Source: Lachnospiraceae bacterium (GTDB taxonomy: Bacteria > Bacillota > Clostridia > Lachnospirales > Lachnospiraceae). Taken from it: DNA of 64,000 bases. Both the position numbers and the translations under genes were made by a program. Positions 1 through 64,000 of the stretch are shown one piece after another. How positions within the stretch are numbered: the stretch's first letter is position 1; the number at the start of each line of letters is the position of its first letter. The notes below the pieces were generated by a model that ran no database searches, had not been told where the DNA came from, and was given only the letters and a program-made list of their open reading frames with translations. The stretch is from positions 1-64,000 of the forward strand of contig CAJTDK010000010.1 of NCBI GenBank assembly GCA_910575105.1, written 5' to 3'.

Positions 1-190
1 AAACTATGCATAGGGCTTCTCCTTTGCTTTATGTGTGGCTGCTTACCAACATAATCATAGCAAACTTGAGGCTCTTTTTTGTATAGAAATTGTTTCACTT
101 ATTAGGTGAAAAAGTAAAATGGTCAAAACACAGTGTTTATACGGCATTGAACACTGTTGAAAAAGATAGCGTGAATAATTCAGGTTTAAT

Positions 191-415
191 ATGTTAATCA
201 AAAATGCAAGCATCCGCGGACGCGAGGGTAAATGGGACATTCTGATCGAAAATGGAAAATTCGGCAAAATCGATGCCAGGATTGAAGCTGTCAATGGGGA
301 AGAAATTATTGACGCATCCGGGAAAATGATAATTCCGCCATATGTAGACTCACATGTACATCTGGACTATGTATGTACTTACGGGGAGCCGCGCTATAAT
401 ATGCGGTCGGCCTGA
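191..415 (+). pseudogene. codA: Cytosine deaminase, N-terminal fragment
   Basis: The reading frame gives 74 residues starting MLIKNASIRG and running through the conserved metal-site segment DSHVHLDYV and then TYGEPRYNM, which match the first part of cytosine deaminase (cytosine to uracil plus ammonia, pyrimidine salvage). Family members are about 400 residues, so over 80 percent is missing. After NM the frame reads three unrelated residues and stops. At the same point a second frame becomes recognisable sigma-54 sequence, so the truncation is a rearrangement junction and not a simple stop. The ribosome site before the start is poor. The HxH pair is present but the other metal ligands and catalytic residues are gone, so it should be inactive. 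Confidence 0.8.
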
Positions 416-741
416 ATAGCTCAACAGTAAGCAGAGCTGTAAAAAGCAAATACATTGAATGCTGTCATGGTATTATCCCTCTCCACTCGCTCTTCACTTC
501 CGGATTATCTCAGTGGCATTCCGATGAAAAAGTCTCTTCTCAAAAAATACAGCAATTAATACGAAGCTTGATAGATGCAGAAGACGAGCTCCATCCCTTA
601 TCCGATCCGGATATCGCAAAGCAGCTCTCCCGCTATGGATATACAATCGCAAGGAGGACTGTCTCAAAATACCGCACACAAATGCAGATTCCTTCCGCCG
701 CTCAGAGAAAGCGATTTCATCCTTCACACCTTTCCGGATGA
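403..741 (+). pseudogene. rpoN: RNA polymerase sigma-54, C-terminal fragment
   Basis: Reading the frame that starts near 403 gives about 110 residues without a start codon. It contains GLNSSTVSRAVKSKY, then IIPLHSLFTSG, then SDPDIAKQLSRYGY, then ARRTVSKYR, and ends at a TGA at 739-741. The first block matches the helix-turn-helix of sigma-54 and ARRTVSKYR is the RpoN box that contacts the -24 promoter element. Only the last quarter of the roughly 450-residue protein remains. It begins exactly where the codA fragment ends, so one deletion appears to have fused the front of codA to the back of rpoN. Without the core-binding and activator-interacting regions it cannot act as a sigma factor. Confidence 0.85.
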
Positions 742-759
742 CAGCACCGCAACAGTCAC

Positions 760-797
760 AGGAGGCGCCCAATATCAAAATATATTGAACGCCTCCT
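760..797 (-). terminator. Hairpin after the Bce-type permease
   Basis: AGGAGGCG and CGCCTCCT form an 8-bp stem, with an inner CAATAT/ATATTG pairing, starting 3 bases after the permease stop codon. A U-run is missing, so it may be a weak terminator or an RNA-stabilising hairpin. Confidence 0.4.
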
Positions 798-799
798 CC

Positions 800-2887
800 T
801 TAAATCCCACGCTCAGCATTCTGTCTGAACTGCACATAAGTCGTCAGAAAATACACCAGATATATCCCGGAAAACAAAAGGAACGAAATCCCAAAATATT
901 GAAACACCTCCGTCTCCACCCCGGTATAAAAGATAAACTTCCTGCTGACAAACAGCCCGATGATCCCTGCAATCACCGCCGCAAAAAGCGCCGGGCACAG
1001 ATAATAGGCGATAAGCTGCCTTCTGATCACACCGGCCACCTCCAACCTGCTAAGCCCCATCTTACTCAGCACCCCATAGCGGAACCTGTACTTGGCAGAA
1101 TCACTGAGCTGCTGCACCGACAGCACCGTAAGCGCTACGCACACGAACACAAGACCGATATAAAAACAGGGAAATACAATGGAAGAAAGCATATATTTCA
1201 CCTCCGGGATCACATTGTCCCGCACAAGGTTCACTGCCGCATAGGTAATGATCGCATCCGAACCGCAGCAGGAATTGTTTGCTCCGGGCGGCTCTTCCTC
1301 GCCTTCCCAGTCAAGATGGCTGAACACATCCTTTTTGTCCAGATCATCCAGCCGGTCCCCAAGCCCTTCCGGAGCCTTTCCTCTGATATCCACCGCAAGT
1401 TCCGCATAGTAAGGCGTAAGCTCACAGGCACTGTCCGATACCACGATCACGTAATCACCGCCGTTATGCCCGTCCTGTGAGAAGGGCTCCGTATGATATC
1501 CCGAGAACTTAAGCTGCCCTTCCCATCCCTCTACATTGAGATGCTCCGAGAAATCTCCTTTCTCCCCAAGCACCCGACTCTTTATGTGGATGGCGTACTC
1601 ATTTTCTCTCAGGGAAACCATGCCGTATCCAAGCATTTCCCGCAGATGGTTGTAATCCGAAAGCTTCATGTATGTATCAAACTCGCAGTAGCACCCGTCG
1701 TCCCGTTCCTCCAAAGCCCTGGCATCCGGCTCTCCCTCCGGCGTAAGATACATGCTGCCGAACTCCCGCAAGTGAGTATAAAGCCACTCATTCACCTGCG
1801 CCGTCCCATTGGTATAGATCTGATAAGGATACGCCTCCTTCACCACAGCCTCCTCTTCGATCACCGCAAGCTCCCTCTGAAAATCATCCTCCACATTTCC
1901 ACTGTACACCTGCACGTCGAAGGGGAATTTCTCCTTGAGCACCTTATTCTGGTAATCACTGAACATCATTGCTACCGTACACCCCAAAAAAGCCAGCATA
2001 AACAGCGCCGTTATGGTCCCCATCGTGAACCGCATAGTCTTGATCTTCGAGGAGAGCTGCCTTAGCAGAAATAAGTTCTGCCCCCGGTAAATCCCCTCTC
2101 CCTCCCCTCTGATATAGCAGACGATAGAAGACGATAGACCCGTATAGAACAGGTAAACGGTAAGTACCAGCCCCACGATAAAGGCAAGCACCGTCCCTCC
2201 GTCCCATCCGCCCAAAAGCCCGCCGTAAAACAGCCTAAGCCCAAACAGAAGGAGAAAGCCCAAAGACACCGGCAGAAGCCACCGCTTTACCCGTTCATGG
2301 GACTCGTGTATCTCTTCGTTTTTACTGCCCGCGCTCATCAGGTCGCAGATGTTCATCCGTTTAAACCTGCTCTTGCACCGGAAAAGGGCCAGAAGATAAC
2401 AGCCGCCGTAGCAGCCGGCCGTAGTCAGGATACACCATCCGTTAAACTCCAGCCGCAGCTGATAATCCGTCTGTATCATAGTATAGAGCACCGCCATCAG
2501 AATCTGCTGCAGCAGTACCCCAAAGAGCAGCCCGAAGCCGAACGCCCCCGCGCCCATCAGCATATTTTCCCGCAGATAAAGCCTTGAGATCTCCTTCTTT
2601 TTCATCCCGAGGAGCAGATACGTCCCGAACTCCCTGCTCCGCTTCTCTAGCATAAATCGCACCATATAATTGATGAGCCACGCCACGATGATCACGATGA
2701 AAAATGTGGCAAGCCCCACAAGCGCCGCCATGATCCCCACCTGGTCAACCCTCATTCGGATATCCTGTGAGAAGATGATGCTGTTAAAGGCGAACATCAG
2801 CGCCGTCACAAAGGTCATGGTGATGACATACACCAGATAATCCCTGGCCGAGCGTTTTACATTCCTTACCGCAAGCTTACCTAACAT
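800..2887 (-). CDS. Bce-type ABC transporter permease (FtsX family)
   Basis: This is the membrane subunit of a peptide-antibiotic resistance transporter. The product (695 residues from the chosen start) opens MLGKLAVRNVKRSARDYLVY, typical of BceB. It has four hydrophobic segments in the first 170 residues, more near 210-310, a large polar extracellular region of roughly 200-250 residues, and three further segments near the C-terminus, the BceB arrangement. An upstream GTG at 2899 overlaps the GGGAGG ribosome site, so I chose the ATG at 2887, which sits 11 bases after it. It overlaps the ATPase gene by 11 bases. Known for the family: complexes with a BceS kinase sense and counter lipid II-binding peptides. 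The substrate here is not visible. Confidence 0.9.
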   Translation of the reverse strand: MLGKLAVRNVKRSARDYLVYVITMTFVTALMFAFNSIIFSQDIRMRVDQVGIMAALVGLATFFIVIIVAWLINYMVRFMLEKRSREFGTYLLLGMKKKEISRLYLRENMLMGAGAFGFGLLFGVLLQQILMAVLYTMIQTDYQLRLEFNGWCILTTAGCYGGCYLLALFRCKSRFKRMNICDLMSAGSKNEEIHESHERVKRWLLPVSLGFLLLFGLRLFYGGLLGGWDGGTVLAFIVGLVLTVYLFYTGLSSSIVCYIRGEGEGIYRGQNLFLLRQLSSKIKTMRFTMGTITALFMLAFLGCTVAMMFSDYQNKVLKEKFPFDVQVYSGNVEDDFQRELAVIEEEAVVKEAYPYQIYTNGTAQVNEWLYTHLREFGSMYLTPEGEPDARALEERDDGCYCEFDTYMKLSDYNHLREMLGYGMVSLRENEYAIHIKSRVLGEKGDFSEHLNVEGWEGQLKFSGYHTEPFSQDGHNGGDYVIVVSDSACELTPYYAELAVDIRGKAPEGLGDRLDDLDKKDVFSHLDWEGEEEPPGANNSCCGSDAIITYAAVNLVRDNVIPEVKYMLSSIVFPCFYIGLVFVCVALTVLSVQQLSDSAKYRFRYGVLSKMGLSRLEVAGVIRRQLIAYYLCPALFAAVIAGIIGLFVSRKFIFYTGVETEVFQYFGISFLLFSGIYLVYFLTTYVQFRQNAERGI

Positions 2888-3644
2888 CAGAAAGCTCACC
2901 TCCCGTCAGGGACAATACGTCTAATATCTCATTTAAAAACACCCTCCGCTCTCTTCCTGCACGGATCAGCTCATGAAAGATCTTCCCGTCCTTCAGGAAC
3001 AATATCCTGCTGCAGTAGCTGGCTGAGAACGCATCGTGGGTCACCATGAAGATCGTCGCTCCAAGCTCTGCATTCATCCGCGTAAATGTCTCAAGGAGCG
3101 TCTGCGCCGCCTTAGAATCCAGCGCCCCCGTCGGCTCATCCGCCAGAAGGAGTTTCGGCTGGTTGATCAGCGCCCTGGCACAGGCACACCGCTGTTTCTG
3201 TCCGCCCGACACCTGATAGGGGAACTTCCCGCCGATATCTGCTATACCAAGCATCTTCATCATCGCCCCGCATCGTTCCCTGATCTCTGCCTTATCTTTC
3301 CGATGGAGCGTCATGGCCAGCACAATATTTTCCTCTATGGTCAGCGTATCCAAAAGATTATAATCCTGAAATACGAATCCAAGGTTTCTTTTTCTGAACT
3401 CTGAAAGGCCGTCCTCCGAAAGCTCCGTAATATCCGTATCCCCATAAAAAATATGCCCTGCCGTTACCCGGTCGATGGTCGAGAGCATGTTAAGGAGCGT
3501 CGTCTTCCCTGATCCTGACGCCCCCATCACTCCCACGAACTCACCTCTGTCCACATCAAAGCTCACCCGGTCTACTGCTTTTGTGATATTCGCGCCGTTC
3601 CCGTAATATTTTTCCACGTCGCATATGCGGATGTATCCATTCAT
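2877..3644 (-). CDS. Bce-type ABC transporter ATP-binding protein
   Basis: The 255-residue ATPase partners the permease downstream. It shows Walker A GASGSGKTT (residues 41-49), Q-loop VFQDYN (near 93), signature VSGGQKQR (145-152), Walker B LLLADE (165-170) and the switch His in MVTHD. The length equals the usual BceA length. The frame is open further upstream, but the ATG at 3644 follows AAAAGGAGGG with good spacing and matches the family start (MNGYIRICDVEKYYG). A 12-base G run (coding sense) lies about 60 bases upstream in the leader. With the kinase and regulator at 5.8-7.5 kb it makes a BceRS-AB-like detoxification module. Confidence 0.92.
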   Translation of the reverse strand: MNGYIRICDVEKYYGNGANITKAVDRVSFDVDRGEFVGVMGASGSGKTTLLNMLSTIDRVTAGHIFYGDTDITELSEDGLSEFRKRNLGFVFQDYNLLDTLTIEENIVLAMTLHRKDKAEIRERCGAMMKMLGIADIGGKFPYQVSGGQKQRCACARALINQPKLLLADEPTGALDSKAAQTLLETFTRMNAELGATIFMVTHDAFSASYCSRILFLKDGKIFHELIRAGRERRVFLNEILDVLSLTGGELSDVR

Positions 3645-3700
3645 GCCGCAATCCCTCCTTTTCCTGATCTCTGTAATTTTCTTACTATATTCAACAGATA

Positions 3701-3712
3701 CCCCCCCCCCCC
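3701..3712. repeat. Homopolymer of 12 C (G on the minus strand)
   Basis: Twelve consecutive C residues lie about 57 bases upstream of the Bce ATPase start, in its presumed leader or promoter region. Runs of this length tend to slip during replication. Confidence 0.9.
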
Positions 3713-3762
3713 ATGGCCTGCCATACAATATTTTTGAATATGTTAGTTTGAAATATAATAAC

Positions 3763-3814
3763 AAAATTACCCTTTCTGACCAAAATTAATCTTCGATCAG
3801 ATAAGGGTAATTTT
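3763..3814. other. Imperfect 52-bp palindrome between mcp and the Bce ATPase gene
   Basis: AAAATTACCCTT (3763-3774) and AAGGGTAATTTT (3803-3814) are perfect 12-bp arms, and the interior continues with CTGA/TCAG. In the minus direction the second arm ends in TTTTGTT, so it could terminate the chemoreceptor transcript. Its place upstream of the transporter also fits an operator for the response regulator. The sequence alone does not decide. Confidence 0.55.
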
Positions 3815-3912
3815 AACAGATTCATATTAACTTTTGTATCGCGTAAGGTTACGGAAAGCTTACAGTTTTGAAAGATTAGGATCTGCCTGCGCAATACACC
3901 GCTTCCGCCGCA

Positions 3913-5616
3913 CTAACGCAGCCCGCTGTTTTTCAGCTTGAACCTTCCTACAAGCTCCTTCATCAGCCTAGACTGGCTGGACAGCTCCTCGCTGGCCGCC
4001 GCACTCTCCTCGGCAGTCGCAGAGTTCGTCTGCACAACACTGGAGATCTGGTCGATTCCCATCGTAACCTGAGAGACAGCCGATGCCTGATCGCTGCTGG
4101 CTTCTGAAATCTGGCCTACGATACCGGTCACCTCGCTGACGTCGCCTACCGCCTGCTTCAGGGACTGAGCCGTCTCGTCGGCGATCGTTGTGCCGTTCTT
4201 CACTGCCGTTAATGTATTTTCAATCAATACAGCCGTATTCTGTGAAGCCTCCGCACTCTTGCTTGCCAGATTGCGTACCTCGTCAGCCACAACTGCAAAT
4301 CCCTTTCCGGCAGAGCCTGCACGGGCAGCCTCTACGGCGGCGTTCAGTGCAAGGATATTCGTCTGAAACGCAATATCTTCAATAGTCTTGATCACTTTTC
4401 CGATCTCGTCCGAGCATCTGCTGATCTCATTCATCGCTTGGATCATGCCATGCATCTTCTGGTTGCTTGCCTCCATCTCACTTCCCACCTGGTTCGCCAT
4501 CTCGCTGGCCTGGTGCGCATTCTGCGCATTCTCCTTAACCTTCTCGGAAATCTCAGCGATCGTGGCAGCCAGCTCCTGAACCGAACTAGCCTGCTCCGTA
4601 GCTCCCTGGGACAACGCCTGAGCTCCGCTGGATACCTGCTCGGAACCATTAGCAACCTGGGCCGAACTGTCGCTGATCTGCAGCATCGTGTCATTAAGCT
4701 TCTCTGCAATGCCGCGGAAGGACACCAGCAATGGGTGGAATCCCCCCACATACTCATGCTCACATACGGAATCCACATCAAAATCCCCCGAAGCCATCTT
4801 CGCCAGGAATTCATTTTCATCATCAATGATCGCCCTGAGCTTGCGGATCAGCTCCCGCATCTGGTCAGAAAGAACGCCCAGCTCATCCTTGGATGTATAA
4901 GAGATCTCCGCGTCAAGATTACCCTGTGCCATCTTAACCGCAGCGTTCTCGATCTCGAATATGGGAAGCTTGATCCCCCGGATGATCACGTATGAGAAGA
5001 GCACCCCGATGATGATGATTACGATCATAATCACGGCCATAGCAGCCAGAGAGATGTTGTACAGCGTCTTGCTCTCTGCTGATACTGCATCAGACCCCTC
5101 TGCATTGTATGCGATGATATCATTGATCGTACTCTGGAGCGAAACGTAAAGCTCCACGCACTCACCGTCCAGGATCGCGCGGGCCTGTTTAATCTTCCCC
5201 TCGCCTGCCAGCTCCATCAGATTGTCATCATCTGCGCTGTACTGCGTCCAGAAGCTCTTTAAGTTCTCATAATATTCCTGCTCCTCTGTATCGATCAGGC
5301 TGCCATATTTTGTCAGCAGATCTTCCATGTCCTGTTTTTCCTTATTGACATATGTAAGGCTCTGCTCTGCCATCTCGTCTGAATCGGCGGTGAGATACGC
5401 CAACTCGTTCAGGCGGACATTGGAGATCGTCGTATCCATCTCCCGCGCCACATCCACGCTCGGAAGCCAGCTTGACGTAATATCACTGGTCTTGTCATTC
5501 ATTCTGTTCAGCAGAAAGAACGACATCCCTCCGATGATGAGCATTCCAATCAGCGCAACACCTACAAGGATATAAAGTTTGAAGCTGATCTTTAAATTCC
5601 GTATACCGTTTGTCAT
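3913..5616 (-). CDS. Methyl-accepting chemotaxis protein
   Basis: This 567-residue transmembrane receptor has a first membrane helix at about 12-34, a four-helix-bundle ligand region to about 190, a second helix at about 190-215, a HAMP domain to about 270, and a cytoplasmic signalling domain. The hairpin tip is intact ([20 protein letters not shown], then [15 protein letters not shown]), so binding of CheA and CheW is expected. No C-terminal CheR pentapeptide is seen. The start follows GAAAGGAGAG. It lies between a Bce-type kinase/regulator pair and the Bce transporter, on the same strand, although the gaps are large enough for separate transcription. No other chemotaxis gene is in the window. 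The ligand is unknown. Confidence 0.93.
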
Positions 5617-5703
5617 ATCCTCTCTCCTTTCATCTTTAGCCCGGAAGCTTTGCTGTAGACAAACGCCGCCGGACGAATAATATCAGCATCAAAAAGTAAG
5701 CCA

Positions 5704-5732
5704 ATATTCTAATATATATATCGTCACGTCAA
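5704..5732 (-). promoter_or_regulatory. Candidate promoter of the chemoreceptor gene
   Basis: TTGACG and GAATAT are separated by 17 bases, upstream of the AGGAG site of the chemoreceptor gene. The -10 hexamer is imperfect. Confidence 0.4.
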
Positions 5733-5795
5733 AAAAATTGATAAGCATATTTTTTGCACATCTCACACAAATTTTGTCCTTTATGCCCCTGTCGC

Positions 5796-6836
5796 TTACG
5801 GCTTTAATCTGCAGTAGTCCTGTTCCCCATCCCTCACATGATAGTTCCCTACAGGAAACTTTAAGATGATCTTCGTCCCTTTTTGCTCCTCGGAATGTGC
5901 CTCTATCTCTATGCCAAGCTTCTCACATAAGTTCCGGCAAAGATACAGCCCCATCCCCGTCGCTCGTCTGGTCTGCCGCCCGTTGCTTCCGGTAAAGCCC
6001 TTCTCAAAAATACGCGGCAGTTCCTCTTTCTTTATGCCTGCGCCGTCATCCTCCACCGCAAGCCACACGCTCCTGTCTTTTTCCTCCGTATAAATCAGAA
6101 GGCGCTCCTTATCTCCTCTTTTATACTTCACACTGTTTAAGAACAGCTGATTCAGGATAAAGGAAATCCATTTCCCGTCGGTATATACGGAATGGGGGCA
6201 GTCAACCTCCGCCTGCACGCCGTTTAGGATCAGCTCATATTTGTTCTGCGCGAGCACGGCCGGGACGATCTCTGACAGAGCCGTTTTCCGGATCATATAA
6301 TCTTTGTACACCTCACCGGCCCTGGCGTAATAAAGCGCCATATCCACAAAGTTTTCTGTCTTTCTGTTCTCCAGCCAGATCCGTCTGGTAAGCCCGTTCT
6401 TATTATTCTCGCAGATCAGGGACACTCCGGTAATAGGTGCTTTGATCTCATGTACCCAGCTCTCGATAAACTCCTGGTACTCATCCTTTTCCTGTTCGAT
6501 GGCGCGTATCCGCTCGATGACTGATTTGTTGGACAGACGGATCATCTCCCGGTAAAGCCTGTCCTCAAGCTTCGGCGAATCCGGCATCAGCTCTCCCAAG
6601 AGATAGCGCTGATCCATCTTACTTAACAGCTTTGAAAGCTCCGAAAAATGTCTTTTCCGCCCATAAAAATCCACCCCGGAAACAGCCGCCGCCAAAAGGA
6701 AGTAGCAGATGAAAAGCAGCCGGCATAATTCGCCCGGATACCCCGTAAGACGCAGAAAAACCAAAACAACCGCCACACCAAAGATACGCCAGACCATCGC
6801 CAAAAATTTGTCTTTGATATACGCCGTAACGGTCAT
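5796..6836 (-). CDS. BceS-like intramembrane-sensing histidine kinase
   Basis: The 346-residue kinase has two short N-terminal membrane helices (about 14-30 and 38-56) with almost no extracellular loop, as in BceS kinases that read the activity of a partner BceAB transporter. The phosphoacceptor is His129 in WVHEIKAP, the N-box has Asn234 (LFLNSVKY), and the G boxes are VEDDGAGI and TGMGLYLC. Its start overlaps the regulator's stop by 4 bases, so the two are translationally coupled. The Bce-type ATPase and permease lie 2-5 kb downstream on the same strand and are the probable partners. Confidence 0.92.
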   Translation of the reverse strand: MTVTAYIKDKFLAMVWRIFGVAVVLVFLRLTGYPGELCRLLFICYFLLAAAVSGVDFYGRKRHFSELSKLLSKMDQRYLLGELMPDSPKLEDRLYREMIRLSNKSVIERIRAIEQEKDEYQEFIESWVHEIKAPITGVSLICENNKNGLTRRIWLENRKTENFVDMALYYARAGEVYKDYMIRKTALSEIVPAVLAQNKYELILNGVQAEVDCPHSVYTDGKWISFILNQLFLNSVKYKRGDKERLLIYTEEKDRSVWLAVEDDGAGIKKEELPRIFEKGFTGSNGRQTRRATGMGLYLCRNLCEKLGIEIEAHSEEQKGTKIILKFPVGNYHVRDGEQDYCRLKP

Positions 6837-7501
6837 ATGCGGTACCCCATTCCCCGTTTTGTCTCGATAAAGCCGCCAAGCCCCATGCTGCCAAGCTTAT
6901 TTCTGAGCCGGGTCACGTTGACGCTCAGGCTGTTGTCGTCGATATACACCTGATTATCCCACAGATATTCGATCATGTCCGCCCTTGGAACGAACTCTCC
7001 CTGTCTCTGAAACAGGCAGTGCAGGATCTTCATCTCATTTTTGGTCAGCTCCGCACTTTTCTCTCCGAAGGTGACGCATCCCTTTGCCAGATGAAGCTTT
7101 ACCCCCTTATACTGAAGCCGGGACAGCTCTCTGTCCGAATCCTTTTTCGCCCGCTTTAAGACTGCGGCGATACGTGCCAGAAGAACCGGCGGATAAAACG
7201 GCTTTGTGATATAATCATCGCCGCCCGTTATCATCCCGTTAAGCTCATCCGCAGAATCCGTCCGGCTGGTCAGGAAGATCACCGGCACATCTGATTGTAT
7301 CCGCACCTTGACGCAGATGTCAAAGCCCGACTCCCCAGGAAGGTTCAGGTCAAGCAGTACAAGGTCCGGATCTATCCTGAGAATATCTGCCGGCACCTGC
7401 CCGAACTCTCTGAGCGCCGTCACCTCGTATAATGCATTTTTAAGAAGAATCTCAAGCTCCTGCCGGATGACCGGCTCATCCTCAACAATTAAGATATTCA
7501 T
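6833..7501 (-). CDS. OmpR/BceR-family response regulator
   Basis: The 222-residue regulator has a receiver domain with acidic pocket EDE (7-9), phosphoacceptor Asp51 (LLDLNLPG) and conserved Lys in YITKPF, then a winged-helix DNA-binding domain ending TRLRNKLGSMG...KRGMGYRI. I set the start at 7501 because MNILIVEDE is the family start and AAAGGAGATTCAG precedes it. An in-frame start 45 bases upstream has no such site. It is phosphorylated by the kinase it is coupled with and probably activates the transporter genes. Confidence 0.93.
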   Translation of the reverse strand: MNILIVEDEPVIRQELEILLKNALYEVTALREFGQVPADILRIDPDLVLLDLNLPGESGFDICVKVRIQSDVPVIFLTSRTDSADELNGMITGGDDYITKPFYPPVLLARIAAVLKRAKKDSDRELSRLQYKGVKLHLAKGCVTFGEKSAELTKNEMKILHCLFQRQGEFVPRADMIEYLWDNQVYIDDNSLSVNVTRLRNKLGSMGLGGFIETKRGMGYRI

Positions 7502-7581
7502 CTGAATCTCCTTTGATACTGTCCATGGCTCAAAAATATCAAGCACTTATTACTTCAAGTATATCCCCGTCACAAGATGTA

Positions 7582-7612
7582 CACAAGGCCGCCCTTTCCC
7601 GGCAGCCCTGTG
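7582..7612 (-). terminator. Possible terminator after gpmI
   Basis: CACAGGGCTGCC and GGCGGCCTTGTG (minus strand) pair as an imperfect GC-rich stem 8 bases past the gpmI stop. A U-run is not evident. Confidence 0.35.
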
Positions 7613-7619
7613 CTTTTTC

Positions 7620-9158
7620 CTATTTCATGATCAATGACTTCCCGGTCATCTCTGCCGGCTGTTCCAAGCCCATCAACTCGATCAGCGTCGGGGCAATATC
7701 CGCAAGGCATCCGCCCTCTCTGAGCCTGTACGCCGGGTCGGCATTTACCAGGATAAACGGCACCGGATTGGTGGTATGTGCGGTAAATGGCTCTCCAGTC
7801 TCTTCGTCGATAAGCTGCTCTGCATTGCCGTGGTCCGCGCAGATAAACATCTGTCCTCCCACTTCCTTCACTGCATCCACTGCCTTTCCTACGCACTCAT
7901 CCACTGCCTCGATCGCCTTGATCGCAGCAGCCTCTACGCCGGTGTGTCCGACCATGTCCGGATTCGCAAAGTTGATGATGACTACATCATATTCCCCGGA
8001 TCTGATCGCCCCGGTCAGCTTGGCGCACACTTCATATGCGCTCATCTCCGGCTTCAGGTCGTAGGTGGCAACCTTCGGGGAATTGACAAGGATCCTGTCC
8101 TCGCCCTCATTCGGCTCCTCTACGCCGCCGTTGAAGAAAAATGTGACGTGGGCGTATTTCTCCGTCTCCGCGATACGTGCCTGCTTCAAGCCCTTTCTCG
8201 CAAGAAACTCCCCGAATGTATTGGTAATCTCTTCTTTTACAAATGCCACCTGCTTATTGGGAATGGTCACGTCGTACTCCGTAAAGCACACATAAGTCGT
8301 CTTTACTCTGCCGCCTCTGTCAAAACCGGTAAAGCTGTCGTCGCAGAAGGTTCTCGTAATTTCCCTTGCACGGTCCGGGCGGAAGTTGAAAAAGATAATG
8401 GAATCATTATCTTTGATTGTAGCCACCGGTGCGCCGTCCTTCATCACAACGGTAGGCAGAACGAACTCGTCTGTAGTTCCCTTATCGTAAGACGCCTGGA
8501 TTCCCTCCGGGCCGCCCGCCGCTGTCTCGCCTTCGCCATAAACCATCGCCCGGTAAGCCTTTTCCACACGTTCCCAGCGGTTATCCCTGTCCATGGCATA
8601 GTAGCGTCCCATAACCGTGGCTACCTCGCCCACACCGATCTCTTCCATCTTTGCCACTAACTCTTCCACATACTCTTTCCCCGATGCCGGAGGCGTGTCA
8701 CGCCCGTCTAAGAAGCAGTGTACGTATACCTTCTTAAGCCCCTGTCTTTTGGCCAGCTCCAAAAGACCGTAGATGTGTGTGTTGTGGCTGTGTACGCCGC
8801 CGTCGGACACAAGGCCGTACATGTGGAGGGCGCTGTCATTGTCCTTCGCATTCTCACATGCGGCGAGAAGGGCTTTATTTTCAAAGAAATCCCCGTCCTG
8901 GATCGCCTTAGTGATCTTCGTCAGATCCTGGTACACGATACGACCCGCGCCCATGTTCAGATGCCCTACCTCGGAATTGCCCATCTGTCCGTCCGGAAGT
9001 CCTACCGCCATACCGCTTGCATTCCCCTTCACAAAGGGGCACTCTGCCATCAGCCTGTCCATCACGGGGGTCTTTCCCTCTGCCACTGCATTCCCGGCAG
9101 TCTTCTCATTCAGTCCGTAACCATCTAATATCATTAATACCGTTGGTTTCTTGCTCAT
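7620..9158 (-). CDS. gpmI: 2,3-bisphosphoglycerate-independent phosphoglycerate mutase
   Basis: This cytosolic glycolytic enzyme interconverts 3- and 2-phosphoglycerate using two Mn ions. The product is 512 residues, the normal size. The metal-binding start ILDGYGLN (Asp12) and the phosphoserine site [12 protein letters not shown] (Ser62) are intact, as are [11 protein letters not shown] and, near the C-terminus, the metal segments DMVGHTG and CADHGNAE. It is the last gene of a glycolytic run (gap, pgk, tpiA, esterase, gpmI) on the minus strand, 19 bases after the esterase gene, so probably co-transcribed with it. Enolase is not in the window. Confidence 0.97.
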
Positions 9159-9177
9159 TTTCCTAATCTCCTTTTAC

Positions 9178-10005
9178 TTACAATATTGTTCTAAGCCATG
9201 CACCGGCCAGCCCTATCCACTGCTCACACTGTTCATTAAGCCCGCTTCCATCCGCCCGCTCCACTGTCCGGCCCGCAAGACTAAGCCCGTGCTCTCCCTT
9301 AGGGAATACATGGAGCTCCGCCGCAACACCTGCGCGCTTCAAAGCGGACATCATAAGAAATGCATTCTCCACCGGAACCGTATTATCGTTAAGTGTGTGC
9401 CAGATAAAGCAGGGCGGCGTATCCTTCGTCACCTGCTCTTCAATCGAAAGCTCCCCGGAAAACTCCGCAAAACGCCCGCCCAGAAGATTTTCAAAGCTTC
9501 CTCTGTGGGAGATTCCCTCCTTAGAGGTAATGACCGGGTAGCATAAGATCATGCCCGCCGGCCTAAGCCTTTTTGCCTTCTCTCCACACAGATCCAAAGC
9601 CTCAAGGAGCCATCTCCGGTTCCAGAATACCCCGAGGGATGCCGCCAGATGCGCTCCCGCCGAAAACCCTGCAAGAACGATCCTTTCCGTATCGACCTGC
9701 CAATCTGCTGCATTGTCACAAATCAGCTTCATCGCACTGCCGATCTCCAGAAGCGGGGACGGGTGTCTGGCCGGAGCCACCGAGTAGCGGAGCACACCTG
9801 CATGATAACCCTGATTTAAAAAATGTATTGCCACAGGCTCTCCCTCGCGGTAACTCAGCCTCTCATAACCGCCGCCGGGGCAGATAAGGATCATGGGGCG
9901 CTTTTTTATCCTGATCTTGTCTTCCGGTGTATCCAGCAGATAAGTCTCAAGCCGCACATAATCGCGGGAACCCTCCGCCTGAATCGGAATTTCCATATAA
10001 CGCAT
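9178..10005 (-). CDS. Alpha/beta-hydrolase, acetyl-esterase-like
   Basis: The 275-residue protein has the alpha/beta-hydrolase plan of the Aes/acetyl-xylan-esterase group: oxyanion segment CPGGGY (42-47), nucleophile elbow GFSAGAH (Ser115), acid Asp207 in HTLNDNTVP and His239 in GEHGLSLA. There is no signal peptide, so it acts inside the cell, probably removing acetyl groups from imported sugars or oligosaccharides. It sits between tpiA and gpmI, with a terminator hairpin in front, so it may share gpmI's promoter and not the tpiA message. The substrate cannot be read from the sequence. Confidence 0.85.
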   Translation of the reverse strand: MRYMEIPIQAEGSRDYVRLETYLLDTPEDKIRIKKRPMILICPGGGYERLSYREGEPVAIHFLNQGYHAGVLRYSVAPARHPSPLLEIGSAMKLICDNAADWQVDTERIVLAGFSAGAHLAASLGVFWNRRWLLEALDLCGEKAKRLRPAGMILCYPVITSKEGISHRGSFENLLGGRFAEFSGELSIEEQVTKDTPPCFIWHTLNDNTVPVENAFLMMSALKRAGVAAELHVFPKGEHGLSLAGRTVERADGSGLNEQCEQWIGLAGAWLRTIL

Positions 10006-10064
10006 AATCTCTTACCTCCAGTCAAAAGATAAGCCGCTCTCCCGGCAGACCTTTCTTAAAGAAA

Positions 10065-10087
10065 GGCCGCCGGTAGAACTGGCGGCC
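10065..10087 (-). terminator. Terminator after tpiA
   Basis: GGCCGCC and GGCGGCC form a 7-bp GC stem with a 9-base loop, followed on the minus strand by TTTCTTT. It lies 17 bases past the tpiA stop codon. Confidence 0.75.
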
Positions 10088-10103
10088 TTTTGTATCCCTT
10101 AGC

Positions 10104-10853
10104 TTATTTATAATTTACAATCTTGCCGAAATCAGCTTTCAGTGACGCGCCGCCTACAAGACCGCCGTCGATGTCAGCCTGGGCAAATAATTCCGCTGCA
10201 TTTCCTGCGTTTACAGAGCCTCCGTACTGGATACGGATAGCTGCTGCTGTAGCGTCATCGTAAATCTCTGCGATGCATGCGCGGATCCCTGCACATACTT
10301 CCTCTGCCTGCTCTGTAGTCGCGGTCTTGCCCGTTCCGATCGCCCAGATCGGCTCGTAAGCGATAACCGCTGTCTTAGCCTGATCTGCCGTAACATTTAG
10401 GAAACCAACCTTTACCTGCTGGCGGATAAAGTCCATGGTCACACCTTGCTCTCTCTGCTCTAAAGTCTCGCCGCAGCACATAATCGGAGTAATGCCGTGC
10501 TCAAATGCCTTCAACATCTTCTTATTCACAGTCTCGCTTGTCTCAGCAAAATACTCTCTTCTCTCAGAGTGTCCGAGAACAACGTATTTTACGCCTGCAT
10601 CTACAATCATCGCCGGGGAGATCTCTCCTGTGTAAGCCCCGCTCTCCTCAAAATACATATTCTCAGCGCCCACCTGGATGTTGGAACCCTTGCATGCCTC
10701 TACAACCGGGATGATGTCGATCGCTGGAACACAGAATACTACATCTACGTCCTCACTTGCTACTAATGGTTTCAGTTCCTCTACTAATGCAACTGCCTCG
10801 CTTGGGGTCTTGTTCATCTTCCAGTTGCCTGCAACAATTTTTCTTCTTGCCAT
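10104..10853 (-). CDS. tpiA: Triosephosphate isomerase
   Basis: The 249-residue TIM-barrel enzyme interconverts dihydroxyacetone phosphate and glyceraldehyde 3-phosphate. The three active-site parts are present: Lys12 in NWKMN, His95 in LGHSERR and Glu167 in [11 protein letters not shown], with the phosphate-binding GGSVN and GGASL loops at the end. The length is normal. It follows pgk on the minus strand with a 157-base gap holding a strong hairpin, and ends in a good terminator. Confidence 0.98.
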
Positions 10854-10977
10854 TTTAAAAATCCTCCAAAATATTATTTACTGTAAATTCGCACTGGTTT
10901 TTATCCACTTGGATTCGTGCCAAATAGCTTCACCTTACTAAGCACATGCTGCTCGCCATGCATCAAAATGGAAGTTC

Positions 10978-11010
10978 GCACTAAGGCTCGAAAAGGCCGA
11001 GCCTTAGTGC
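10978..11010 (-). terminator. 13-bp hairpin abutting the pgk stop codon
   Basis: GCACTAAGGCTCG and CGAGCCTTAGTGC are perfect arms around a 7-base loop and begin at the base after the pgk stop codon. No U-run follows, so it may set message stability or partial read-through into tpiA and not full termination. Confidence 0.5.
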
Positions 11011-12204
11011 TTACTTATCGTTAGCTGCTGCTACGCCTGGCAGCTCTTTGCCTTCTAAGAATTCCAGGGATGCGCCGCCGCCTGTAGAGATATGGGTCAT
11101 CTTGTCGCCGTAGCCTAACTGGTTTACTGCTGCTGCGGAGTCTCCGCCGCCGATGATCGTCACTGCTTCTGTGTCAGCCAGCGCTTTTGCGACAGCCTCT
11201 GTACCTGTGGCAAACTTCGGCATCTCAAAGCATCCCATCGGTCCGTTCCATACAACTGTCTTGGCATCCTTTACTGCCTCGCAGAAAATCGATACCGTCT
11301 TCGGCCCGATATCAAGTCCCTGCCATCCGTCCGGAATCTCGCCGGATGCGACAACCTTGGAGTTGGCATCGTTAGAAAAATCATCTGCGATAACCGTATC
11401 AACCGGAAGCAGAAGCTTCACGCCCTTCTCCTCTGCTTTCTTTAACATGTTAAGCGCATACTCGCAGTAATCTGCCTCAAGAAGGGAACCTCCCACGCTG
11501 CCTCCCTGTGCCTTGCTGAAGGTATAGGACATACCGCCGCCGATAATCAGCGTATCCACCTTGTCAAGCAGGTTCTCGATCACGGAAATCTTGCTGGAAA
11601 CCTTTGCTCCGCCAAGGATTGCCACAAAAGGCCTCTCCGGGTTGTTTACCGCATTTCCAAGGAAATCAATCTCTTTCTGCATCAGGTATCCGACTGCCGC
11701 CGTATCAACATACTGCGTCACGCCTACGTTGGAACAGTGGGCACGATGTGCGGTTCCGAATGCGTCATTGACAAATACGTCGCACAGAGACGCAAGATCC
11801 TTGCTGAACGCCTGGCCGTTCTTTGTCTCTTCTGCGCGGTAACGTGTATTCTCAAGAAGGATAACGTCCCCGTCGTTCATCGCGGCAACTGCGGCCTTAG
11901 CATTCTCTCCCACTACGTTTGCATCAGCGGCAAACTTCACTTCCTGTCCGAGAAGCTCAGTCAGGCGCGCTGCCACCGGCGCGAGAGAAAGCTCCGGCTT
12001 CGGCTCTCCCTTCGGCTTTCCGAGATGTGAGCACAGAATCACCTTTCCTCCGTCCGCAACCAGCTTTTTGATGGTCGGAAGGGCAGCTACAAGACGGTTC
12101 TCATCTGTAATCTTTCCGTCAATGAGCGGAACATTAAAGTCACATCTGCACAGAACCTTTAAGCCTTTTACATTAATGTCGTCAACCGATTTTTTATTAA
12201 GCAT
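11011..12204 (-). CDS. pgk: Phosphoglycerate kinase
   Basis: The 397-residue enzyme transfers the acyl phosphate of 1,3-bisphosphoglycerate to ADP. It has the N-domain substrate segment RCDFNVPL, the ILLENTRY-type segment, [11 protein letters not shown] and the C-domain nucleotide loop [10 protein letters not shown] placed the start at the ATG at 12204, preceded by AGGAGG, because the frame upstream of it runs through the gap terminator. It lies between gap and tpiA in the same direction. Confidence 0.98.
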
Positions 12205-12249
12205 AATATATAGCCTCCTGTAAATATAAGGTTTCATCATGAATTGAAA

Positions 12250-12280
12250 AAGAATCCGGTCCAAAAGACCGGACCCTTTC
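12250..12280 (-). terminator. Terminator between gap and pgk
   Basis: TCCGGTC and GACCGGA arms around a TTTTG loop are followed on the minus strand by TTCTTTTTC. It lies in the gap-pgk spacer, so much of the gap message probably ends here. Confidence 0.7.
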
Positions 12281-12409
12281 TTGAGTCTTTTTTATGAGGG
12301 ATTTCTTCGAGACCAGGCTCGTACTGCTCACTGCATTCCATAGGGAATCCCGATTGCTCATCGGACATCCTTCACACTAAGCCCGAAAACCCCCGTTAAG
12401 TGTTCAGGC

Positions 12410-13423
12410 TTACCCAAGCTCTGAGAAGTACTTGATCGTTCTTACCATCTGGCTTGTGTAGGAATTCTCATTATCATACCAAGATACTACCTGAACCTCT
12501 GTTGTGCCGTTGTCTAACGGGCAAACCATTGTCTGTGTAGCATCAAACAGAGAACCATATCTCATACCGATGATATCGCTGGATACGATCTCATCTGTAT
12601 TGTATCCGAAGGACTCTGTAGCCGCTGCCTTCATCGCTGCGTTGATCTCATCAACAGTTACGTTGCCTTCAACAACTGCGGTAAGGATCGTTGTAGAACC
12701 TGTCGGCGTCGGGATACGCTGAGCAGCGCCGATCAGCTTGCCGTTAAGTTCAGGGATAACAAGGCCGATAGCCTTAGCTGCGCCTGTGCTGTTCGGAACG
12801 ATATTCACTGCTGCTGCACGGGATCTTCTTAAGTCGCCCTTTCTCTGCGGTCCGTCAAGAGTCATCTGGTCGCCTGTATAAGCGTGGATCGTGCACATGA
12901 TACCGGATTTGATCTTTGCAAGATCGTTAAGAGCCTTAGCCATAGGTGCCAGACAGTTTGTTGTACAGGAAGCTGCAGAAATAACTGTATCCTCTGCTTT
13001 CAGTGTTTCATGGTTAACATTGTAAACGATAGTCGGGAGATCATTTCCAGCAGGTGCGGAAATAACTACCTTTCTAGCGCCTGCCTTAACGTGAGCAGAT
13101 GCTTTCTCCTTGGATGTATAGAAACCTGTACACTCAAGAACTACGTCTACACCGATCTCTCCCCATGGAAGCTCCTCAGCGTTAGCCTTTGCATAAATCT
13201 TGATCTCTTTCCCATCAACGATGATCGAATCCTCGGTAGACTCTACCTTGTCAGCCAAAGCATATTTGCCCTGAGAAGAATCATACTTGAGTAAGTGTGC
13301 AAGCATCTTCGGGGATGTCAGATCGTTGATCGCAACTACCTCGTATCCTTCTGCTCCGAACATCTGTCTGAATGCAAGACGTCCAATACGTCCAAATCCA
13401 TTAATCGCTACTTTTACTGCCAT
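12410..13423 (-). CDS. gap: Glyceraldehyde-3-phosphate dehydrogenase, type I
   Basis: The 337-residue enzyme oxidises glyceraldehyde 3-phosphate with NAD and phosphate. It has the Rossmann start [10 protein letters not shown], the NAD-selective Asp in INDLT, and the catalytic Cys153 in [12 protein letters not shown]. It heads the glycolytic run. Two candidate promoters and an inverted repeat lie within 125 bases upstream. No cggR-type regulator gene is adjacent, unlike Bacillus. Confidence 0.98.
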
Positions 13424-13468
13424 GATTAAATTCCTCCTAAAAGTTTTATTAACTGGTTACACAGCCTT

Positions 13469-13497
13469 TTTATAATGAATTCCTTAATCTTTGTTAA
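13469..13497 (-). promoter_or_regulatory. Candidate proximal promoter of gap
   Basis: TTAACA and TATAAA are separated by 17 bases, 46 bases upstream of the gap start. Confidence 0.5.
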
Positions 13498-13517
13498 AGA
13501 ATCATCAACTATTACGT

Positions 13518-13546
13518 ATTGTACTAAATATGGTACAAAAATTCAA
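13518..13546 (-). promoter_or_regulatory. Candidate distal promoter of gap with an overlapping inverted repeat
   Basis: TTGAAT and TACAAT are separated by 17 bases. TTGTAC-N8-GTACAA (13519-13538) fills the space between the two hexamers and overlaps the -10, the layout of a repressor operator. The protein that would bind is not known. Confidence 0.5.
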
Positions 13547-13652
13547 GTGTCTTTTCTATATTTTTACTGTAGTTCAGTCCCGAACTTTCAATTTCAGCAG
13601 CTTGCACAGAGGTTTTTTTAAAATCTGTACATACTCTCTCTTGACAAGCCCG

Positions 13653-14456
13653 CTATACCCTGTAAAATGAGGGCTTCCGCTCCTTAAACTCTGCATAATA
13701 TCTAAAACCGCAGCGATCAAGGATATCCTTTACCTTATGAAAGTCGTAAGCGATATGCTCTGGCCTGTGCCCGTCGGCGCCGACAGTAATCAGCTCTCCT
13801 CCCAGCTCCCGGTATCTTTTCAGCACATCTGTGTGGGGATGGGCGAAGGGAAGACCATACTTAAGTCCCGACATATTCAGCTCGATCCCGCAGCCTCTGT
13901 CGATCAGAAGCCTAAGAAGGGTATCGATCTCATCTGCGAATCTCCGATAGGAATATTCTTTCTCATGCTCCCTGCCGTACCTGGCCACATAGTCCACATG
14001 CCCGAACACATCAAAGCCGCTAAACGCCTTCACGTCCTCGATCATCTCCCGGAAGATAACCCCGTAGGCTTCCCCGTCCGTCCTCCCGGCAAATACCTTC
14101 TTCTGGGCAATATCCGTCCCCTCCGCTGAGTGGACGGAGCCGATCACAAAGTCAAAGGGATATTTTTTCACAAATTCCTTATAATAGCTGCCAAGATGAG
14201 GCTGAAGCCCCAGCTCTACTCCGATCCGTATGCAAATCCTATCCTTATATTTCTCCCGGATCTGAACCATTTTCTCAAAATATTTTTCCGGGTCAAAGAT
14301 ATCCTCCGGCCCCCAGTCCATATTGTCCTTGTCATAATGGTCGGTAAAACAGATGACCTCAAGTCCTTTTTCTATAGCCCCCTCTGCCATCTGTTCCGGC
14401 GTACTGTCAGAATCATGGGAAAAATCTGTATGCATATGTACGTCTGCTTTTATCAT
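13653..14456 (-). CDS. PHP-domain histidinol-phosphatase-type phosphoesterase
   Basis: The 267-residue protein has the PHP metal signatures: DVHMHTDFSHD at the start, FTDHYD near 38, IGVELGLQP, IGSVHS, FGHVDYVARYG, and VGADGHRPEHI near the end. It belongs to the HisK/HisJ group that dephosphorylates histidinol phosphate in histidine synthesis. No other histidine gene is near, so a different phosphate monoester is possible. It starts 5 bases after the mnmA stop and is the last gene of the isc-mnmA run. Confidence 0.85.
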   Translation of the reverse strand: MIKADVHMHTDFSHDSDSTPEQMAEGAIEKGLEVICFTDHYDKDNMDWGPEDIFDPEKYFEKMVQIREKYKDRICIRIGVELGLQPHLGSYYKEFVKKYPFDFVIGSVHSAEGTDIAQKKVFAGRTDGEAYGVIFREMIEDVKAFSGFDVFGHVDYVARYGREHEKEYSYRRFADEIDTLLRLLIDRGCGIELNMSGLKYGLPFAHPHTDVLKRYRELGGELITVGADGHRPEHIAYDFHKVKDILDRCGFRYYAEFKERKPSFYRV

Positions 14457-14461
14457 ATCAA

Positions 14462-15547
14462 CTACCTGCCTTCAATTATAATTCCGCCCCCGAGGACATA
14501 ATCGCCGTCGTACAAAACGACCGCCTGCCCCGGTGCCGCGGCTCTCTGGGGCTCCTCGAATTCACAGAGGATCTCGTCCTCCCCGGTCATCTTCACCTTG
14601 CACCACGCACCTTTATGATTATACCGGATCTTCGCCCACACCCGCATCTCTCCCGAGATCTCGGGAACAGCCATGAAATTCAGCCGGTCCGCCCGCACGT
14701 AACGGAACTGGGATTCCTCACTGCTTCCAAGAACCACCTCATTAGTCTTCGGCCTGATCTCCAGCACAAATACCGGATAACCAAGGGCGATGCCAAGCCC
14801 CTTGCGCTGCCCTACTGTGTAGTGGATGATCCCCTTATGCTGCCCGAGGACCGTCCCGTCCGGCGCAACGAAATTCCCCGGCACACTCTTTTTCCCTGTA
14901 GCCTTCTCGATAAACGAAGCATAATCGCCGTCCGGCACAAAGCAGATGTCCTGGCTGTCCGGCTTACCCGCGATACGAAGATTCGCAAGCTCTGCCATAG
15001 CGCGTATCTCATCCTTGTGAAATCCCCCTACCGGCATCAGCGTCCGCCTTAGCTGCTCCTGAGTCAGATTATAGAGCGCATAGGTCTGGTCCTTGGAGCT
15101 TGTGGCAGAAGTGCGCAGAGTAAGCCGCCCGCAAGGAAGCTCTTTGACCCGCGCATAATGCCCGGTGGCAATATAATCCGCACCGATCTCAAGGCTCCGC
15201 TTTAACAGCGATTCCCACTTCACATAACGGTTGCACGCGATACACGGATTAGGAGTCCTGCCGTGAATATATTCATCCACAAAATAATCGATGACCTTTT
15301 CTTTGAATTCTTCCCTGAAATTCATCACATAGTAGGGAATATCCAGCTTCGCCGCCACCCGGCGGGCATCCTCCACGGCGCTTAGACCGCAGCATCCGCC
15401 GTTTTCTTCTATAGAAATGCTGTCCTCTTCCTGCCAGATCTGCATCGTCACGCCGATGACATCATAGCCCTGCTCCTTTAGCAGCCACGCCGCTACAGAA
15501 GAATCCACTCCTCCCGACATGCCCACGACTACTTTCTTTTTATCCAT
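14462..15547 (-). CDS. mnmA: tRNA-specific 2-thiouridylase
   Basis: MnmA puts the 2-thio group on U34 of Lys, Glu and Gln tRNAs, using sulfur from a cysteine desulfurase. The 361-residue product has the ATP-binding SGGVDSS (11-17) and both catalytic cysteines, Cys102 (TPNPCIACN) and Cys202 (SQDICFVPDG). I used the ATG at 15547, since the frame extending upstream has no family match. The genes just upstream are iscU and nifS, which would provide the sulfur. Confidence 0.96.
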   Translation of the reverse strand: MDKKKVVVGMSGGVDSSVAAWLLKEQGYDVIGVTMQIWQEEDSISIEENGGCCGLSAVEDARRVAAKLDIPYYVMNFREEFKEKVIDYFVDEYIHGRTPNPCIACNRYVKWESLLKRSLEIGADYIATGHYARVKELPCGRLTLRTSATSSKDQTYALYNLTQEQLRRTLMPVGGFHKDEIRAMAELANLRIAGKPDSQDICFVPDGDYASFIEKATGKKSVPGNFVAPDGTVLGQHKGIIHYTVGQRKGLGIALGYPVFVLEIRPKTNEVVLGSSEESQFRYVRADRLNFMAVPEISGEMRVWAKIRYNHKGAWCKVKMTGEDEILCEFEEPQRAAAPGQAVVLYDGDYVLGGGIIIEGR

Positions 15548-15602
15548 ATCTTTATTCCCCTGCTTAATCACAAATCGTCCTGCACTATCCCCGGCAAATG
15601 CT

Positions 15603-16049
15603 TTAATACTCCTCTTCTTCCTCTTCCTCACCATCATGGATATCGGATTTCGGTTTCGTAAGCCCCTCAATCTTTATCCCGTGCTTCTCAGCGTAATCCC
15701 AGAGCGCAGCATGGATCGCCTCCTCTGCGAGCAGAGAGCAGTGTACCTTCACCGGCGGGAGCCCGTCAAGAGCCTCCATCACCGCCCGGTTTGTCACCTG
15801 CATGGCCTCCTCAATGGTCTTACCCTTCACCAGCTCTGTCGCCATGCTGCTGGTAGCAACCGCGGCGCCGCAGCCAAAAGTCTTGAATTTGACGTCTCTT
15901 ATGATCTTATTCTCGTCGATATCAAGGTAGATCCGCATGATATCCCCGCATTTTGCATTGCCGACGGTCCCTACCCCGCTGGCATTCTCTATCTCTCCGA
16001 CATTTCTCGGATTCTGGAAATGCTCCATTACTTTCTCTGAATACATCAC
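15603..16049 (-). CDS. Fe-S cluster scaffold protein, NifU/IscU-like
   Basis: The 148-residue scaffold assembles Fe-S clusters with the desulfurase encoded upstream. The three cluster cysteines are Cys34 (NAKCGD, with Asp36), Cys60 (FGCGAAVA) and Cys104 (VHCSLLAEEAI). The LPPVK motif precedes Cys104, as in IscU. The protein ends in a run of seven Glu after HDG, a tail I do not associate with the family. The gene lies 70 bases after nifS. Confidence 0.95.
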   Translation of the reverse strand: MMYSEKVMEHFQNPRNVGEIENASGVGTVGNAKCGDIMRIYLDIDENKIIRDVKFKTFGCGAAVATSSMATELVKGKTIEEAMQVTNRAVMEALDGLPPVKVHCSLLAEEAIHAALWDYAEKHGIKIEGLTKPKSDIHDGEEEEEEEY

Positions 16050-16119
16050 TTATCCCTCCTAAATTGGTTGTTCAAATACAGCCTGCCTGTTCCAGGCTTC
16101 CTATTCCTTCTTACGCTTC

Positions 16120-17304
16120 TTAAGCCTTCTGCTCCTTAAGGAAGTCCTCATAAAGGGGCGACATTTCCCGGAGATTTTTCACGATCCCTTTCAGGCAGTC
16201 TACGGTATAATCAATGTCCTCCTTCGACGTCTCCTCGCCAAGCGTCAGTCTCAAGGAGCCATGGGCTATCTCATGGGGCAGCCCGATGGCCAAAAGCACA
16301 TGGGATGGGTCGAGGGACCCGGATGTGCAGGCAGAGCCGCTGGATGCACAGATTCCCTTCATATCAAGCATGATCAGCAGGGACTCTCCCTCCACGAAGC
16401 GGAAGCTGAAATTCGCATTGTTAGGAAGACGTCTTACCGGATGCCCGTTAAGCTTTGAATAAGGAATCTCCTCCAGCACACGTCCGATCAGATAATCCCT
16501 CAACTCTTTCTCCTTCTTCGCCCTCTCCTCCATAGTCCTTGCCGCACGCACAGCCGCCGTTCCAAGACCGATGATCCCCGGCACGTTCTCAGTGCCCGCC
16601 CGGCGCTTCCTTTCCTGAGCGCCGCCGTGGATGAAGGAACGTATCTTTACCCCCGTGCGGATATATAAAAATCCGATGCCCTTCGGTCCGTTCAATTTAT
16701 GACCGCTGGCGCTCAGCATATCGATATGGCACTCATCCGCAGAGATGGGGACCTGTCCGAACGCCTGCACCGCGTCTGTATGGAACAGTATGCCGTGCTC
16801 CTTCGCGATCTGTCCAATCTCCTTAATGGGCTGGACCGTCCCAATCTCATTATTGGCAAACATCACGGAAATGAGTATGGTCGTCGGGCGGATCGCCGCC
16901 CTCAGCTCCTCAGGATCTACCATACCGTCCTCATCTACATCAAGATAGGTCACCTCAAAGCCCTTCTTCTCCAGATACTCGGCAGTATGGAGTATCGCGT
17001 GATGTTCAATCTTCGTCGTAATGATGTGGTTTCCCTTTGAGGCATAGCTTTCCGCCGCCGCCTTGAGCGCCCAGTTATCCGCCTCAGAGCCTCCCGCTGT
17101 AAAATAGATCTCCTTCGCCTTAACGCCGAGAATCTCCGCAACAGCCTCCCGCTGCGCTGCCACCGCCTCTTTATTCTTCGCCGCAAATCTGTACACACTT
17201 GAAGGATTCCCGTAATTTTCTGTAAAATACGGAAGCATCGCCTCCACAACCTCCGGCACCGTCTTTGTGGTCGCCGCATTGTCAAGATATATCAGTCTGT
17301 CCAT
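16120..17304 (-). CDS. Cysteine desulfurase, NifS/IscS class
   Basis: This PLP enzyme takes sulfur from cysteine and passes it to IscU and MnmA. The 394-residue product has the cofactor Lys203 (SASGHKLNGPKG), the PLP pocket HTDAVQAFG and catalytic Cys326 in the flexible loop SSGSACTSGS, the class I form. The start is the ATG at 17304 after AGGAGG; the open frame reaches 17421 but lacks a match there. Symbol nifS or iscS would both be defensible. Confidence 0.95.
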   Translation of the reverse strand: MDRLIYLDNAATTKTVPEVVEAMLPYFTENYGNPSSVYRFAAKNKEAVAAQREAVAEILGVKAKEIYFTAGGSEADNWALKAAAESYASKGNHIITTKIEHHAILHTAEYLEKKGFEVTYLDVDEDGMVDPEELRAAIRPTTILISVMFANNEIGTVQPIKEIGQIAKEHGILFHTDAVQAFGQVPISADECHIDMLSASGHKLNGPKGIGFLYIRTGVKIRSFIHGGAQERKRRAGTENVPGIIGLGTAAVRAARTMEERAKKEKELRDYLIGRVLEEIPYSKLNGHPVRRLPNNANFSFRFVEGESLLIMLDMKGICASSGSACTSGSLDPSHVLLAIGLPHEIAHGSLRLTLGEETSKEDIDYTVDCLKGIVKNLREMSPLYEDFLKEQKA

Positions 17305-17460
17305 CTTCGTACTTCCTCCTGTCTCTATCGTCCTTTTATTCCGTCCTCTGTCAATATTACCCAGAGTCGGCCACCTGTCCCACCGGCAGCTTCCATGCTG
17401 GCTTAATATACTTAGTCCCATTCACATTTCACCGGTCAGGACAGATCCCTGCTCTTCTGG

Positions 17461-17916
17461 TCAATTGCACAAAGGATTCGTATAATCGCCTTCCGGATTG
17501 ATGCGCTCACTCTCCCGCACCAGCTCCTCCAAATTCATCTCATCCACCGTCCGGGTAATACTTTCATTGATCTTCTGCCACACGTACTTGGTCACGCAGC
17601 CGCCGGATGCCATACATCCTTCCTCCGGGTCAAATGCCGCGCACTTCACCGGCTCAAGGCTTCCTTCCAGCGCGCGCAGGATATCTCCCACAGAGATCTC
17701 TTTCATCTCCCGGACCAATACATAGCCGCCGGATGCCCCCCGGATGCTCTTTACCAGCCCGGCCTTTTTTAGGAGCGCCACGATCTGCTCCAGATACCGC
17801 TCTGAAATATTCTGCCTTGCAGCGATACTGCTGATCGTGACCGGTTCCCTGCCGCTGTACCTGGCAAGGTCTATCATCGCCCTCAATCCGTATCTTCCTT
17901 TTGTCGAAAGCTTCAA
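17461..17916 (-). CDS. iscR: Rrf2-family Fe-S-responsive regulator
   Basis: The 151-residue regulator starts MKLSTKGRYGLRAMIDLA, a typical Rrf2 winged-helix, and carries three cysteines at 92, 101 and 107 (KCAAF, EGCMASGGC), the ligand set of IscR. The start codon is TTG after AAGGTGAGAGA. It is the first gene of iscR-nifS-iscU-mnmA and has a dyad just before its start, so it probably represses the operon when Fe-S clusters are plentiful. CymR-like cysteine regulators of the same family are less likely given the cysteines. Confidence 0.9.
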   Translation of the reverse strand: MKLSTKGRYGLRAMIDLARYSGREPVTISSIAARQNISERYLEQIVALLKKAGLVKSIRGASGGYVLVREMKEISVGDILRALEGSLEPVKCAAFDPEEGCMASGGCVTKYVWQKINESITRTVDEMNLEELVRESERINPEGDYTNPLCN

Positions 17917-17932
17917 TCTCTCACCTTCTTTT

Positions 17933-17956
17933 AATCCCTAGTAAATTACTCGGATT
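17933..17956 (-). promoter_or_regulatory. iscR: Candidate IscR operator
   Basis: The core AGTAA-T-TTACT with flanking AATCC and GGGATT forms an imperfect dyad, 17-40 bases before the TTG start and just past the predicted transcription start. Position and gene order suggest autoregulation. Confidence 0.45.
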
Positions 17957-17968
17957 TATTCCATCTGT

Positions 17969-17997
17969 AGGATACCACCCGGCCATGTATCTGTCAA
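17969..17997 (-). promoter_or_regulatory. iscR: Promoter of iscR operon
   Basis: TTGACA and TATCCT are separated by 17 bases. The predicted transcript starts at the edge of the IscR-like dyad. Confidence 0.65.
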
Positions 17998-18113
17998 GCC
18001 CAAGTTTCAACATTAGTACGGGATTCCTGCCGCGCTGCCCGTCAGACAGCATCCTGCGAATAGTTCCGCCACATCTGGAATATGCTTTAATAATAAGCTT
18101 CAGGAGTGAACAA

Positions 18114-19454
18114 ATGTCTGTTAAACGTACGATTTTAAAAGGAACGGTTATCCTAACTCTCACCGGTTTTGCCACAAGATTTATGGGCTTTTTTTACCGG
18201 ATTTTCTTAAGCCATACTTTCGGGGAGGAGGGCGTAGGGCTGTACCAGCTTATCTTCCCTGTGTATGCACTATGCTTCTCCCTCACCAGTGCCGGTATTG
18301 AGACAGCCCTCGCAAGATGTGTAGCCAAACGTGCTTCCGTAGGCAAAAAAAAAGAAGCCCGTACGCTTCTTGTTACTGCTATGGCTCTCTCCGCCAGCCT
18401 GTCCGTCATCGTCATGCTCGTTCTACAGCGCTACGCCGGCGCTGTTGCCGCACAATTTTTACAGGAGGAACGCTGCACCGATCTGATCATTATCTTATCC
18501 TATGCATTTCCCTTTGCGTCCATCCACAGTTGTATCGTCGGCTACTATCTGGGACTTAAGGAAACGAAGATCCCCGCCTTCTCCCAGTTGATCGAACAGA
18601 TCGTACGGATTCTGTCCGTATACATTTTCTATCTGATCGGCATGAAAAACGGGACCAGATTCGGCATCTCCATCGCTGTAGTCGGGCTGGTCGCTGGTGA
18701 GATCGCCTCCTCCATGTTCTGCCTGAAGATCATGACAAAAAAAGCACCGCTTTACCAGAGCCTTGCCAGAAAGATCACAAAACTCCCCGAATATCTCAGC
18801 CTTGCCGGAGAGCTTTTCTTTCTCTCCGCACCGCTGACTGCAAGCCGGGTGCTTTTGAACCTCCTGCAGAGCATCGAAGCAGTCTCCATCCCCTTAAAGC
18901 TCCAGTTCCACGGCATGAGCGTCTCCCAATCGCTGAGTGTCTACGGAGTGCTGACCGGCATGGCCCTGCCCTGCGTCCTGTTCCCCTCTGCCATCACAAA
19001 TTCCGTCTCCACCATGCTCCTTCCCACAGTGGCAGAAGCGCAGACCTTAAATCACGAGCGGCAGATGAGAAACATCATCCAGAAAAGCGTCTGCTGCTGC
19101 GTGCTGTTGGGAAGCCTATGCTGCACTCTGCTGCTTCTTGCCGGGCAGTGGATCGGCCTCGTGATCTTCAACAGCCGCTCCGCCGGGGACTATATCGTCA
19201 CACTGGCGTGGATGTGCCCATTTTTATATGCAAATACAACGCTCATCAGCATCATCAACGGAATCGGGAAGACGGCGCTTTCCTTCCTCATTAATACCTT
19301 CAGCCTGGTTTTAAGAATCTTCAGCGTATTCTACTGTATTCCTATCTTTGGGATCGAAGGATATCTTCTGGGTCTTTTGGCCAGCCAGCTCGCCTCATTC
19401 CTGCTGTGCATCCTCTACCTGAGCCATTATCTGCGCTCCCCGAAAAAGGCTTAG
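18114..19454 (+). CDS. SpoVB/MviN-like lipid-linked oligosaccharide flippase
   Basis: This 446-residue polytopic membrane protein starts MSVKRTILKGTVIL, followed by LTGFATRFMGFFYRIFLSHTFGEEGVGLYQL, the first two helices of the MATE/MOP flippase group that includes stage V sporulation protein B. About 12 membrane segments follow. SpoVB is usually a little over 500 residues, so this copy is short. The ATG at 18114 follows CAGGAGTGAACAA, and the 70 upstream in-frame codons overlap the iscR promoter and are not likely translated. It is divergent from iscR. SpoVB moves peptidoglycan precursors for spore cortex; I infer a similar role with a less certain substrate. Confidence 0.85.
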   Translation: MSVKRTILKGTVILTLTGFATRFMGFFYRIFLSHTFGEEGVGLYQLIFPVYALCFSLTSAGIETALARCVAKRASVGKKKEARTLLVTAMALSASLSVIVMLVLQRYAGAVAAQFLQEERCTDLIIILSYAFPFASIHSCIVGYYLGLKETKIPAFSQLIEQIVRILSVYIFYLIGMKNGTRFGISIAVVGLVAGEIASSMFCLKIMTKKAPLYQSLARKITKLPEYLSLAGELFFLSAPLTASRVLLNLLQSIEAVSIPLKLQFHGMSVSQSLSVYGVLTGMALPCVLFPSAITNSVSTMLLPTVAEAQTLNHERQMRNIIQKSVCCCVLLGSLCCTLLLLAGQWIGLVIFNSRSAGDYIVTLAWMCPFLYANTTLISIINGIGKTALSFLINTFSLVLRIFSVFYCIPIFGIEGYLLGLLASQLASFLLCILYLSHYLRSPKKA

Positions 19455-19579
19455 ACACTGACATATTATCTTCCGCTAAACCGCTTGCCTGAATTTGCAT
19501 CTGGCGCATTGGACCTAATCGGCATAGCCGACGGCTGCGCCTCATTCTGTCTGCAAGTCAGTCAAACGCAGCGAAAGCG

Positions 19580-20119
19580 TCAGAGCGTACGGATAAATAA
19601 CTGCATGAGTACAGGATTTACATAGCATTCCAAAAGCATTCCCACCGCCAGAAGAAGAAGAAAGATAACTGTCTTTGTCAGGTTCCACCGGATCTGCGGA
19701 TAAGTGTAGAGATACCAAAGCAAAGCAAGATACCCGGCGGCATAGAACAGGAACTGGGGAATCAGCGCGATCAGGCATAAAATGATTCCCTTTACTCCCA
19801 TCTTTATGACCGCCGACGTAAAAAGAAGGCCGCTGGAAAAGCCTGTCCACAATATGAACGCCGCCACAACGCCCTTCCTGAGCCTTGTGCAGCCAAGCGC
19901 CCCTAAAAGCAGTACCGGAGCCATCCTGATCCTCACTACGTACCAGAGATATTCCGCCGTCTCGATGTCATCGGCACTGTACTGGTTCAGAAAATATTCG
20001 CTGAGAATCCCCATGCTGATAATATACTCTTTCGCAAAAAGATTGGCATATAAAATTCCCGCGCAAAACCCCAACATATAATACAGCGCAAAATGCTTCC
20101 CGTTTTCCTGTATCCTCAA
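19580..20119 (-). CDS. Stage II sporulation protein M-like membrane protein
   Basis: The 179-residue protein has about five hydrophobic segments and the SpoIIM/DUF95 features: a first helix GFCAGILYANLF, then RIRMAPVLLLGALG, and a Gly-rich helix FSSGLLFTSAVIKMGVKGI. SpoIIM works with SpoIID and SpoIIP in peptidoglycan removal during spore engulfment. It is a little shorter than the usual 200-odd residues. It converges with the spoVB-like gene across a 125-base spacer with no clear gene. Confidence 0.85.
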   Translation of the reverse strand: MRIQENGKHFALYYMLGFCAGILYANLFAKEYIISMGILSEYFLNQYSADDIETAEYLWYVVRIRMAPVLLLGALGCTRLRKGVVAAFILWTGFSSGLLFTSAVIKMGVKGIILCLIALIPQFLFYAAGYLALLWYLYTYPQIRWNLTKTVIFLLLLAVGMLLECYVNPVLMQLFIRTL

Positions 20120-20214
20120 AATGTTCCCTCCCTAGCAAAGATACTTCATTATATGTCTGGTTGTGACCGATATATGCGAAAATATTGCTTCGGGCATGAA
20201 TTAATGCAATGATA

Positions 20215-20775
20215 TTAGCAATATTCGACAGATCGGGAGCGCAGATATTTCGCCTCATATGCCAGCAGCGCCGCCACTGTCTTGGAATCCCGGATCTTAC
20301 CGGAAAAGATCATTTCTTTAAGCTCCTCTAAGGTATAAGCCTTAACATCCACAAATTCATCCTCGTCAAGATGCTGTCTTGACGGCTCCAAATGATTTGC
20401 AACATAGATTTCAATCTTTTCATCGCAGAATGCAACGGTGGTACAGATCGTGATCAGCCATTCCAGTTCATGGGCCTTATAGCCCGTCTCCTCCTCCAGC
20501 TCCCGCCTTGCGCACGCAAGACCCGGCTCATCGGAAGCATCCAGCTTTCCCGCCGGAATCTCAAGTGTTTCCCGATCCAAGGCGTTACGGAACTGTCTGA
20601 CCATCAGTATTCTTCCGTCCGGAAGAACCGGCACTACTGCCGCAGCCCCATCATGATGGATGTAATCCCAATCCGCACAATGTCCGTTGGCAAATTCCAT
20701 ATGATCTGTATATACATCAATAATTGCTCCTTTGTGAACCAGCTCCCGGCCAGTTCTCTTTATCTCATCACTCAT
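20215..20775 (-). CDS. Nudix hydrolase, ADP-ribose pyrophosphatase type
   Basis: The 186-residue enzyme has a Nudix box, starting GKLDASDE and ending RELEEETGY (76-99), preceded by QFRNALDRETLEIPAG, the signature of ADP-ribose pyrophosphatases, which cleave ADP-ribose to AMP and ribose 5-phosphate. The first spacing of the box is one residue longer than the G-X5-E consensus. It sits 95 bases upstream of the spoIIM-like gene on the same strand. Confidence 0.92.
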   Translation of the reverse strand: MSDEIKRTGRELVHKGAIIDVYTDHMEFANGHCADWDYIHHDGAAAVVPVLPDGRILMVRQFRNALDRETLEIPAGKLDASDEPGLACARRELEEETGYKAHELEWLITICTTVAFCDEKIEIYVANHLEPSRQHLDEDEFVDVKAYTLEELKEMIFSGKIRDSKTVAALLAYEAKYLRSRSVEYC

Positions 20776-20903
20776 ATATCTTTCCTCCTTCGGTTATCAC
20801 ACTTACTTTTTTCATGACGCACACTTCGATTATCACACTTACCATCTAAGTGCCCGCACATACGCCTGACGGCTGTCTGCTTTATCAAAGATGAATTTAA
20901 AAA

Positions 20904-20947
20904 GAGGCTGCCGCATCGATGATATTATTCATTGACGCGACAGCCCC
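20904..20947 (-). terminator. rny: Terminator after RNase Y gene
   Basis: GGGGCTGTCGC pairs with GCGGCAGCCTC around a 22-base loop and is followed on the minus strand by TTTTTAAATTC, beginning 16 bases past the rny stop. Confidence 0.7.
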
Positions 20948-20962
20948 TGTCACATTTATCTT

Positions 20963-22519
20963 CTACTTGGCAAAGTCTGTCACCCGTGATTCACGGATCA
21001 CGTTGACTTTAATCTGTCCAGGATATTCTAGTTCATACTCAATCTGCTTCGCGATATCCCTGGCCATCAATACCATGTCTGCATCAGATACTTGCTCTGG
21101 AACTACCATAACACGAATCTCTCTACCTGCCTGAATTGCAAAAGATTTATCAACTCCCTTAAACTGGTTGGTGATGTCTTCTAATTGTTTTAACCTGTTT
21201 GTATATGTTTCTAATGTCTCCCGTCTCGCGCCCGGTCTGGCCGCAGAGATCGTATCCGCCGCCTGCACGACGCACGCGATCAGAGTTTCCGGCTCTACAT
21301 CGCCGTGATGAGCCTCCACCGCATTAACGACTGTTGCAGATTCTTTGTACTTCCTGCAAAGATCTACACCGATCTGAATGTGTGAGCCTTCTACATCATG
21401 GTCGATCGACTTCCCGATATCATGCAGAAGCCCTGCTCTCTTCGCCACTCTGATATCAAGCCCGATCTCACCGGCAAGAAGCCCTGCAAGCTGCGACACT
21501 TCCATAGAATGCTTAAGCGCATTCTGCCCGTAGCTTGTACGGAACTTCATTCTTCCAAGGAGCTTGATCAACTCCGGATGGATACCATGAACACCTGCTT
21601 CTAAAGCCGCCGCCTCGCCTTCTTCGCGAATCATGGCCTCGACTTCCTTCTGCGCCTTCTCAACCATCTCCTCAATTCTCGCCGGATGGATACGCCCGTC
21701 AACAATGAGCTTCTCAAGGGCGATCCTCGCAACCTCGCGTCTTATCGGATCAAAGCCGGACAATACTACTGCTTCCGGAGTGTCGTCAATGATCAGCTCA
21801 ACACCGGTCATCGTCTCCAGCGTACGGATATTACGTCCCTCTCTTCCGATAATTCTGCCCTTCATCTCGTCGCTCGGAAGCTGAACAACCGAAATCGTAG
21901 TCTCAGCCACGTGGTCAGCCGCACATCTCTGGATCGCAGTTACCACGCACTCCTTGGCACGCTTCTCTGCCTCTTCCTTCGCCTGCGCTTCCAGTTCCTT
22001 CACTAGCTTGGCGGTGTCATGTTTCACATCGTCTTCAACAGTTTTCAACAAATATTCTTTTGCCTGTTCGGAGGTAAGTCCTGAGATTCTTTCTAGTTCC
22101 TGTACTCTTTGCCTGCCCATCTCTTCCACCTTTGCTTCACGGTGTTTGAGCTGTTCTTCCTTTGCTGCAAATCCTGCCTCACGCTTCTCAATGGCGTCGG
22201 ACTTCTTGTCTAAAGCCTCTTCTTTGGAAAGGACACGCTTCTCATAGCGCTGTAATTCCGCTCTGCGTTCCTTGGTCTCTTTTTCAAGCTCATTCTTATT
22301 CTTGATAGATTCCTCTTTAATTTCCAAGAGAGACTCCTTCTTTTTCGCTTCAGCCGTCTTGACCGCGTCATCGATGATCTCGCGGGCTTTTGTCTCAGCG
22401 TTGCCAATCTTTGACTCTGCATTGTTCTTCAGTCTGGAAACTGTGACAAAATGGCTGATAACTGCCGCTGCTATGATAAGCACTATTGCAATTGCAATAA
22501 TGAACCCACTACTTAGCAC
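20963..22519 (-). CDS. rny: Ribonuclease Y
   Basis: RNase Y is the membrane-anchored endonuclease that starts mRNA decay in many Firmicutes. The 518-residue product has an N-terminal membrane helix (about 4-24), a long charged coiled coil, a KH domain with [12 protein letters not shown] near 220, and an HD domain with [11 protein letters not shown]. Length and order match the family. The start codon is GTG after AGGAGGTGCTCCT. It is downstream of recA and recX with a 50-base spacer. Confidence 0.97.
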
Positions 22520-22569
22520 AGGAGCACCTCCTTATTTAGTTTTCATTGTACAAATACAACAGTTAAATT

Positions 22570-23193
22570 TTATACTGTTTTGTCAAAGATGTCAAGCATT
22601 TCAGACGCGCTAAATATATCCTCGCACTTAAATCCTTTCCTTATCAGGTAGCCAAATATCCTCTGCGTCTCTTTTCTGTCGGCTTTTTCCGGGTCATAAT
22701 GCTTCTTTTTTAAAATCTCTGCGATCGCTTTTCTGGCATCCTCCTGCTCATAACACTCCGCAAATGCCTGCTCGATCACTTCTTTACTGATCCCCCTCTG
22801 CAAAAGACCCGCGCAGATCTCTTTTCTGCTCTTTTTATCCTTCCGGCCGTCGATAAATATCTTTGCATAATTTTCATCATTGATATAGCCAAAGGATGTC
22901 ACATAGGAAACCGTCTCATCAATAATATCCTCCGGATAGCCGTCCCGCTCAAGCTTCTGCCTGAGCTGCACTTCTGTCCGCCCCATATCATTCAGAAGGT
23001 GAAGGGCACGGCTCTTCGCCCGCTTACCTATAACCTCCGTGCGAATCTTTTCATAAACAGCCTGTTCAATCTCCTCACCGGCCGCAATACGATAACGGGA
23101 AATCTCCTTCTTATACAGGATAAATGCGTATATCCCGTCTATGTAAACTTTGTATTTGGCATTAGCGGCTGCCTCTATACTCGTGACAATCAT
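22570..23193 (-). CDS. recX: RecX recombination regulator
   Basis: The 207-residue helical protein has the RecX three-helix repeats: SRALHLLNDMGRTEVQLRQKL, GYINDENYAKIFIDGR, then KSRKEICAGLLQRGISKEVI, and a C-terminal repeat. RecX binds RecA filaments and limits or reshapes their activity. It starts 18 bases after the recA stop, the usual recA-recX pair, so both should respond to the SOS box upstream of recA. Confidence 0.93.
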   Translation of the reverse strand: MIVTSIEAAANAKYKVYIDGIYAFILYKKEISRYRIAAGEEIEQAVYEKIRTEVIGKRAKSRALHLLNDMGRTEVQLRQKLERDGYPEDIIDETVSYVTSFGYINDENYAKIFIDGRKDKKSRKEICAGLLQRGISKEVIEQAFAECYEQEDARKAIAEILKKKHYDPEKADRKETQRIFGYLIRKGFKCEDIFSASEMLDIFDKTV

Positions 23194-23210
23194 CCATCTT
23201 CTCCAATATC

Positions 23211-24350
23211 CTACTCTTCCTTCGCTGCTCTTCTCTTCGCCGGCTTCACCGGCTCCTTCACATCTTCAGACGCTTCCGGTACATTTGCTTTAATATCTTC
23301 TTTCTTTGACTTGGCATCTTCTTTTTTTGCATCAGCTTCTTTTCCTGCAGCGCCTGCAAACTGATAATGCTCCCGGATCTTCTTGTCAAGCTCAGCCATG
23401 ACTTCCGGATGCTCTGCCAGATAACTCTTGGCATTCTCACGGCCCTGCCCGATCTTGTCTCCGTTATAAGCAAACCACGCGCCGCTCTTATTCACAAGGT
23501 TAAGTCCTACTGCAAGGTCAAGAATATCGCCTTCTTTTGAGATTCCCTTTCCGAACATAATATCGAATTCCGCCTCTTTGAACGGAGGGGCAATCTTGTT
23601 CTTCACAACCTTGATCCTTGTACGGTTTCCCGTCATCTCCCCGCCCTGTTTCAACGTCTCGATCCTTCTTACATCCATGCGGACAGATGCATAAAACTTC
23701 AGTGCCCTTCCTCCAGTTGTAGTCTCAGGATTTCCAAACATCACTCCTACCTTTTCACGGAGCTGGTTGATAAAGATCACGATACAATTGGACTTACTGA
23801 TCACCGGAGTCAGTTTACGGAGTGCCTGTGACATCAGCCGGGCTTGAAGTCCCACATGGGAATCTCCCATATCCCCTTCTATCTCCTGCCGCGGGACAAG
23901 AGCCGCCACTGAATCAATAACAATAATGTCAATAGCCCCGGAACGCACCATAGTTTCCGCAATCTCCAATGCCTGATCCCCGCTGTCCGGCTGGGAGATA
24001 TATAATTCATCGATATCTACTCCGATATTATTCGCATATACTGGGTCGAGCGCATGCTCCGCATCGATAAACCCGGCAATTCCGCCTCTTTTCTGAACCT
24101 CTGAAATCATGTGCAGGGCAACCGTCGTCTTCCCGCTTGACTCCGGCCCGTAGACCTCGACCACTCTTCCCTTCGGCACACCGCCCATACCTAACGCAAT
24201 ATCCAGGCTGAGGCACCCTGTAGGAACTGTCTCGACAACCACCTGAGCCGCCGGATCCCCCAGCTTCATAACTGTTCCTTTGCCAAAATCTTTCTCTAAC
24301 TTTGCAATTGCCGCTTCTAATGCTTTTTGCTTATTCTCATTACTCGCCAT
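23211..24350 (-). CDS. recA: RecA recombinase
   Basis: RecA forms the filament for homologous recombination and triggers LexA self-cleavage. The 379-residue protein has Walker [10 protein letters not shown] (68-76), the IDSVAALVP and [14 protein letters not shown] segments, and a C-terminal tail rich in Lys, Glu and Ala that is somewhat longer than usual (from about residue 335). A perfect LexA box and promoter lie upstream. Confidence 0.98.
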
Positions 24351-24371
24351 AATTAATTCTCCTTCTAATTC

Positions 24372-24385
24372 CGAACTAATGTTCG
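24372..24385 (-). promoter_or_regulatory. recA: LexA (SOS) box of recA
   Basis: CGAACATTAGTTCG on the coding strand matches the Firmicute consensus CGAAC-N4-GTTCG exactly. It lies just downstream of the -10, at about +8 to +21. Confidence 0.92.
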
Positions 24386-24398
24386 CCGTATGGTTATT

Positions 24399-24427
24399 AT
24401 AGTAGTATATATTTTTATAAATGTCAA
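24399..24427 (-). promoter_or_regulatory. recA: recA promoter
   Basis: TTGACA and TACTAT are separated by 17 bases, immediately upstream of the LexA box. Confidence 0.8.
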
Positions 24428-24737
24428 TAGAAAAATACGCACATAATTGTTATGGTATTACTGTTCACTCCATGGCCGGCAACAAATACCTTCCCCGGTC
24501 AAACGCACCCCTCCTTTTTCACTTTTCCTTTTTATCGGATTCTGCTTTGAAAAAAGCTTCGGAGATCAGAACGCCTTGCGGCTGATGACACCTTTAAGTT
24601 TACTTCTGCCGGCAAGAACACCGGCAGTTTCGATAGATTTAACATAACACAATTTTCCTATGAACGCAAGAACTTTTTATGACAATGCAGCACTTAAAAC
24701 TGCCTTTGGCAATGCGATACATCTTAGGCATCTACAT
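24428..24737. other. Intergenic region without a recognised gene
   Basis: About 310 bases between the recA promoter and the yfhO-like stop. It holds one copy of a dispersed repeat end (TTACTGTTCAC, 24458-24468) and a hairpin with perfect arms CTGCCGG/CCGGCAG (24606-24627) without a U-run on either side. I see no open frame with a ribosome site. Confidence 0.6.
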
Positions 24738-27548
24738 CTATAAAACCTCTTTGGCAGATTCCAAAGGCGCCGAACCGTTTGCTGTTAATAGGCTGTTTTT
24801 GCCAAGGGTTCCCTTAAGCCCTACGGCATTCATCCCCAGAAACAGGAAAAACCCAATCGCCGATACCATCTTCCCGGCCTTCATCCCAGGCGCGTGATAG
24901 ACGATCTCGACCTCGTGCCGCCCCTTATCTATCCTGCACCCCAAAAATGCAGTATTTACCTTCTCTGTCTTCACCTTTTTCCCGTCCACAAAGAGTTCAA
25001 AATGCTCGTCATACGGAATAGCAGTGATCAGATATCCCGTATTTTTCACCTCAATATCACCTGCCGTCACATTTCCCCTGGTCTTCTCCTGATCCGGCAG
25101 ATACTCCGACTGGTACAATCGCCTCGCCTCTTCTTTTGACGGCAGCGCTCCCAGGAAGCACTGCACATCTGAAACTCGGTAATGTCCTTCCCCGAAGACC
25201 AGCTCCAGCCGGTTCTGATCCTGCCTTACGGGAACGGCATAAGTAAAAACCGTATGCGCATTATAGTAAAAATGTCCTTTGGACGTCAGCTTATTGCGCT
25301 GCCCCTCCGTCCATACCGCAACATCTTCATAAGGCTTGAGATTTTCCACCCGAAACCGCAGAAACACTACCCGATTAGGTCCGCTGCCTTTGTCAGTCTC
25401 CCGGTTTAAACTCTCTGCCTGATACCGGATGTCCGCGGTAAATGTCTCCGGTTTTTTGGAATTAATCTCTCCCGGCAGAACAATCTCCGCCGGAGCATAG
25501 GCTTTGCCGCCCGTTTCCGTCTCCTTCCCGCTGCCCTTCTCCACTACCGCGAAGCTCAGCAAAGATAACTGGTTCTCGGGAAAGCTTAGGCTTTCATAAA
25601 CCTTACTCCCCATCACCCTGTCCGTCGCGTAGATTACCGGCGACACCGACTGGTTTTCAAAAACCCCCCAGTCTCCTTTTGCTTCTTTTAGGCTATATCC
25701 GGGGATCTCTTTGTGCTCTCCCACATCCGCCACCAGATATTTTACGCCCATGAATCTGCGAAACACCGGATTTTGCACCGCCGTCTGCATAAGGAAATTC
25801 CGATATGGCTCCTCTGCTCCGAACTCCCTCCGGAAATTCCGGTATCCCTCGTTATATAATGAAGAATAGAGGGAGGATATATACTGCCCAAAATTCCAGA
25901 TCCGGTTCAGGTTCGCCGCATTCTCCTCCGCCGTCCCAAGCTGCTCCGTCCGGTAAAGCCCTTCCTCTGACTCCGCCGCCTCTTCTATCAGTTCCCCGAT
26001 TTTTACATCCGTCACTTTTCCAAAAAATTCTTTATCCAAACAGGTTCCCGCTTCCAGATGATAGCTGTTCCCGGACAGTCCCAGGAGCAGGACCGGAGGC
26101 GCCAGCAGAACGAAGACATTTTTGCGTATGCTGAATATCATGTAGCAAAGAAGCATCACCAAAGCGTCCGCCAGCACATATTTCCCATATCTGCCTGTGC
26201 CGTGCCTGCCCACATGTATGCACAGGATGCTAAGTGTCGCCGCATAGGGCAGCGCCCCCTTAAAGACGCCGAACCTCCTGCCTCCTTTCCCCGCCGTGCC
26301 CTCCCGCACAGACACCTCCCTTTTTCTCTCTCCGGCCTCCTTTGCACTTTCCAGGCCGCTCACGTAATCCGCTGTCACATAGCAAAGAAGCGGCAGGAAC
26401 GGGATCATCACCTTATCCCGCACGTAGAGCCCGCCGTTTAACAGAAAGGGAAAAAATGGCACTGTCAGGATGAGCATATAGCCAAAAGCCAGCACCCGCT
26501 CCCAGCATCGGCCAAAAAGCAGCAAAGACAGCAGCGCCGTAAAGGAAAGTGTAGTCATCCCTATCCCATAAGGCGAATAAAAAAATCTTTCCACGGAAAA
26601 TTCCGGAATCAAAAGCGAAGAGACTGCCAGATCCTGAACACTGCCCTCTCTTCCCGACATAGCCATCGCCGTAGGGATCAGGAGCACGCCGCCCATAAGC
26701 ACCGCGACAAAAAAAGGCACAAGAAACCGGGCTCCCTCCCGAAAAAAATCCTGGGCCTTCGCCCACACAGCCCTGGACTCTGCCCCTTCATTAAGCCGCC
26801 CGTCCTCCCACTCTCTTACATATCTGCTCAACCCGTAGAGCCCCAGCGCCAGCATCCCTCCGATACTGAAATAAAAGCTGCTCATGATCATCAAAAACAC
26901 GCTGACGGTAAGAAGCCCGCTCTTTTTCTTCGCAAAGTGCCGGTCAACGCCCGCGAATCCAAGGCACAAAAAAGGCATATAATTCACAAACATAATCTGA
27001 TTGTAAGAATGGTACACCATCGGCCCGGACACCAGAAAAATGACCGCCGTAAAAAGACAGACTTTCCGGTCAAACCTGCTCCCCATAAGGCCAGAACCCT
27101 CACCACTCTTCCCGGCAAAGCCGCATCCCGCAGCCCGGCAGCCAGAAAGCCACCAATAGAGCACCGCCACAGACACCGTCAGGCTCACAAACTGCGCCGC
27201 CATCAGATAATCCGGCATTTCCACAGACGGAAACAGGTAAGACAGCACCACTGCCGGGCTTAAAAGGCCATAGTAGGAGAAGTTGTAGATATTCTGCCCG
27301 CCGCCGATATGCGCCGCAAATTCCGGAAAGAGGTTCCCCGTCTCATAGAACTGTCTGCGGAAATAATCCGGCAGTACACTGTGCTGGCTGATCCAGTCCA
27401 CCTTCCCGCCGAACATCCCGCGGCGCAGGCAGAACATCCAGCAGACAAAAAACGTACAGGCACAGAGCGCGGCATAAACCTTTATACCATAACCTCCCGC
27501 CGTCTCCTTCCCGGCACCCTTCCTCCTAAAATTCCTTATTCTCTCCAT
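24738..27548 (-). CDS. YfhO-family membrane glycosyltransferase
   Basis: This 936-residue protein has roughly a dozen membrane helices in its first 540 residues and a large extracellular region, then one last helix near 905-920. The N-terminal stretch CWMFCLRRGMFGGKVDW, with the Asp-containing loop after helix 1, and the FYYNAH... beta-rich C-terminal region fit the YfhO family of GT-C fold enzymes. In Bacillus YfhO moves GlcNAc from an undecaprenyl carrier to lipoteichoic acid. The upstream CsbB-like gene overlaps it by 23 bases, which supports the same two-step path. A GtcA-like flippase is not adjacent. The start follows GGAGAAGGAC. Confidence 0.88.
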   Translation of the reverse strand: MERIRNFRRKGAGKETAGGYGIKVYAALCACTFFVCWMFCLRRGMFGGKVDWISQHSVLPDYFRRQFYETGNLFPEFAAHIGGGQNIYNFSYYGLLSPAVVLSYLFPSVEMPDYLMAAQFVSLTVSVAVLYWWLSGCRAAGCGFAGKSGEGSGLMGSRFDRKVCLFTAVIFLVSGPMVYHSYNQIMFVNYMPFLCLGFAGVDRHFAKKKSGLLTVSVFLMIMSSFYFSIGGMLALGLYGLSRYVREWEDGRLNEGAESRAVWAKAQDFFREGARFLVPFFVAVLMGGVLLIPTAMAMSGREGSVQDLAVSSLLIPEFSVERFFYSPYGIGMTTLSFTALLSLLLFGRCWERVLAFGYMLILTVPFFPFLLNGGLYVRDKVMIPFLPLLCYVTADYVSGLESAKEAGERKREVSVREGTAGKGGRRFGVFKGALPYAATLSILCIHVGRHGTGRYGKYVLADALVMLLCYMIFSIRKNVFVLLAPPVLLLGLSGNSYHLEAGTCLDKEFFGKVTDVKIGELIEEAAESEEGLYRTEQLGTAEENAANLNRIWNFGQYISSLYSSLYNEGYRNFRREFGAEEPYRNFLMQTAVQNPVFRRFMGVKYLVADVGEHKEIPGYSLKEAKGDWGVFENQSVSPVIYATDRVMGSKVYESLSFPENQLSLLSFAVVEKGSGKETETGGKAYAPAEIVLPGEINSKKPETFTADIRYQAESLNRETDKGSGPNRVVFLRFRVENLKPYEDVAVWTEGQRNKLTSKGHFYYNAHTVFTYAVPVRQDQNRLELVFGEGHYRVSDVQCFLGALPSKEEARRLYQSEYLPDQEKTRGNVTAGDIEVKNTGYLITAIPYDEHFELFVDGKKVKTEKVNTAFLGCRIDKGRHEVEIVYHAPGMKAGKMVSAIGFFLFLGMNAVGLKGTLGKNSLLTANGSAPLESAKEVL

Positions 27549-28494
27549 GTCCTTCTCCTCCGTCCTTCTCGCTGGAATCCTTCAGGATAAAGATTGGGCG
27601 GTGCTTCGTCTCAAGATACGTCTTCGACAGATATTCCCCCACGATCCCCGTACAGAAAAGCTGGATCCCGCTCACCATAAAGATAATGCATACCAGCGAC
27701 GGCCACCCCGACACCGGGTCTCCCCACACCAGTGTCCGCACGATGATGACAAAAATCATGACAAAAGAAAGCAGACAGAACATCACCCCGATCACCGAAG
27801 CCAGCGACAGCGGCGCCACCGAAAATCCGGTGATCCCTTCTATAGAATAGGAAAACAGCTTCTTGACCGACCACTTTGTCTCCCCGGCGCAGCGCCCCAC
27901 ATTGCCGAACTCCAGCCATTTTGTCCGAAATCCCACCCACTCAAAGATCCCCTTTGAAAAACGGTTGTATTCGCTCATCTTAAGTACCGCGTCCACCATA
28001 TTCCGCCGCATCAGCCGGTAGTCCCTGGCTCCGCTGACAATCTTCGTCTTTGAGATACTGTTGATGACCTTGTAAAATCTTTCCGAGAGGAAGGAGCGCA
28101 GCCTCGGCTCCCCCGTCCGGTCAGAGCGTCTCGTAGCCACACTGTCAAATCTCTCTTCCTTAAGGATACGGTACATCTCAGGTAATAGCCCCGGCGGATC
28201 CTGCAGATCCACATCCATAGTAGCCACATAATCTCCCTGGGCGCTCTTAAGCCCCGCATAGAGCGCCGCTTCTTTTCCAAAGTTCCTGGAAAATGACAGA
28301 TACCTGCATCTTCCATCTGTTGCGTTCATCTCCTTTAATATTCCCAGCGTCCCGTCCGCCGAGCCATCGTCCACAAAGATAATCTCAAACTCCAGTTCAG
28401 GCATTTCGTCCATCACCCTGCATATTTCTCCATAGTAGACCGGCAGCGCTGCTTCCTCGTTGTAGCAGGGAACAACAATACTCATCTTACTCAA
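27526..28494 (-). CDS. CsbB/GtrB-like polyprenyl-phosphate glycosyltransferase
   Basis: This family 2 transferase (322 residues) puts a sugar on undecaprenyl phosphate at the inner membrane face. It has VVPCYNEE at the start, FVDDGSADGT, the DVDLQDPPG metal site (94-102), and two C-terminal membrane helices (about 230-255 and 265-290). The start is either TTG at 28494, well spaced from AAGGAGG, or the ATG three codons later. It overlaps yfhO by 23 bases, and is divergent from a two-component system. The likely product is the lipid-linked sugar donor used by the YfhO-like protein. Confidence 0.92.
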   Translation of the reverse strand: MSKMSIVVPCYNEEAALPVYYGEICRVMDEMPELEFEIIFVDDGSADGTLGILKEMNATDGRCRYLSFSRNFGKEAALYAGLKSAQGDYVATMDVDLQDPPGLLPEMYRILKEERFDSVATRRSDRTGEPRLRSFLSERFYKVINSISKTKIVSGARDYRLMRRNMVDAVLKMSEYNRFSKGIFEWVGFRTKWLEFGNVGRCAGETKWSVKKLFSYSIEGITGFSVAPLSLASVIGVMFCLLSFVMIFVIIVRTLVWGDPVSGWPSLVCIIFMVSGIQLFCTGIVGEYLSKTYLETKHRPIFILKDSSEKDGGEGHGENKEF

Positions 28495-28574
28495 TCTTAC
28501 GTACCTCCTTTAGTATGACTTTTCCCGTTGTGCTCACATTCTAATCCCCAACCCTTAAGAAACACCGAAATTAA

Positions 28575-28591
28575 TTCTTAAAATTTCTTAA
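28575..28591. promoter_or_regulatory. Direct repeats TTCTTAA in a divergent regulatory region
   Basis: TTCTTAA occurs at 28575-28581 and 28585-28591, a 10-base period, and CTTAAGAA-like sequence recurs at about 28554-28560. Direct repeats of this spacing suit a dimeric OmpR-family regulator. The site lies between the glycosyltransferase gene and the regulator gene and could control both. Confidence 0.45.
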
Positions 28592-28653
28592 GAACATTCA
28601 CCTGTTATTTTCATATCTGTTAAAATATTCCCAAGAGAGGTGACCTTAAGATT

Positions 28654-29388
28654 ATGGAAAAATCATACATTTTAATCGTAGACGACAACCCGGAGGTACG
28701 GGAGATCATCCATGTGCTGCTGGAAGGGGAGGGCTTTGAGATCATGGAAGCAGAAGACGGCATGGCAGCGCTCTCGCTCTCAGAGAGCACAAATTTCGAC
28801 CTGATCATCCTGGACATTATGATGCCGGGAAAGAACGGCTATCAGACCTGTCTTGAGATCCGGAAAAAAAGCAACGCGCCCATCCTGTTCTTAAGCGCCC
28901 GTACAAAGGACAGCGACAAGACACTGGGATTTTCAAGCGGCGGGGACGACTATCTGGCAAAGCCCTTTTCCTACAACGAACTCATCAGCCGCAGCAAGGC
29001 ATTGATCAGAAGGTATCAGGTCTATAAAGGGAAAGATGACTCAAGGAATCTTCAGAAGGATACGGCCGCCCATGACGGCATGTCTCCAAAAAGCATCTGC
29101 TTCCACCATCTGGAGATTAATGAAGAAAAGGAACAGGTATTTTCCGGCGGAAAGCTCCTTACGCTTACCGGCACGGAATACGCCATGCTGCTTCTGCTCA
29201 TCAAGAACCAAAAGCAAGTATTTTCCGCCCAGCGCCTCTACGAAGCAGTCTGGGACGAGCCTTACTATTACGGCGCCAGCAACACCGTCATGGTGCATAT
29301 CCGGAATCTGCGCCGCAAGATCGAAAAAGACCCGAAAAATCCGGTTCTGATCAAGACAATATGGGGAAGGGGGTACCGGTGTGATTAA
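28654..29388 (+). CDS. OmpR-family response regulator
   Basis: The 244-residue protein has a receiver domain with DDN (10-12), phosphoacceptor Asp54 (LDIMMPG) and Lys in YLAKPFSY, then a winged-helix domain ending HIRNLRRKIEKDP...WGRGYRCD. It resembles VanR/PhoP-type regulators. The ATG follows GAGAGGTGACCTTAAGATT. It overlaps the kinase gene by 8 bases. Possible targets are the divergent csbB-yfhO-like genes. Confidence 0.93.
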   Translation: MEKSYILIVDDNPEVREIIHVLLEGEGFEIMEAEDGMAALSLSESTNFDLIILDIMMPGKNGYQTCLEIRKKSNAPILFLSARTKDSDKTLGFSSGGDDYLAKPFSYNELISRSKALIRRYQVYKGKDDSRNLQKDTAAHDGMSPKSICFHHLEINEEKEQVFSGGKLLTLTGTEYAMLLLLIKNQKQVFSAQRLYEAVWDEPYYYGASNTVMVHIRNLRRKIEKDPKNPVLIKTIWGRGYRCD

Positions 29389-30751
29389 AAAAGTATGGAA
29401 GAAGCTCTCTGATCTGAAGATCCGCACACAGTTTGCGCTGCTTATCCTGTGTGCCCTGATCGCGGCATTCACGATATTTGAACTGCTCTGGACAAGCAAA
29501 TGGTCTGTCTTCAATCTGATCGGACTAGGCGGTTATTATAATTCTTACGGCGATTGCATGTATCTGTCGGACAGGCTTTACGAGCAGGCGGCAAACTACG
29601 AGCTCCCGGAATCGGAGGACGACGAAGAGAGGATCAAAGCCCTTGCCCCCCTTCTTGACCTGGCGGACAGATATACCTCCATCTCCATATACGGGCTGGA
29701 GGATGGATACCACCGCACGACACGGATGGCAGATATCTTTTCAGAAAAAAATAGTATTTTTCTGTTCTTCCTCGGTATCGGCGACCAGCTTACCGCCGGA
29801 GATTTTGAAGATTTCCGGTATGTCCCGCTCAAATTCAGCAACGGCTCCGGAAGCGCGCTGATCATAAGCTATAAGCGTTCGGTGGTTTTGTATCCTTATG
29901 CTTTGATCAGCCTGTTTGTCTCCGTCCTGTTATTTTTCCTCATCATCCTGTTCTTCTTAAACCGAAAGATGAAGTCTGTGCTTAATCTTGAGCAGGAGAT
30001 CCTCGTCATGTCCTCCGGGGATCTGAGCCACCCTGTGCCAAACCTCGGCGGAGACGAGATCGGAATCCTGGCCAAGGAGCTTGACCATATGCGGACTACC
30101 CTCAATGAGAATATTGAGAAGGAACAGGCGAGCCGTCAGGCAAACCAGGATCTGATCACCGCCCTGTCCCACGACCTGCGCACACCCCTCACCATACTGA
30201 ACGGTTACCTTGAGGTGATAAAGCTGAAGAAAAATCCCCGCCTTCAGGAAGAATATCTTGATCGGTGCCTGATCAAGACAAAAGACATCAAGGAGCTGAC
30301 GGACCGGATGTTTGAGTACGCCCTCGTCTCGGAGGAGCAGGAAAGCCCAAAGCTTACCTGGATCTCCACAGATTTTATCCGCAAGTGCCTGAGGGAAAAC
30401 GCCGACTTCATCCGGCTGGTCGGCTTCACCCCTGAGCTTCGCCTCGATACGCCCTCCATCGTCCTCAAGAGCGATAAGACTATGCTCAAGCGGATCCTGG
30501 ACAATCTGTTCTCAAACATTTTCAAATACGGGGACAAAAAAGAAACGGTGCTCATCTCCTTCACTTTGCAGAAGGAAACCTTCACCGTTACGATAAAAAA
30601 TGCGGTCAAAGCAGAACATTCCCGGGAGGATAACAACAATATCGGGCTGAAAAGCGTCCGGAAGATGATACGCCTCTTAGACGGAGAGCTTCATGTATCC
30701 CGGACGTCAGGAATGTTCACCGCAGCACTGACCTTAAAGACAGGGGTATAG
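29381..30751 (+). CDS. HAMP-domain sensor histidine kinase
   Basis: The 456-residue kinase has membrane helices at about 16-37 and 171-194 enclosing a roughly 130-residue extracellular sensor, a HAMP domain to about 250, phosphoacceptor His264 (LSHDLRTPL), an N-box (DNLFSNIFKYG) and G-box remnants (NNIGLKSVRKM). The classical DxGxG motif is replaced by KNAV, which suggests altered ATP-binding or weak catalysis compared with the norm. The start is GTG. It is paired with the regulator upstream. Confidence 0.9.
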   Translation: MIKKVWKKLSDLKIRTQFALLILCALIAAFTIFELLWTSKWSVFNLIGLGGYYNSYGDCMYLSDRLYEQAANYELPESEDDEERIKALAPLLDLADRYTSISIYGLEDGYHRTTRMADIFSEKNSIFLFFLGIGDQLTAGDFEDFRYVPLKFSNGSGSALIISYKRSVVLYPYALISLFVSVLLFFLIILFFLNRKMKSVLNLEQEILVMSSGDLSHPVPNLGGDEIGILAKELDHMRTTLNENIEKEQASRQANQDLITALSHDLRTPLTILNGYLEVIKLKKNPRLQEEYLDRCLIKTKDIKELTDRMFEYALVSEEQESPKLTWISTDFIRKCLRENADFIRLVGFTPELRLDTPSIVLKSDKTMLKRILDNLFSNIFKYGDKKETVLISFTLQKETFTVTIKNAVKAEHSREDNNNIGLKSVRKMIRLLDGELHVSRTSGMFTAALTLKTGV

Positions 30752-30763
30752 ACCTATACCCCT
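30742..30763. terminator. Hairpin between convergent genes
   Basis: AGGGGTATA and TATACCCCT form a 9-bp stem with a 4-base loop. It spans the stop codons of the kinase and DUF1292 genes and could serve both directions, though U-runs are short or absent. Confidence 0.45.
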
Positions 30764-31067
30764 ACTCCTCTTCAAACTCCAGCGTGTCCAGCCACTCGTC
30801 AAATTTATCGACCACCTGGTCATACTCGTCCTCATCCTCGATGAAGACGATATCATGCTCATCGCCGCCGGACGGATCCCGCTCAAACTGATAGAACCAG
30901 ATCTCCTCCGTCAGCTCTCCCTCATCATCCAGCGGGGAAACTGCGATATACTCCTTGTCATTCAGCTCAAGCACCGTAACGATCCCGCAGTCAATCTCCC
31001 CCTCATCTGTCATCAGCGTGACGACATCCACTTCCAGTTCTAATTCCACTTCTGTTTCTTTTCCCAT
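30762..31067 (-). CDS. DUF1292 family protein (YrzB-like)
   Basis: The 101-residue acidic protein fits DUF1292: VTLMTDEGEIDCGIVTVLELNDKEYIAVSPLD then EIWFYQFERD. These small cytosolic proteins are widespread in Firmicutes, often near alaS-yrrL-yqgF, and have no settled function. Here it stands alone, convergent with the kinase. The last residues (EFEEE) are strongly acidic. Confidence 0.88.
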   Translation of the reverse strand: MGKETEVELELEVDVVTLMTDEGEIDCGIVTVLELNDKEYIAVSPLDDEGELTEEIWFYQFERDPSGGDEHDIVFIEDEDEYDQVVDKFDEWLDTLEFEEE

Positions 31068-31131
31068 GTCTTCTATCCTTTCCTTATCTTTGTGACTTAC
31101 CGGACGACACCTCTGCCTTTCCGGACATGCC

Positions 31132-31162
31132 TATGGAACCAGCCTAAACAGGCTGATTCCAT
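31132..31162. other. Hairpin between the YtrC-like and DUF1292 genes
   Basis: ATGGAA-CAGCCT and AGGCTG-TTCCAT pair with one mismatch around a short loop. No U-run is present. It may mark the end of the ABC operon. Confidence 0.35.
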
Positions 31163-31217
31163 CATAACATATCCCGAATCAAATTCATATAGCAATCTTA
31201 CGGATTCTCCCCGGTGA

Positions 31218-33284
31218 TCATTCAAAAGTCCCCTGCTGCTTTATCTTCTCCACCGTCTCAGCATCCGTGTACACCCCACAGATCTCTTCCCCGCTCTCTG
31301 TCTTTATCGTAACCGAGATATCAATGCTCGTATCCACTACCTGCTCGATCCCGGAAAGCCACAGGACATCCCCGTAGCAGAGCTTTTCCTTAATGGATGA
31401 GATAAACTCTTCATCGTAGATATCAAAGCTTTCCCACTGCTCAGTGCTCTCCTGATATCTGGATGCCGTCAGGCTGGTGATCTCAATATCCTTCATGGAT
31501 GTCTGTACATCCACTCCAAGCTCCTCTTTCAGATACTTGATCGTCTTCTTGAACGACGGATAGATATGATAAGCCTCGGAAGTTTCTGCCCCGCCTATCC
31601 CGCTGTAATAATCATCGTCCGAAAGGTTGAGCTTGTGCGAGATTGAAAACTGTCCGAAGGGAAGGGTATTCCCCGCCGTCTTATAGTCCAGTCCGGCATG
31701 GTCCTCCAGGTAGATGCGGAACAGTTCTGAACGCTGCTCCTTCGTCAGATCAAGCGTCTCGGTGCAGACCGGATAGCTTACTTCCACATCCGTCACCAGA
31801 GACCAGTCTGCCGTGTAGAGAGAATAGGTATCCTTCTTATACTCCATCGTGTCAAACACCTGCTCCATCAGCTCATCCTGAAGCTTCGGCGAAAGAACAT
31901 ATTCACGCCTTGCCTCCTTCCCGTTTTTCAGCCTGTAGGTAAACGTGTAGCAGCTAAAGCCCCTGGACTGGTCCGGCACGCCATTTGTCAGGATATCTTT
32001 ATTCTGATCATTCTCCCTGATAATGTCATCAAGAACAGCAAGGGTACCCGTCATCGTCTCCCCGGTCACCCCTTTCCTTTCCTTGCCCCAGAAGGAACCG
32101 TCGGATACATAGGGGCTGTCCACCACCACAGAGGCAAGCTCCTCCTCCTTTGGGCAGTACTGGTCAAATCCGCTCAGATCCAGCCAGAAGAATCCTACGA
32201 TCAGAAAAGATACGGCTATAGAGGCCAGCATCTGCCGCTTATTCGACCATAACCCCCGAACGTCAAACTGGTAGATACACTCGATTACACCATGGACAAA
32301 GAACCCGCCGATGACCACGCCCGCGATGATCCAAGGCTTAAAGGAGGTAAAGGAGACGGCATAAAGTCCCAGTCCCACATAGACCGCCGCCGGAACCACC
32401 AGAAGGAAACGGATGATGGGATTCCACTTCGGAAATGCCATGGCCTTTCCCGCCATCTCGGATGCCCGCCGCTCAAACAGCAGGTAATTAATGGTCAAAA
32501 GGACGATGATCCATACGCCCATGGCCGCAAGGTGCGCCACATGCTCCTCCCATCTCCACAGCCGGTTATCCCTCCACAGCCGGTTATCCACAGACAACAG
32601 CAGGTTCGTCAGTGAGACCGGCGAGAAATAGTTAAAAATCCCCGTCTGCGTCTCCGTCCCGCAGTAAGTCTCAAAAAATGTAGACGCCAGAGACGGATAC
32701 AGCATGCCAAGCGCGAAGGGCGAATATCCGGCAAACACACAAAAGCCCAGAAGCCCGATAAAATTATTCCCCGTCATCATCATCGCCAGCGACATGGTAA
32801 GATAAGTAATGGCAAATATAGCCGTATAGCAGACTGCCGACCAGAAGCTTCCCGCGAGGAACGACCGGCTAAAATATCCCACCGCCGCCGCAACGGCACA
32901 CCTGAACACAAGGACGAACGCAAGCGGTACCACAAAAAGCACGGTATCATTACTCAGCAGGATATATAAGATCTCCCGCCTCCTTATCGGCAGAGAGTGG
33001 TAAAAATCAACCTCTGTCTTCGAATGAAGATACCGGAAGCTGCTGATGGCAAGAAGCACTGCCGCCCCCATGGACAGTATGCCAAACCCAGGCTCCGGCC
33101 TGGAGAGGTCTGTGATCCCTTTCATGATCTCCTCCCCTTTGATATCCCTGCCGCATATATTCTGCACGGACATCAGATACGCCAGCATAGACAGGAAGAA
33201 GAAGAAAAAGGTGATAAGGATCATCCCGATCCGGTGCTTGATATTTTCCCGCCTTAAATTAATATATGAGCGTTTTGATGTCAT
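31218..33284 (-). CDS. ABC transporter permease of a YtrABC-like operon
   Basis: The 688-residue membrane protein starts MTSKRSYINLRRENIKHRIGM with about six to eight helices in the first 380 residues, then a C-terminal extracytoplasmic domain. The architecture is an ABC-2-type permease with a long external part. The start at 33284 follows GGAGGTGGTCGGAT and overlaps the ATPase gene by 26 bases. An in-frame 18-bp tandem repeat (residues DNRLWR twice) is at 32555-32590. GntR-ATPase-permease order matches Bacillus ytr operons, which respond to cell-wall antibiotics. The substrate is unknown. Confidence 0.82.
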   Translation of the reverse strand: MTSKRSYINLRRENIKHRIGMILITFFFFFLSMLAYLMSVQNICGRDIKGEEIMKGITDLSRPEPGFGILSMGAAVLLAISSFRYLHSKTEVDFYHSLPIRRREILYILLSNDTVLFVVPLAFVLVFRCAVAAAVGYFSRSFLAGSFWSAVCYTAIFAITYLTMSLAMMMTGNNFIGLLGFCVFAGYSPFALGMLYPSLASTFFETYCGTETQTGIFNYFSPVSLTNLLLSVDNRLWRDNRLWRWEEHVAHLAAMGVWIIVLLTINYLLFERRASEMAGKAMAFPKWNPIIRFLLVVPAAVYVGLGLYAVSFTSFKPWIIAGVVIGGFFVHGVIECIYQFDVRGLWSNKRQMLASIAVSFLIVGFFWLDLSGFDQYCPKEEELASVVVDSPYVSDGSFWGKERKGVTGETMTGTLAVLDDIIRENDQNKDILTNGVPDQSRGFSCYTFTYRLKNGKEARREYVLSPKLQDELMEQVFDTMEYKKDTYSLYTADWSLVTDVEVSYPVCTETLDLTKEQRSELFRIYLEDHAGLDYKTAGNTLPFGQFSISHKLNLSDDDYYSGIGGAETSEAYHIYPSFKKTIKYLKEELGVDVQTSMKDIEITSLTASRYQESTEQWESFDIYDEEFISSIKEKLCYGDVLWLSGIEQVVDTSIDISVTIKTESGEEICGVYTDAETVEKIKQQGTFE
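32555..32590. repeat. 18-bp in-frame tandem duplication
   Basis: Two copies of TCCACAGCCGGTTATCCC (second ends in A) are adjacent inside the permease gene and encode DNRLWR twice. Confidence 0.9.
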
Positions 33285-34158
33285 ATCCGACCACCTCCGT
33301 TTCACTGATAAAGATCTCTTCCAGAGACAGCGGCAGGATCTCATAATAGACCGGGCATAAATCCTCCATCTTCTTTCTGATATCCTCCTCACTCTCCCTG
33401 ACTGTCATGGAAATGAGCCGCCCTTTCTGCTTAAGCTGCAGGATACTGAACAGCTTGTAGAGCGAAATCTTTGCATCCTCTGGGAACACGCACTGAATCT
33501 TGTGCATATTGCACTTCAAGTCAGAAAGCTCCTTAGAAAGCAGCACGCCGCCCTTGTGCAGAAGCCCGATATGGTCGCAGATATCCTCAAGCTCCCGCAG
33601 ATTGTGCGACGCGATGACCGGCGTCAGCTCCCGCTCGTCGATCTCCTTGGCTAAGATGCTCTTGATGCCCTGGCGCATCACCGGGTCAAGACCGTCAAAG
33701 GTCTCGTCGCAAAAAAGGTAAGATACATTAGCACACAGGCCAATCAGTATGGATAGCTGCTTTTTCATGCCCTTGGAATAGGTCTGGATCTTCCTGTCGC
33801 CGTCAAGCCCGAACTTATTCAAAAGCTCTTCAAATCTCGGATAATCGAACTTAGTGTAATATCTCCCGTAAAATGTGACCATATCCTTCGCCGTCGCATT
33901 CGGAAAGAAAAACTGCTCGTCCGAAATGTAAAAGCAGCGCTTTTTCACCTCCGGGTTGTCCCACACGTTCTGCCCGTCGATGAGAATCTCTCCCTGCCCG
34001 GGCATAAGGATTCCCGCCATCATGCGCAGGAGCGTGCTCTTCCCGGCGCCGTTGGTCCCAAGCATCCCAAAGATATACTGGGAGCGGATCTTAAGGTCGA
34101 TATCTTTGACAGCCTCGATTTTTTCAAATGACTTGCTGACCTGCTTTATCTCTATCAT
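33259..34158 (-). CDS. ABC transporter ATP-binding protein, YtrB-like
   Basis: The 299-residue ATPase has Walker A GTNGAGKST (34-42), signature YSKGMKKQ, Walker B YLFCDETFDGLD and switch His in VIASHNLREL. In the Walker B block the usual DEP is DET. A C-terminal region of about 80 residues follows the ATPase core. It overlaps the GntR gene by 4 bases (ATGA) and the permease gene by 26, so the three are tightly coupled. Confidence 0.92.
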   Translation of the reverse strand: MIEIKQVSKSFEKIEAVKDIDLKIRSQYIFGMLGTNGAGKSTLLRMMAGILMPGQGEILIDGQNVWDNPEVKKRCFYISDEQFFFPNATAKDMVTFYGRYYTKFDYPRFEELLNKFGLDGDRKIQTYSKGMKKQLSILIGLCANVSYLFCDETFDGLDPVMRQGIKSILAKEIDERELTPVIASHNLRELEDICDHIGLLHKGGVLLSKELSDLKCNMHKIQCVFPEDAKISLYKLFSILQLKQKGRLISMTVRESEEDIRKKMEDLCPVYYEILPLSLEEIFISETEVVGYDIKTLIY

Positions 34159-34526
34159 ACCAGCACCTCCCCTGCTGCTTTCTCTACGCAGTCCAAAAGC
34201 TCTTGTCTGTTCACCCCCTGCATAAGGCAGATGCGCGCCTGCTCATACAGCTCTCCAAGAAGCCTCTCCTTCTGCCTGTGTATCAGTCCTTCATCTCTTT
34301 TCACAAAATTCCCCTTTCCCTTCACCGTATAGATGAACCCGTCCTTTTCCAGCTCCCCGTAGGCCCGCTGGATCGTGTTAGGATTAATCGACAGCTCAAC
34401 CGCCAGAGTCCGAACCGAAGGAAGCTTTTCGTCCGCTTCCATGACGCCGCTTATAATGAGCGCCTGGAAGCGTCCTGCAATCTGTTCATAAATCGGACGT
34501 TTATCATTGTAATCGATCAAAATCAT
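34155..34526 (-). CDS. GntR-family repressor, YtrA-like
   Basis: The 123-residue protein is a winged-helix domain (LPSVRTLAVELSINPNTIQRAYGELEKDGFIYTVKGKGNFV) with only a short helical tail, the YtrA subfamily, which lacks a large effector domain. It heads an ATPase-permease operon. The operator AGTGTA-N13-TACACT directly upstream suggests autorepression. Confidence 0.93.
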   Translation of the reverse strand: MILIDYNDKRPIYEQIAGRFQALIISGVMEADEKLPSVRTLAVELSINPNTIQRAYGELEKDGFIYTVKGKGNFVKRDEGLIHRQKERLLGELYEQARICLMQGVNRQELLDCVEKAAGEVLV

Positions 34527-34557
34527 GACGTCCTCCTTCCAAAATGTTAGTGGACTA

Positions 34558-34582
34558 AGTGTATTAAGATTCTTAGTACACT
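34558..34582 (-). promoter_or_regulatory. YtrA-type operator
   Basis: AGTGTA-N13-TACACT, the pattern reported for Bacillus YtrA, lies at the predicted transcription start. The inner bases (CTAAGA/TCTTAA) extend the dyad. Confidence 0.85.
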
Positions 34583-34583
34583 T

Positions 34584-34612
34584 ATTATAATTCTGAAACA
34601 GACGGTTGTCAA
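34584..34612 (-). promoter_or_regulatory. Promoter of the YtrABC-like operon
   Basis: TTGACA and TATAAT, both consensus, with a 17-base spacer, adjoining the operator. Confidence 0.88.
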
Positions 34613-34706
34613 TAGATTTCCGAAAGATACATTATACATCCACCCCAGCGTAATGTCTTATTCCGGCTATATCATTGCATCAATCTTGAAGTAATGCAAC
34701 GATGTT

Positions 34707-35981
34707 CTAGAGTAAAAACAGTTCAGCGATCTTATTAAAGCACCACCGCACATCACGCTCTTCTATCGCTTCCAGCGTGACGATATCGCACCGCCTGAGT
34801 TCTTCCCCGTTAAGCTTATAGACAAGCTCTCCCGCATTCTGCCCGCTCTTTACCGGCACGTTCAGCGCAGGCTTGAGCTTCTTTTCCGTCGTCACCTCTT
34901 CGTCCTTCCTGAGAAGGACGTAAATCCCGCCATCCTCTTTTCCGGACTTCACGCCAACGCGCACCTTGCAGTCAAATTCAAAATCGTCCTCTGGGCTTAC
35001 CCCGCCTTTTACCGCCACTTCCTCCTCTGGGAATTCCTGCCACACATCCCGGTATTCATAATTGTTCAGGCCGTACTCCATAAGCTTTTTCGTATCCTTC
35101 CACTTATAGCTTCGGTTATTGGGCCAGCCGCAGGCTAAGAGCGCCACGATAAAAGTCCGCTCATCCCGCTTAAGCGCGCCCACATAGCAGTACCCGGCCT
35201 TCGCCGTGAATCCGGTCTTACCAGAGAGCGCTCCGTCCATCATGGTCAGGAATGCATTGTGGTTGACGCAGGAAAACTGCCGCTTTTTATCCACCGAGGT
35301 AAATTCATAGCTTGGCGTCTGCGTAATCTTAAGAAATTCCTCTGTTTCGGGCGACTCGGTAATACAGTATTTCATGATCCGGGCAAGGTCAGCCGCCGTC
35401 GTCGCGTGCTCCCCTCCTTCGTCCTGATTGTCAAGTCCGTTAGGCGTCACAAAATGGGTGTCCTCACAGCCAATCTCCTTCGCCTTCTCATTCATCATGC
35501 CGGCAAACCCTTCTACTGAACCGCCGATCGCCTCAGCGATGATGACCGCGCTGTCATTGTGGGACTCCAGCATAAGAGAATAGAGGATATCCTTAAGATA
35601 ATATTTCTCCCCGCTCTTTACCCCGAGATGCACCTTCGGCTGCCTTGCTGCCTTGTCGGAAACCTTGGCCTTCTGCCCCTCTTTCATATTTTCCAGTGTA
35701 AGTATACAGGTCATGATCTTCGTGGTGCTGGCCATAGGCCGCACCTTACGCTCATTTTTCCCAAACAAAATACGCCCGCTGTCAGCATCCATAAGTACCG
35801 CCGACTGGGCGTAAAGGTCTTTCGGCTCGCTGATGATCTCCTGTGACGCTTCCTTTACCGGCTCCTGCTGCCCGTCCTTTTTGCCGGACAAGCGGCTTTT
35901 GTCGGATAACATCACCAGGATCTGTGCCATCACCAGAACTGCCAAAACCATATATAATTGTAATTGTCTGTTTCTCTTCAT
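34707..35981 (-). CDS. D-alanyl-D-alanine carboxypeptidase (DacF/PBP5 family)
   Basis: The 424-residue serine peptidase trims the terminal D-Ala from peptidoglycan stems. Catalytic motifs are STTK (85-88), SHN (140-142) and KTG (255-257). An N-terminal hydrophobic segment (about 9-25) acts as signal or anchor. The C-terminus keeps a PBP5-like beta domain and ends in a weakly hydrophobic stretch. I prefer the ATG at 35981 because it gives a short basic n-region (MKRNRQ), but no start has a strong ribosome site; a TTG at 36026 is open too. It follows scpB, about 65 bases downstream. Confidence 0.92.
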   Translation of the reverse strand: MKRNRQLQLYMVLAVLVMAQILVMLSDKSRLSGKKDGQQEPVKEASQEIISEPKDLYAQSAVLMDADSGRILFGKNERKVRPMASTTKIMTCILTLENMKEGQKAKVSDKAARQPKVHLGVKSGEKYYLKDILYSLMLESHNDSAVIIAEAIGGSVEGFAGMMNEKAKEIGCEDTHFVTPNGLDNQDEGGEHATTAADLARIMKYCITESPETEEFLKITQTPSYEFTSVDKKRQFSCVNHNAFLTMMDGALSGKTGFTAKAGYCYVGALKRDERTFIVALLACGWPNNRSYKWKDTKKLMEYGLNNYEYRDVWQEFPEEEVAVKGGVSPEDDFEFDCKVRVGVKSGKEDGGIYVLLRKDEEVTTEKKLKPALNVPVKSGQNAGELVYKLNGEELRRCDIVTLEAIEERDVRWCFNKIAELFLL

Positions 35982-36045
35982 GCACCGCACCGCAGATTTT
36001 CCATTACTGCAGTATATGCGCGCCAAATCCCTGCTATGTATCTTT

Positions 36046-36615
36046 TTAAATATCCAGCTTAAGCTGCACCTCTTCCTCAGCCTCTGTCTTTAAAGTCTCT
36101 ACCTGCTCCGGATTCATCGTGGGGAGCTCCTCCACCGACTGGATACTAAACCGTCTGAGAAACTCCTCTGTAGTCCCGAACAGCAGCGGCCTCCCCGGCG
36201 CTTCCATCCGCCCTACCTCGCAGACCAGATTATACTCCACCAGCTTATTCACCGCGTGGTCCGACTTCACTCCCCGGATCTTTTCCACCTCAAGCTTGGT
36301 GACCGGCTGCTTGTAGGCGATGATGGAGAGCGTCTCTAGCAGAACATCCGTCAGAACATATTTTTTCGGCTGCTTAGCGATCCGGATAAGGTATTCATAC
36401 ATCTCCTTCTTCGTACAGAGCTGGAAGGAATTCTCAAGCTCCAGTATCCTTATCCCCCGGTCCTTCTTCGCATATTTGTCCATCATCTGATGGATGATCT
36501 TTCTCGTCGTATCCTCGTCATGCTCAATAGCAGCGGCAATCTTGCCAAGCTCTACGGAATCTCCCGCAGCGAATAAGATCGCCTCTATCACGCCTTCCAG
36601 TTTTTTTATCTCCAA
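36046..36615 (-). CDS. scpB: Segregation and condensation protein B
   Basis: ScpB is the winged-helix dimer that joins ScpA and SMC in the bacterial condensin. The 189-residue product has EAILFAAGDSVE near the start and IAYKQPVTKLEVEKIRGV in the second winged helix, plus GRPLLFGTTEEFLRRF near the C-terminus. It follows scpA by 55 bases. Confidence 0.96.
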   Translation of the reverse strand: MEIKKLEGVIEAILFAAGDSVELGKIAAAIEHDEDTTRKIIHQMMDKYAKKDRGIRILELENSFQLCTKKEMYEYLIRIAKQPKKYVLTDVLLETLSIIAYKQPVTKLEVEKIRGVKSDHAVNKLVEYNLVCEVGRMEAPGRPLLFGTTEEFLRRFSIQSVEELPTMNPEQVETLKTEAEEEVQLKLDI

Positions 36616-36670
36616 TTATCTTCATCCCTTTCTCTTCCTAACGGCTCCAGACCGTCAATATACCGGCGCG

Positions 36671-37423
36671 TCACCGGACTGCCGCGCCAGAGCCGATTAT
36701 GATATCATCAAAGGGCTGCTCCTGCTCAATGGATATGGTTCCTTCCTTCATAAGCTGCAGGATCGCCAAAAATGTCACGACAATCTGTGTCCGCGAGCTC
36801 TGCCTGGTAAGAAGCTCCCGAAAGCTGAACCGCTTATGCTCCCTGGCATAGCTGGCCACATACTCGAGCTTGTCCGGAAGTGTCACCTCCTCCTTCTCAA
36901 GCTTGCCGAACTTGCTTCTCACCGGGTCAATCTTATCTACCTGGCGCCTCATCACATCCTGGAACACCCGGTTAAGCTTCGCCAGCGTCAGATCCCCTAA
37001 CAGCTTGTCCAAATCAACCGGCTCCACGTAGCTAAGTACCTCCTCCGGGATAGACGGGCTCTTGCAGAAGGTCTGCTCCCCGTCGATCTGGCGGTCTTTA
37101 AGCTCATAGGACATCAGCTTGTACATCTTATATTCCAGGAGCTGCTCCACCAGCTCCTGCCTGGGGTCTTCCTCCTCCCCATCGCTGTTTACTTCCTTCG
37201 GAAGGAGCATCCTGCACTTGATATCCAGAAGCGTCGCCGCCATAACGAGGAATTCACTCATAATGTTTAGGTCCTCCCTCTCCATAGCCTCGATGTACTC
37301 CATGTACTGGTTCGTGATCTCCACGATCGGGATATCGTAAATATCTATCTTATTCTTATCGATCAGATGCAGAAGCAGGTCTAGCGGCCCTTCAAACACC
37401 TGCAGTTTTATCGGAATACCCAT
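36671..37423 (-). CDS. scpA: Segregation and condensation protein A
   Basis: ScpA is the kleisin that bridges SMC heads. The 250-residue product starts with FEGPLDLLLHLIDKNKIDIYDIPI, followed by YIEAMEREDLNIMSEFLVMAATLLDIKCRMLLP, the classical ScpA N-terminal domain, and ends in a C-terminal winged helix. The scpA-scpB order is standard. A structured repeat element lies upstream. Confidence 0.96.
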   Translation of the reverse strand: MGIPIKLQVFEGPLDLLLHLIDKNKIDIYDIPIVEITNQYMEYIEAMEREDLNIMSEFLVMAATLLDIKCRMLLPKEVNSDGEEEDPRQELVEQLLEYKMYKLMSYELKDRQIDGEQTFCKSPSIPEEVLSYVEPVDLDKLLGDLTLAKLNRVFQDVMRRQVDKIDPVRSKFGKLEKEEVTLPDKLEYVASYAREHKRFSFRELLTRQSSRTQIVVTFLAILQLMKEGTISIEQEQPFDDIIIGSGAAVR

Positions 37424-37545
37424 CTAGTTTCCCTCACAGTCATAAAGCTTAAGCGCTGCCGGCCGCAAAAGATACAAAACCCGCAGCCAAACTATTATAC
37501 AGGATTTCTCCGATTTTCTCAACCAGAAAATGATGCCGGCCGCAG

Positions 37546-37691
37546 GTTACTGTTCATGGGTCAGGCATGCGCACTGGCTGCACATTCCGTAAAAACATGA
37601 TACAGGAGTGAGGGGCGGCTTTTGCGCAGCAAAACTCGGAATGCCGCCACAAATCGTTGCTATAACCGGCTCCTGAGCCGTGAATAGTAAC
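37546..37691. repeat. 146-bp intergenic element with terminal inverted repeats
   Basis: The left end GTTACTGTTCATGGGTCAGG (37546-37565) matches the reverse complement of the right end (37672-37691) at 15 of 20 bases. Inside are inverted copies of CATTCCG/CGGAATG and a hairpin GTTTTGC-TGC-GCAAAA within GGCGGC/GCCGCC. It fills most of the scpA-phosphoesterase spacer. Ends like GTTACTG also occur at four other intergenic sites in this window. Confidence 0.6.
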
Positions 37692-37720
37692 GGCCGCAGA
37701 CCGGCCAATAGCCAGAACTT

Positions 37721-38608
37721 CTACCTCTGCCCATCATCCCCGCCAAGTTCAAGGACAATCAGCTCCGCCGGGTTAAACAGCCGGACGCATATGGTATGGA
37801 CGCCCAGACCTTTACTGACGACGATATCCTGATCCCCCTCCCGGTAATGGTCGCCGGAATATCTGGGGAACAGGCTGAGGGCCGGGGAGATGGCCCCCAC
37901 GCCGCCTGGGAAGCGCACGATGCCCCCGTGGAGGTGGCCGGAGAGCACCAGATCCGCTCCCCACGCAAGATACTCCTCCATATATGCCGGATTGTGGGCA
38001 AGAAGAATCTCATAGTCCTCTTTTTTTGCCTTCCCAAGACGCTCCTCTATAGCCCCGTCCGGGATGGGATGCTTTTTCAAATGACCGTAGCACTCCTCTG
38101 GAATCTCCAGCCCGTTAAGCCTGATCCTGCATGTTTTGCACAAAAGCTCCTGAGATGCATTTTCCAGAAAATGCACGCCCGCGCTCTCCAGCTTTTCCTT
38201 ATATTCCGCATAGGATGCCTGGTAATGCTCCGGGTTCTCCTTCATCCTCTGCTCATGGTTCCCGTTGGCGTAATAGACCGGGTACTGCCCCGCAAGCCCC
38301 GACACAAGCTCAAGGGCAACGCGAAAGGAGCTTTCCCGTTTCCCCACGAGCATATCTCCGCCGATAAGGATGAGAGCAGGATCCGCCTCCCTGATCTTCT
38401 TTAGCAGACGCTCATTTCCCCTGCCGTAGGACTGATTGTGGAGATCGCTTAAAAACACAAGCCTTATCCCTTCTCCTGTCCCGTTAAGCTTTTTCGACCT
38501 GATCCGGTAAGTCACCGTGCAAAAGTGATGAATCTCCCGCCAGACCTCCCCGCACAAGAAAGCCGCCGCGAAAGCCGCCGCCCTAAATATTCCCTTCATC
38601 TCCACCAT
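37721..38608 (-). CDS. Membrane-anchored calcineurin-like metallophosphoesterase
   Basis: The 295-residue protein has one N-terminal hydrophobic segment (about 5-20) followed by the metallophosphoesterase motifs in order: FLSDLHNQSYG, LIGGDMLVG, GNHEQ, LLAHNP and SGHLHGG. It resembles YkuE/YaeI, which act on lipid-linked or nucleotide phosphates near the membrane. The ATG at 38608 shares a base with the HAD gene stop (TGATG), so the two are coupled. A much longer open frame upstream is only the HAD gene out of frame. Confidence 0.9.
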   Translation of the reverse strand: MVEMKGIFRAAAFAAAFLCGEVWREIHHFCTVTYRIRSKKLNGTGEGIRLVFLSDLHNQSYGRGNERLLKKIREADPALILIGGDMLVGKRESSFRVALELVSGLAGQYPVYYANGNHEQRMKENPEHYQASYAEYKEKLESAGVHFLENASQELLCKTCRIRLNGLEIPEECYGHLKKHPIPDGAIEERLGKAKKEDYEILLAHNPAYMEEYLAWGADLVLSGHLHGGIVRFPGGVGAISPALSLFPRYSGDHYREGDQDIVVSKGLGVHTICVRLFNPAELIVLELGGDDGQR

Positions 38609-39414
38609 CAGACCTCTCCCCTGCTTTTTTTGTATTCCTGATAAAGCATCTCCATATCCGCAAAGGTATAATCGGGCATAAACTCTGCTTCCGCCAGATC
38701 CGCGGGGCGAGCCTCGCCGGTATAGACCAAAGCCGTCTCCACCCCTGCATTGATCCCGCAGGCGATATCGGTGTAGAGGCGGTCTCCCACCACCAGCACC
38801 TCCTCCGGCCTGGCATGTACCTGCTCCGTACAGAGTGCCACGATCCCGGCATCCGGCTTTCCGATGTAACGGGGCGTCCTGCCCGTCGCCGCATGGAGCA
38901 TAGCACAGATACCTCCGCAGTCCGGCACGAACCCGAAAGCCGTAGGGCATCGCAGATCCGGATTGGTGCCGATAAAGTCCACGCCCTGCCGGAACAAAAG
39001 CTCGCAGGCCGCCTCCACCTTCTCATATCGGAGCATGCGGTCAAAGCCTGCTACCACGCAGGCCACATCCGGCTCTGCACACTCAGTAACTGTAAGGCCA
39101 AAGCTTTTTACCTCCTCCACAAAGGACGGCGTGCCAAGCACAAAAAGCTTCTTCCCGCTGTAATGCTCCTTCAGGTGGCAACAGGAAGCATAGGAAGCTG
39201 TCATAAACTGGCTCTCCTGCGTCCTGATCCCCCAACGCGCGAACTTCGCCACATAATCCTTCCTGCTCTTTACCGAATTATTCGTAATATAAAACGCCCG
39301 CCCTCCGGCGGCTTCTATATACGCGATCAGCTCCCTGCTGCCCGGATACAGCATATCGTCTACCGCCAGCGTTCCGTCTATATCGAACAAGAAATATTTT
39401 TTCTCTGCAAGCAT
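38608..39414 (-). CDS. HAD-IIA family phosphatase (NagD/AraL-like)
   Basis: The 268-residue phosphatase has the HAD motif I FDIDGTLAVDD (nucleophile Asp10), motif II TNNSVKSR, the HAD-IIA cap, motif III Lys in GKPDAG and motif IV VGDRLYTDI. Members remove phosphate from sugar phosphates, nucleotides or PLP. It is translated with the phosphoesterase downstream. Start follows AAGGAGAGGGATC. Confidence 0.93.
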   Translation of the reverse strand: MLAEKKYFLFDIDGTLAVDDMLYPGSRELIAYIEAAGGRAFYITNNSVKSRKDYVAKFARWGIRTQESQFMTASYASCCHLKEHYSGKKLFVLGTPSFVEEVKSFGLTVTECAEPDVACVVAGFDRMLRYEKVEAACELLFRQGVDFIGTNPDLRCPTAFGFVPDCGGICAMLHAATGRTPRYIGKPDAGIVALCTEQVHARPEEVLVVGDRLYTDIACGINAGVETALVYTGEARPADLAEAEFMPDYTFADMEMLYQEYKKSRGEV

Positions 39415-39477
39415 GATCCCTCTCCTTATTCATATGATTTCATTATACAATTTAGCATAAAGAGATTGTTTCCACAA

Positions 39478-39714
39478 CTAGTACATCGAAAAATAAGTAT
39501 CTATCTGTATCACGCAGGATGATTTTTCCTGAATACTTCCTCCGTCTGCCTTCTGCAAGCCGAGTATCATCTTCATCAGCGTAGTCTTTCCTGCACCGTT
39601 GACCCCCAGAAGTCCATAGGTCTTTCCTTTGTACAGCTGAAAGCTGCACTGTCTGATTACCTGCGCCTGCCCATAGCTTTTTTCAACAGAATTAACTTCT
39701 ACAACAGTCTGCAT
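39478..39714 (-). pseudogene. ABC transporter ATPase, truncated N-terminal fragment
   Basis: From the ATG at 39714 the frame reads VVEVNSVEKSYGQAQVIRQ, Walker A GVNGAGKTT, then MILGLQKADGGSI, all normal for a BcrA-like ATPase. After about residue 60 it turns into unrelated sequence (QEKSSCVIQ) and stops. The Q-loop, signature and Walker B are missing, and no permease follows, so it is a broken gene. Operator-like palindromes survive upstream. Confidence 0.85.
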
Positions 39715-39763
39715 ATTTTCTCTTTTCCATACCACTCGCCGGTATGTTTATAATTGAAAAGAT

Positions 39764-39788
39764 ATCTGCCCCATGCTGCGGGGCAGAT
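39764..39788 (-). terminator. Terminator after the 39.9 kb membrane protein gene
   Basis: ATCTGCCCC and GGGGCAGAT form a 9-bp stem followed on the minus strand by ATCTTTTC. Confidence 0.6.
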
Positions 39789-39821
39789 AATTTTACCTAT
39801 CGATAGTATGTATATGCAATA

Positions 39822-39845
39822 ACATACCGCCGGTAAGTCTGTCAA
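39822..39845 (-). promoter_or_regulatory. TTGACA element with overlapping TetR-type operator
   Basis: The perfect dyad TACCG-C-CGGTA (39825-39835), extended to AC..GT outside, lies directly after TTGACA (39840-39845), in the -35/-10 spacer. The -10 is weak (TTATTG). A related CATACC/GGTATG pair is at 39728-39746. These are like TetR/AcrR operators ahead of efflux genes; no TetR gene is in the window. Confidence 0.45.
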
Positions 39846-39854
39846 TTTTCCACA

Positions 39855-40523
39855 CTACATCAGCAGAAAAATCCCGGATACCAGCACTGCTCCTGACAGG
39901 AGAAATACCAGCCCGCCGATCTGCTCTACGGCCTTTCCCTCCTCCGACAGCTCCGCCCTGCGGTATCTCCACCGGTTCAGGAGGAAAAATGAGCTTTCCG
40001 GATCCTTGATTGCAAAGATTCCCAGCGCATAAAGAACTGTTCCCAGCAGAATGAATCCGGCTGATCCCCTCACTCCCAGAGCGCCGCGGCTGATCCTACA
40101 CAGGGCGTCGCTCAGCACCTCTTTCCTCACCGCTAAAGGTTCTCCCCCGTCAGTAACCGTAACTGCTCCTTGGCTGTAAATGATGGGCATCCCTTCCCGG
40201 TCAAGAAGGCAGCCGTTCCCCCAGGTGCCTTCCGTCACCGCGCCGTCTGTATAGATGACCTCCACATCACTGCCCGTCCAGCGAATCTCTGCCTCCTGCT
40301 CCTGCCCGTCAAGGACAATATACGCACGCTCTGTCTCTCCCTGCCTGTAAAGCTTAAGATAATTATCCTTGTCCGCCTGATAAAGCCCGCTGCCTTCCCT
40401 GTAGAAAAAATCATCGCCCAGATCGATTCCCTTGCGCAGCCCGGTCCTGCCGCCTGACACCAGACATATGATGTATAAGATCATAGCTGCCGCTAAACAT
40501 ATTCTGCCTTTTTTCCCTTCCAT
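39855..40523 (-). CDS. Membrane protein of unknown function (DUF6199-like end)
   Basis: The 222-residue protein has an N-terminal membrane segment (about 8-23), an extracytoplasmic beta-rich region with a possible immunoglobulin-like or META-like look (YIVLDGQEQEAEIRWTGSDVEVIYTDGAVTEG), and two C-terminal helices around LNRWRYRRAELSEEGK. The end resembles the small two-helix DUF6199 proteins. No function is known to me. It stands alone, with a terminator downstream. Confidence 0.65.
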   Translation of the reverse strand: MEGKKGRICLAAAMILYIICLVSGGRTGLRKGIDLGDDFFYREGSGLYQADKDNYLKLYRQGETERAYIVLDGQEQEAEIRWTGSDVEVIYTDGAVTEGTWGNGCLLDREGMPIIYSQGAVTVTDGGEPLAVRKEVLSDALCRISRGALGVRGSAGFILLGTVLYALGIFAIKDPESSFFLLNRWRYRRAELSEEGKAVEQIGGLVFLLSGAVLVSGIFLLM

Positions 40524-40604
40524 TTTCCGTCCTTTCTGCTGTCCTGCCCTGAATCCTTTGCCGCCTGCTCCTTTTCCTTTAAAACATTTTATATACCTGT
40601 GCGT

Positions 40605-41040
40605 TTATGTTATCATAAATCTGCCATTCTTTCCAATATTTTCTGATAAAACACTTCTGTTTCCCCATCCTTTTCTAACGTATCCAGAAAAAAGCGTATT
40701 GTAGTTGTCCAGGTTCGTTAATCGCTGCTGATATTCCAACTGTGGCTGCAGACTGCGGATATTTTCCAGTGTCTCGTAGAATTCTTTCTTGTAGGGACAG
40801 CTGCTGTACAGTTTGAAACGAATAGTATCTATGCGCTGTTTTCTCATGCTGACAGCAAAAGCCAGTCGTCTGAACCAATTGAAGAAATTATAAGCTAATG
40901 CATGCACCTGAAGGCGGTTTGCATTTACCAGTTTGGAGGAACTGCTTACAGAGGCAAAATCAAAACCGCTTTTGCCTTCTTTGATGAAGGAATCTTCCGG
41001 TTCACAAAGTTCCCAGTCATCAATCCCTTTACACCCCTGT
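40605..41040 (-). pseudogene. IS1380-family transposase remnant
   Basis: One frame reads GIDDWELCEPEDSF, VNANRLQVHALAYNFFNWFRRLAF, MRKQRIDTIRFKLYSSCPYKKEFYETLENIRSLQPQ, matching the C-terminal third of IS1380-type transposases. An internal stretch after RIDTIR that the family keeps (LKIAAK...ARYIT-like) is missing in frame, apparently lost between two similar K-L words. The frame has a stop just upstream at about 41042 and no N-terminal DDE domain. I saw no terminal inverted repeats. Confidence 0.75.
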
Positions 41041-41116
41041 TATGCGTTTGTTTCCATCTCTTGATGTGACCGGTTATAGAGCAGGCTTTACCCAACAGAC
41101 AAAAAATTTACTGTAT

Positions 41117-41164
41117 TTGACAATTTTTTACCATTTATATGATACTGTCAGACCATCTCATATG
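41117..41164 (+). promoter_or_regulatory. Promoter with ACCAT direct repeats before the LytTR regulator
   Basis: TTGACA (41117-41122) and GATACT (41141-41146) are separated by 18 bases. ACCATTTATATG (41130) and ACCATCTCATATG (41152) start 22 bases apart, about two helical turns, as expected for LytTR-type binding. Confidence 0.45.
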
Positions 41165-41230
41165 TTAATATAAAAATGTTAGGCTCAAAAAGCATTTATG
41201 ACGCATTACAATTCTGTTTCGGAGGCTGTT

Positions 41231-41959
41231 ATGACAATCGCGATCGTAGATGATTCTTCAAAGGACATCGCACTTTTATATGAATATCTATGCCGGTACT
41301 GCAACGAACACAAGATCCATACCTCGATCAAAACATTTACCAGCGAGAGGGCTTTTCTTGACGCCTTTAAGACCGAAAAGCATGACCTTATCTTTCTCGA
41401 CATCTTCATGCAGGACTTGAACGGCATCCAGATTGCAAAGGCCGTCAAAAAGCTTCATCCCAGATGCCAGATCATCTTTTCGACCTCCAGCAGGGAACAT
41501 GCCATCAAAGCATTCCGCCTTCACGCCCTGGATTATCTGCTGAAGCCTTATACCTATGCCCGGCTTGAGGACGCGCTCAACTGTTATGAACATGCTGCCG
41601 CAAAGTTCACTCATTATATCGAGCTTAAGGAGGGGCGCTTCCAGACAAGGATTCTTATCACGGATATTATGTATGTAGACTACCACAATCATTATATTCA
41701 GGTACATACTCCGTTAAAGGTCGTCCGCTCCTATATGTCCTTCGGGGATTTTTCCCCGATGCTCTCTGCCTATGGACAGTTTTTGTGGTGCTACCGGAAC
41801 TGTATGGTCAATATGGATTATGTGGATTCCTGGGAGGACAGCGACTTCATTCTCAAAAACGGAGAACACCTGCCCATCATCAAATCTCAGCGCAAACAGA
41901 TCATCCAGACATATGCCAACTATATTTTTGATTATGTTAACGGAGGTGAGATATCGTGA
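41231..41959 (+). CDS. LytTR-family response regulator (AgrA-like)
   Basis: The 242-residue protein has a receiver domain with DDS (7-9), Asp57 (FLDIFMQD) and Lys in YLLKPY, then a LytTR DNA-binding domain (YIELKEGRFQTRILITDIMYVDYHNHYIQVHT...). The ATG at 41231 follows GGAGGCTGTT. It overlaps the kinase gene by 4 bases. AgrA-like proteins usually serve peptide quorum systems, but no peptide or AgrB gene is present. Confidence 0.92.
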   Translation: MTIAIVDDSSKDIALLYEYLCRYCNEHKIHTSIKTFTSERAFLDAFKTEKHDLIFLDIFMQDLNGIQIAKAVKKLHPRCQIIFSTSSREHAIKAFRLHALDYLLKPYTYARLEDALNCYEHAAAKFTHYIELKEGRFQTRILITDIMYVDYHNHYIQVHTPLKVVRSYMSFGDFSPMLSAYGQFLWCYRNCMVNMDYVDSWEDSDFILKNGEHLPIIKSQRKQIIQTYANYIFDYVNGGEIS

Positions 41960-43281
41960 CACCGGCTCATATTGTGAATACGTTTTGCTTTATCCTTCCC
42001 TGCTTTATCCTTCTGCTCCTTACTTTCAGGGATCATCTGCGCACCCCTGTCCTCATCCATGTTTCCGGAGCCATCCTTCTCTATCTTGCAGTCACCTTTT
42101 ACGGCTCCAGTACATATGCCAGCTTTGTCTCATTGCCGCTGAAATACATTGCCATCGACCTGGCTACCATCACTCTTGGCGCAGTCATCTTTGACATGGC
42201 CACCGGATACCGCCTGGGGCACGGCATTTTTATCGTTTCCATCGCAAAATGCTACGCAGAACATGTCACACTTCTTTCCATGTATATCTGTTTTCTGCTC
42301 CGGGGCCGTCTGCCTTCCTATGATACGTTCGATGCGTCCTTGATCAGGACTGTCCTGACTGTCGTTACCTTTCCGCTCATATACCGCTTTTTCCGGAGAT
42401 CACTGCGCCCTGCCCTGGACTATACCGCTTCCTTTTCCATGTGGAATCAGGTGTGGATCATCCCGATCTGCAACAACCTCCTCTATAACATGCTGTTTTC
42501 CCTGAATATATCCTCGCCTGACTTAGCGCCAGGCAGGTTTTTCTACTTTATCCCGCCGCTCTGGGTGCTTCTCACCTTCGCCACCTATATTCTGATCATG
42601 AAAATGGTCGTTGTGATCACGGAAAATGCAAATCTTCTGGAAAAGCTCCATATATCCGAAACTGTCTCTGCCTCACAGCGCAAGCAGACGGAGTTCCTCC
42701 AGCTCCAGATCGAACAGACCAGCCGGCAGCGCCACGATATGCGCCATCATCTTGTTGTGATCGACACATATATTAAGACGAAGGATATCGAGGGGCTTAA
42801 CACCTATATAAAAGAATACCGCTCCTCCCTGACTCCGCCGGCAGGCGTCTACTGCGAAAATCTTGCCTTAAATTCAATTATCGGGTACTACAAAGAGCGG
42901 TCAGAAGAAAAAGGCTCATCCTTTAACGTCCAAGTCTCCCTCCCCAAGGAACCGCTTTGTCCGGATATAGACCTGTGCGCCATCGTCTCCAATCTTCTGG
43001 AAAATGCCGCCGAAGCCTGCGCAAGGATGAAGTCTGAAAACAGCTTTATCAATGTAAAGATATCGGCCACGACCAACTCCCTCCTTGCCATCATCGTCGA
43101 AAATAGCTATGAAGGAGAGATTCAGAGATCTGGTAACACCTTTATTTCCTCCAAGAAAAAAGGACGAAAGGGGATCGGTATCTCCTCTGTCCTTAATATC
43201 GTTGAGCAATATAATGGATTATCAAAATTCGCATACCAGAACCAGGTATTTCAGGCATCGGTCCTGCTGAAGGTCAGGTAG
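41956..43281 (+). CDS. AgrC-like sensor histidine kinase
   Basis: The 441-residue kinase has about six N-terminal membrane helices (to about residue 220), a coiled linker, His in RQRHDMRHHL (near 258), and the short AgrC-type ATPase domain: SNLLENAAEAC (N-box) and GIGISSVLNIVEQYNG (G-box). The GTG start follows GGAGGTGAGATATC. Without an AgrBD pair its signal may be a peptide from elsewhere or another ligand. Confidence 0.9.
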   Translation: MTPAHIVNTFCFILPCFILLLLTFRDHLRTPVLIHVSGAILLYLAVTFYGSSTYASFVSLPLKYIAIDLATITLGAVIFDMATGYRLGHGIFIVSIAKCYAEHVTLLSMYICFLLRGRLPSYDTFDASLIRTVLTVVTFPLIYRFFRRSLRPALDYTASFSMWNQVWIIPICNNLLYNMLFSLNISSPDLAPGRFFYFIPPLWVLLTFATYILIMKMVVVITENANLLEKLHISETVSASQRKQTEFLQLQIEQTSRQRHDMRHHLVVIDTYIKTKDIEGLNTYIKEYRSSLTPPAGVYCENLALNSIIGYYKERSEEKGSSFNVQVSLPKEPLCPDIDLCAIVSNLLENAAEACARMKSENSFINVKISATTNSLLAIIVENSYEGEIQRSGNTFISSKKKGRKGIGISSVLNIVEQYNGLSKFAYQNQVFQASVLLKVR

Positions 43282-43320
43282 AGGCCGAAACACCGGCCGC
43301 GGGATTTACGTCTGCCGCAC

Positions 43321-44526
43321 CTAAAGGCAGCTCATGTAATGATCTGCAATATACTGGCGGTAAAACGCTGCAAACCGCGCCACGCTGCCAATCTCTACAT
43401 GCTCGTCCGTGCAGTGCGCCTGCCGGTCATCTCCCGGTCCTGCGATAACAAAAGGAACCGGAAGTATTGGAATAAGCTGGGAGGCATCCGTATAAAAATG
43501 GGTTCCGCGGGGAATCCCGGAAAGCCCCATCTCCTGCGCAAGGCTCAATATACGTTTTACCTTCTCATCGCTTTCCTTTGTCCCCACTGCCGGACGGCAG
43601 TTCAGCGTTTCTATGCTAATACCTGCCCCCGGATGCTCTGCCTGTAGCGCCTGGCGTATCTTTTCGGCATGTTCCTTTACCTCATCGCAGGAAATTCCCG
43701 GAACTGTGCGGATGTCCAGTACAATCTCTGCCTCCGGGGGAATCATATTGGTCATGATTCCGCTCTTTATTTTCGTCACAGACACGCTGGCTCTTCCCAG
43801 AATCGGGTGTTCCCTGGCAGATTCTAGATATCTTTTCATCCGCCCGGCGAAGGCATATGCGATTTCCGCCGCATTTATGCCAAGCTCCGGTCTTGACGCA
43901 TGGGCGGCCGCCCCCTTAACCAGCGCCGACAGCCAGACAGCGCCTTTTTCGCAGATGCTGATCTGTTCGTCCGATGGCTCACAGATGATCACTTCCTCCA
44001 CTCCCGACAAGAGACCTGTCTCAGCGATCATTTGTATCCCCAGTCCTTTGTATTCTTCATCGGCAGTAAAGCAGAAATAGACGCTTTTCTCAAGCAGATG
44101 CCTTTCCTCCCACAGCTTTTCCATAGCCAGGATCATTGCCGCCACGCCGCCTTTCATATCCGCTGTCCCCCGCCCGTACATTACCCCGTCTTCTGTGTAA
44201 GCCTCAAGGGGCGGGTACTTCCATTCTTCTTCCCTGCCACAGGCCACCGTATCCAGGTGTCCGATCAAGGCAGCGCCGCCGTCCTCCGGCCACCCGCCGC
44301 TTTTTGTCTCTCCTCTGAGTTCTACGACCAAAGAAGCCCTTCCCTGCCCATGGTCAAGTTTCGTATACTCTGCATCTTTCGGAAGTCTGCCTATGATGAA
44401 GTCCACAAGCCCTTCCTCATTCCCCGCCGGCTGGCAGGTATCTGTCCTGATCAGTCTCTTCAGCAGCACATCGCACTGCTCCTCAGAAGGTTCCCATATA
44501 TTTCCCGTCATTTTATTCTGCGGCAT
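43321..44526 (-). CDS. M20-family metallohydrolase (ArgE/DapE/ACY1-like)
   Basis: The 401-residue zinc hydrolase has ALIGHLDTVACG, GRGTADMKGGVAAM, catalytic FTADEEYKG and CEPSDEQ, plus a dimerisation insert, so metal ligands and base are intact. Family members cleave N-acyl groups from amino acids or small peptides. It overlaps the amidohydrolase gene by 14 bases and is the last gene of the ECF cluster. It differs clearly from the other M20 gene at 48.5 kb, so each may act on a different intermediate. Confidence 0.92.
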   Translation of the reverse strand: MPQNKMTGNIWEPSEEQCDVLLKRLIRTDTCQPAGNEEGLVDFIIGRLPKDAEYTKLDHGQGRASLVVELRGETKSGGWPEDGGAALIGHLDTVACGREEEWKYPPLEAYTEDGVMYGRGTADMKGGVAAMILAMEKLWEERHLLEKSVYFCFTADEEYKGLGIQMIAETGLLSGVEEVIICEPSDEQISICEKGAVWLSALVKGAAAHASRPELGINAAEIAYAFAGRMKRYLESAREHPILGRASVSVTKIKSGIMTNMIPPEAEIVLDIRTVPGISCDEVKEHAEKIRQALQAEHPGAGISIETLNCRPAVGTKESDEKVKRILSLAQEMGLSGIPRGTHFYTDASQLIPILPVPFVIAGPGDDRQAHCTDEHVEIGSVARFAAFYRQYIADHYMSCL

Positions 44527-45892
44527 TATTTTTCCCTCCCTGTCTTACCTGTGCATACATGGCCAGATCTCCAACACCCGTTTTTCTTACCATGCCGAAC
44601 TTGCTTACCCATCCCCCGGCGCCTGTATGTCTTCTCACGATCCGGTGTTCAAATGACACGATCTGGCCGTTCACGATAGTATACGTAGCAAGCTTATCAT
44701 CCGTATCTACCACTGCGATATTGGCCAGAGCCCCAACTTCCAGATGTCCCGTCTTTTCCCTCCACCATGGATTTTGCGTCCTCTCCGCTAAAAGTTCTGC
44801 CGGGTTGCAGGTCATGGACGCCACCGCCTGGCTCAGCGTCAATACACCCGTCTGAGACAATTCCAGGATGGCCGGAATATTATCTCTCGTATCGCCAAAG
44901 CCCTTCATCGTCCCGTGGTTCTGCCCGTCTGAAACCAGAATCCTTACCTTTCCCTCCGAAAGCGCGTCATAAGCCGCCCTCTGGGACTTTTTTGTCATCT
45001 GTAAGCCCTCCCTGCTGCCAAGCCCCGGCCGGAGCATGGTAGTGACAAACTCACCGGTAATCTGTCTTCCGTCGATGAGCTTTAACACTCTTTGGATGCC
45101 CTCCGCCGGATCACCGTGTGTCCCGCATCCTGCCGCCGTCACATGGGCGAGATGGAGCGGCCTTCCTTTTGACAGTCCCGCCATCCGCTCCGCATGCTCC
45201 GGGTCCTGGGTATGGGACATATAAAGAAGCCCCGCCTCAGCGGTGATCTCATAGATCTTTTCAATCCCTTCATCTGGCATGATAAAATGCCCCATATGGT
45301 CCTTAATGCCAATGGTCAGATTCGCCGTAGTATTCGTAATACTGTTTCTAGTCATTTTATCAGACAGCACCTCTGCCTCTGCCTCGCCCCTGAACATTGA
45401 GACCAGCTCCTGTACCGTCATCCGTGTTCCCAGTACATTGGCGGCGCCTAAGTACACCCCCAGGTTCAGGGGAACGCCTCTGTCCACCTCGGCTCCCAAA
45501 AGCGCCGGAGCCATAAACGTGTTCCCCGCTCCCGGCGACAGGCCTATCGTTACGCCATCCTCTGCCGCGCAGAAGACAGAGCCTGTACTGACCTCAAACA
45601 AGTCCCCCAGATGAAGGTGCATATCCAGAAGTCCCGGCATCACCAGCAATCCTTCACAGTCAATAATTCTGTCCCCGTTTTCCGGCCTGATCATCCCGCC
45701 GGCCTGATGCACGACTCCGTCGAGAACCGCCAGGTCCATCACCTCATCCTTGTTATTCCCGGGATCCACCACGCGGCCCCCTTTTAAAATCAGACGTCCC
45801 CCAAAAGGGACGTCTGCGTATATCTCCTGCATCTTGTTTTTCTCAACATGCGCCAGATTTTCATTCATGAAACTCATCTTATTTTTATACAT
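44513..45892 (-). CDS. Amidohydrolase with carboxylated-lysine site (dihydroorotase/isoaspartyl dipeptidase-like)
   Basis: The 459-residue enzyme has the amidohydrolase plan: a beta-sandwich start, DMHLHLG (HxH, near 96), Lys in TIGIKDHMG for metal bridging, His in MSHTQD and LAHVTA, and Asp in LVSDGQNH. Relatives hydrolyse cyclic ureides, N-acyl-D-amino acids or isoaspartyl peptides. It follows the LacI gene by 12 bases. The start at 45892 after GGTGGAAAT is tentative; later in-frame Met codons (residues 9 and 21) are alternatives. Confidence 0.88.
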   Translation of the reverse strand: MYKNKMSFMNENLAHVEKNKMQEIYADVPFGGRLILKGGRVVDPGNNKDEVMDLAVLDGVVHQAGGMIRPENGDRIIDCEGLLVMPGLLDMHLHLGDLFEVSTGSVFCAAEDGVTIGLSPGAGNTFMAPALLGAEVDRGVPLNLGVYLGAANVLGTRMTVQELVSMFRGEAEAEVLSDKMTRNSITNTTANLTIGIKDHMGHFIMPDEGIEKIYEITAEAGLLYMSHTQDPEHAERMAGLSKGRPLHLAHVTAAGCGTHGDPAEGIQRVLKLIDGRQITGEFVTTMLRPGLGSREGLQMTKKSQRAAYDALSEGKVRILVSDGQNHGTMKGFGDTRDNIPAILELSQTGVLTLSQAVASMTCNPAELLAERTQNPWWREKTGHLEVGALANIAVVDTDDKLATYTIVNGQIVSFEHRIVRRHTGAGGWVSKFGMVRKTGVGDLAMYAQVRQGGKNNAAE

Positions 45893-45904
45893 ATTTCCAC
45901 CAGC

Positions 45905-46924
45905 CTATCGGTTCAAATCCTTTACACTTTTCCGGATGACCAATTCAGGCTCAAACTGAATCTTTTCTTTTTTCGGTTTCTTTTCTTTAATACCGGCGAT
46001 CATCTGCCTGACCGCCTCTTTTCCCATCTCATATACCGGCTGTCTTACACTGGTTAAAGGCGCGTTGAAAATATCAGAAAAGCCCACGTCGTCATATCCC
46101 ACCACAGACACATCCTCCGGAACCGTCTTCCCGTTCTTCCCCGCCCAGCGGTAAACGCCGTAAGCCGTCAGCTCGTTGTAGGCAAAGATCGCGGTCACGC
46201 CTCTTTTCATCAGGTACTCTGCCCCCCGTTCGCCGCTTTCCATATCATAATTTCCCTCGTAGACGTCTCTGCCGTCAAAGGAAATACCGGACTCCCTAAG
46301 CGCCCTTTTAAAGCCTTCTGTTCTCATGCGGGAGTCTTCCAGATTGTCCGGTCCTGTAATGCATCCGATTCTTTTGTGGCCCATCCCGGCCAGATGCTTC
46401 CCTGCCAGATACCCGCCCTTCTCATGGTCTGTGGCTACAAAATAAGGCTCCACGTCAGACACATACCTGTCCACCATGATATGAGGCACCCCCAGCTCTC
46501 CGATCAGCCCCAGCGTTTCCCGAAGCTGAGCCGGGTCATCTTCCTTGGCAAAGCACAAAATGATCCCGTCCGCACCCTTATCGTCCAGTGTGCGGATATA
46601 TTCCATCTCCCGCTTATGGTAATCGTTCGTATTACAGAGGATGAGATTCCATCCTTCCCGGCGGCATTCATCCTCCACTCCCTTCGTAAGCGTCGCAAAA
46701 AAGCTGTTGCTTACATCCGAAATAACCAGCCCGATGGTCCTTGTCTGCTTTTTGATCAGCCCTACCGCCAATTGGTTGGGACGGTACTTCAGCTCCTTCA
46801 CAACCTCCAGCACTCTTTTCTGGGTCTGCTCCGGAATTGACCTGGCCTTATTGTTCAGCACAAGGGAAACCGTCGTCACCGAACACCCTGCACTTTTCGC
46901 TATATCTTTCATCGTAACACGCAT
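45905..46924 (-). CDS. LacI-family transcriptional regulator
   Basis: The 339-residue repressor starts MRVTMKDIAKSAGCSVTTVSLVLNNKARSIPEQTQKRVLEV, a LacI helix-turn-helix and hinge, then a type-1 periplasmic-binding-like sensor domain (VISDVSNSFFATLTKGVE...). It has its own promoter (46961-46989) inside the cluster. A LacI-type operator lies at the promoter of the first cluster gene, the likely target. The inducer is probably the imported compound or a product of it. Confidence 0.95.
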   Translation of the reverse strand: MRVTMKDIAKSAGCSVTTVSLVLNNKARSIPEQTQKRVLEVVKELKYRPNQLAVGLIKKQTRTIGLVISDVSNSFFATLTKGVEDECRREGWNLILCNTNDYHKREMEYIRTLDDKGADGIILCFAKEDDPAQLRETLGLIGELGVPHIMVDRYVSDVEPYFVATDHEKGGYLAGKHLAGMGHKRIGCITGPDNLEDSRMRTEGFKRALRESGISFDGRDVYEGNYDMESGERGAEYLMKRGVTAIFAYNELTAYGVYRWAGKNGKTVPEDVSVVGYDDVGFSDIFNAPLTSVRQPVYEMGKEAVRQMIAGIKEKKPKKEKIQFEPELVIRKSVKDLNR

Positions 46925-46960
46925 CTGTTATTTTCCCTGACCTCTGCACATGATAAGCAT

Positions 46961-46989
46961 ATTTTACCAGTACGCCGCTTAATTGTCTA
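46961..46989 (-). promoter_or_regulatory. Internal promoter before the LacI gene
   Basis: TAGACA and TAAAAT are separated by 17 bases in the 89-base spacer between the amidotransferase-like and LacI genes. Confidence 0.55.
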
Positions 46990-47013
46990 GGAAAAACTTT
47001 TTACCTGCCTTTC

Positions 47014-47754
47014 TTACCGGCTTACCCAGTCTGCGATGTTTTTCCACATTAAGTCATAATATTCCCATTCGCAGAACTCTACGGGCGCCCAGTGGGGGGC
47101 GCAGTCTGTTGTTACTACGGCGGAGCGGCCTTTTTCACACTCCATGACTGCGATAAATGGATCTCCCTCTACCTCTGCAAGCACCTCTGCGCCTTCTCTT
47201 GCTGCCGTCTTATTGTAGCCCAGTACCTCTGGAAACTCCTGGGGAATCCCTTTCAGTATCTCATGCGTCTTTACCGCTCTTGGCGTCACTCCCTCGCAGT
47301 GCTCCATCCGATCGTCCACGGTAAGGACTTCCACCGGCAGCACCTCCTGAACCGGGGTGTCATGCCATTTTCCCTTAGCATCCACGCCGGAAAAGGTCAG
47401 ATAGCCCCCAACCATGATCAGGCCGCCGCCTTCTCTCACATAATCCCGGATGAGCTTCGTCCGGTTCGGTCTCTTCTCACTCCTTGCAAATGTAGCGCTT
47501 GGCAGCAAAAGGGTATTCGCCCCGATGTCAGATAGAATCACGCACCCATACTCCTTAAGCTCCTCCACAGTAAACGGGAACTCCTCCGCCGCCAGATGGT
47601 TCGGGAGAAAATCAACCTGGTACCCTCCCTTTTCAAGCGCCGCCTTAAGCCACTTTTCACCTGTCTCATACACAGAGGTGTAAAAAGCGTCGGCGCCCTT
47701 TACATGTGTGGTGTAGCTCATCCACGACTCCCCTGCCAATAATATTTTTTTCAT
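47014..47754 (-). CDS. Glutamine-amidotransferase-like protein (GATase1-like)
   Basis: The 246-residue protein begins KKILLAGESWMSYTTHVKGADAF and has LSDIGANTLLL, then REGGGLIMVGGYLTFSG, features of the PF07090-type class I amidotransferase-like group. The expected nucleophile Cys in a GxCxG loop is not apparent, so amidotransferase chemistry is doubtful. No reaction is established for this group to my knowledge. It is 16 bases after the M24 gene, in the same operon. Confidence 0.8.
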   Translation of the reverse strand: MKKILLAGESWMSYTTHVKGADAFYTSVYETGEKWLKAALEKGGYQVDFLPNHLAAEEFPFTVEELKEYGCVILSDIGANTLLLPSATFARSEKRPNRTKLIRDYVREGGGLIMVGGYLTFSGVDAKGKWHDTPVQEVLPVEVLTVDDRMEHCEGVTPRAVKTHEILKGIPQEFPEVLGYNKTAAREGAEVLAEVEGDPFIAVMECEKGRSAVVTTDCAPHWAPVEFCEWEYYDLMWKNIADWVSR

Positions 47755-47770
47755 CCTGCAACCTCCGGTT

Positions 47771-48475
47771 TTACATTCTTTTTAATCTGCCATCTGAAAA
47801 ATAGTAGATATCTTCTTGTTTAAATCCATACTTTGAGCCCGGCAGACTGATATGAGGCTCAAAAGTAAACATCGACACGGACGAAAGCTTGCGGGCATTG
47901 CCCTTCTCGCTGTAAATCCTGTCCTCGTCCCGCTTTTCAATGGAATGCCCGAAATTCCCCAGGCAGTCCAGGTTCCGGTAGCCCTTTTCCTCCACCAGAG
48001 TGTTGATCCTCTCATGGAGGTCTTCAAAGGTCATGTCCTCGCGGGCAATATCCAGAAGCGTCTCATGAAGGAGCTCCTCCATAAAAAGTCCGTTTCTCCA
48101 CTCTTCGTTCATTATCTTTGCGATGTCGCCCACAGGCTTTCCATCCTCAAGGATGATGGTTCTCGCAAAATCTCCCCACACGCCGCGTCTCTGAGGGCTT
48201 AAATCTATGGTGATAATGTCGTTTTCTCCGATACGTTTGTCTGACGCCTCATATGTATCCGGCACGACAGAAACCGCCGTCTCATCCCCGGAGAACATAA
48301 ACGCTCCCACACCGCACCACCAGAAGGAATCCGCGCCGTGGCCGAGCATGTATTGCTCGCACTCCGCCCGCAGCTCCCTTAAGTTCATCCCAGGCGCAAG
48401 GACGCTCCTTGCATGCTCCATAGTCTCACGCCCAAGATCCTGCATGGCAAAATATTCTTTCGTAATCTCTGTCAC
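47771..48475 (-). CDS. M24-family metallohydrolase, minimal form
   Basis: The 234-residue protein has the pita-bread fold ligands of M24: Asp in ITIDLSPQ, Asp in WGDFART, His in FGHSIEKRD, and Glu in FTFEPHI. It lacks the N-terminal creatinase-like domain seen in Xaa-Pro peptidases and creatinases, and is also smaller than MetAP. It could be a dipeptidase, a creatinase-like hydrolase or something else. I chose the GTG at 48475 after AAGGGAGTTTAGAC; it starts 2 bases after the M20 stop. Confidence 0.82.
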   Translation of the reverse strand: MTEITKEYFAMQDLGRETMEHARSVLAPGMNLRELRAECEQYMLGHGADSFWWCGVGAFMFSGDETAVSVVPDTYEASDKRIGENDIITIDLSPQRRGVWGDFARTIILEDGKPVGDIAKIMNEEWRNGLFMEELLHETLLDIAREDMTFEDLHERINTLVEEKGYRNLDCLGNFGHSIEKRDEDRIYSEKGNARKLSSVSMFTFEPHISLPGSKYGFKQEDIYYFSDGRLKRM

Positions 48476-48477
48476 GT

Positions 48478-49779
48478 CTAAACTCCCTTCTGCATATCCG
48501 GCGTTTCGCCCCATTCCATAATCAGATTGGCATAAATCTTTATGGCGTCCAGATACTGGTCCACGGTGACAAATTCATTGACCGCATGGCACTGTTCAAG
48601 GGAACCCGGGCCATACTGAAGGGTCGGGCATCCCACGATGTTATGCCATGTCCTGGAGTCACATCCCGCCGGAGAACCCACAAGCTTTACGTCCAATCCC
48701 CTGGCGTCCCGATAAGCCTCTTTGAACGCGCCCACAAAAGGATGGTCTAATTCCATCTCAAAAGGGTTCCCCATCTGGTAAGTCGTGACCTTCGGAAGAT
48801 GGTCTTTCAGCCATTCGTCCCCTTTGCACCGCTCGTAGATCGCCTGGGTATATTCCTCGATGACCTGCTCCCGGCTCATCACTCCGGGAAGATAGTGGAC
48901 GCAGGTCTTAAAGCAGCAGTAATCCGGGATGGTGGATCCTGCCTCGCCCCCATAGATCACGCCCACGTTGCTGGACGGCGGTGGAAGGAGGGGATGCTTG
49001 TACTTCAGGAGCCACTTATGTTCTAACTGATTGATGGCGTCCATCAGAAATCCGGCCTTTTCGATAGCATTGACTCCCGCAAGCTTTAACCCAGAATGGA
49101 CAGCGATTCCCGGCACCTCTACTTGGAAAAACACCCAGCCCATATGGGCCACGATCACCTCATAATTCGTCGGCTCACACACCACCACCGCGTCAGCTTT
49201 CACACCGCTCACCGCCGCGCACAGAGACCCGTTTCCGCCTCCCTCTTCATCGCAGACAGACGCATATTTAACCGTGACAGGAAGTTCGATCCCCGCGTCC
49301 TTAAGCACCATGCCGGCCATGATCCCGGCCATCAGCCCCGCCTTCATGTCAGCCACTCCAAGCCCGGTGATCCTGTCTCCGATCACCTCCGGCCTCAGCG
49401 GGTCGATCTTCCAGTTTTCCAGGTTATCCGCCGGCATATGGTCGATATGCCCGTTAAAAAGAATCGACTTGTCCGTCTTTCCCTTAAAGGTAGCGTACAC
49501 ATTAAAACGATTGTCATAGTTATGCCCTTTGTTTCCCTCATTGTACAGTTCATTGCACTTAAGTACGGCTTCCTCACTCAGGGGATCTTTCACTACCTCG
49601 TCCGCCCCCATGTCTTCAAATACTCCGGCAAGATAATCCTGCCCTTCTCCTTCTAAGCCCCCGTCAATCCCATGCCCGATGTCATGAGTGTCAATGCTTA
49701 CAAGCTTTAGCAGATAGTCAATATACTTCTGCTTATTTTGTTCTACTGTCTTTTCAATGATCTCACTGTATTTTTTCAT
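48478..49779 (-). CDS. M20-family metallohydrolase (YgeY-like)
   Basis: The 433-residue hydrolase has ILFNGHIDHMPADN, GLGVADMKAGLMAG, the catalytic CDEEGGGN and CEPTN, and AVHSG in the dimer domain. It resembles YgeY of E. coli, whose gene is near dihydropyrimidinase-like and carbamate-metabolism genes; that role is not firmly settled. It follows the second ECF ATPase gene by 4 bases, so uptake and hydrolysis are tied together. Confidence 0.9.
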   Translation of the reverse strand: MKKYSEIIEKTVEQNKQKYIDYLLKLVSIDTHDIGHGIDGGLEGEGQDYLAGVFEDMGADEVVKDPLSEEAVLKCNELYNEGNKGHNYDNRFNVYATFKGKTDKSILFNGHIDHMPADNLENWKIDPLRPEVIGDRITGLGVADMKAGLMAGIMAGMVLKDAGIELPVTVKYASVCDEEGGGNGSLCAAVSGVKADAVVVCEPTNYEVIVAHMGWVFFQVEVPGIAVHSGLKLAGVNAIEKAGFLMDAINQLEHKWLLKYKHPLLPPPSSNVGVIYGGEAGSTIPDYCCFKTCVHYLPGVMSREQVIEEYTQAIYERCKGDEWLKDHLPKVTTYQMGNPFEMELDHPFVGAFKEAYRDARGLDVKLVGSPAGCDSRTWHNIVGCPTLQYGPGSLEQCHAVNEFVTVDQYLDAIKIYANLIMEWGETPDMQKGV

Positions 49780-49783
49780 TATG

Positions 49784-50596
49784 TCAGCTCCTTAGCCTGC
49801 GCTCTGCTGCATCTGCAAGTTCCCTTGGGTTTAAGATGTCGCTCCCAAGCCCCATCTCCTTTGCCACCATTCCCATCTCCGTGCGCTTGATCTTGCTCTC
49901 TTTTATGACCTCATCTCTTGAGAAGATCTCCCTGGCGCTCCCGTCCGCGATAATATGCTTGTTGGCCATGGCGATGACTCTCTTAAAATTATCCGCCACA
50001 AACTCCATGTCATGGGTAATGGTCACAACCCCGATCTTCTGCCCCCGAAGATACCCCAACAGTTCCTCTAAAAGCCGGATTCCCCGTAGATCCTGCCCTG
50101 CCGTAGGCTCGTCCAGGATAATATACTCAGGGCGGACTACCAGGATCGCCGCAATCGTGACAAGCTTTCGTATCGTATAAGGGATCTCGTAAGGGTTGCA
50201 CTTCAAAAACTCCCTGATCTGCATAACGTCAGCAGCCTCATCCACGCGTTTCTTTGTTTCTTTTTCTGTATATTTATAATATTTCGGCATGTATGCAATC
50301 TCGTCATACACCGTCTGATTGAAAATCTGATCGTCCGGGTTCTGGAATACGTATCCCACATATTTCGCAATCTGCGCCGTGGTATAATCCTTCGTATCCT
50401 TATCATTGATATACACCGTGCCCTCTGTGGGCTTATTCAGCCCGTTCATCAGCTTAACCGCCGTAGTCTTGCCTGCGCCGTTCTGCCCTACGATGGCAAC
50501 CTGCTCCTCCTGCGAGATGGTAAGGTTCAGATCCTCATTTGCAAGAAATCCGTTGGGATACCGAAAGCTTACATGGTCCAATATGATCCGGTTCAT
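49784..50596 (-). CDS. ECF transporter ATPase (EcfA)
   Basis: The 270-residue ATPase has Walker A GQNGAGKTT, Q-loop FQNPDDQIFN (typical of EcfA), and Walker B EYIILDEPTAGQDLRG with His in VTITHD. In place of the usual LSGGQ, it has YTIRKL, an unusually degenerate signature motif (see findings). The start is the ATG at 50596 after AGGAGAGGAGAGCGT; it overlaps the preceding ATPase gene by 4 bases. Confidence 0.92.
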   Translation of the reverse strand: MNRIILDHVSFRYPNGFLANEDLNLTISQEEQVAIVGQNGAGKTTAVKLMNGLNKPTEGTVYINDKDTKDYTTAQIAKYVGYVFQNPDDQIFNQTVYDEIAYMPKYYKYTEKETKKRVDEAADVMQIREFLKCNPYEIPYTIRKLVTIAAILVVRPEYIILDEPTAGQDLRGIRLLEELLGYLRGQKIGVVTITHDMEFVADNFKRVIAMANKHIIADGSAREIFSRDEVIKESKIKRTEMGMVAKEMGLGSDILNPRELADAAERRLRS

Positions 50597-51462
50597 ACGC
50601 TCTCCTCTCCTTTCTTTCCCTGAATCATGCCCGCAAGCTGGCTTACACATTCGCTCTTTGTGATAGGCACCTTGGAAAACACATGTCCCCGCGCGCTGAA
50701 TTCCTGATAAAAGGAAACCGTATGGGGGATCATGACGCCCTGTCCGGTCAGGGTAAAATCAGAAAGCACCTCTGAAGTCCGCCCCTTAGCCAGCAGCTCT
50801 CCTTTCTTTAACACAAGCACCTCATCCGCATATTCTGCCAGAAGGTCGATCTTATGCTCCACTAACACGATTGTCTTTCCCTGCTCCTTCAGCTTGTGGA
50901 TAATCTCGAAGATCCCTGCCGTCCCGTCCGGGTCAAGCTGTGAAGTAGGCTCGTCGATAACAAATGTATCCGTATCCATGGCAATGACCGAGGCAAACGC
51001 TACCTTCTGCCGCTGCCCTCCTGAGAGGGCGTTGGGATTGTTCTGTAAGAGATGTTCAATGTTCAAAAGCTCTGCAATCGAAAAGACCTTTTCAATCATC
51101 TCCTCCTTGGGGATGCCAAGATTCTCCATCCCAAGGGCTATCTCTTCAAAAACGGTGTTCTTCACCCCGCTGATCTGGGTAAAGGGATTCTGGAAGATGT
51201 AGCCCATCTGGGTAGAAAGCACATCCATATTAAGCGTCCGGATATCCTCGCCGTCGATCAGCACATCCCCCTTTAGCTTTCCTTTGTAAAAATGAGGGAT
51301 CAGGCCCCGGAGCAGGTTACACAGCGTCGTCTTCCCTCCTGCATTTTCACCGATCACCCCGTAAAACTTCCCTCTCTCAAAGGATGCCGTAACCTGCTTA
51401 AGCGCCGGCTCCTTCGCCAGAGGATACACATAATCCACATCCTTTAATTCAATATAAGCCAT
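50593..51462 (-). CDS. ECF transporter ATPase (EcfA')
   Basis: The 289-residue ATPase has Walker A GENAGGKTT (a variant of GxxGxGKT), FQNPFTQISG, canonical signature ALSGGQRQK, and Walker B TFVIDEPTSQLDPDG with His in VLVEHK. It pairs with the EcfA above, and the two would form a heterodimer with one normal signature motif. The ATG at 51462 follows GGAGGGTTGCAGG; it overlaps the EcfT gene by 19 bases. Confidence 0.92.
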   Translation of the reverse strand: MAYIELKDVDYVYPLAKEPALKQVTASFERGKFYGVIGENAGGKTTLCNLLRGLIPHFYKGKLKGDVLIDGEDIRTLNMDVLSTQMGYIFQNPFTQISGVKNTVFEEIALGMENLGIPKEEMIEKVFSIAELLNIEHLLQNNPNALSGGQRQKVAFASVIAMDTDTFVIDEPTSQLDPDGTAGIFEIIHKLKEQGKTIVLVEHKIDLLAEYADEVLVLKKGELLAKGRTSEVLSDFTLTGQGVMIPHTVSFYQEFSARGHVFSKVPITKSECVSQLAGMIQGKKGEESV

Positions 51463-52259
51463 CCTGCAACCCTCCATACAACAGATAATACAAGCAAGAT
51501 ATCCACAACCGCTACAAGCGCCTTTTCGCCGCCCTTCACCTTGGGAAGCTCCAGCAGGTAGGTGTGGGTGCCGGCTGCCGAGAAGGCTCTGGCATCCATA
51601 GCGATCGATTTTTCCTCTACGCTGGAAATGGCGTTGAGAACCAGCGGCCCCATGACGGGAATATAGGCTTTGATCCTCCGGATCACGTTGCCCTCCGTCT
51701 CAATCCCTCTTGCCTTCTGTGATTCCATGATCACCTTCGCATTCACCCCTAGGTCACTGATGGATTGGAACGCCGACAGTATCACAAAGGAAGTCACATG
51801 GGATACCCCTTTTTGTTCAAGCGCATAAGTAAGGTCGCTCCACTCTGTGGTCTGCACGAACATAATGACCGCAGCGCAGAAAGCCAGCACCCCAGACGTC
51901 AGCACCAGCGCCGAATGAAGGCTCTCCACCGAGATGTGGATCCCCCATTTTTGCCACAGGATCTGCTCCCCCGGGGAGAACGCCGCTTTCATCCCAAATA
52001 AGAATACGCCGAAAAACAGCAGGATCTTCCAGTACACCTTCAGGTAAGAGCGCAGGCACCCAGCCAGCACCGCCACCGCCAGCAGAAAAACCACCATACC
52101 GAACCCGTACCGATAATCCCCCAGGATCAATGCGCTCAGCCCAAAGGCCAGAAATATATTCAGTTTGCTCAAAGGATTCAGATCCTTAATAAAGTTGCCC
52201 GTGCGTTTCGGCTCAAGAAACTGGTTTGCAAATGTTCTGTTATCCATAAAGTTCTCCAT
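51444..52259 (-). CDS. ECF transporter transmembrane subunit (EcfT)
   Basis: The 271-residue membrane protein has about five helices and the EcfT coupling helices with Ala-Arg-Gly motifs: SQKARGIETEGN and AMDARAFS. It links the ATPases to the substrate-binding S subunit. An inner ATG at 52247 with GGAG spacing is an alternative start. The presence of a dedicated EcfT and two ATPases in one operon with one S component is the group I arrangement. Confidence 0.92.
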   Translation of the reverse strand: MENFMDNRTFANQFLEPKRTGNFIKDLNPLSKLNIFLAFGLSALILGDYRYGFGMVVFLLAVAVLAGCLRSYLKVYWKILLFFGVFLFGMKAAFSPGEQILWQKWGIHISVESLHSALVLTSGVLAFCAAVIMFVQTTEWSDLTYALEQKGVSHVTSFVILSAFQSISDLGVNAKVIMESQKARGIETEGNVIRRIKAYIPVMGPLVLNAISSVEEKSIAMDARAFSAAGTHTYLLELPKVKGGEKALVAVVDILLVLSVVWRVAGWLILN

Positions 52260-52309
52260 TCTGCCGCCTTGTTAAGGCAGCACAAGTTTTGTCCGGTCCG
52301 CTGCACTAC

Positions 52310-52894
52310 TTATTCTTCCATTTCTTTAATAAAAAATGCTGCATTAGGCAGTTTTACCTTCAATCTATCCGGAATTGCCTTTAATACAAAGAAGATGATG
52401 ATGAGGCATACGATCTTGTCCGTTCCTTCGCTCACCGCCTCGCTGACAAATGTAGCCGGCAGTACGTCCCATCCGGATGCCATCAATGCCGCTGCGATCG
52501 TCGTAGCTCCTGTTCCTGCGAATCCGCCCAAGAAAAACGCCGTTGTAGGAACAGCCAGGCACACTGCCACAAGCGCCACGCCGATTCCGGACAATGCTGA
52601 TTTCCAAAGAGACTTAAAGATTCCCCACTTTGCAAAAAAGAAAGACTCGACCGCAAACAACATGCCGATCTCAATATAGGCAAGCACTGTCGGGGTCGTG
52701 ATGGCATTGATCAGCTGCGTTCCCACGGCTACCACAAGTCCCGGCCCGATCCCGCACAGCGCCGCTGTGACAAACGTGCCGATACAGTCTAAAAATACCG
52801 GCAATTTTAACGCCAGCGCCAATTGTCCGCCCACGGCGTTGACTGCGATTCCGATAGGGATTAAAAAGATTGTCAGCTTGTTCCATTTCTTCAT
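52310..52894 (-). CDS. ECF transporter substrate-binding subunit (S component)
   Basis: The 194-residue membrane protein has about six helices, an N-terminal KLTIFLIPIGIAVNAVGGQLALALKLPVFLDCIGTFVTAALCGIGPGL and conserved Gly/Ala helices as in ECF S components. The ligand cannot be read from the sequence. The ATG at 52894 follows AAGGAGTGATTTTC. It is the first gene after the LacI-type operator and promoter, so induction would raise uptake first. Confidence 0.88.
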   Translation of the reverse strand: MKKWNKLTIFLIPIGIAVNAVGGQLALALKLPVFLDCIGTFVTAALCGIGPGLVVAVGTQLINAITTPTVLAYIEIGMLFAVESFFFAKWGIFKSLWKSALSGIGVALVAVCLAVPTTAFFLGGFAGTGATTIAAALMASGWDVLPATFVSEAVSEGTDKIVCLIIIFFVLKAIPDRLKVKLPNAAFFIKEMEE

Positions 52895-52914
52895 GAAAAT
52901 CACTCCTTTTCCTT

Positions 52915-52932
52915 TAGTAAAACGTTTTATTA
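52915..52932 (-). promoter_or_regulatory. LacI-type operator
   Basis: The perfect 12-bp palindrome TAAAACGTTTTA, extended by TA/TA outside one mismatch, has the central CG of LacI-family sites. It begins about 5 bases past the predicted transcription start, so a bound repressor would block transcription. Confidence 0.8.
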
Positions 52933-52943
52933 GTGTTTTTTAC

Positions 52944-52972
52944 ATAGTATCACCATTACATTTATTTGTCAA
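52944..52972 (-). promoter_or_regulatory. Promoter of the ECF-hydrolase cluster
   Basis: TTGACA and TACTAT are separated by 17 bases, upstream of the operator and the S-component gene. Confidence 0.8.
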
Positions 52973-53172
52973 TCAATTTTTTACCGCACTGAAGTGAAAT
53001 AATGGAAAATTCGCCTGAATATGGGAAGATATCTGAAAGATGCGCAATAAAACAGAATTTAGAAGAACGCTGATTATCCCTGATTATGCCTTATCAAAAA
53101 AACAAATAACTGCTGTAACTGATAAAATCCTTCAATCAATTACAACAGTTATAAAAACAAAGATAAAATTAC

Positions 53173-53190
53173 AGAACGGTATTCCGTTCT
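53173..53190 (-). terminator. metA: Terminator after metA
   Basis: AGAACGG and CCGTTCT around a 4-base loop are followed on the minus strand by a T-rich tail (GTAATTTTATC). It lies 18 bases past the metA stop. The remaining 180 or so bases to the ECF promoter hold nothing I recognise. Confidence 0.75.
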
Positions 53191-53207
53191 TTGTCAACCA
53201 TACTGGT

Positions 53208-54128
53208 TTAAAACGGCGTCCCCTCCAAATCATAAGGCGTCACCTGATAGACATAATAGTTCAGCCAATTCGTATACAGATTATTAGCATGTGCCCGCCA
53301 GGTAAGGAGCGGCTTATGGTCAGGATCGTCATCCTCGTAATAATTCTCCGGCATCTCTATAGAAAGCCCCTTAGCCAGATCCCTTCTGTACTCCCCGTCC
53401 AGCGTCACCCGGTCGTACTCCGGATGGCCCATCACGAAAATCTGCCGCCCATCCTGTGCCATAGCCAGAAACAGCCCTGCCCGATCAGATTCCGCAAGAA
53501 CCGTCAGGCGGCTATCCGCCCGGATCTTATCCATAGGGACCTCCGTGTGACGGGAATGGGGGGCAAGAAACACATCATCGAATCCCCTCACCAGCGGGAT
53601 CTTCCGGTTCATCACCTTATGCCGGAACACCCCGAACACCTTTTTATCAAGCTGCACCTTGTCAATCCCGTAATGGTAGTAGATCCCGGCCTGTGCGCCC
53701 CAGCACAGATGGATGGTAGAGGTTACATGAGTCTTTGTCCACTCCATGATCTGTGTAAGCTCTTCCCAGTAATCCACCTCCTCAAAAGGCATCTGCTCCA
53801 CAGGCGCCCCGGTGATGATGAAACCGTCAAACCTGCTCTTCTTTATCTCGCTGAACTTCTCATAAAATTTGTTCAGGTGACTGGTAGGCGTATTCTTCGA
53901 CACATGGCCGGACACAGTCACAAACGTCACATCCACCTGGATCGGCGTATTAGAAAGCGAGCGCAGGATCTGAAGCTCCGTCTCCTCCTTTAAAGGCATC
54001 AGGTTCAGAAGCCCGATCTTGATCGGACGGATATCCTGATGGGTGGCGCGGTGCTCGTCCATCACAAATATATTCTCACTCTCCAGTATCTCCTTTACCG
54101 GCAAATCATTCTGTACACGAATCGGCAT
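53208..54128 (-). CDS. metA: Homoserine O-acetyltransferase (MetA type)
   Basis: The 306-residue enzyme acylates homoserine, the first committed methionine step. The nucleophile is Cys142 (IHLCWGAQAG), His in FGVFRHK and Glu in GHPEYD complete the site. Residue 111 is Glu (GAPVE), where E. coli MetA has Gly; in studied homologues Glu at this place goes with acetyl-CoA use, so I call it acetyl- and not succinyltransferase. The start follows GGGAGGATATT. The gene lies 11 bases after the AI-2E-type permease, with no riboswitch between. Confidence 0.93.
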   Translation of the reverse strand: MPIRVQNDLPVKEILESENIFVMDEHRATHQDIRPIKIGLLNLMPLKEETELQILRSLSNTPIQVDVTFVTVSGHVSKNTPTSHLNKFYEKFSEIKKSRFDGFIITGAPVEQMPFEEVDYWEELTQIMEWTKTHVTSTIHLCWGAQAGIYYHYGIDKVQLDKKVFGVFRHKVMNRKIPLVRGFDDVFLAPHSRHTEVPMDKIRADSRLTVLAESDRAGLFLAMAQDGRQIFVMGHPEYDRVTLDGEYRRDLAKGLSIEMPENYYEDDDPDHKPLLTWRAHANNLYTNWLNYYVYQVTPYDLEGTPF

Positions 54129-54139
54129 AATATCCTCCC

Positions 54140-55591
54140 TTACTGCTCTTTCTCTGCTTCGGGTCCCCTGGCTTCCTTCTCCAGGTCCTCCACCACTTTC
54201 TCAACGATCTCTTCCATAACGGCATCTGCCCCGTCTGCTGCGCTGCCGCCTCCAAAATGCTCCCGGCCGCTCATATAGCAGCCATCGTCATCCACATAAC
54301 TTACCGGATCGTACATCTTCGAGGACGCCGGGAGGTTCTTCCGCTCAAGCTTGCTGTTCAAGATCAGCTCCGCCACATAATAGAGCACTGCAAATGCAGG
54401 AACACCCATGACCATCCCCACGAATCCGAATAAGCCTCCGCCAAGCAGAATGGCAACGATAACCCAGAATGCAGACAGCCCCGTGGAATTGCCAAGAATC
54501 TTCGGTCCCAGGATATTTCCGTCGAACTGCTGCAGCACCAGGATAAAGATAATAAAATACAGCCCCTTCATGGGATCGCTCAGCATGATCAGTATAGTGC
54601 TGGGAACCGCCCCTATGTAAGGCCCGAAGAACGGGATCACATTCGTCACGCCCACGATCACACTGATCAGCACGATATACGGCATATCCAGAACCGACAG
54701 GCCGAAAAAGCACAGCACCCCGATAATCGCCGAATCAATGATCTTACCGATGACAAACCCGCCGAATATTTCATTGCTCTTCGTCGTAAAATGAAGGATC
54801 ATATTGGCCCTGTGAGGGGAAAACAGCGCATAAACACTCTTTTTGCACTGTGAGGTAAATGTCTCCTTGCTAAACAGAATATATATAGATACGATCAGCC
54901 CAATCAAAAAATCAAACACTGTATTAATTACATTGATCACACCCACCGTCAGGTTGGACATCAGCTCATTAGTCTTCGTCAGAAGATCCGTACGAAGCCA
55001 AGTCTCCAGCATATGGGTGCCCTCCTCCACCGCCGTCTTTAAAAAAGCGCTGGTAGTAGAATCACTAGTCGCCATATCGTTGAGCTGGTTCACCAGATCA
55101 TTAAGCTGCCCCGGCAGCGTAAAGATCATATTGCGGATACTAAAATAAAGCTCTGGTATAAGGAGATTGCACAGTGCGACGATCAGGCAGATCAGCACAA
55201 GCACCGCTGTAAGCACGCCCAGCCCGCGGGAAATACCTGCGGCGCTCTCCTTCTTTTTCATCTTCTTTTCTAAGACTGGCAAAAGGTACTTGTCCACATT
55301 TTTCACGATCGGGTTCAGCAGATAGGCAATGACACAGCCGTAGATCACCGGCTTTAACACATCGATCACCCTGCTGAGCATATCGGAAAGGTTCGTCAGC
55401 CTGAGCAGGGCGAAATAGAACAAAATACTTGCGGCCACTACAAGAAATATGGTGATCCCCCTGCCGAACTGCTGTCTGAGCTTCGACGGCCCCTTAGTGC
55501 CAAGCTTCGGCCTGGCGCTGTAGTACGCATTCTCCCCGCCGTAGTCCCTTTTCTCCCTTTTTTCGTTCCCTGGTCTGTCCTTTTCTTCCAT
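54140..55591 (-). CDS. AI-2E family transporter (PerM/YtvI-like)
   Basis: The 483-residue protein has about eight helices with the family core TNVIPFFGPYIGAVPS and the C-terminal LGPKILGNSTGLSAFWVIVAILLGGGLFGFVGMVMGVP. A 60-residue charged cytoplasmic lead (EEKDRPGNEKREKRDYGGEN) precedes the first helix, and a 70-residue polar tail ends the protein. Members export small molecules or act as Na/H antiporters; the substrate is unknown. The ATG at 55591 follows AGAGGAAATTGTG. Confidence 0.88.
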   Translation of the reverse strand: MEEKDRPGNEKREKRDYGGENAYYSARPKLGTKGPSKLRQQFGRGITIFLVVAASILFYFALLRLTNLSDMLSRVIDVLKPVIYGCVIAYLLNPIVKNVDKYLLPVLEKKMKKKESAAGISRGLGVLTAVLVLICLIVALCNLLIPELYFSIRNMIFTLPGQLNDLVNQLNDMATSDSTTSAFLKTAVEEGTHMLETWLRTDLLTKTNELMSNLTVGVINVINTVFDFLIGLIVSIYILFSKETFTSQCKKSVYALFSPHRANMILHFTTKSNEIFGGFVIGKIIDSAIIGVLCFFGLSVLDMPYIVLISVIVGVTNVIPFFGPYIGAVPSTILIMLSDPMKGLYFIIFILVLQQFDGNILGPKILGNSTGLSAFWVIVAILLGGGLFGFVGMVMGVPAFAVLYYVAELILNSKLERKNLPASSKMYDPVSYVDDDGCYMSGREHFGGGSAADGADAVMEEIVEKVVEDLEKEARGPEAEKEQ

Positions 55592-55656
55592 CACAATTTC
55601 CTCTTCTCTAAAACAGTTAATTGTAATTATACTATTGGAATACTCCTTCGTCAACT

Positions 55657-55688
55657 AAAAAGGAACCCCTTTTCCGGCGTTCCTTTTT
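55657..55688 (-). terminator. Terminator between the DUF1540 gene and the AI-2E-type gene
   Basis: AAAAAGGAAC and GTTCCTTTTT form a 10-bp stem with a 12-base loop, ending in U on both sides. Confidence 0.75.
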
Positions 55689-55734
55689 ATCAAGTGGCTG
55701 TCCGCTTTGTGGCCAGCACATACGAAAATCCATT

Positions 55735-56061
55735 TTACTTCGTTTTGCATCCACAAGTAAATGTGGCACATTCTGTCTGCTCACACTGACATGCCCGGCT
55801 TCCCTCCACGCTGATCTTACCGGCATGGCAACGGCACTCGTCGTTGTACTTGCAGTCTGTCGCCTTACAGTCGATACTGCTTGTCGGGGATGCGGTTCCT
55901 GTTACGTTGCTGTAGCTGTCGCCTTTTCGCTCCTCAAAGCTGTCGCAGCAGGTCTCCTCTGACGACTTCGCCTGGTTGCCTCCCACGCGGATCCCGTCAA
56001 GGTCACAGTAAAAATCCTTGTTATGCAGACATGTCTGTACGGTACATCTTAATTCCGGCAT
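55735..56061 (-). CDS. DUF1540 protein with two Cys-rich repeats
   Basis: The 108-residue protein holds two DUF1540 units, CTVQTCLHNKDFYCDLDGI...CCDSFEE and CKATDCKYNDECRCHAGKI...CQCEQTECATF, joined by a Ser/Thr-rich linker. The regular cysteines suggest metal binding. Function is unknown. It lies between thrS and the AI-2E-type gene with its own terminator. Confidence 0.87.
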   Translation of the reverse strand: MPELRCTVQTCLHNKDFYCDLDGIRVGGNQAKSSEETCCDSFEERKGDSYSNVTGTASPTSSIDCKATDCKYNDECRCHAGKISVEGSRACQCEQTECATFTCGCKTK

Positions 56062-56131
56062 AAATCTACCTCCTCCTTATACTGATATCGAGGTTATTAT
56101 GCCCTTTATTCTAAAATTTACCCGCAAAATA

Positions 56132-58057
56132 TTAATCTTCCTTTGTTACTTCCCGGATAGCTCTTTTTGCGATCTCTTCCTTCACGGAGCTGATAAACGC
56201 CCCAAGGTCTTTCTGGCCTTCGTCTCCCGCAAAACGGCTTCTCACAGCCACTTTCTTTTCTTCCTCCTCCTTCGCTCCCACAACGAGCATATAAGGAATC
56301 TTGTTCATCTGAGCCTCGCGGATCTTGTAGCCGATCTTCTCCGCCCTTGTATCAATCTCTGCACGGATACCCGCCTCTTCTAGAGTATGGAATACCTGAT
56401 TTGCATAATCCATATATTTGTCGGAGATCGGGAGTACCTTTACCTGCACCGGGGCAAGCCATGTGGGGAATGCACCGGCAAAATGTTCGATGAGGATTCC
56501 GATAAAACGCTCGATGGAACCGAAAGCCACACGGTGGATCATGATCGGGCGGTGCTTCTCCCCGTCTGCTCCCGTATACTCAAGGTCAAAGCGCTGAGGC
56601 ATCTGCATATCTAGCTGGATCGTCCCGCACTGCCATGTCCTTCCGATAGAATCCTCCAGATGGAAATCAATCTTCGGGCCATAGAATGCGCCGTCGCCTT
56701 CATTTACCACATAGTCAACCCCCAGATCATCAAGTGCTCCCCGAAGCCCCTCTGTAGCTATCTCCCAATCCTCGTCGCTTCCCATGCTGTCCTCCGGACG
56801 GGTGGAAAGCTCTACATGGTATTTGAAGCCGAACAGACTGTATACCTCGTCGATCAGCCCTGCCACACCCTTGATCTCCTCCCGGATCTGCTCTGGTGTC
56901 ATAAAGATATGGGCATCATCTTGGGTAAAGCAGCGTACACGCATCAGCCCATGGAGCTGGCCGGATTTCTCGTGGCGGTGGACAATTCCCAGCTCTCCGG
57001 CACGAAGCGGAAGATCCTTATAAGAGCGCGGCTCTGATTTGTACACCAGCATACCGCCCGGGCAGTTCATCGGTTTTACCGCAAAATCCTCCTCATCGAT
57101 GACCGTCGTATACATATTGTCCTTATAGTGATCCCAGTGGCCCGAATTCTCCCACAGGTGTCTGCTCAGGATAATCGGCGTTGCGATCTCCACATATCCT
57201 TTTTTCTTATGCAGGTCTCTCCAGTAATCCAGCAGCGTGTTCTTAAGCACCATACCCTTAGGCAGGAAGAACGGGAATCCCGGTCCCTCCTCGCACATCA
57301 TGAATAATCCCAGCTCTCTTCCCAGCTTTCTGTGGTCACGCTTTCTCGCCTCCTCCATCATGTGCAGATACTCGTCAAGCTCTGCCTTCTTCGGATAAGC
57401 CACACCATAGATCCTTGTCAGCATCTTATTCTTCTCATTGCCCCTCCAGTATGCCCCTGCGAGGCTTGTCAGCTTGAACGCCTTGACCGCTTTTGTAGAC
57501 ATCAGGTGCGGGCCCGCACACAGGTCAGTGAACTCTCCCTGACTGTAAAAGCTGATCTCCTCGCCCTCCGGCAGATCCTCGATAAGCTCTACTTTATAAG
57601 GCTCGTCCTTCTCCTTAAAATACGCGATCGCATCTTCCCTTGATTTAGTAAACCGCTGAAGCGTAAGATTCTCCTTCACGATCTTTTTCATCTCCGCCTC
57701 GATCTTCTCCAGATCCTCCGTTGTAAACGGTGTCTCCCGGTCCAGATCGTAGTAAAATCCATTGGCAATGGACGGACCGATAGCAAGCTTCGTCTCCGGG
57801 TACAGCCGCTTGACCGCCTGCGCCATAATATGGGAAGCCGTGTGGTTGAAGGCTCCCTTTCCACCCTCTGAATCAAAGGTCAGGATCTCCAGTTCGCAGT
57901 CCTTCGTAAGCTCTGTACGCAGGTCAACCGTCTCACCGTCCACCTTCGCCGAGGTCGCCGCCCTCGCTAAGCCCTCGCTGATATCCTTCGCAATATCAAG
58001 CACAGACACCGCTCCCTCATATTCCTTCACTGTTCCGCCTTTTAATGTAATCTTCAT
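56132..58057 (-). CDS. thrS: Threonyl-tRNA synthetase
   Basis: The 641-residue enzyme charges tRNA-Thr. It has the N-terminal TGS domain, the editing domain (HTASHIMAQAV, TDLCAGPHL), class II catalytic motifs with zinc ligands (PMNCPGGM, RHEKSGQLHGLMRVRCFTQDDAHIF) and a C-terminal anticodon-binding domain. I chose the ATG at 58057 after AAGGAAGATAGAT. It follows a thioesterase-like gene by 66 bases, and both are downstream of a Thr T-box. Confidence 0.98.
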   Translation of the reverse strand: MKITLKGGTVKEYEGAVSVLDIAKDISEGLARAATSAKVDGETVDLRTELTKDCELEILTFDSEGGKGAFNHTASHIMAQAVKRLYPETKLAIGPSIANGFYYDLDRETPFTTEDLEKIEAEMKKIVKENLTLQRFTKSREDAIAYFKEKDEPYKVELIEDLPEGEEISFYSQGEFTDLCAGPHLMSTKAVKAFKLTSLAGAYWRGNEKNKMLTRIYGVAYPKKAELDEYLHMMEEARKRDHRKLGRELGLFMMCEEGPGFPFFLPKGMVLKNTLLDYWRDLHKKKGYVEIATPIILSRHLWENSGHWDHYKDNMYTTVIDEEDFAVKPMNCPGGMLVYKSEPRSYKDLPLRAGELGIVHRHEKSGQLHGLMRVRCFTQDDAHIFMTPEQIREEIKGVAGLIDEVYSLFGFKYHVELSTRPEDSMGSDEDWEIATEGLRGALDDLGVDYVVNEGDGAFYGPKIDFHLEDSIGRTWQCGTIQLDMQMPQRFDLEYTGADGEKHRPIMIHRVAFGSIERFIGILIEHFAGAFPTWLAPVQVKVLPISDKYMDYANQVFHTLEEAGIRAEIDTRAEKIGYKIREAQMNKIPYMLVVGAKEEEEKKVAVRSRFAGDEGQKDLGAFISSVKEEIAKRAIREVTKED

Positions 58058-58123
58058 ATCTATCTTCCTTTCTTTTATTATTGCCCTTTTCTTTATCATT
58101 TATCGGCCATCCGCCTGCGCAGT

Positions 58124-58549
58124 CTATTTTTCCGCCTTCCTGTGGGCCTCCAGCGCTTTCATAAACAAATTGTGGATCTGCGGGCACGACTGCTTAAGCG
58201 ACAGCGGCCTGCCCGTCCGCTCCAGAAAGCAGTGCCTTGACACTCCCTTACAGTGCACCTTCCCAGTCCTGTTGCACACGACCTCATAGCCTACCATAAG
58301 CTTAATACCGTTATATTCCTTTACCCAGGACTCGATCTGTACGGAATCTCCGAAATGCAGCATCCGCAGATAACTGGCCTCCACAGAGAGCACCGGGCTT
58401 ATGATCCCCTGCTCCTCCATCTTATCATATCCAAGCCCCATCTGCTCCATATAGTCAATCCTTGCTTCCTCAAACCACCGGATATAATTAGAATGGTGGA
58501 CAATCCCCATCTGGTCCGTCTCATAGTAAAATACCTTCCGCCTGTACAT
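58124..58549 (-). CDS. Hotdog-fold acyl-CoA thioesterase (YbgC/4HBT-like)
   Basis: The 141-residue protein has VFYYETDQMGIVHHSNYIRWFEEARIDYMEQMGL, the YbgC/4-hydroxybenzoyl-CoA thioesterase signature with catalytic Asp. Enzymes of this type cleave acyl-CoA or acyl-ACP. I set the start at 58549, 8 bases after GGAGG; an ATG two codons upstream overlaps the site too closely. It lies between the T-box and thrS, so it should be made when charged tRNA-Thr is low. Substrate unknown. Confidence 0.88.
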   Translation of the reverse strand: MYRRKVFYYETDQMGIVHHSNYIRWFEEARIDYMEQMGLGYDKMEEQGIISPVLSVEASYLRMLHFGDSVQIESWVKEYNGIKLMVGYEVVCNRTGKVHCKGVSRHCFLERTGRPLSLKQSCPQIHNLFMKALEAHRKAEK

Positions 58550-58609
58550 CGTCATCACCTCCAATGCTTTATCCTTCCAAGTAATCCTTAATTCCTTCAG
58601 TTTCTTATT

Positions 58610-58870
58610 CTCCCCAAAACAAAATAATCCCTTACAGCACAATAAACTGTAAGGGACGAGTCATCTTATCTCGCGGTTCCACCCTGCTTGAACCGGCCAA
58701 ATTGCCGGAGCCACTTCATTATGACGGTAACGGAGTCGCCGGGCTGTTTTGCAGCCGCTCAGAGGTGGTCTTCAAACGGTGCCAAGATAAAGGGCTTGCA
58801 GCCTTAGGCCCCTCTCTCTGCAATCTCTTTCCCATCTTACTCTTCTCTTCAACGCTTTTTCATTTCTTTA
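58610..58870 (-). ncRNA. Threonine T-box leader
   Basis: The leader has the T-box sequence GGGTGGAACCGCG (58672-58684) and a terminator with arms CCCTTACAG/CTGTAAGGG (58629-58655) followed by ATTATTTTG. In Stem I, GAAG-ACC-A gives ACC, a Thr codon, at 58767-58769 as the specifier. Uncharged tRNA-Thr would favour the antiterminator and expression of the thioesterase-like gene and thrS. Confidence 0.95.
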
Positions 58871-58872
58871 AT

Positions 58873-58900
58873 ATTATATCACCGAATCTCATTTTGTCAA
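58873..58900 (-). promoter_or_regulatory. Promoter of the thrS operon
   Basis: TTGACA and TATAAT, both consensus, with a 16-base spacer, directly upstream of the T-box leader. Confidence 0.85.
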
Positions 58901-58953
58901 TAAAGAGATTCTATGTTACTATCCGCTCTGTGACCGAGAGCAATCCTATCCTG

Positions 58954-59460
58954 CTACTTCCCGCAGCATTTTTTATATTTCTTGCCAGAGCCGCACGGAC
59001 ACGGATCGTTGCGCCCGATCTTCTTCTCCTTGCGGATGGTCGTGGATTCCTTCTGCTCCTTATAAAGACGCTTAAGCTCCTCCTCCGTGTAGATCTCCTT
59101 CCACTGGGGCAGATTATACAGCCAGTCCGCCTTCGCCGCGACCATATTCTTATAAAGCCTGGCCTTATCAAAAGCAAGGCTTACCTCTGTATCTTCATCC
59201 ATGGTCTCAATAGGATTCTCTACCTTAAGACTCTCGTTGATGCCGTCTAAGAAGCCGACCATCGTCATCACTTCCTGCCCGTATTTTTCAGCAAGTCCTT
59301 TTACTGTCCCTTTCACTTCCTCGTCGGGATTCGCAAGAAGCTGCTCATAGATCTCCTTCTCGATCTGGAAATAACTCCCCCAGAATCTCTGAAGCGTTCC
59401 TCTGTCAGCGCTCTCATCATACGCGATATCTCTCCACTGTTCTAATAATGTACGGCTCAT
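58954..59460 (-). CDS. SEC-C motif protein
   Basis: The 168-residue protein is helical and ends with the zinc-binding SEC-C motif [21 protein letters not shown], the same as the SecA tail. The rest has no family I know. Stand-alone SEC-C proteins are often thought to contact ribosomes or SecB-like partners, but this is not established here. The region between it and the 59.6 kb gene includes a GTTACTG/CAGTAAC repeat. Confidence 0.88.
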
Positions 59461-59515
59461 ATTCCTATACTCCTTTGTGTTATATTTGCTTTTTTATGAT
59501 ATTTCGCTTATAATG

Positions 59516-59539
59516 GTTACTGTTCACTATAGCAGTAAC
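59516..59539. repeat. Short GTTACTG/CAGTAAC element
   Basis: GTTACTGTTCAC begins a 24-bp stretch that ends with GCAGTAAC; the ends are inverted copies. It lies between divergent genes. Confidence 0.5.
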
Positions 59540-59596
59540 TTATCATGTACTTCATTAGTATACTAAAATCCAACTTAGATGTAAAGGAGGATTCTT

Positions 59597-59809
59597 ATGA
59601 AAAAAATGAAACAGATTCTTGCGCTCACCGGTGCTCTCCTTCTGTTCTCCATGTACGCCGCCACCCTCGTGCTGGCGCTCATCGGCTCTGACCGCGCCCT
59701 GACGCTCCTTAAGGCCGCCATCGTCTGCACCGTCATCGTCCCGGTCTTCCTCTATGCATATATCCTCGTCTACCGGGTCTTAAAAAAGGATTCATCAGAC
59801 GGCGAATAG
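59597..59809 (+). CDS. Small two-helix membrane protein
   Basis: The 70-residue protein has two hydrophobic helices (about 8-29 and 38-61) joined by a short charged turn and a polar tail KKDSSDGE. The ATG follows AAAGGAGGATTCTT and a clear terminator lies downstream, which support a real gene. I do not recognise the family. Confidence 0.75.
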   Translation: MKKMKQILALTGALLLFSMYAATLVLALIGSDRALTLLKAAIVCTVIVPVFLYAYILVYRVLKKDSSDGE

Positions 59810-59834
59810 ATCTTCTTTAGAGGCTCAGGCTTTA

Positions 59835-59871
59835 AAAGAGCAGGCTCCCCATATACAGGGCCTGCTCTTTT
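59835..59871 (+). terminator. Terminator after the small membrane protein gene
   Basis: AAAGAGCAGGC and GCCTGCTCTTTT arms followed by TTTT. Confidence 0.8.
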
Positions 59872-59937
59872 TCCACCCCCGGCAGACATACAGGTGCACG
59901 TCCCCTGCCGCCCGGGATATTCAATTCTTATGTATAA

Positions 59938-60093
59938 TCATATATTCAGTTCCGCGAAGATCCACTGTCTGTTTTCCGGTAAGATCAGCCCCTGTCTTCC
60001 CGCAGGGCTTTCTTCTCTGATGTTCTTCCTTCTGACAAGATATTCTTCTATCGATAAATTCTCCTTATTTCCGCTTTCTTTCTTTTGCCACAT
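59938..60093 (-). CDS. Small 51-53-residue protein of unknown function
   Basis: From the ATG at 60093 the frame encodes 51 residues, MWQKKESGNKENLSIEEYLV..., ending IFAELNI. AATGGAGGT lies 7 bases upstream; a second ATG two codons earlier is also in frame (53 residues). The composition is charged with no membrane segment. A sigma-E-like pair (GTCATACA, 16 bases, CATATACT at 60129-60158) lies just upstream. No family is known to me. Confidence 0.55.
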   Translation of the reverse strand: MWQKKESGNKENLSIEEYLVRRKNIREESPAGRQGLILPENRQWIFAELNI

Positions 60094-60250
60094 ATTCATA
60101 CCTCCATTCATTATACTCCGCTTCTATCAGTATATGAGCCTCCCCAAAAATGTATGACTCTTTTCTGAATACAACATCAGTATAAATCACAAATGTGGCG
60201 ATAATGTGTCACAATTCTGAAAACAAGCTAAAGAATTTCTTAATTAACGC

Positions 60251-61531
60251 TTACCTTTCCCGGTAAATGATATCCTCTCTTCCCGGCCCGTTAGAAACCA
60301 TGGTGATCGGATAACCGATCTGCTCCTCCACATACTCAATGTACCTGCGGCAGTTCTCCGGAAGCGCATCATACTCCCTGATGCCGCTGATATCGCACTT
60401 CCATCCCGGAAGTGTCTCAAGCACCGGCTTCGCCTTCTCAAGCAGATGGGTCGGCGGAAACTCCGTAGTCACCTTCCCGTCAATCTCGTACCCGATGCAG
60501 ACCGGGATCTCATCCAGATACCCCAGCACATCAAGCACGGTAAATGCTACATCGGTCGTCCCCTGTATCCGGCAGCCATACTTCGAAGCCACACAGTCAA
60601 ACCAGCCCATACGTCTCGGACGACCGGTAGTCGCACCAAACTCGCCGCCGTCTCCTCCCCGGCGTCTCAGCTCATCTGCTTCCTTCCCGAAGATCTCGCT
60701 GACAAATGCGCCCGCTCCCACTGCACTTGAATACGCCTTGCATACCGTGATAATCTTTTGGATCTCATAAGGCGGAATCCCCGCTCCGACCGCACCGTAG
60801 CCGGCCAGTGTGGAGGAAGACGTGACCATCGGGTAGATCCCGTGGTCAGGATCCTTAAGGGAACCAAGCTGGCCTTCTAAGAGGATATTCTTCCCTTCTT
60901 TAATGGCCTCGTGAAGATACAGAGACGTATCGCACACAAAAGGTTCTACCATCTCCTTATATTCCAAAAGCTCCTTATATAAATCATCCGGATGAATCAA
61001 TGGTTTATGGTAGAGGTGCTCTAAAAGAACATTCTTCTGTTCTGCCACCCGCACTACCTTCTCTTTCAGCAGTTCATCATCAAACAACTCGCTGACCTGA
61101 AAGCCTACTTTTGCATATTTGTCCGAATAAAACGGGGCGATCCCTGACTTGGTGGAGCCGAAAGATTTGCCGCCTAAGCGTTCCTCCTCATATGCATCAA
61201 AGTTCTTATGATAGGACATGACCATCTGCGCCCGGTCAGATACAAGGATCTTCGGCATCGGAACATTCCTGTCTACAATAGACTGCACTTCTTTAAATAA
61301 TACCGGAATATCCAGCGCAACGCCATTTCCAATGATGCTGGTCGTATGATCGTAGAACACTCCTGACGGCAGGGTGTGCAGCGCGAACTTGCCGTAATTA
61401 TTGATAATCGTATGCCCCGCATTGGCGCCGCCCTGGAAGCGCACGATAATATCAGCCTCTCTTGCAAGCATGTCTGTGATCTTGCCCTTGCCCTCATCGC
61501 CCCAGTTCGCTCCTACTACTGCTTTTACCAT
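60251..61531 (-). CDS. purA: Adenylosuccinate synthase
   Basis: The 426-residue enzyme joins IMP and aspartate with GTP, first step of AMP synthesis. It begins VKAVVGANWGDEGKGKITDMLA (GTP P-loop), with GGANAGHTI, and TTGRPRRMGWFD near 300, all standard. The start follows AGGAGGAATTCAT. It has a strong promoter and stands alone. Confidence 0.98.
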   Translation of the reverse strand: MVKAVVGANWGDEGKGKITDMLAREADIIVRFQGGANAGHTIINNYGKFALHTLPSGVFYDHTTSIIGNGVALDIPVLFKEVQSIVDRNVPMPKILVSDRAQMVMSYHKNFDAYEEERLGGKSFGSTKSGIAPFYSDKYAKVGFQVSELFDDELLKEKVVRVAEQKNVLLEHLYHKPLIHPDDLYKELLEYKEMVEPFVCDTSLYLHEAIKEGKNILLEGQLGSLKDPDHGIYPMVTSSSTLAGYGAVGAGIPPYEIQKIITVCKAYSSAVGAGAFVSEIFGKEADELRRRGGDGGEFGATTGRPRRMGWFDCVASKYGCRIQGTTDVAFTVLDVLGYLDEIPVCIGYEIDGKVTTEFPPTHLLEKAKPVLETLPGWKCDISGIREYDALPENCRRYIEYVEEQIGYPITMVSNGPGREDIIYRER

Positions 61532-61599
61532 ATGAATTCCTCCTGTGCGTCAACTCTAATGACCTTCAAATTAGCAGTTCCTTTGAAACCACCTTATGC

Positions 61600-61628
61600 A
61601 TTATACTATATTTTCCTATATCTGTAAA
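61600..61628 (-). promoter_or_regulatory. purA: purA promoter
   Basis: TTTACA and TATAAT are separated by 17 bases, about 70 bases before the start codon. Confidence 0.75.
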
Positions 61629-61634
61629 CTGTTT

Positions 61635-61661
61635 GTTACTGTCCGTGCCGCCTGCAGTAAC
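61635..61661. repeat. Short GTTACTG/CAGTAAC element
   Basis: GTTACTG and CAGTAAC are perfect inverted ends of a 27-bp stretch just past the cardiolipin synthase gene. Confidence 0.5.
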
Positions 61662-61665
61662 CCCT

Positions 61666-63228
61666 TTACATCAACGGTGCTACAAGGCGCAATACCTGCC
61701 CGGCTACCTTCGTGAGCATGGTCCGCTTCTTCACCTCCATGAGCGTCACCTTATGGCAGTGCCTGAGCGTCTGCTGGAAATCACGCTCGATCCGGTCGAT
61801 CTCCGAATTATTGTAGATGAACGCCCCGCACTCAAAATGCAGGTAAAGGCTGCGGTAATCTAAGTTTATCGTACCCACCGTAGCCGTGTCATCGTCACTG
61901 ACAAACACCTTGGCATGGACAAACCCCGGCGTGTACTCATATATCATAACGCCGCTCTCAATTAGCTCCTGATAATAGGTCTGGGCCACCACGAAAGCGT
62001 ACCATTTGTCCGGAATATGGGGCATGATGATGGCCACCTCGATCCCGCTTTTCGCGACCCGCGTCAGCGTCGTGATCATCTCATTGTCCAGGATCAAATA
62101 TGGCGTCATGATATGTACATATTTTTTCGCGTGGTTTAAGATATGGAAATAAACCTCTTCCCCCACATTTTCATGGTCAAAGGGACTGTCCGCGTAGGGA
62201 ATCACATACCCGTACTCCCTTTTAAGCTCCTTTCTCTTCGGCGTCAGATAACGCTTATAATTCTCCTGCCTGCGCTCAGTCACATTCCACATCTCCAGGA
62301 ACATCATGGTAAAGCTCTGCACCGCGTCCCCCTTGAGCATGACTGCCGTATCTTTCCAGTGGCCGAAACGTACCTTTTTATTGATGTACTCGTCCGCCAG
62401 ATTCACTCCTCCGGTAAATGCTGTTTTTCCGTCGATGACGCAGATCTTCCGGTGATCCCGGTTATTCTGGGTGGTCGACAGGAACGGCTTCACTGCATTG
62501 GCCATCTTACACTTGATGCCGAACTTCTTAAGCTGCTCCGGATAGCCGTAGGGAAGGAGGCTGATGGCACACATGCCGTCGTACATAAACCGCACTTCCA
62601 CGCCCTCCTCTGCCTTCTGCTTTAACACCTCCAGAAGAGTATCCCACATATATCCCTCATCAACAATAAAATATTCCATAAAGATGAACTTTTTCGCCTT
62701 CTTAAGCTCGTGCACCATATATTTGAACTTGTGCTCCCCCAAAGGAAAATATTTCACCGAAGTGTTGCGGTACGTGGGGAAATTAAGCCGGTTGGACAGG
62801 AAATAAGAAAGGTGCGCATTAGCTGATTTGCTGGCCCAGATAGCGTCCACCACATCCTGATCCTGCTGCATATAGGGCACCGTCTCCAACTTAAGCTCCG
62901 TGAGACGCTGCTGCATAAAGGATGTGCCCACCTGCATCTCCACATAGACATAAAACATAGTCCCCACGATCGGAAAGGCAAGTACGCACAGGATCCACGT
63001 AATCTTAAATGCTGGATTCCCCTTCCGATTGATGATATAAATAATCACCACCACCCGCAGGATCGTAAACACTCCGTATATGTAAAATGTATATTCCCGC
63101 AGATGAAAAGTAGTGGCTACAAACACACCAAACTGCATCAGTACCATCATGAGGAATATCCCTGAACGGCTGAATATAATACGGAATAATCCCCGCTTCG
63201 CACTTCCTGATGCTTCTCTTCTACTCAT
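61666..63228 (-). CDS. cls: Cardiolipin synthase
   Basis: The 520-residue membrane enzyme makes cardiolipin from two phosphatidylglycerols. Two N-terminal helices (about 18-35 and 42-66, then near 75-93) precede two phospholipase D domains with HRKICVIDGKTAFTGG and HAKVFVSDDDTATVGT. The size and order match Cls. The start follows AGGAGGAATCAG. Confidence 0.95.
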   Translation of the reverse strand: MSRREASGSAKRGLFRIIFSRSGIFLMMVLMQFGVFVATTFHLREYTFYIYGVFTILRVVVIIYIINRKGNPAFKITWILCVLAFPIVGTMFYVYVEMQVGTSFMQQRLTELKLETVPYMQQDQDVVDAIWASKSANAHLSYFLSNRLNFPTYRNTSVKYFPLGEHKFKYMVHELKKAKKFIFMEYFIVDEGYMWDTLLEVLKQKAEEGVEVRFMYDGMCAISLLPYGYPEQLKKFGIKCKMANAVKPFLSTTQNNRDHRKICVIDGKTAFTGGVNLADEYINKKVRFGHWKDTAVMLKGDAVQSFTMMFLEMWNVTERRQENYKRYLTPKRKELKREYGYVIPYADSPFDHENVGEEVYFHILNHAKKYVHIMTPYLILDNEMITTLTRVAKSGIEVAIIMPHIPDKWYAFVVAQTYYQELIESGVMIYEYTPGFVHAKVFVSDDDTATVGTINLDYRSLYLHFECGAFIYNNSEIDRIERDFQQTLRHCHKVTLMEVKKRTMLTKVAGQVLRLVAPLM

Positions 63229-63258
63229 CTGATTCCTCCTTTTTTCGTCTGTACATCT

Positions 63259-63270
63259 GTGAACAGTAAC
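63259..63270. repeat. Repeat end GTGAACAGTAAC
   Basis: The 12-base word is the reverse complement of the GTTACTGTTCAC left ends found at 59516 and, less the first base, at 24458. Confidence 0.5.
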
Positions 63271-63379
63271 ATTAGTTTAACATAATTTTTTAAAAATATC
63301 ACCTTCCCCTTTATTTTTTTAGAAAAAAGTATTACAATAATATTATTAAGCCGTATATGAGCGAAAGGAGATTTATGAT

Positions 63380-63946
63380 ATGAAAAAAGTAATTAAACAA
63401 TTATTGGGACTGGCTGCGATCGCCGGTGCTGTGGCTGGTGCCGTGTATCTTTTCAAGAAAAAAAGTGATGAAGAGGGCGATGAGTTTGATGACGACTTTG
63501 ACGATGAAGACTTCGACCTGGACAACGACCTGAAATCCGTATCCGACCGTGAATACGTATCCCTCAATACGGGCGCGCAGGCTGCGGCCGAGACGGTGGA
63601 AGAGACCGTGACAGAGGCCGGAGAAAAGGTTGAAGATACCCTTGAAGATGCCGGAGACGCCGCCGATACCCTTAAAGCCAAAGCAGAGGACGTTTCTGAG
63701 ACTGTATCCGACAAAGCCAAGGACGCAGCAAAGGATGCAAAGGATATCAAGGATTCCGTAAAGCATACGGTTGAAGATGCCAAGGAAAGCCTCAAAGACG
63801 CTGCAAAGGATGCAGCTGATCAGGCTGAAGATCTTGCCGATGCTGTGGAAGAAAAGACGAAGAAGACGCTTAAAGCATTAAAGGGCAAAGCTGAGAATGC
63901 GGCCGAGGCAGTGAAAGAGAAGGTGAAAAAAATCTCGGAGGAGTAA
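63380..63946 (+). CDS. Amphipathic helical protein with membrane anchor (YtxH-like)
   Basis: The 188-residue protein has an N-terminal helix (about 7-24, GLAAIAGAVAGAVYLFKKK), an acidic segment (DEFDDDFDDEDFDLDNDL) and a long region of Ala, Lys, Glu and Asp in approximate 11-residue steps (for example DAAKDAKDIKD, ESLKDAAKDAA). Such segments form amphipathic helices, as in YtxH-type and LEA-like stress proteins. The ATG follows AAAGGAGATTTATGAT. It is divergent from cls. No defined function. Confidence 0.8.
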   Translation: MKKVIKQLLGLAAIAGAVAGAVYLFKKKSDEEGDEFDDDFDDEDFDLDNDLKSVSDREYVSLNTGAQAAAETVEETVTEAGEKVEDTLEDAGDAADTLKAKAEDVSETVSDKAKDAAKDAKDIKDSVKHTVEDAKESLKDAAKDAADQAEDLADAVEEKTKKTLKALKGKAENAAEAVKEKVKKISEE

Positions 63947-63961
63947 TCCCCGTCGCGATAC

Positions 63962-63990
63962 ATCCCCTGTACCATTGCGGTGCAGGGGAT
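63962..63990 (+). terminator. Terminator after the YtxH-like gene
   Basis: ATCCCCTGTACC and GGTGCAGGGGAT form a 12-base stem with a single mismatch and a 5-base loop, followed by TTT. Confidence 0.75.
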
Positions 63991-64000
63991 TTTAACGGCA

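Follow-up and report, generated by a model that had tools for sequence, protein, structure and literature searches.

The window, by which we mean the whole 64,000-nucleotide stretch of Lachnospiraceae DNA that was analysed, carries a run of ten ORFs on its minus strand in the region 43321..52972, as an earlier note on this DNA had described (Table 1). In order of transcription, the nine junctions are 50 bp, two overlaps, 4 bp, an overlap, 16, 89 and 12 bp, and an overlap; the note's spacers of 4 bases or overlaps apply to five of these and not to the other four. A candidate promoter precedes the first gene, in a region where promoter-like sites are not enriched (10 versus a shuffle mean of 10.0). 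Just downstream of it, where the note had placed an operator, lies the palindrome TAAAACGTTTTA. Allowing a single mismatch, the window holds two sites for it, the exact copy and another at 40580, against 0.09 expected, and it is kept upstream of the S gene, again with at most one mismatch, in 9/17 ECF-type loci. For the S gene we prefer the ATG at 52894 over a GTG at 52903 because GGAG lies upstream and the 194-aa product is like that of the relatives L034 and L040; the alternative start of ATPase 2 is favoured because it gives 270 aa, the length found in L034.

Table 1. Positions of the genes and regulatory features of the operon, in order of transcription, with the promoter and operator last.
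Feature	Position	Strand	Remarks
ECF S component, CD3073-like, 194 aa	52310..52894	-	NF045596 match below cut-off
EcfT transmembrane component	51444..52259	-	CbiQ PF02361, 86.4 bits
ECF ATPase 1	50593..51477	-	best model TIGR04520, 216.2 bits, cut-off 315
ECF ATPase 2	49784..50650	-	alternative start 50596 likelier
M20a, ArgE/DapE-type deacylase	48478..49779	-	TIGR01910, 226.2 bits, cut-off 217.6 passed
M24 hydrolase without N-terminal domain	47771..48514	-	ligand residues invariant
GATL, PF07090 GATase1-like protein	47014..47754	-	328.9 bits; no conserved nucleophile-elbow Cys
LacI-family regulator	45905..46924	-	PF00356, 60.2 bits, cut-off 27
AH, metal-dependent cyclic-amidase-like amidohydrolase	44513..45892	-	PF01979, 49 bits; fold and ligands
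M20b, second M20 enzyme	43321..44526	-	TIGR01910, 199.2 bits, under 217.6
Sigma-70-type promoter TTGACA-17-TACTAT	52944..52972	-	match 10/12
TAAAACGTTTTA palindrome, proposed LacI operator	52918..52929	-	between promoter and first gene

Transporter and regulator

The S component, T component and two ATPases are encoded together, as in group I ECF systems, and by this gene set the transporter is predicted to be a dedicated group I-type importer. The sole NCBIfam match of the S component was NF045596, the CD3073 family of ECF S components (72.9 bits versus a cut-off of 180), and no Pfam family, PF12822 included, was found at E 0.001. Three relatives scored 76.5, 102.8 and 120.2 bits against the same model, and by sequence the S component appears to belong to a subfamily neighbouring the CD3073 equivalog, whose cut-off of 180 it does not reach. 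The earlier note had named a known vitamin transporter as the finding that would count against it; none of the vitamin S-component families in Pfam and NCBIfam matched. Its claim of a dedicated ECF importer that ties uptake to breakdown agrees with the presence of all four components and the hydrolases in one conserved unit. The LacI regulator was nearest to RbsR and PurR models, under their cut-offs (RbsR NF047341, 268.3 versus 382).

Hydrolases and the GATase1-like protein

AH has the fold and the HxH, K, H, H and D ligands of amidohydrolases, as in the dihydroorotase/hydantoinase/allantoinase superfamily, and this fits the earlier suggestion that a cyclic amide could plausibly be the target. 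In the structural ranking acylases came nearly as high (N-acyl-D-glutamate deacylase 33.5, D-aminoacylase 32.7, isoaspartyl dipeptidase 32.1), and the ranking does not tell cyclic amidases and acylases apart. AH fell far under every NCBIfam cut-off among the matches listed (25 of 37). We rejected dihydroorotase, as its equivalogs gave at most 56.1 against cut-offs of at least 405, TIGR00857 gave 40.2 against 279.05, and Gly replaces in the AH profile the Arg that follows HxH in aligned dihydroorotases (HVHLRD). Hydantoinase/dihydropyrimidinase (TIGR02033, 37.3 versus 393.25) and allantoinase (TIGR03178, 33.1 versus 357.85) were rejected as well. Searches for AH relatives in viral contigs and in plasmids found none.

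The gene for M20a had been called YgeY-like; it scored 105.5 bits against TIGR03526 (cut-off 321.5) and passed the ArgE/DapE model instead, and M20b also stayed below the YgeY cut-off (113.2 bits). The hydantoinase/carbamoylase model TIGR01879 (cut-off 204) was absent among the best 25 NCBIfam matches of either enzyme, the 25th being at 50.9 bits for M20a and 67.9 bits for M20b. Elsewhere, M20a and GATL share a gene run, and M20b partners AH in ECF-free genomes too. In M24, D104, D115, H190, E219 and E234 are invariant in seven aligned sequences; we take these to be the usual metal ligands of M24 enzymes. M24 is present in just 7/17 ECF loci, and we rejected a creatine route argued from M24 alone on that count.

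The label of amidotransferase given to GATL is a fold name only: the nucleophile Cys of GxCxG is not conserved among 16 aligned sequences, which rejects a class I glutamine amidotransferase, and the single invariant Cys is C218, in DCxPHW. We examined 15 of 193 GATL-bearing plasmid records. An annotated PfkB or ribokinase was found in 11 (the exceptions are L131, L134, L139 and L140) and an M20 enzyme or 'Zn-dependent hydrolase' in 7. GATL and PfkB kinases recur alongside ribose-type ABC importers, and TenA-like genes occur in proteobacterial GATL clusters. In L137 and L138, GATL and a ribokinase sit inside an apparent pyridine-type degradation cluster with a nicotinate phosphoribosyltransferase close by. 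By eye, we noted threonine-catabolism-like genes in L116 and L117, whose GATL is divergent (40 to 42% identity), and a SIS-domain-like protein in L111. A blastn search of E. coli genomes with the GATL of L110 found none.

Conservation and gene neighbours

The earlier note had proposed to look for the same neighbours in other genomes and would have counted a lack of conservation in relatives against its reading; the neighbourhood proved to be conserved. All ten genes were in the same order in three further contigs, and the core was present in more. LacI was found in 12/17 ECF loci, a 24% match in L070 not being counted. Genes in these surveys were called as the longest ORF, and the counts include the S genes of L082-L084 and the GATL genes of L045, L046 and L052, all overlain by antisense ORFs; absences in L037, L053, L066, L067, L073, L075, L076, L081 and L091 weigh little because these contigs are short.

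Close relatives have a ribokinase-like kinase at the operon end, and L061 unites the ECF transporter, AH, M20b and M24 with a nucleoside hydrolase. In other genomes the same hydrolases occur with a BMP/PnrA (nucleoside-type) ABC importer, nucleoside hydrolase, ribokinase or D-ribose pyranase. The nucleoside hydrolases of these clusters were nearest to pyrimidine-preferring or non-specific models. The source genome has a single IU nucleoside hydrolase, distant and in a different setting, and its best ribokinase-like match, below the cut-off (221.8), lies outside the operon.

From 48 family genomes with an S-component relative at E 1e-15 or better we examined 12 loci without a link to AH, two of which come from genomes with an AH-linked copy as well. 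Two loci from a genus search bring the number to 14, all picked from the top of the ranking and viewed to 6.5 kb from S. G136 was left out (short contig, internal stop). A nucleoside hydrolase or ribokinase-type kinase, recognised with reference proteins derived from this same analysis, adjoins S in 13/14 loci; L192 has neither. A TenA-like gene is present in L182 (120.9 bits versus a cut-off of 130) and, by eye, in L183 and L187.

A second partner of AH, absent from the window, is the membrane protein MEM3, found with it in 25/54 loci. M20b is present in 19 of these and a PucR regulator in 17, and no nucleoside hydrolase or kinase match was found in the 25. The overall fold of MEM3 by VIA-align is that of SLC14/UT urea transporters; the assignment rests on this alignment, as the urea-transporter rows in Foldseek had TM about 0.5 and every E-value was >0.001. 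The first Foldseek rows, VMAT2 and MATE, were rejected (TM <0.2, meaningless).

Proposed function

Because relatives carry a nucleoside hydrolase, a ribokinase, or a BMP/PnrA or ribose-type ABC importer, we lean towards an operon that imports and degrades, under LacI control, a ribonucleoside or a riboside of similar kind. Of the earlier interpretation, the conserved unit, ECF uptake coupled to breakdown and the cyclic amide stand; it missed the riboside clue, and YgeY and the amidotransferase do not hold. The riboside signs in relatives also make its creatine, pantothenate-type amides and isoaspartyl peptides less likely.

The analysis shows the gene content, its conservation and co-occurrence, the fold and metal ligands of AH and the conserved operator; from these we infer the substrate, the order of steps and all catalytic and transport activities as follows. 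The ECF transporter would capture the riboside, AH would open a cyclic amide or ureide ring, and M20a and M20b would hydrolyse the resulting N-acyl or N-carbamoyl amino acid. GATL would take part in this pathway too, probably at a step close to the ribose, since a ribokinase-type kinase usually accompanies it, and M24 may contribute a further, optional step. The ribose would be passed into metabolism by a ribokinase-like kinase, encoded at the operon end in close relatives and elsewhere in the source genome. The LacI protein would sit on TAAAACGTTTTA until an inducer releases it. Our leading candidate substrate, put forward tentatively, is 5,6-dihydrouridine, which is common in tRNA and whose base, a cyclic ureide, requires no reductase.

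Several points weigh against the riboside. None of the ten genes in the window operon is a nucleoside hydrolase or a kinase. M20a and M20b are by sequence of the ArgE/DapE type, whereas a hydantoinase is usually followed by a member of the carbamoylase family, to which they do not belong. In some S and GATL clusters a TenA gene hints instead at an aminopyrimidine, and there are the kinase-free GATL loci (4/15 on plasmids) and the pyridine-type setting of L137 and L138.

The missing nucleosidase, and the MEM3 loci in which AH also occurs apart from nucleoside genes, would suit uptake of a cyclic amide or ureide in free form (hydantoin, dihydropyrimidine or cyclic dipeptide), and transporter swapping would then account for the nucleoside genes seen in relatives; we think this unlikely given the neighbours of S in 13/14 loci and the composition of L061. 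ECF importers usually carry vitamins, and the TenA-like genes near S and GATL and the phosphoribosyltransferase of L137 and L138 could mean that a vitamin or cofactor fragment (nicotinamide riboside, or a thiamine or vitamin B6 derivative) is imported for salvage, not food. However, the window operon has no vitamin-biosynthesis gene, its four metallohydrolases and LacI regulator fit a catabolic role, and S matched no vitamin family, which makes this distinctly unlikely.

Still less probable as the riboside is N6-threonylcarbamoyladenosine, as such or cyclised to a hydantoin: AH would open the hydantoin and an M20 enzyme would cleave the threonine amide, giving adenine and threonine. The cyclic-amidase-like AH and an ArgE/DapE-type M20, suited to an N-acyl amino acid, agree with it, and the threonine-catabolism-like genes of L116 and L117 would fit, but those adjoin only a divergent GATL, no adenine-handling gene was seen in the clusters examined, and the preference of the nearest nucleoside hydrolase models is for pyrimidines or non-specific. 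Least probable is import of a sugar joined to an amine, for example an Amadori product formed from ribose and an amino acid; GATL and PfkB kinases with ribose-type importers and the SIS-domain-like protein recall it, and the nucleoside hydrolases in ECF and BMP clusters oppose it.

Returning to the riboside, a wider scheme, which we consider doubtful as a whole, would make CD3073-like ECF systems nucleoside importers, with the window's branch leading to an undescribed catabolism of 5,6-dihydrouridine (AH opening the ring, the M20 enzymes releasing beta-alanine, GATL and ribokinase serving to recover the ribose); elsewhere the same base-degrading pair would be fed by a new urea-transporter-fold branch. 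If true, this branch from nucleoside to catabolism would widen the role of ECF transporters beyond the vitamin and metal scavenging for which they are mainly known. CD3073-like S components, which now bear a family name alone, would gain a function, and it would become clear what happens in gut bacteria to modified tRNA nucleosides, which are plentiful where RNA is digested.

Comparison with known systems

The earlier statement that no described pathway has such a gene set agrees with our search of the open literature, a part of the whole, in which none was found; it also contained nothing on CD3073, and the pyridine and PRPP literature had nothing relevant. Known group I ECF members import vitamins or metals for salvage. 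The window operon likewise encodes S, T and two A components of its own together, and differs by its tie to hydrolases and a LacI repressor. Degradation of hydantoin, dihydropyrimidine and allantoin proceeds by a cyclic amidase and then an M20 enzyme; the window unit shares the AH fold, the metal ligands and the AH-M20 pairing, whereas its AH is below the cut-offs listed, its M20 enzymes are ArgE/DapE-type, import is by ECF and relatives carry ribose genes. BMP/PnrA importers with nucleoside hydrolase and ribokinase have, in other genomes, the same M20a, GATL and LacI partners, and the window has an ECF transporter in place of that class. A QrtT of C. difficile transports preQ1, queuine and also queuosine, a nucleoside (PMC11130926). 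QueT/QrtT systems resemble the proposed one in that an ECF transporter takes up a nucleoside or base derived from tRNA, with a nucleoside hydrolase serving the pathway. The window's S component is of another family (no PF12822 match), on which ground we rejected queuosine as substrate; no queuine enzymes were recognised in the window unit, and its gene set is catabolic.

Organization and conservation of the ten-gene unit

The source draft genome comprises 4.24 Mb in 86 contigs, of which the window is contig 10. The earlier note had described a LacI-controlled cluster of ECF transporter and hydrolase genes. The ten-gene unit, promoter and palindrome that it described all stood; its labels YgeY and amidotransferase had to be dropped.

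Features of the unit and its surroundings (S, ECF S component; T, EcfT; A1 and A2, ECF ATPases; M20a and M20b, ArgE/DapE-type M20 enzymes; M24, M24 hydrolase; GATL, PF07090 GATase1-like protein; AH, cyclic-amidase-like amidohydrolase)
Feature	Position	Strand
Ten genes in the order S-T-A1-A2-M20a-M24-GATL-LacI-AH-M20b	43321-52894	minus
Promoter, TTGACA-17-TACTAT	52972-52944	minus
Palindrome TAAAACGTTTTA (12 bases), proposed LacI operator, between promoter and S	52918-52929	minus
Second promoter-like site just before LacI, TAGACA-17-TAAAAT, within regional chance	46961-46989	
Convergent pair adjoining the unit, by eye LytTR response regulator and sensor kinase	41198-43281	

When the same neighbours were sought in other genomes, all ten genes were recovered in order at loci L040, L045 and L046, and in the latter two the run continues with a ribokinase-like gene (226.8 bits in L045, cut-off 299.65). 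An AH-alignment scan of the species-genome collection yielded 53 loci, 54 with the window. By a gene tally without overlap, the ECF module was complete in 17, BMP/PnrA-type ABC importer genes were present in 3, and MEM3, a membrane protein of urea-transporter fold, in 25; none of these was seen in the other 9, some of which lie on short contigs. Among the 17 ECF-type loci, M20a and GATL occurred together in 13, LacI in 12 (not counting a 24% match in L070) and M24 in 7; L081-L084 have no M24, and in them a GDSL-lipase-like gene separates ATPase from M20a. These loci span Lachnospiraceae, Oscillospiraceae, Anaerolinea, Pelolinea and one actinobacterium (names as in the records). Judged by AH, Lachnospiraceae bacterium 3-2 (L040, 81%) is the closest named relative. 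In the same family, 7/397 genomes had an AH match at ≥50% identity, and in the genus 2/6 had S at ≥96%, own genome counted in both; the unit is therefore patchy.

One of two near-alike loci (L036 8070-9352, on the contig also bearing L078) has M20a split over two open frames, unlike L077, where M20a occupies a single frame. A tandem AH pair, 64% and 52% identical to the window AH, lies at L053 4856-7717.

The proposed operator

We searched for the 12-base operator upstream of S in the 17 ECF loci, each against 300 shuffles. At most one mismatch was present in nine (window, L040, L045, L046, L073, L080, L082, L083, L084), where 0 to 8 shuffles were equally good. L077, L078 and L081 had two mismatches, with 23 to 30 shuffles as good. 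In L052, L061, L069, L070 and L087 it occurred only with at least three mismatches, at shuffle level (161 to 289 of 300), and the S proteins of these loci fall outside the window's well-supported clade in a tree that omits L046, L078 and L082-L084. This pattern supports the predicted link between LacI and the palindrome.

Relatives of the S component

We opened 14 loci with S relatives of 32 to 40% identity. Nucleoside hydrolases were found in 8 (plus one weak match), PfkB-family kinases in 8, and one or the other in 13; L192 had neither. Four of these hydrolases were nearest to RihA, RihC or UriH in NCBIfam, under the equivalog cut-offs. The L191 kinase exceeded the ribokinase cut-off, and the L184 phosphorylase is uridine-phosphorylase-like. 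Scans of the S proteins of the window, L040, L182 and L191 gave one match only, the CD3073 model (NF045596), under its cut-off. A tree built from 26 S proteins placed AH-linked S in two groups: the window clade, and another with weaker support in which kinase- and hydrolase-linked S were intermixed.

L182, L183 and L187 carry a CD3073-like ECF operon with an MFS protein, a uridine-phosphorylase-like enzyme, a TenA-like protein and a nucleoside hydrolase. In L179, L181, L189 and L191, ECF nucleoside-type operons adjoin ORFs (633 to 650 aa) with LacI or PfkB matches, which may be fusions of regulator and kinase.

L061 and GATL neighbourhoods

L061 holds in one run PucR, AH, M20b, the ECF module, two PfkB-like genes, BtpA, a nucleoside hydrolase (228.3 against a RihC cut-off of 382) and M24, the last cut by the contig end. 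In Oscillibacter L089, a BMP-type importer and a RihB-like hydrolase adjoin M20a and GATL; no ECF module was seen there. PF07090 was detected in 13/398 phylum genomes at E 1e-20, own genome counted. Among the remaining 12 loci, an M20a-like gene shared GATL's run in 9, a PfkB kinase was present in 7, and BMP importer genes with a nucleoside hydrolase in 6; the L110 kinase scored above the cut-off for ribokinase, and D-ribose pyranase is present in L112. GATL also occurs in 193/72,556 plasmid records, and of 15 such loci opened, 11 had a PfkB or ribokinase gene nearby and 4 did not.

Arthrobacter and Rhodococcus plasmids (L137, L138) cluster GATL with LacI, a ribokinase-type kinase, PRPP synthase, nicotinate phosphoribosyltransferase, a luciferase-like monooxygenase, aldehyde dehydrogenase and amidohydrolase, to which L137 adds a nucleoside hydrolase; we take these to be akin to pyridine-degradation gene sets, with ribosylated intermediates possible. 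A proteobacterial unit (L129, L130, L132, L133, L136, L141, L142) combines a ribose-type ABC importer, a phosphotriesterase-like protein, GATL, PfkB and BtpA/SgcQ, often with LacI and sometimes with TenA and an M20. In L116 and L117 a divergent GATL adjoins an M20 and, by eye, threonine synthase-, threonine dehydratase- and RidA-like genes, with a threonine aldolase-like gene (by eye) near it in L116.

Discussion

The ten-gene unit is real, conserved and regulated, and its likely role is better defined than in the earlier note. A riboside is the best single reading of its substrate, and on balance a probable one, because the S-relative loci, L061, L089, the PF07090 loci and the plasmid GATL loci are taken together; each of these five lines by itself is an association. 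The substrate would be imported by the ECF transporter, its ring opened by AH and the product hydrolyzed by the M20 enzymes, while GATL and a ribokinase would handle the ribose and LacI would repress the unit.

5,6-Dihydrouridine is the leading candidate, though a tentative one with well below even odds. It fits the pyrimidine-type hydrolases, a cyclic ureide ring, the lack of a reductase and the urea-like partner, but the window operon has no nucleosidase or kinase, its M20 enzymes are of ArgE/DapE type, and some distant relatives carry TenA or threonine-type genes, all of which count against it. The word "dihydrouridine" is absent from the main text of a paper on N-ribohydrolases (PMC8910321).

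We found no paper on the ten-gene set in the portion of the open-access literature covered. ECF transporters are portrayed as micronutrient scavengers in a paper whose main text does not contain "nucleoside" (PMC7755397). According to another study, one C. difficile QrtT transports preQ1, queuine and queuosine (PMC11130926); ECF import of a modified nucleoside thus has a salvage precedent.
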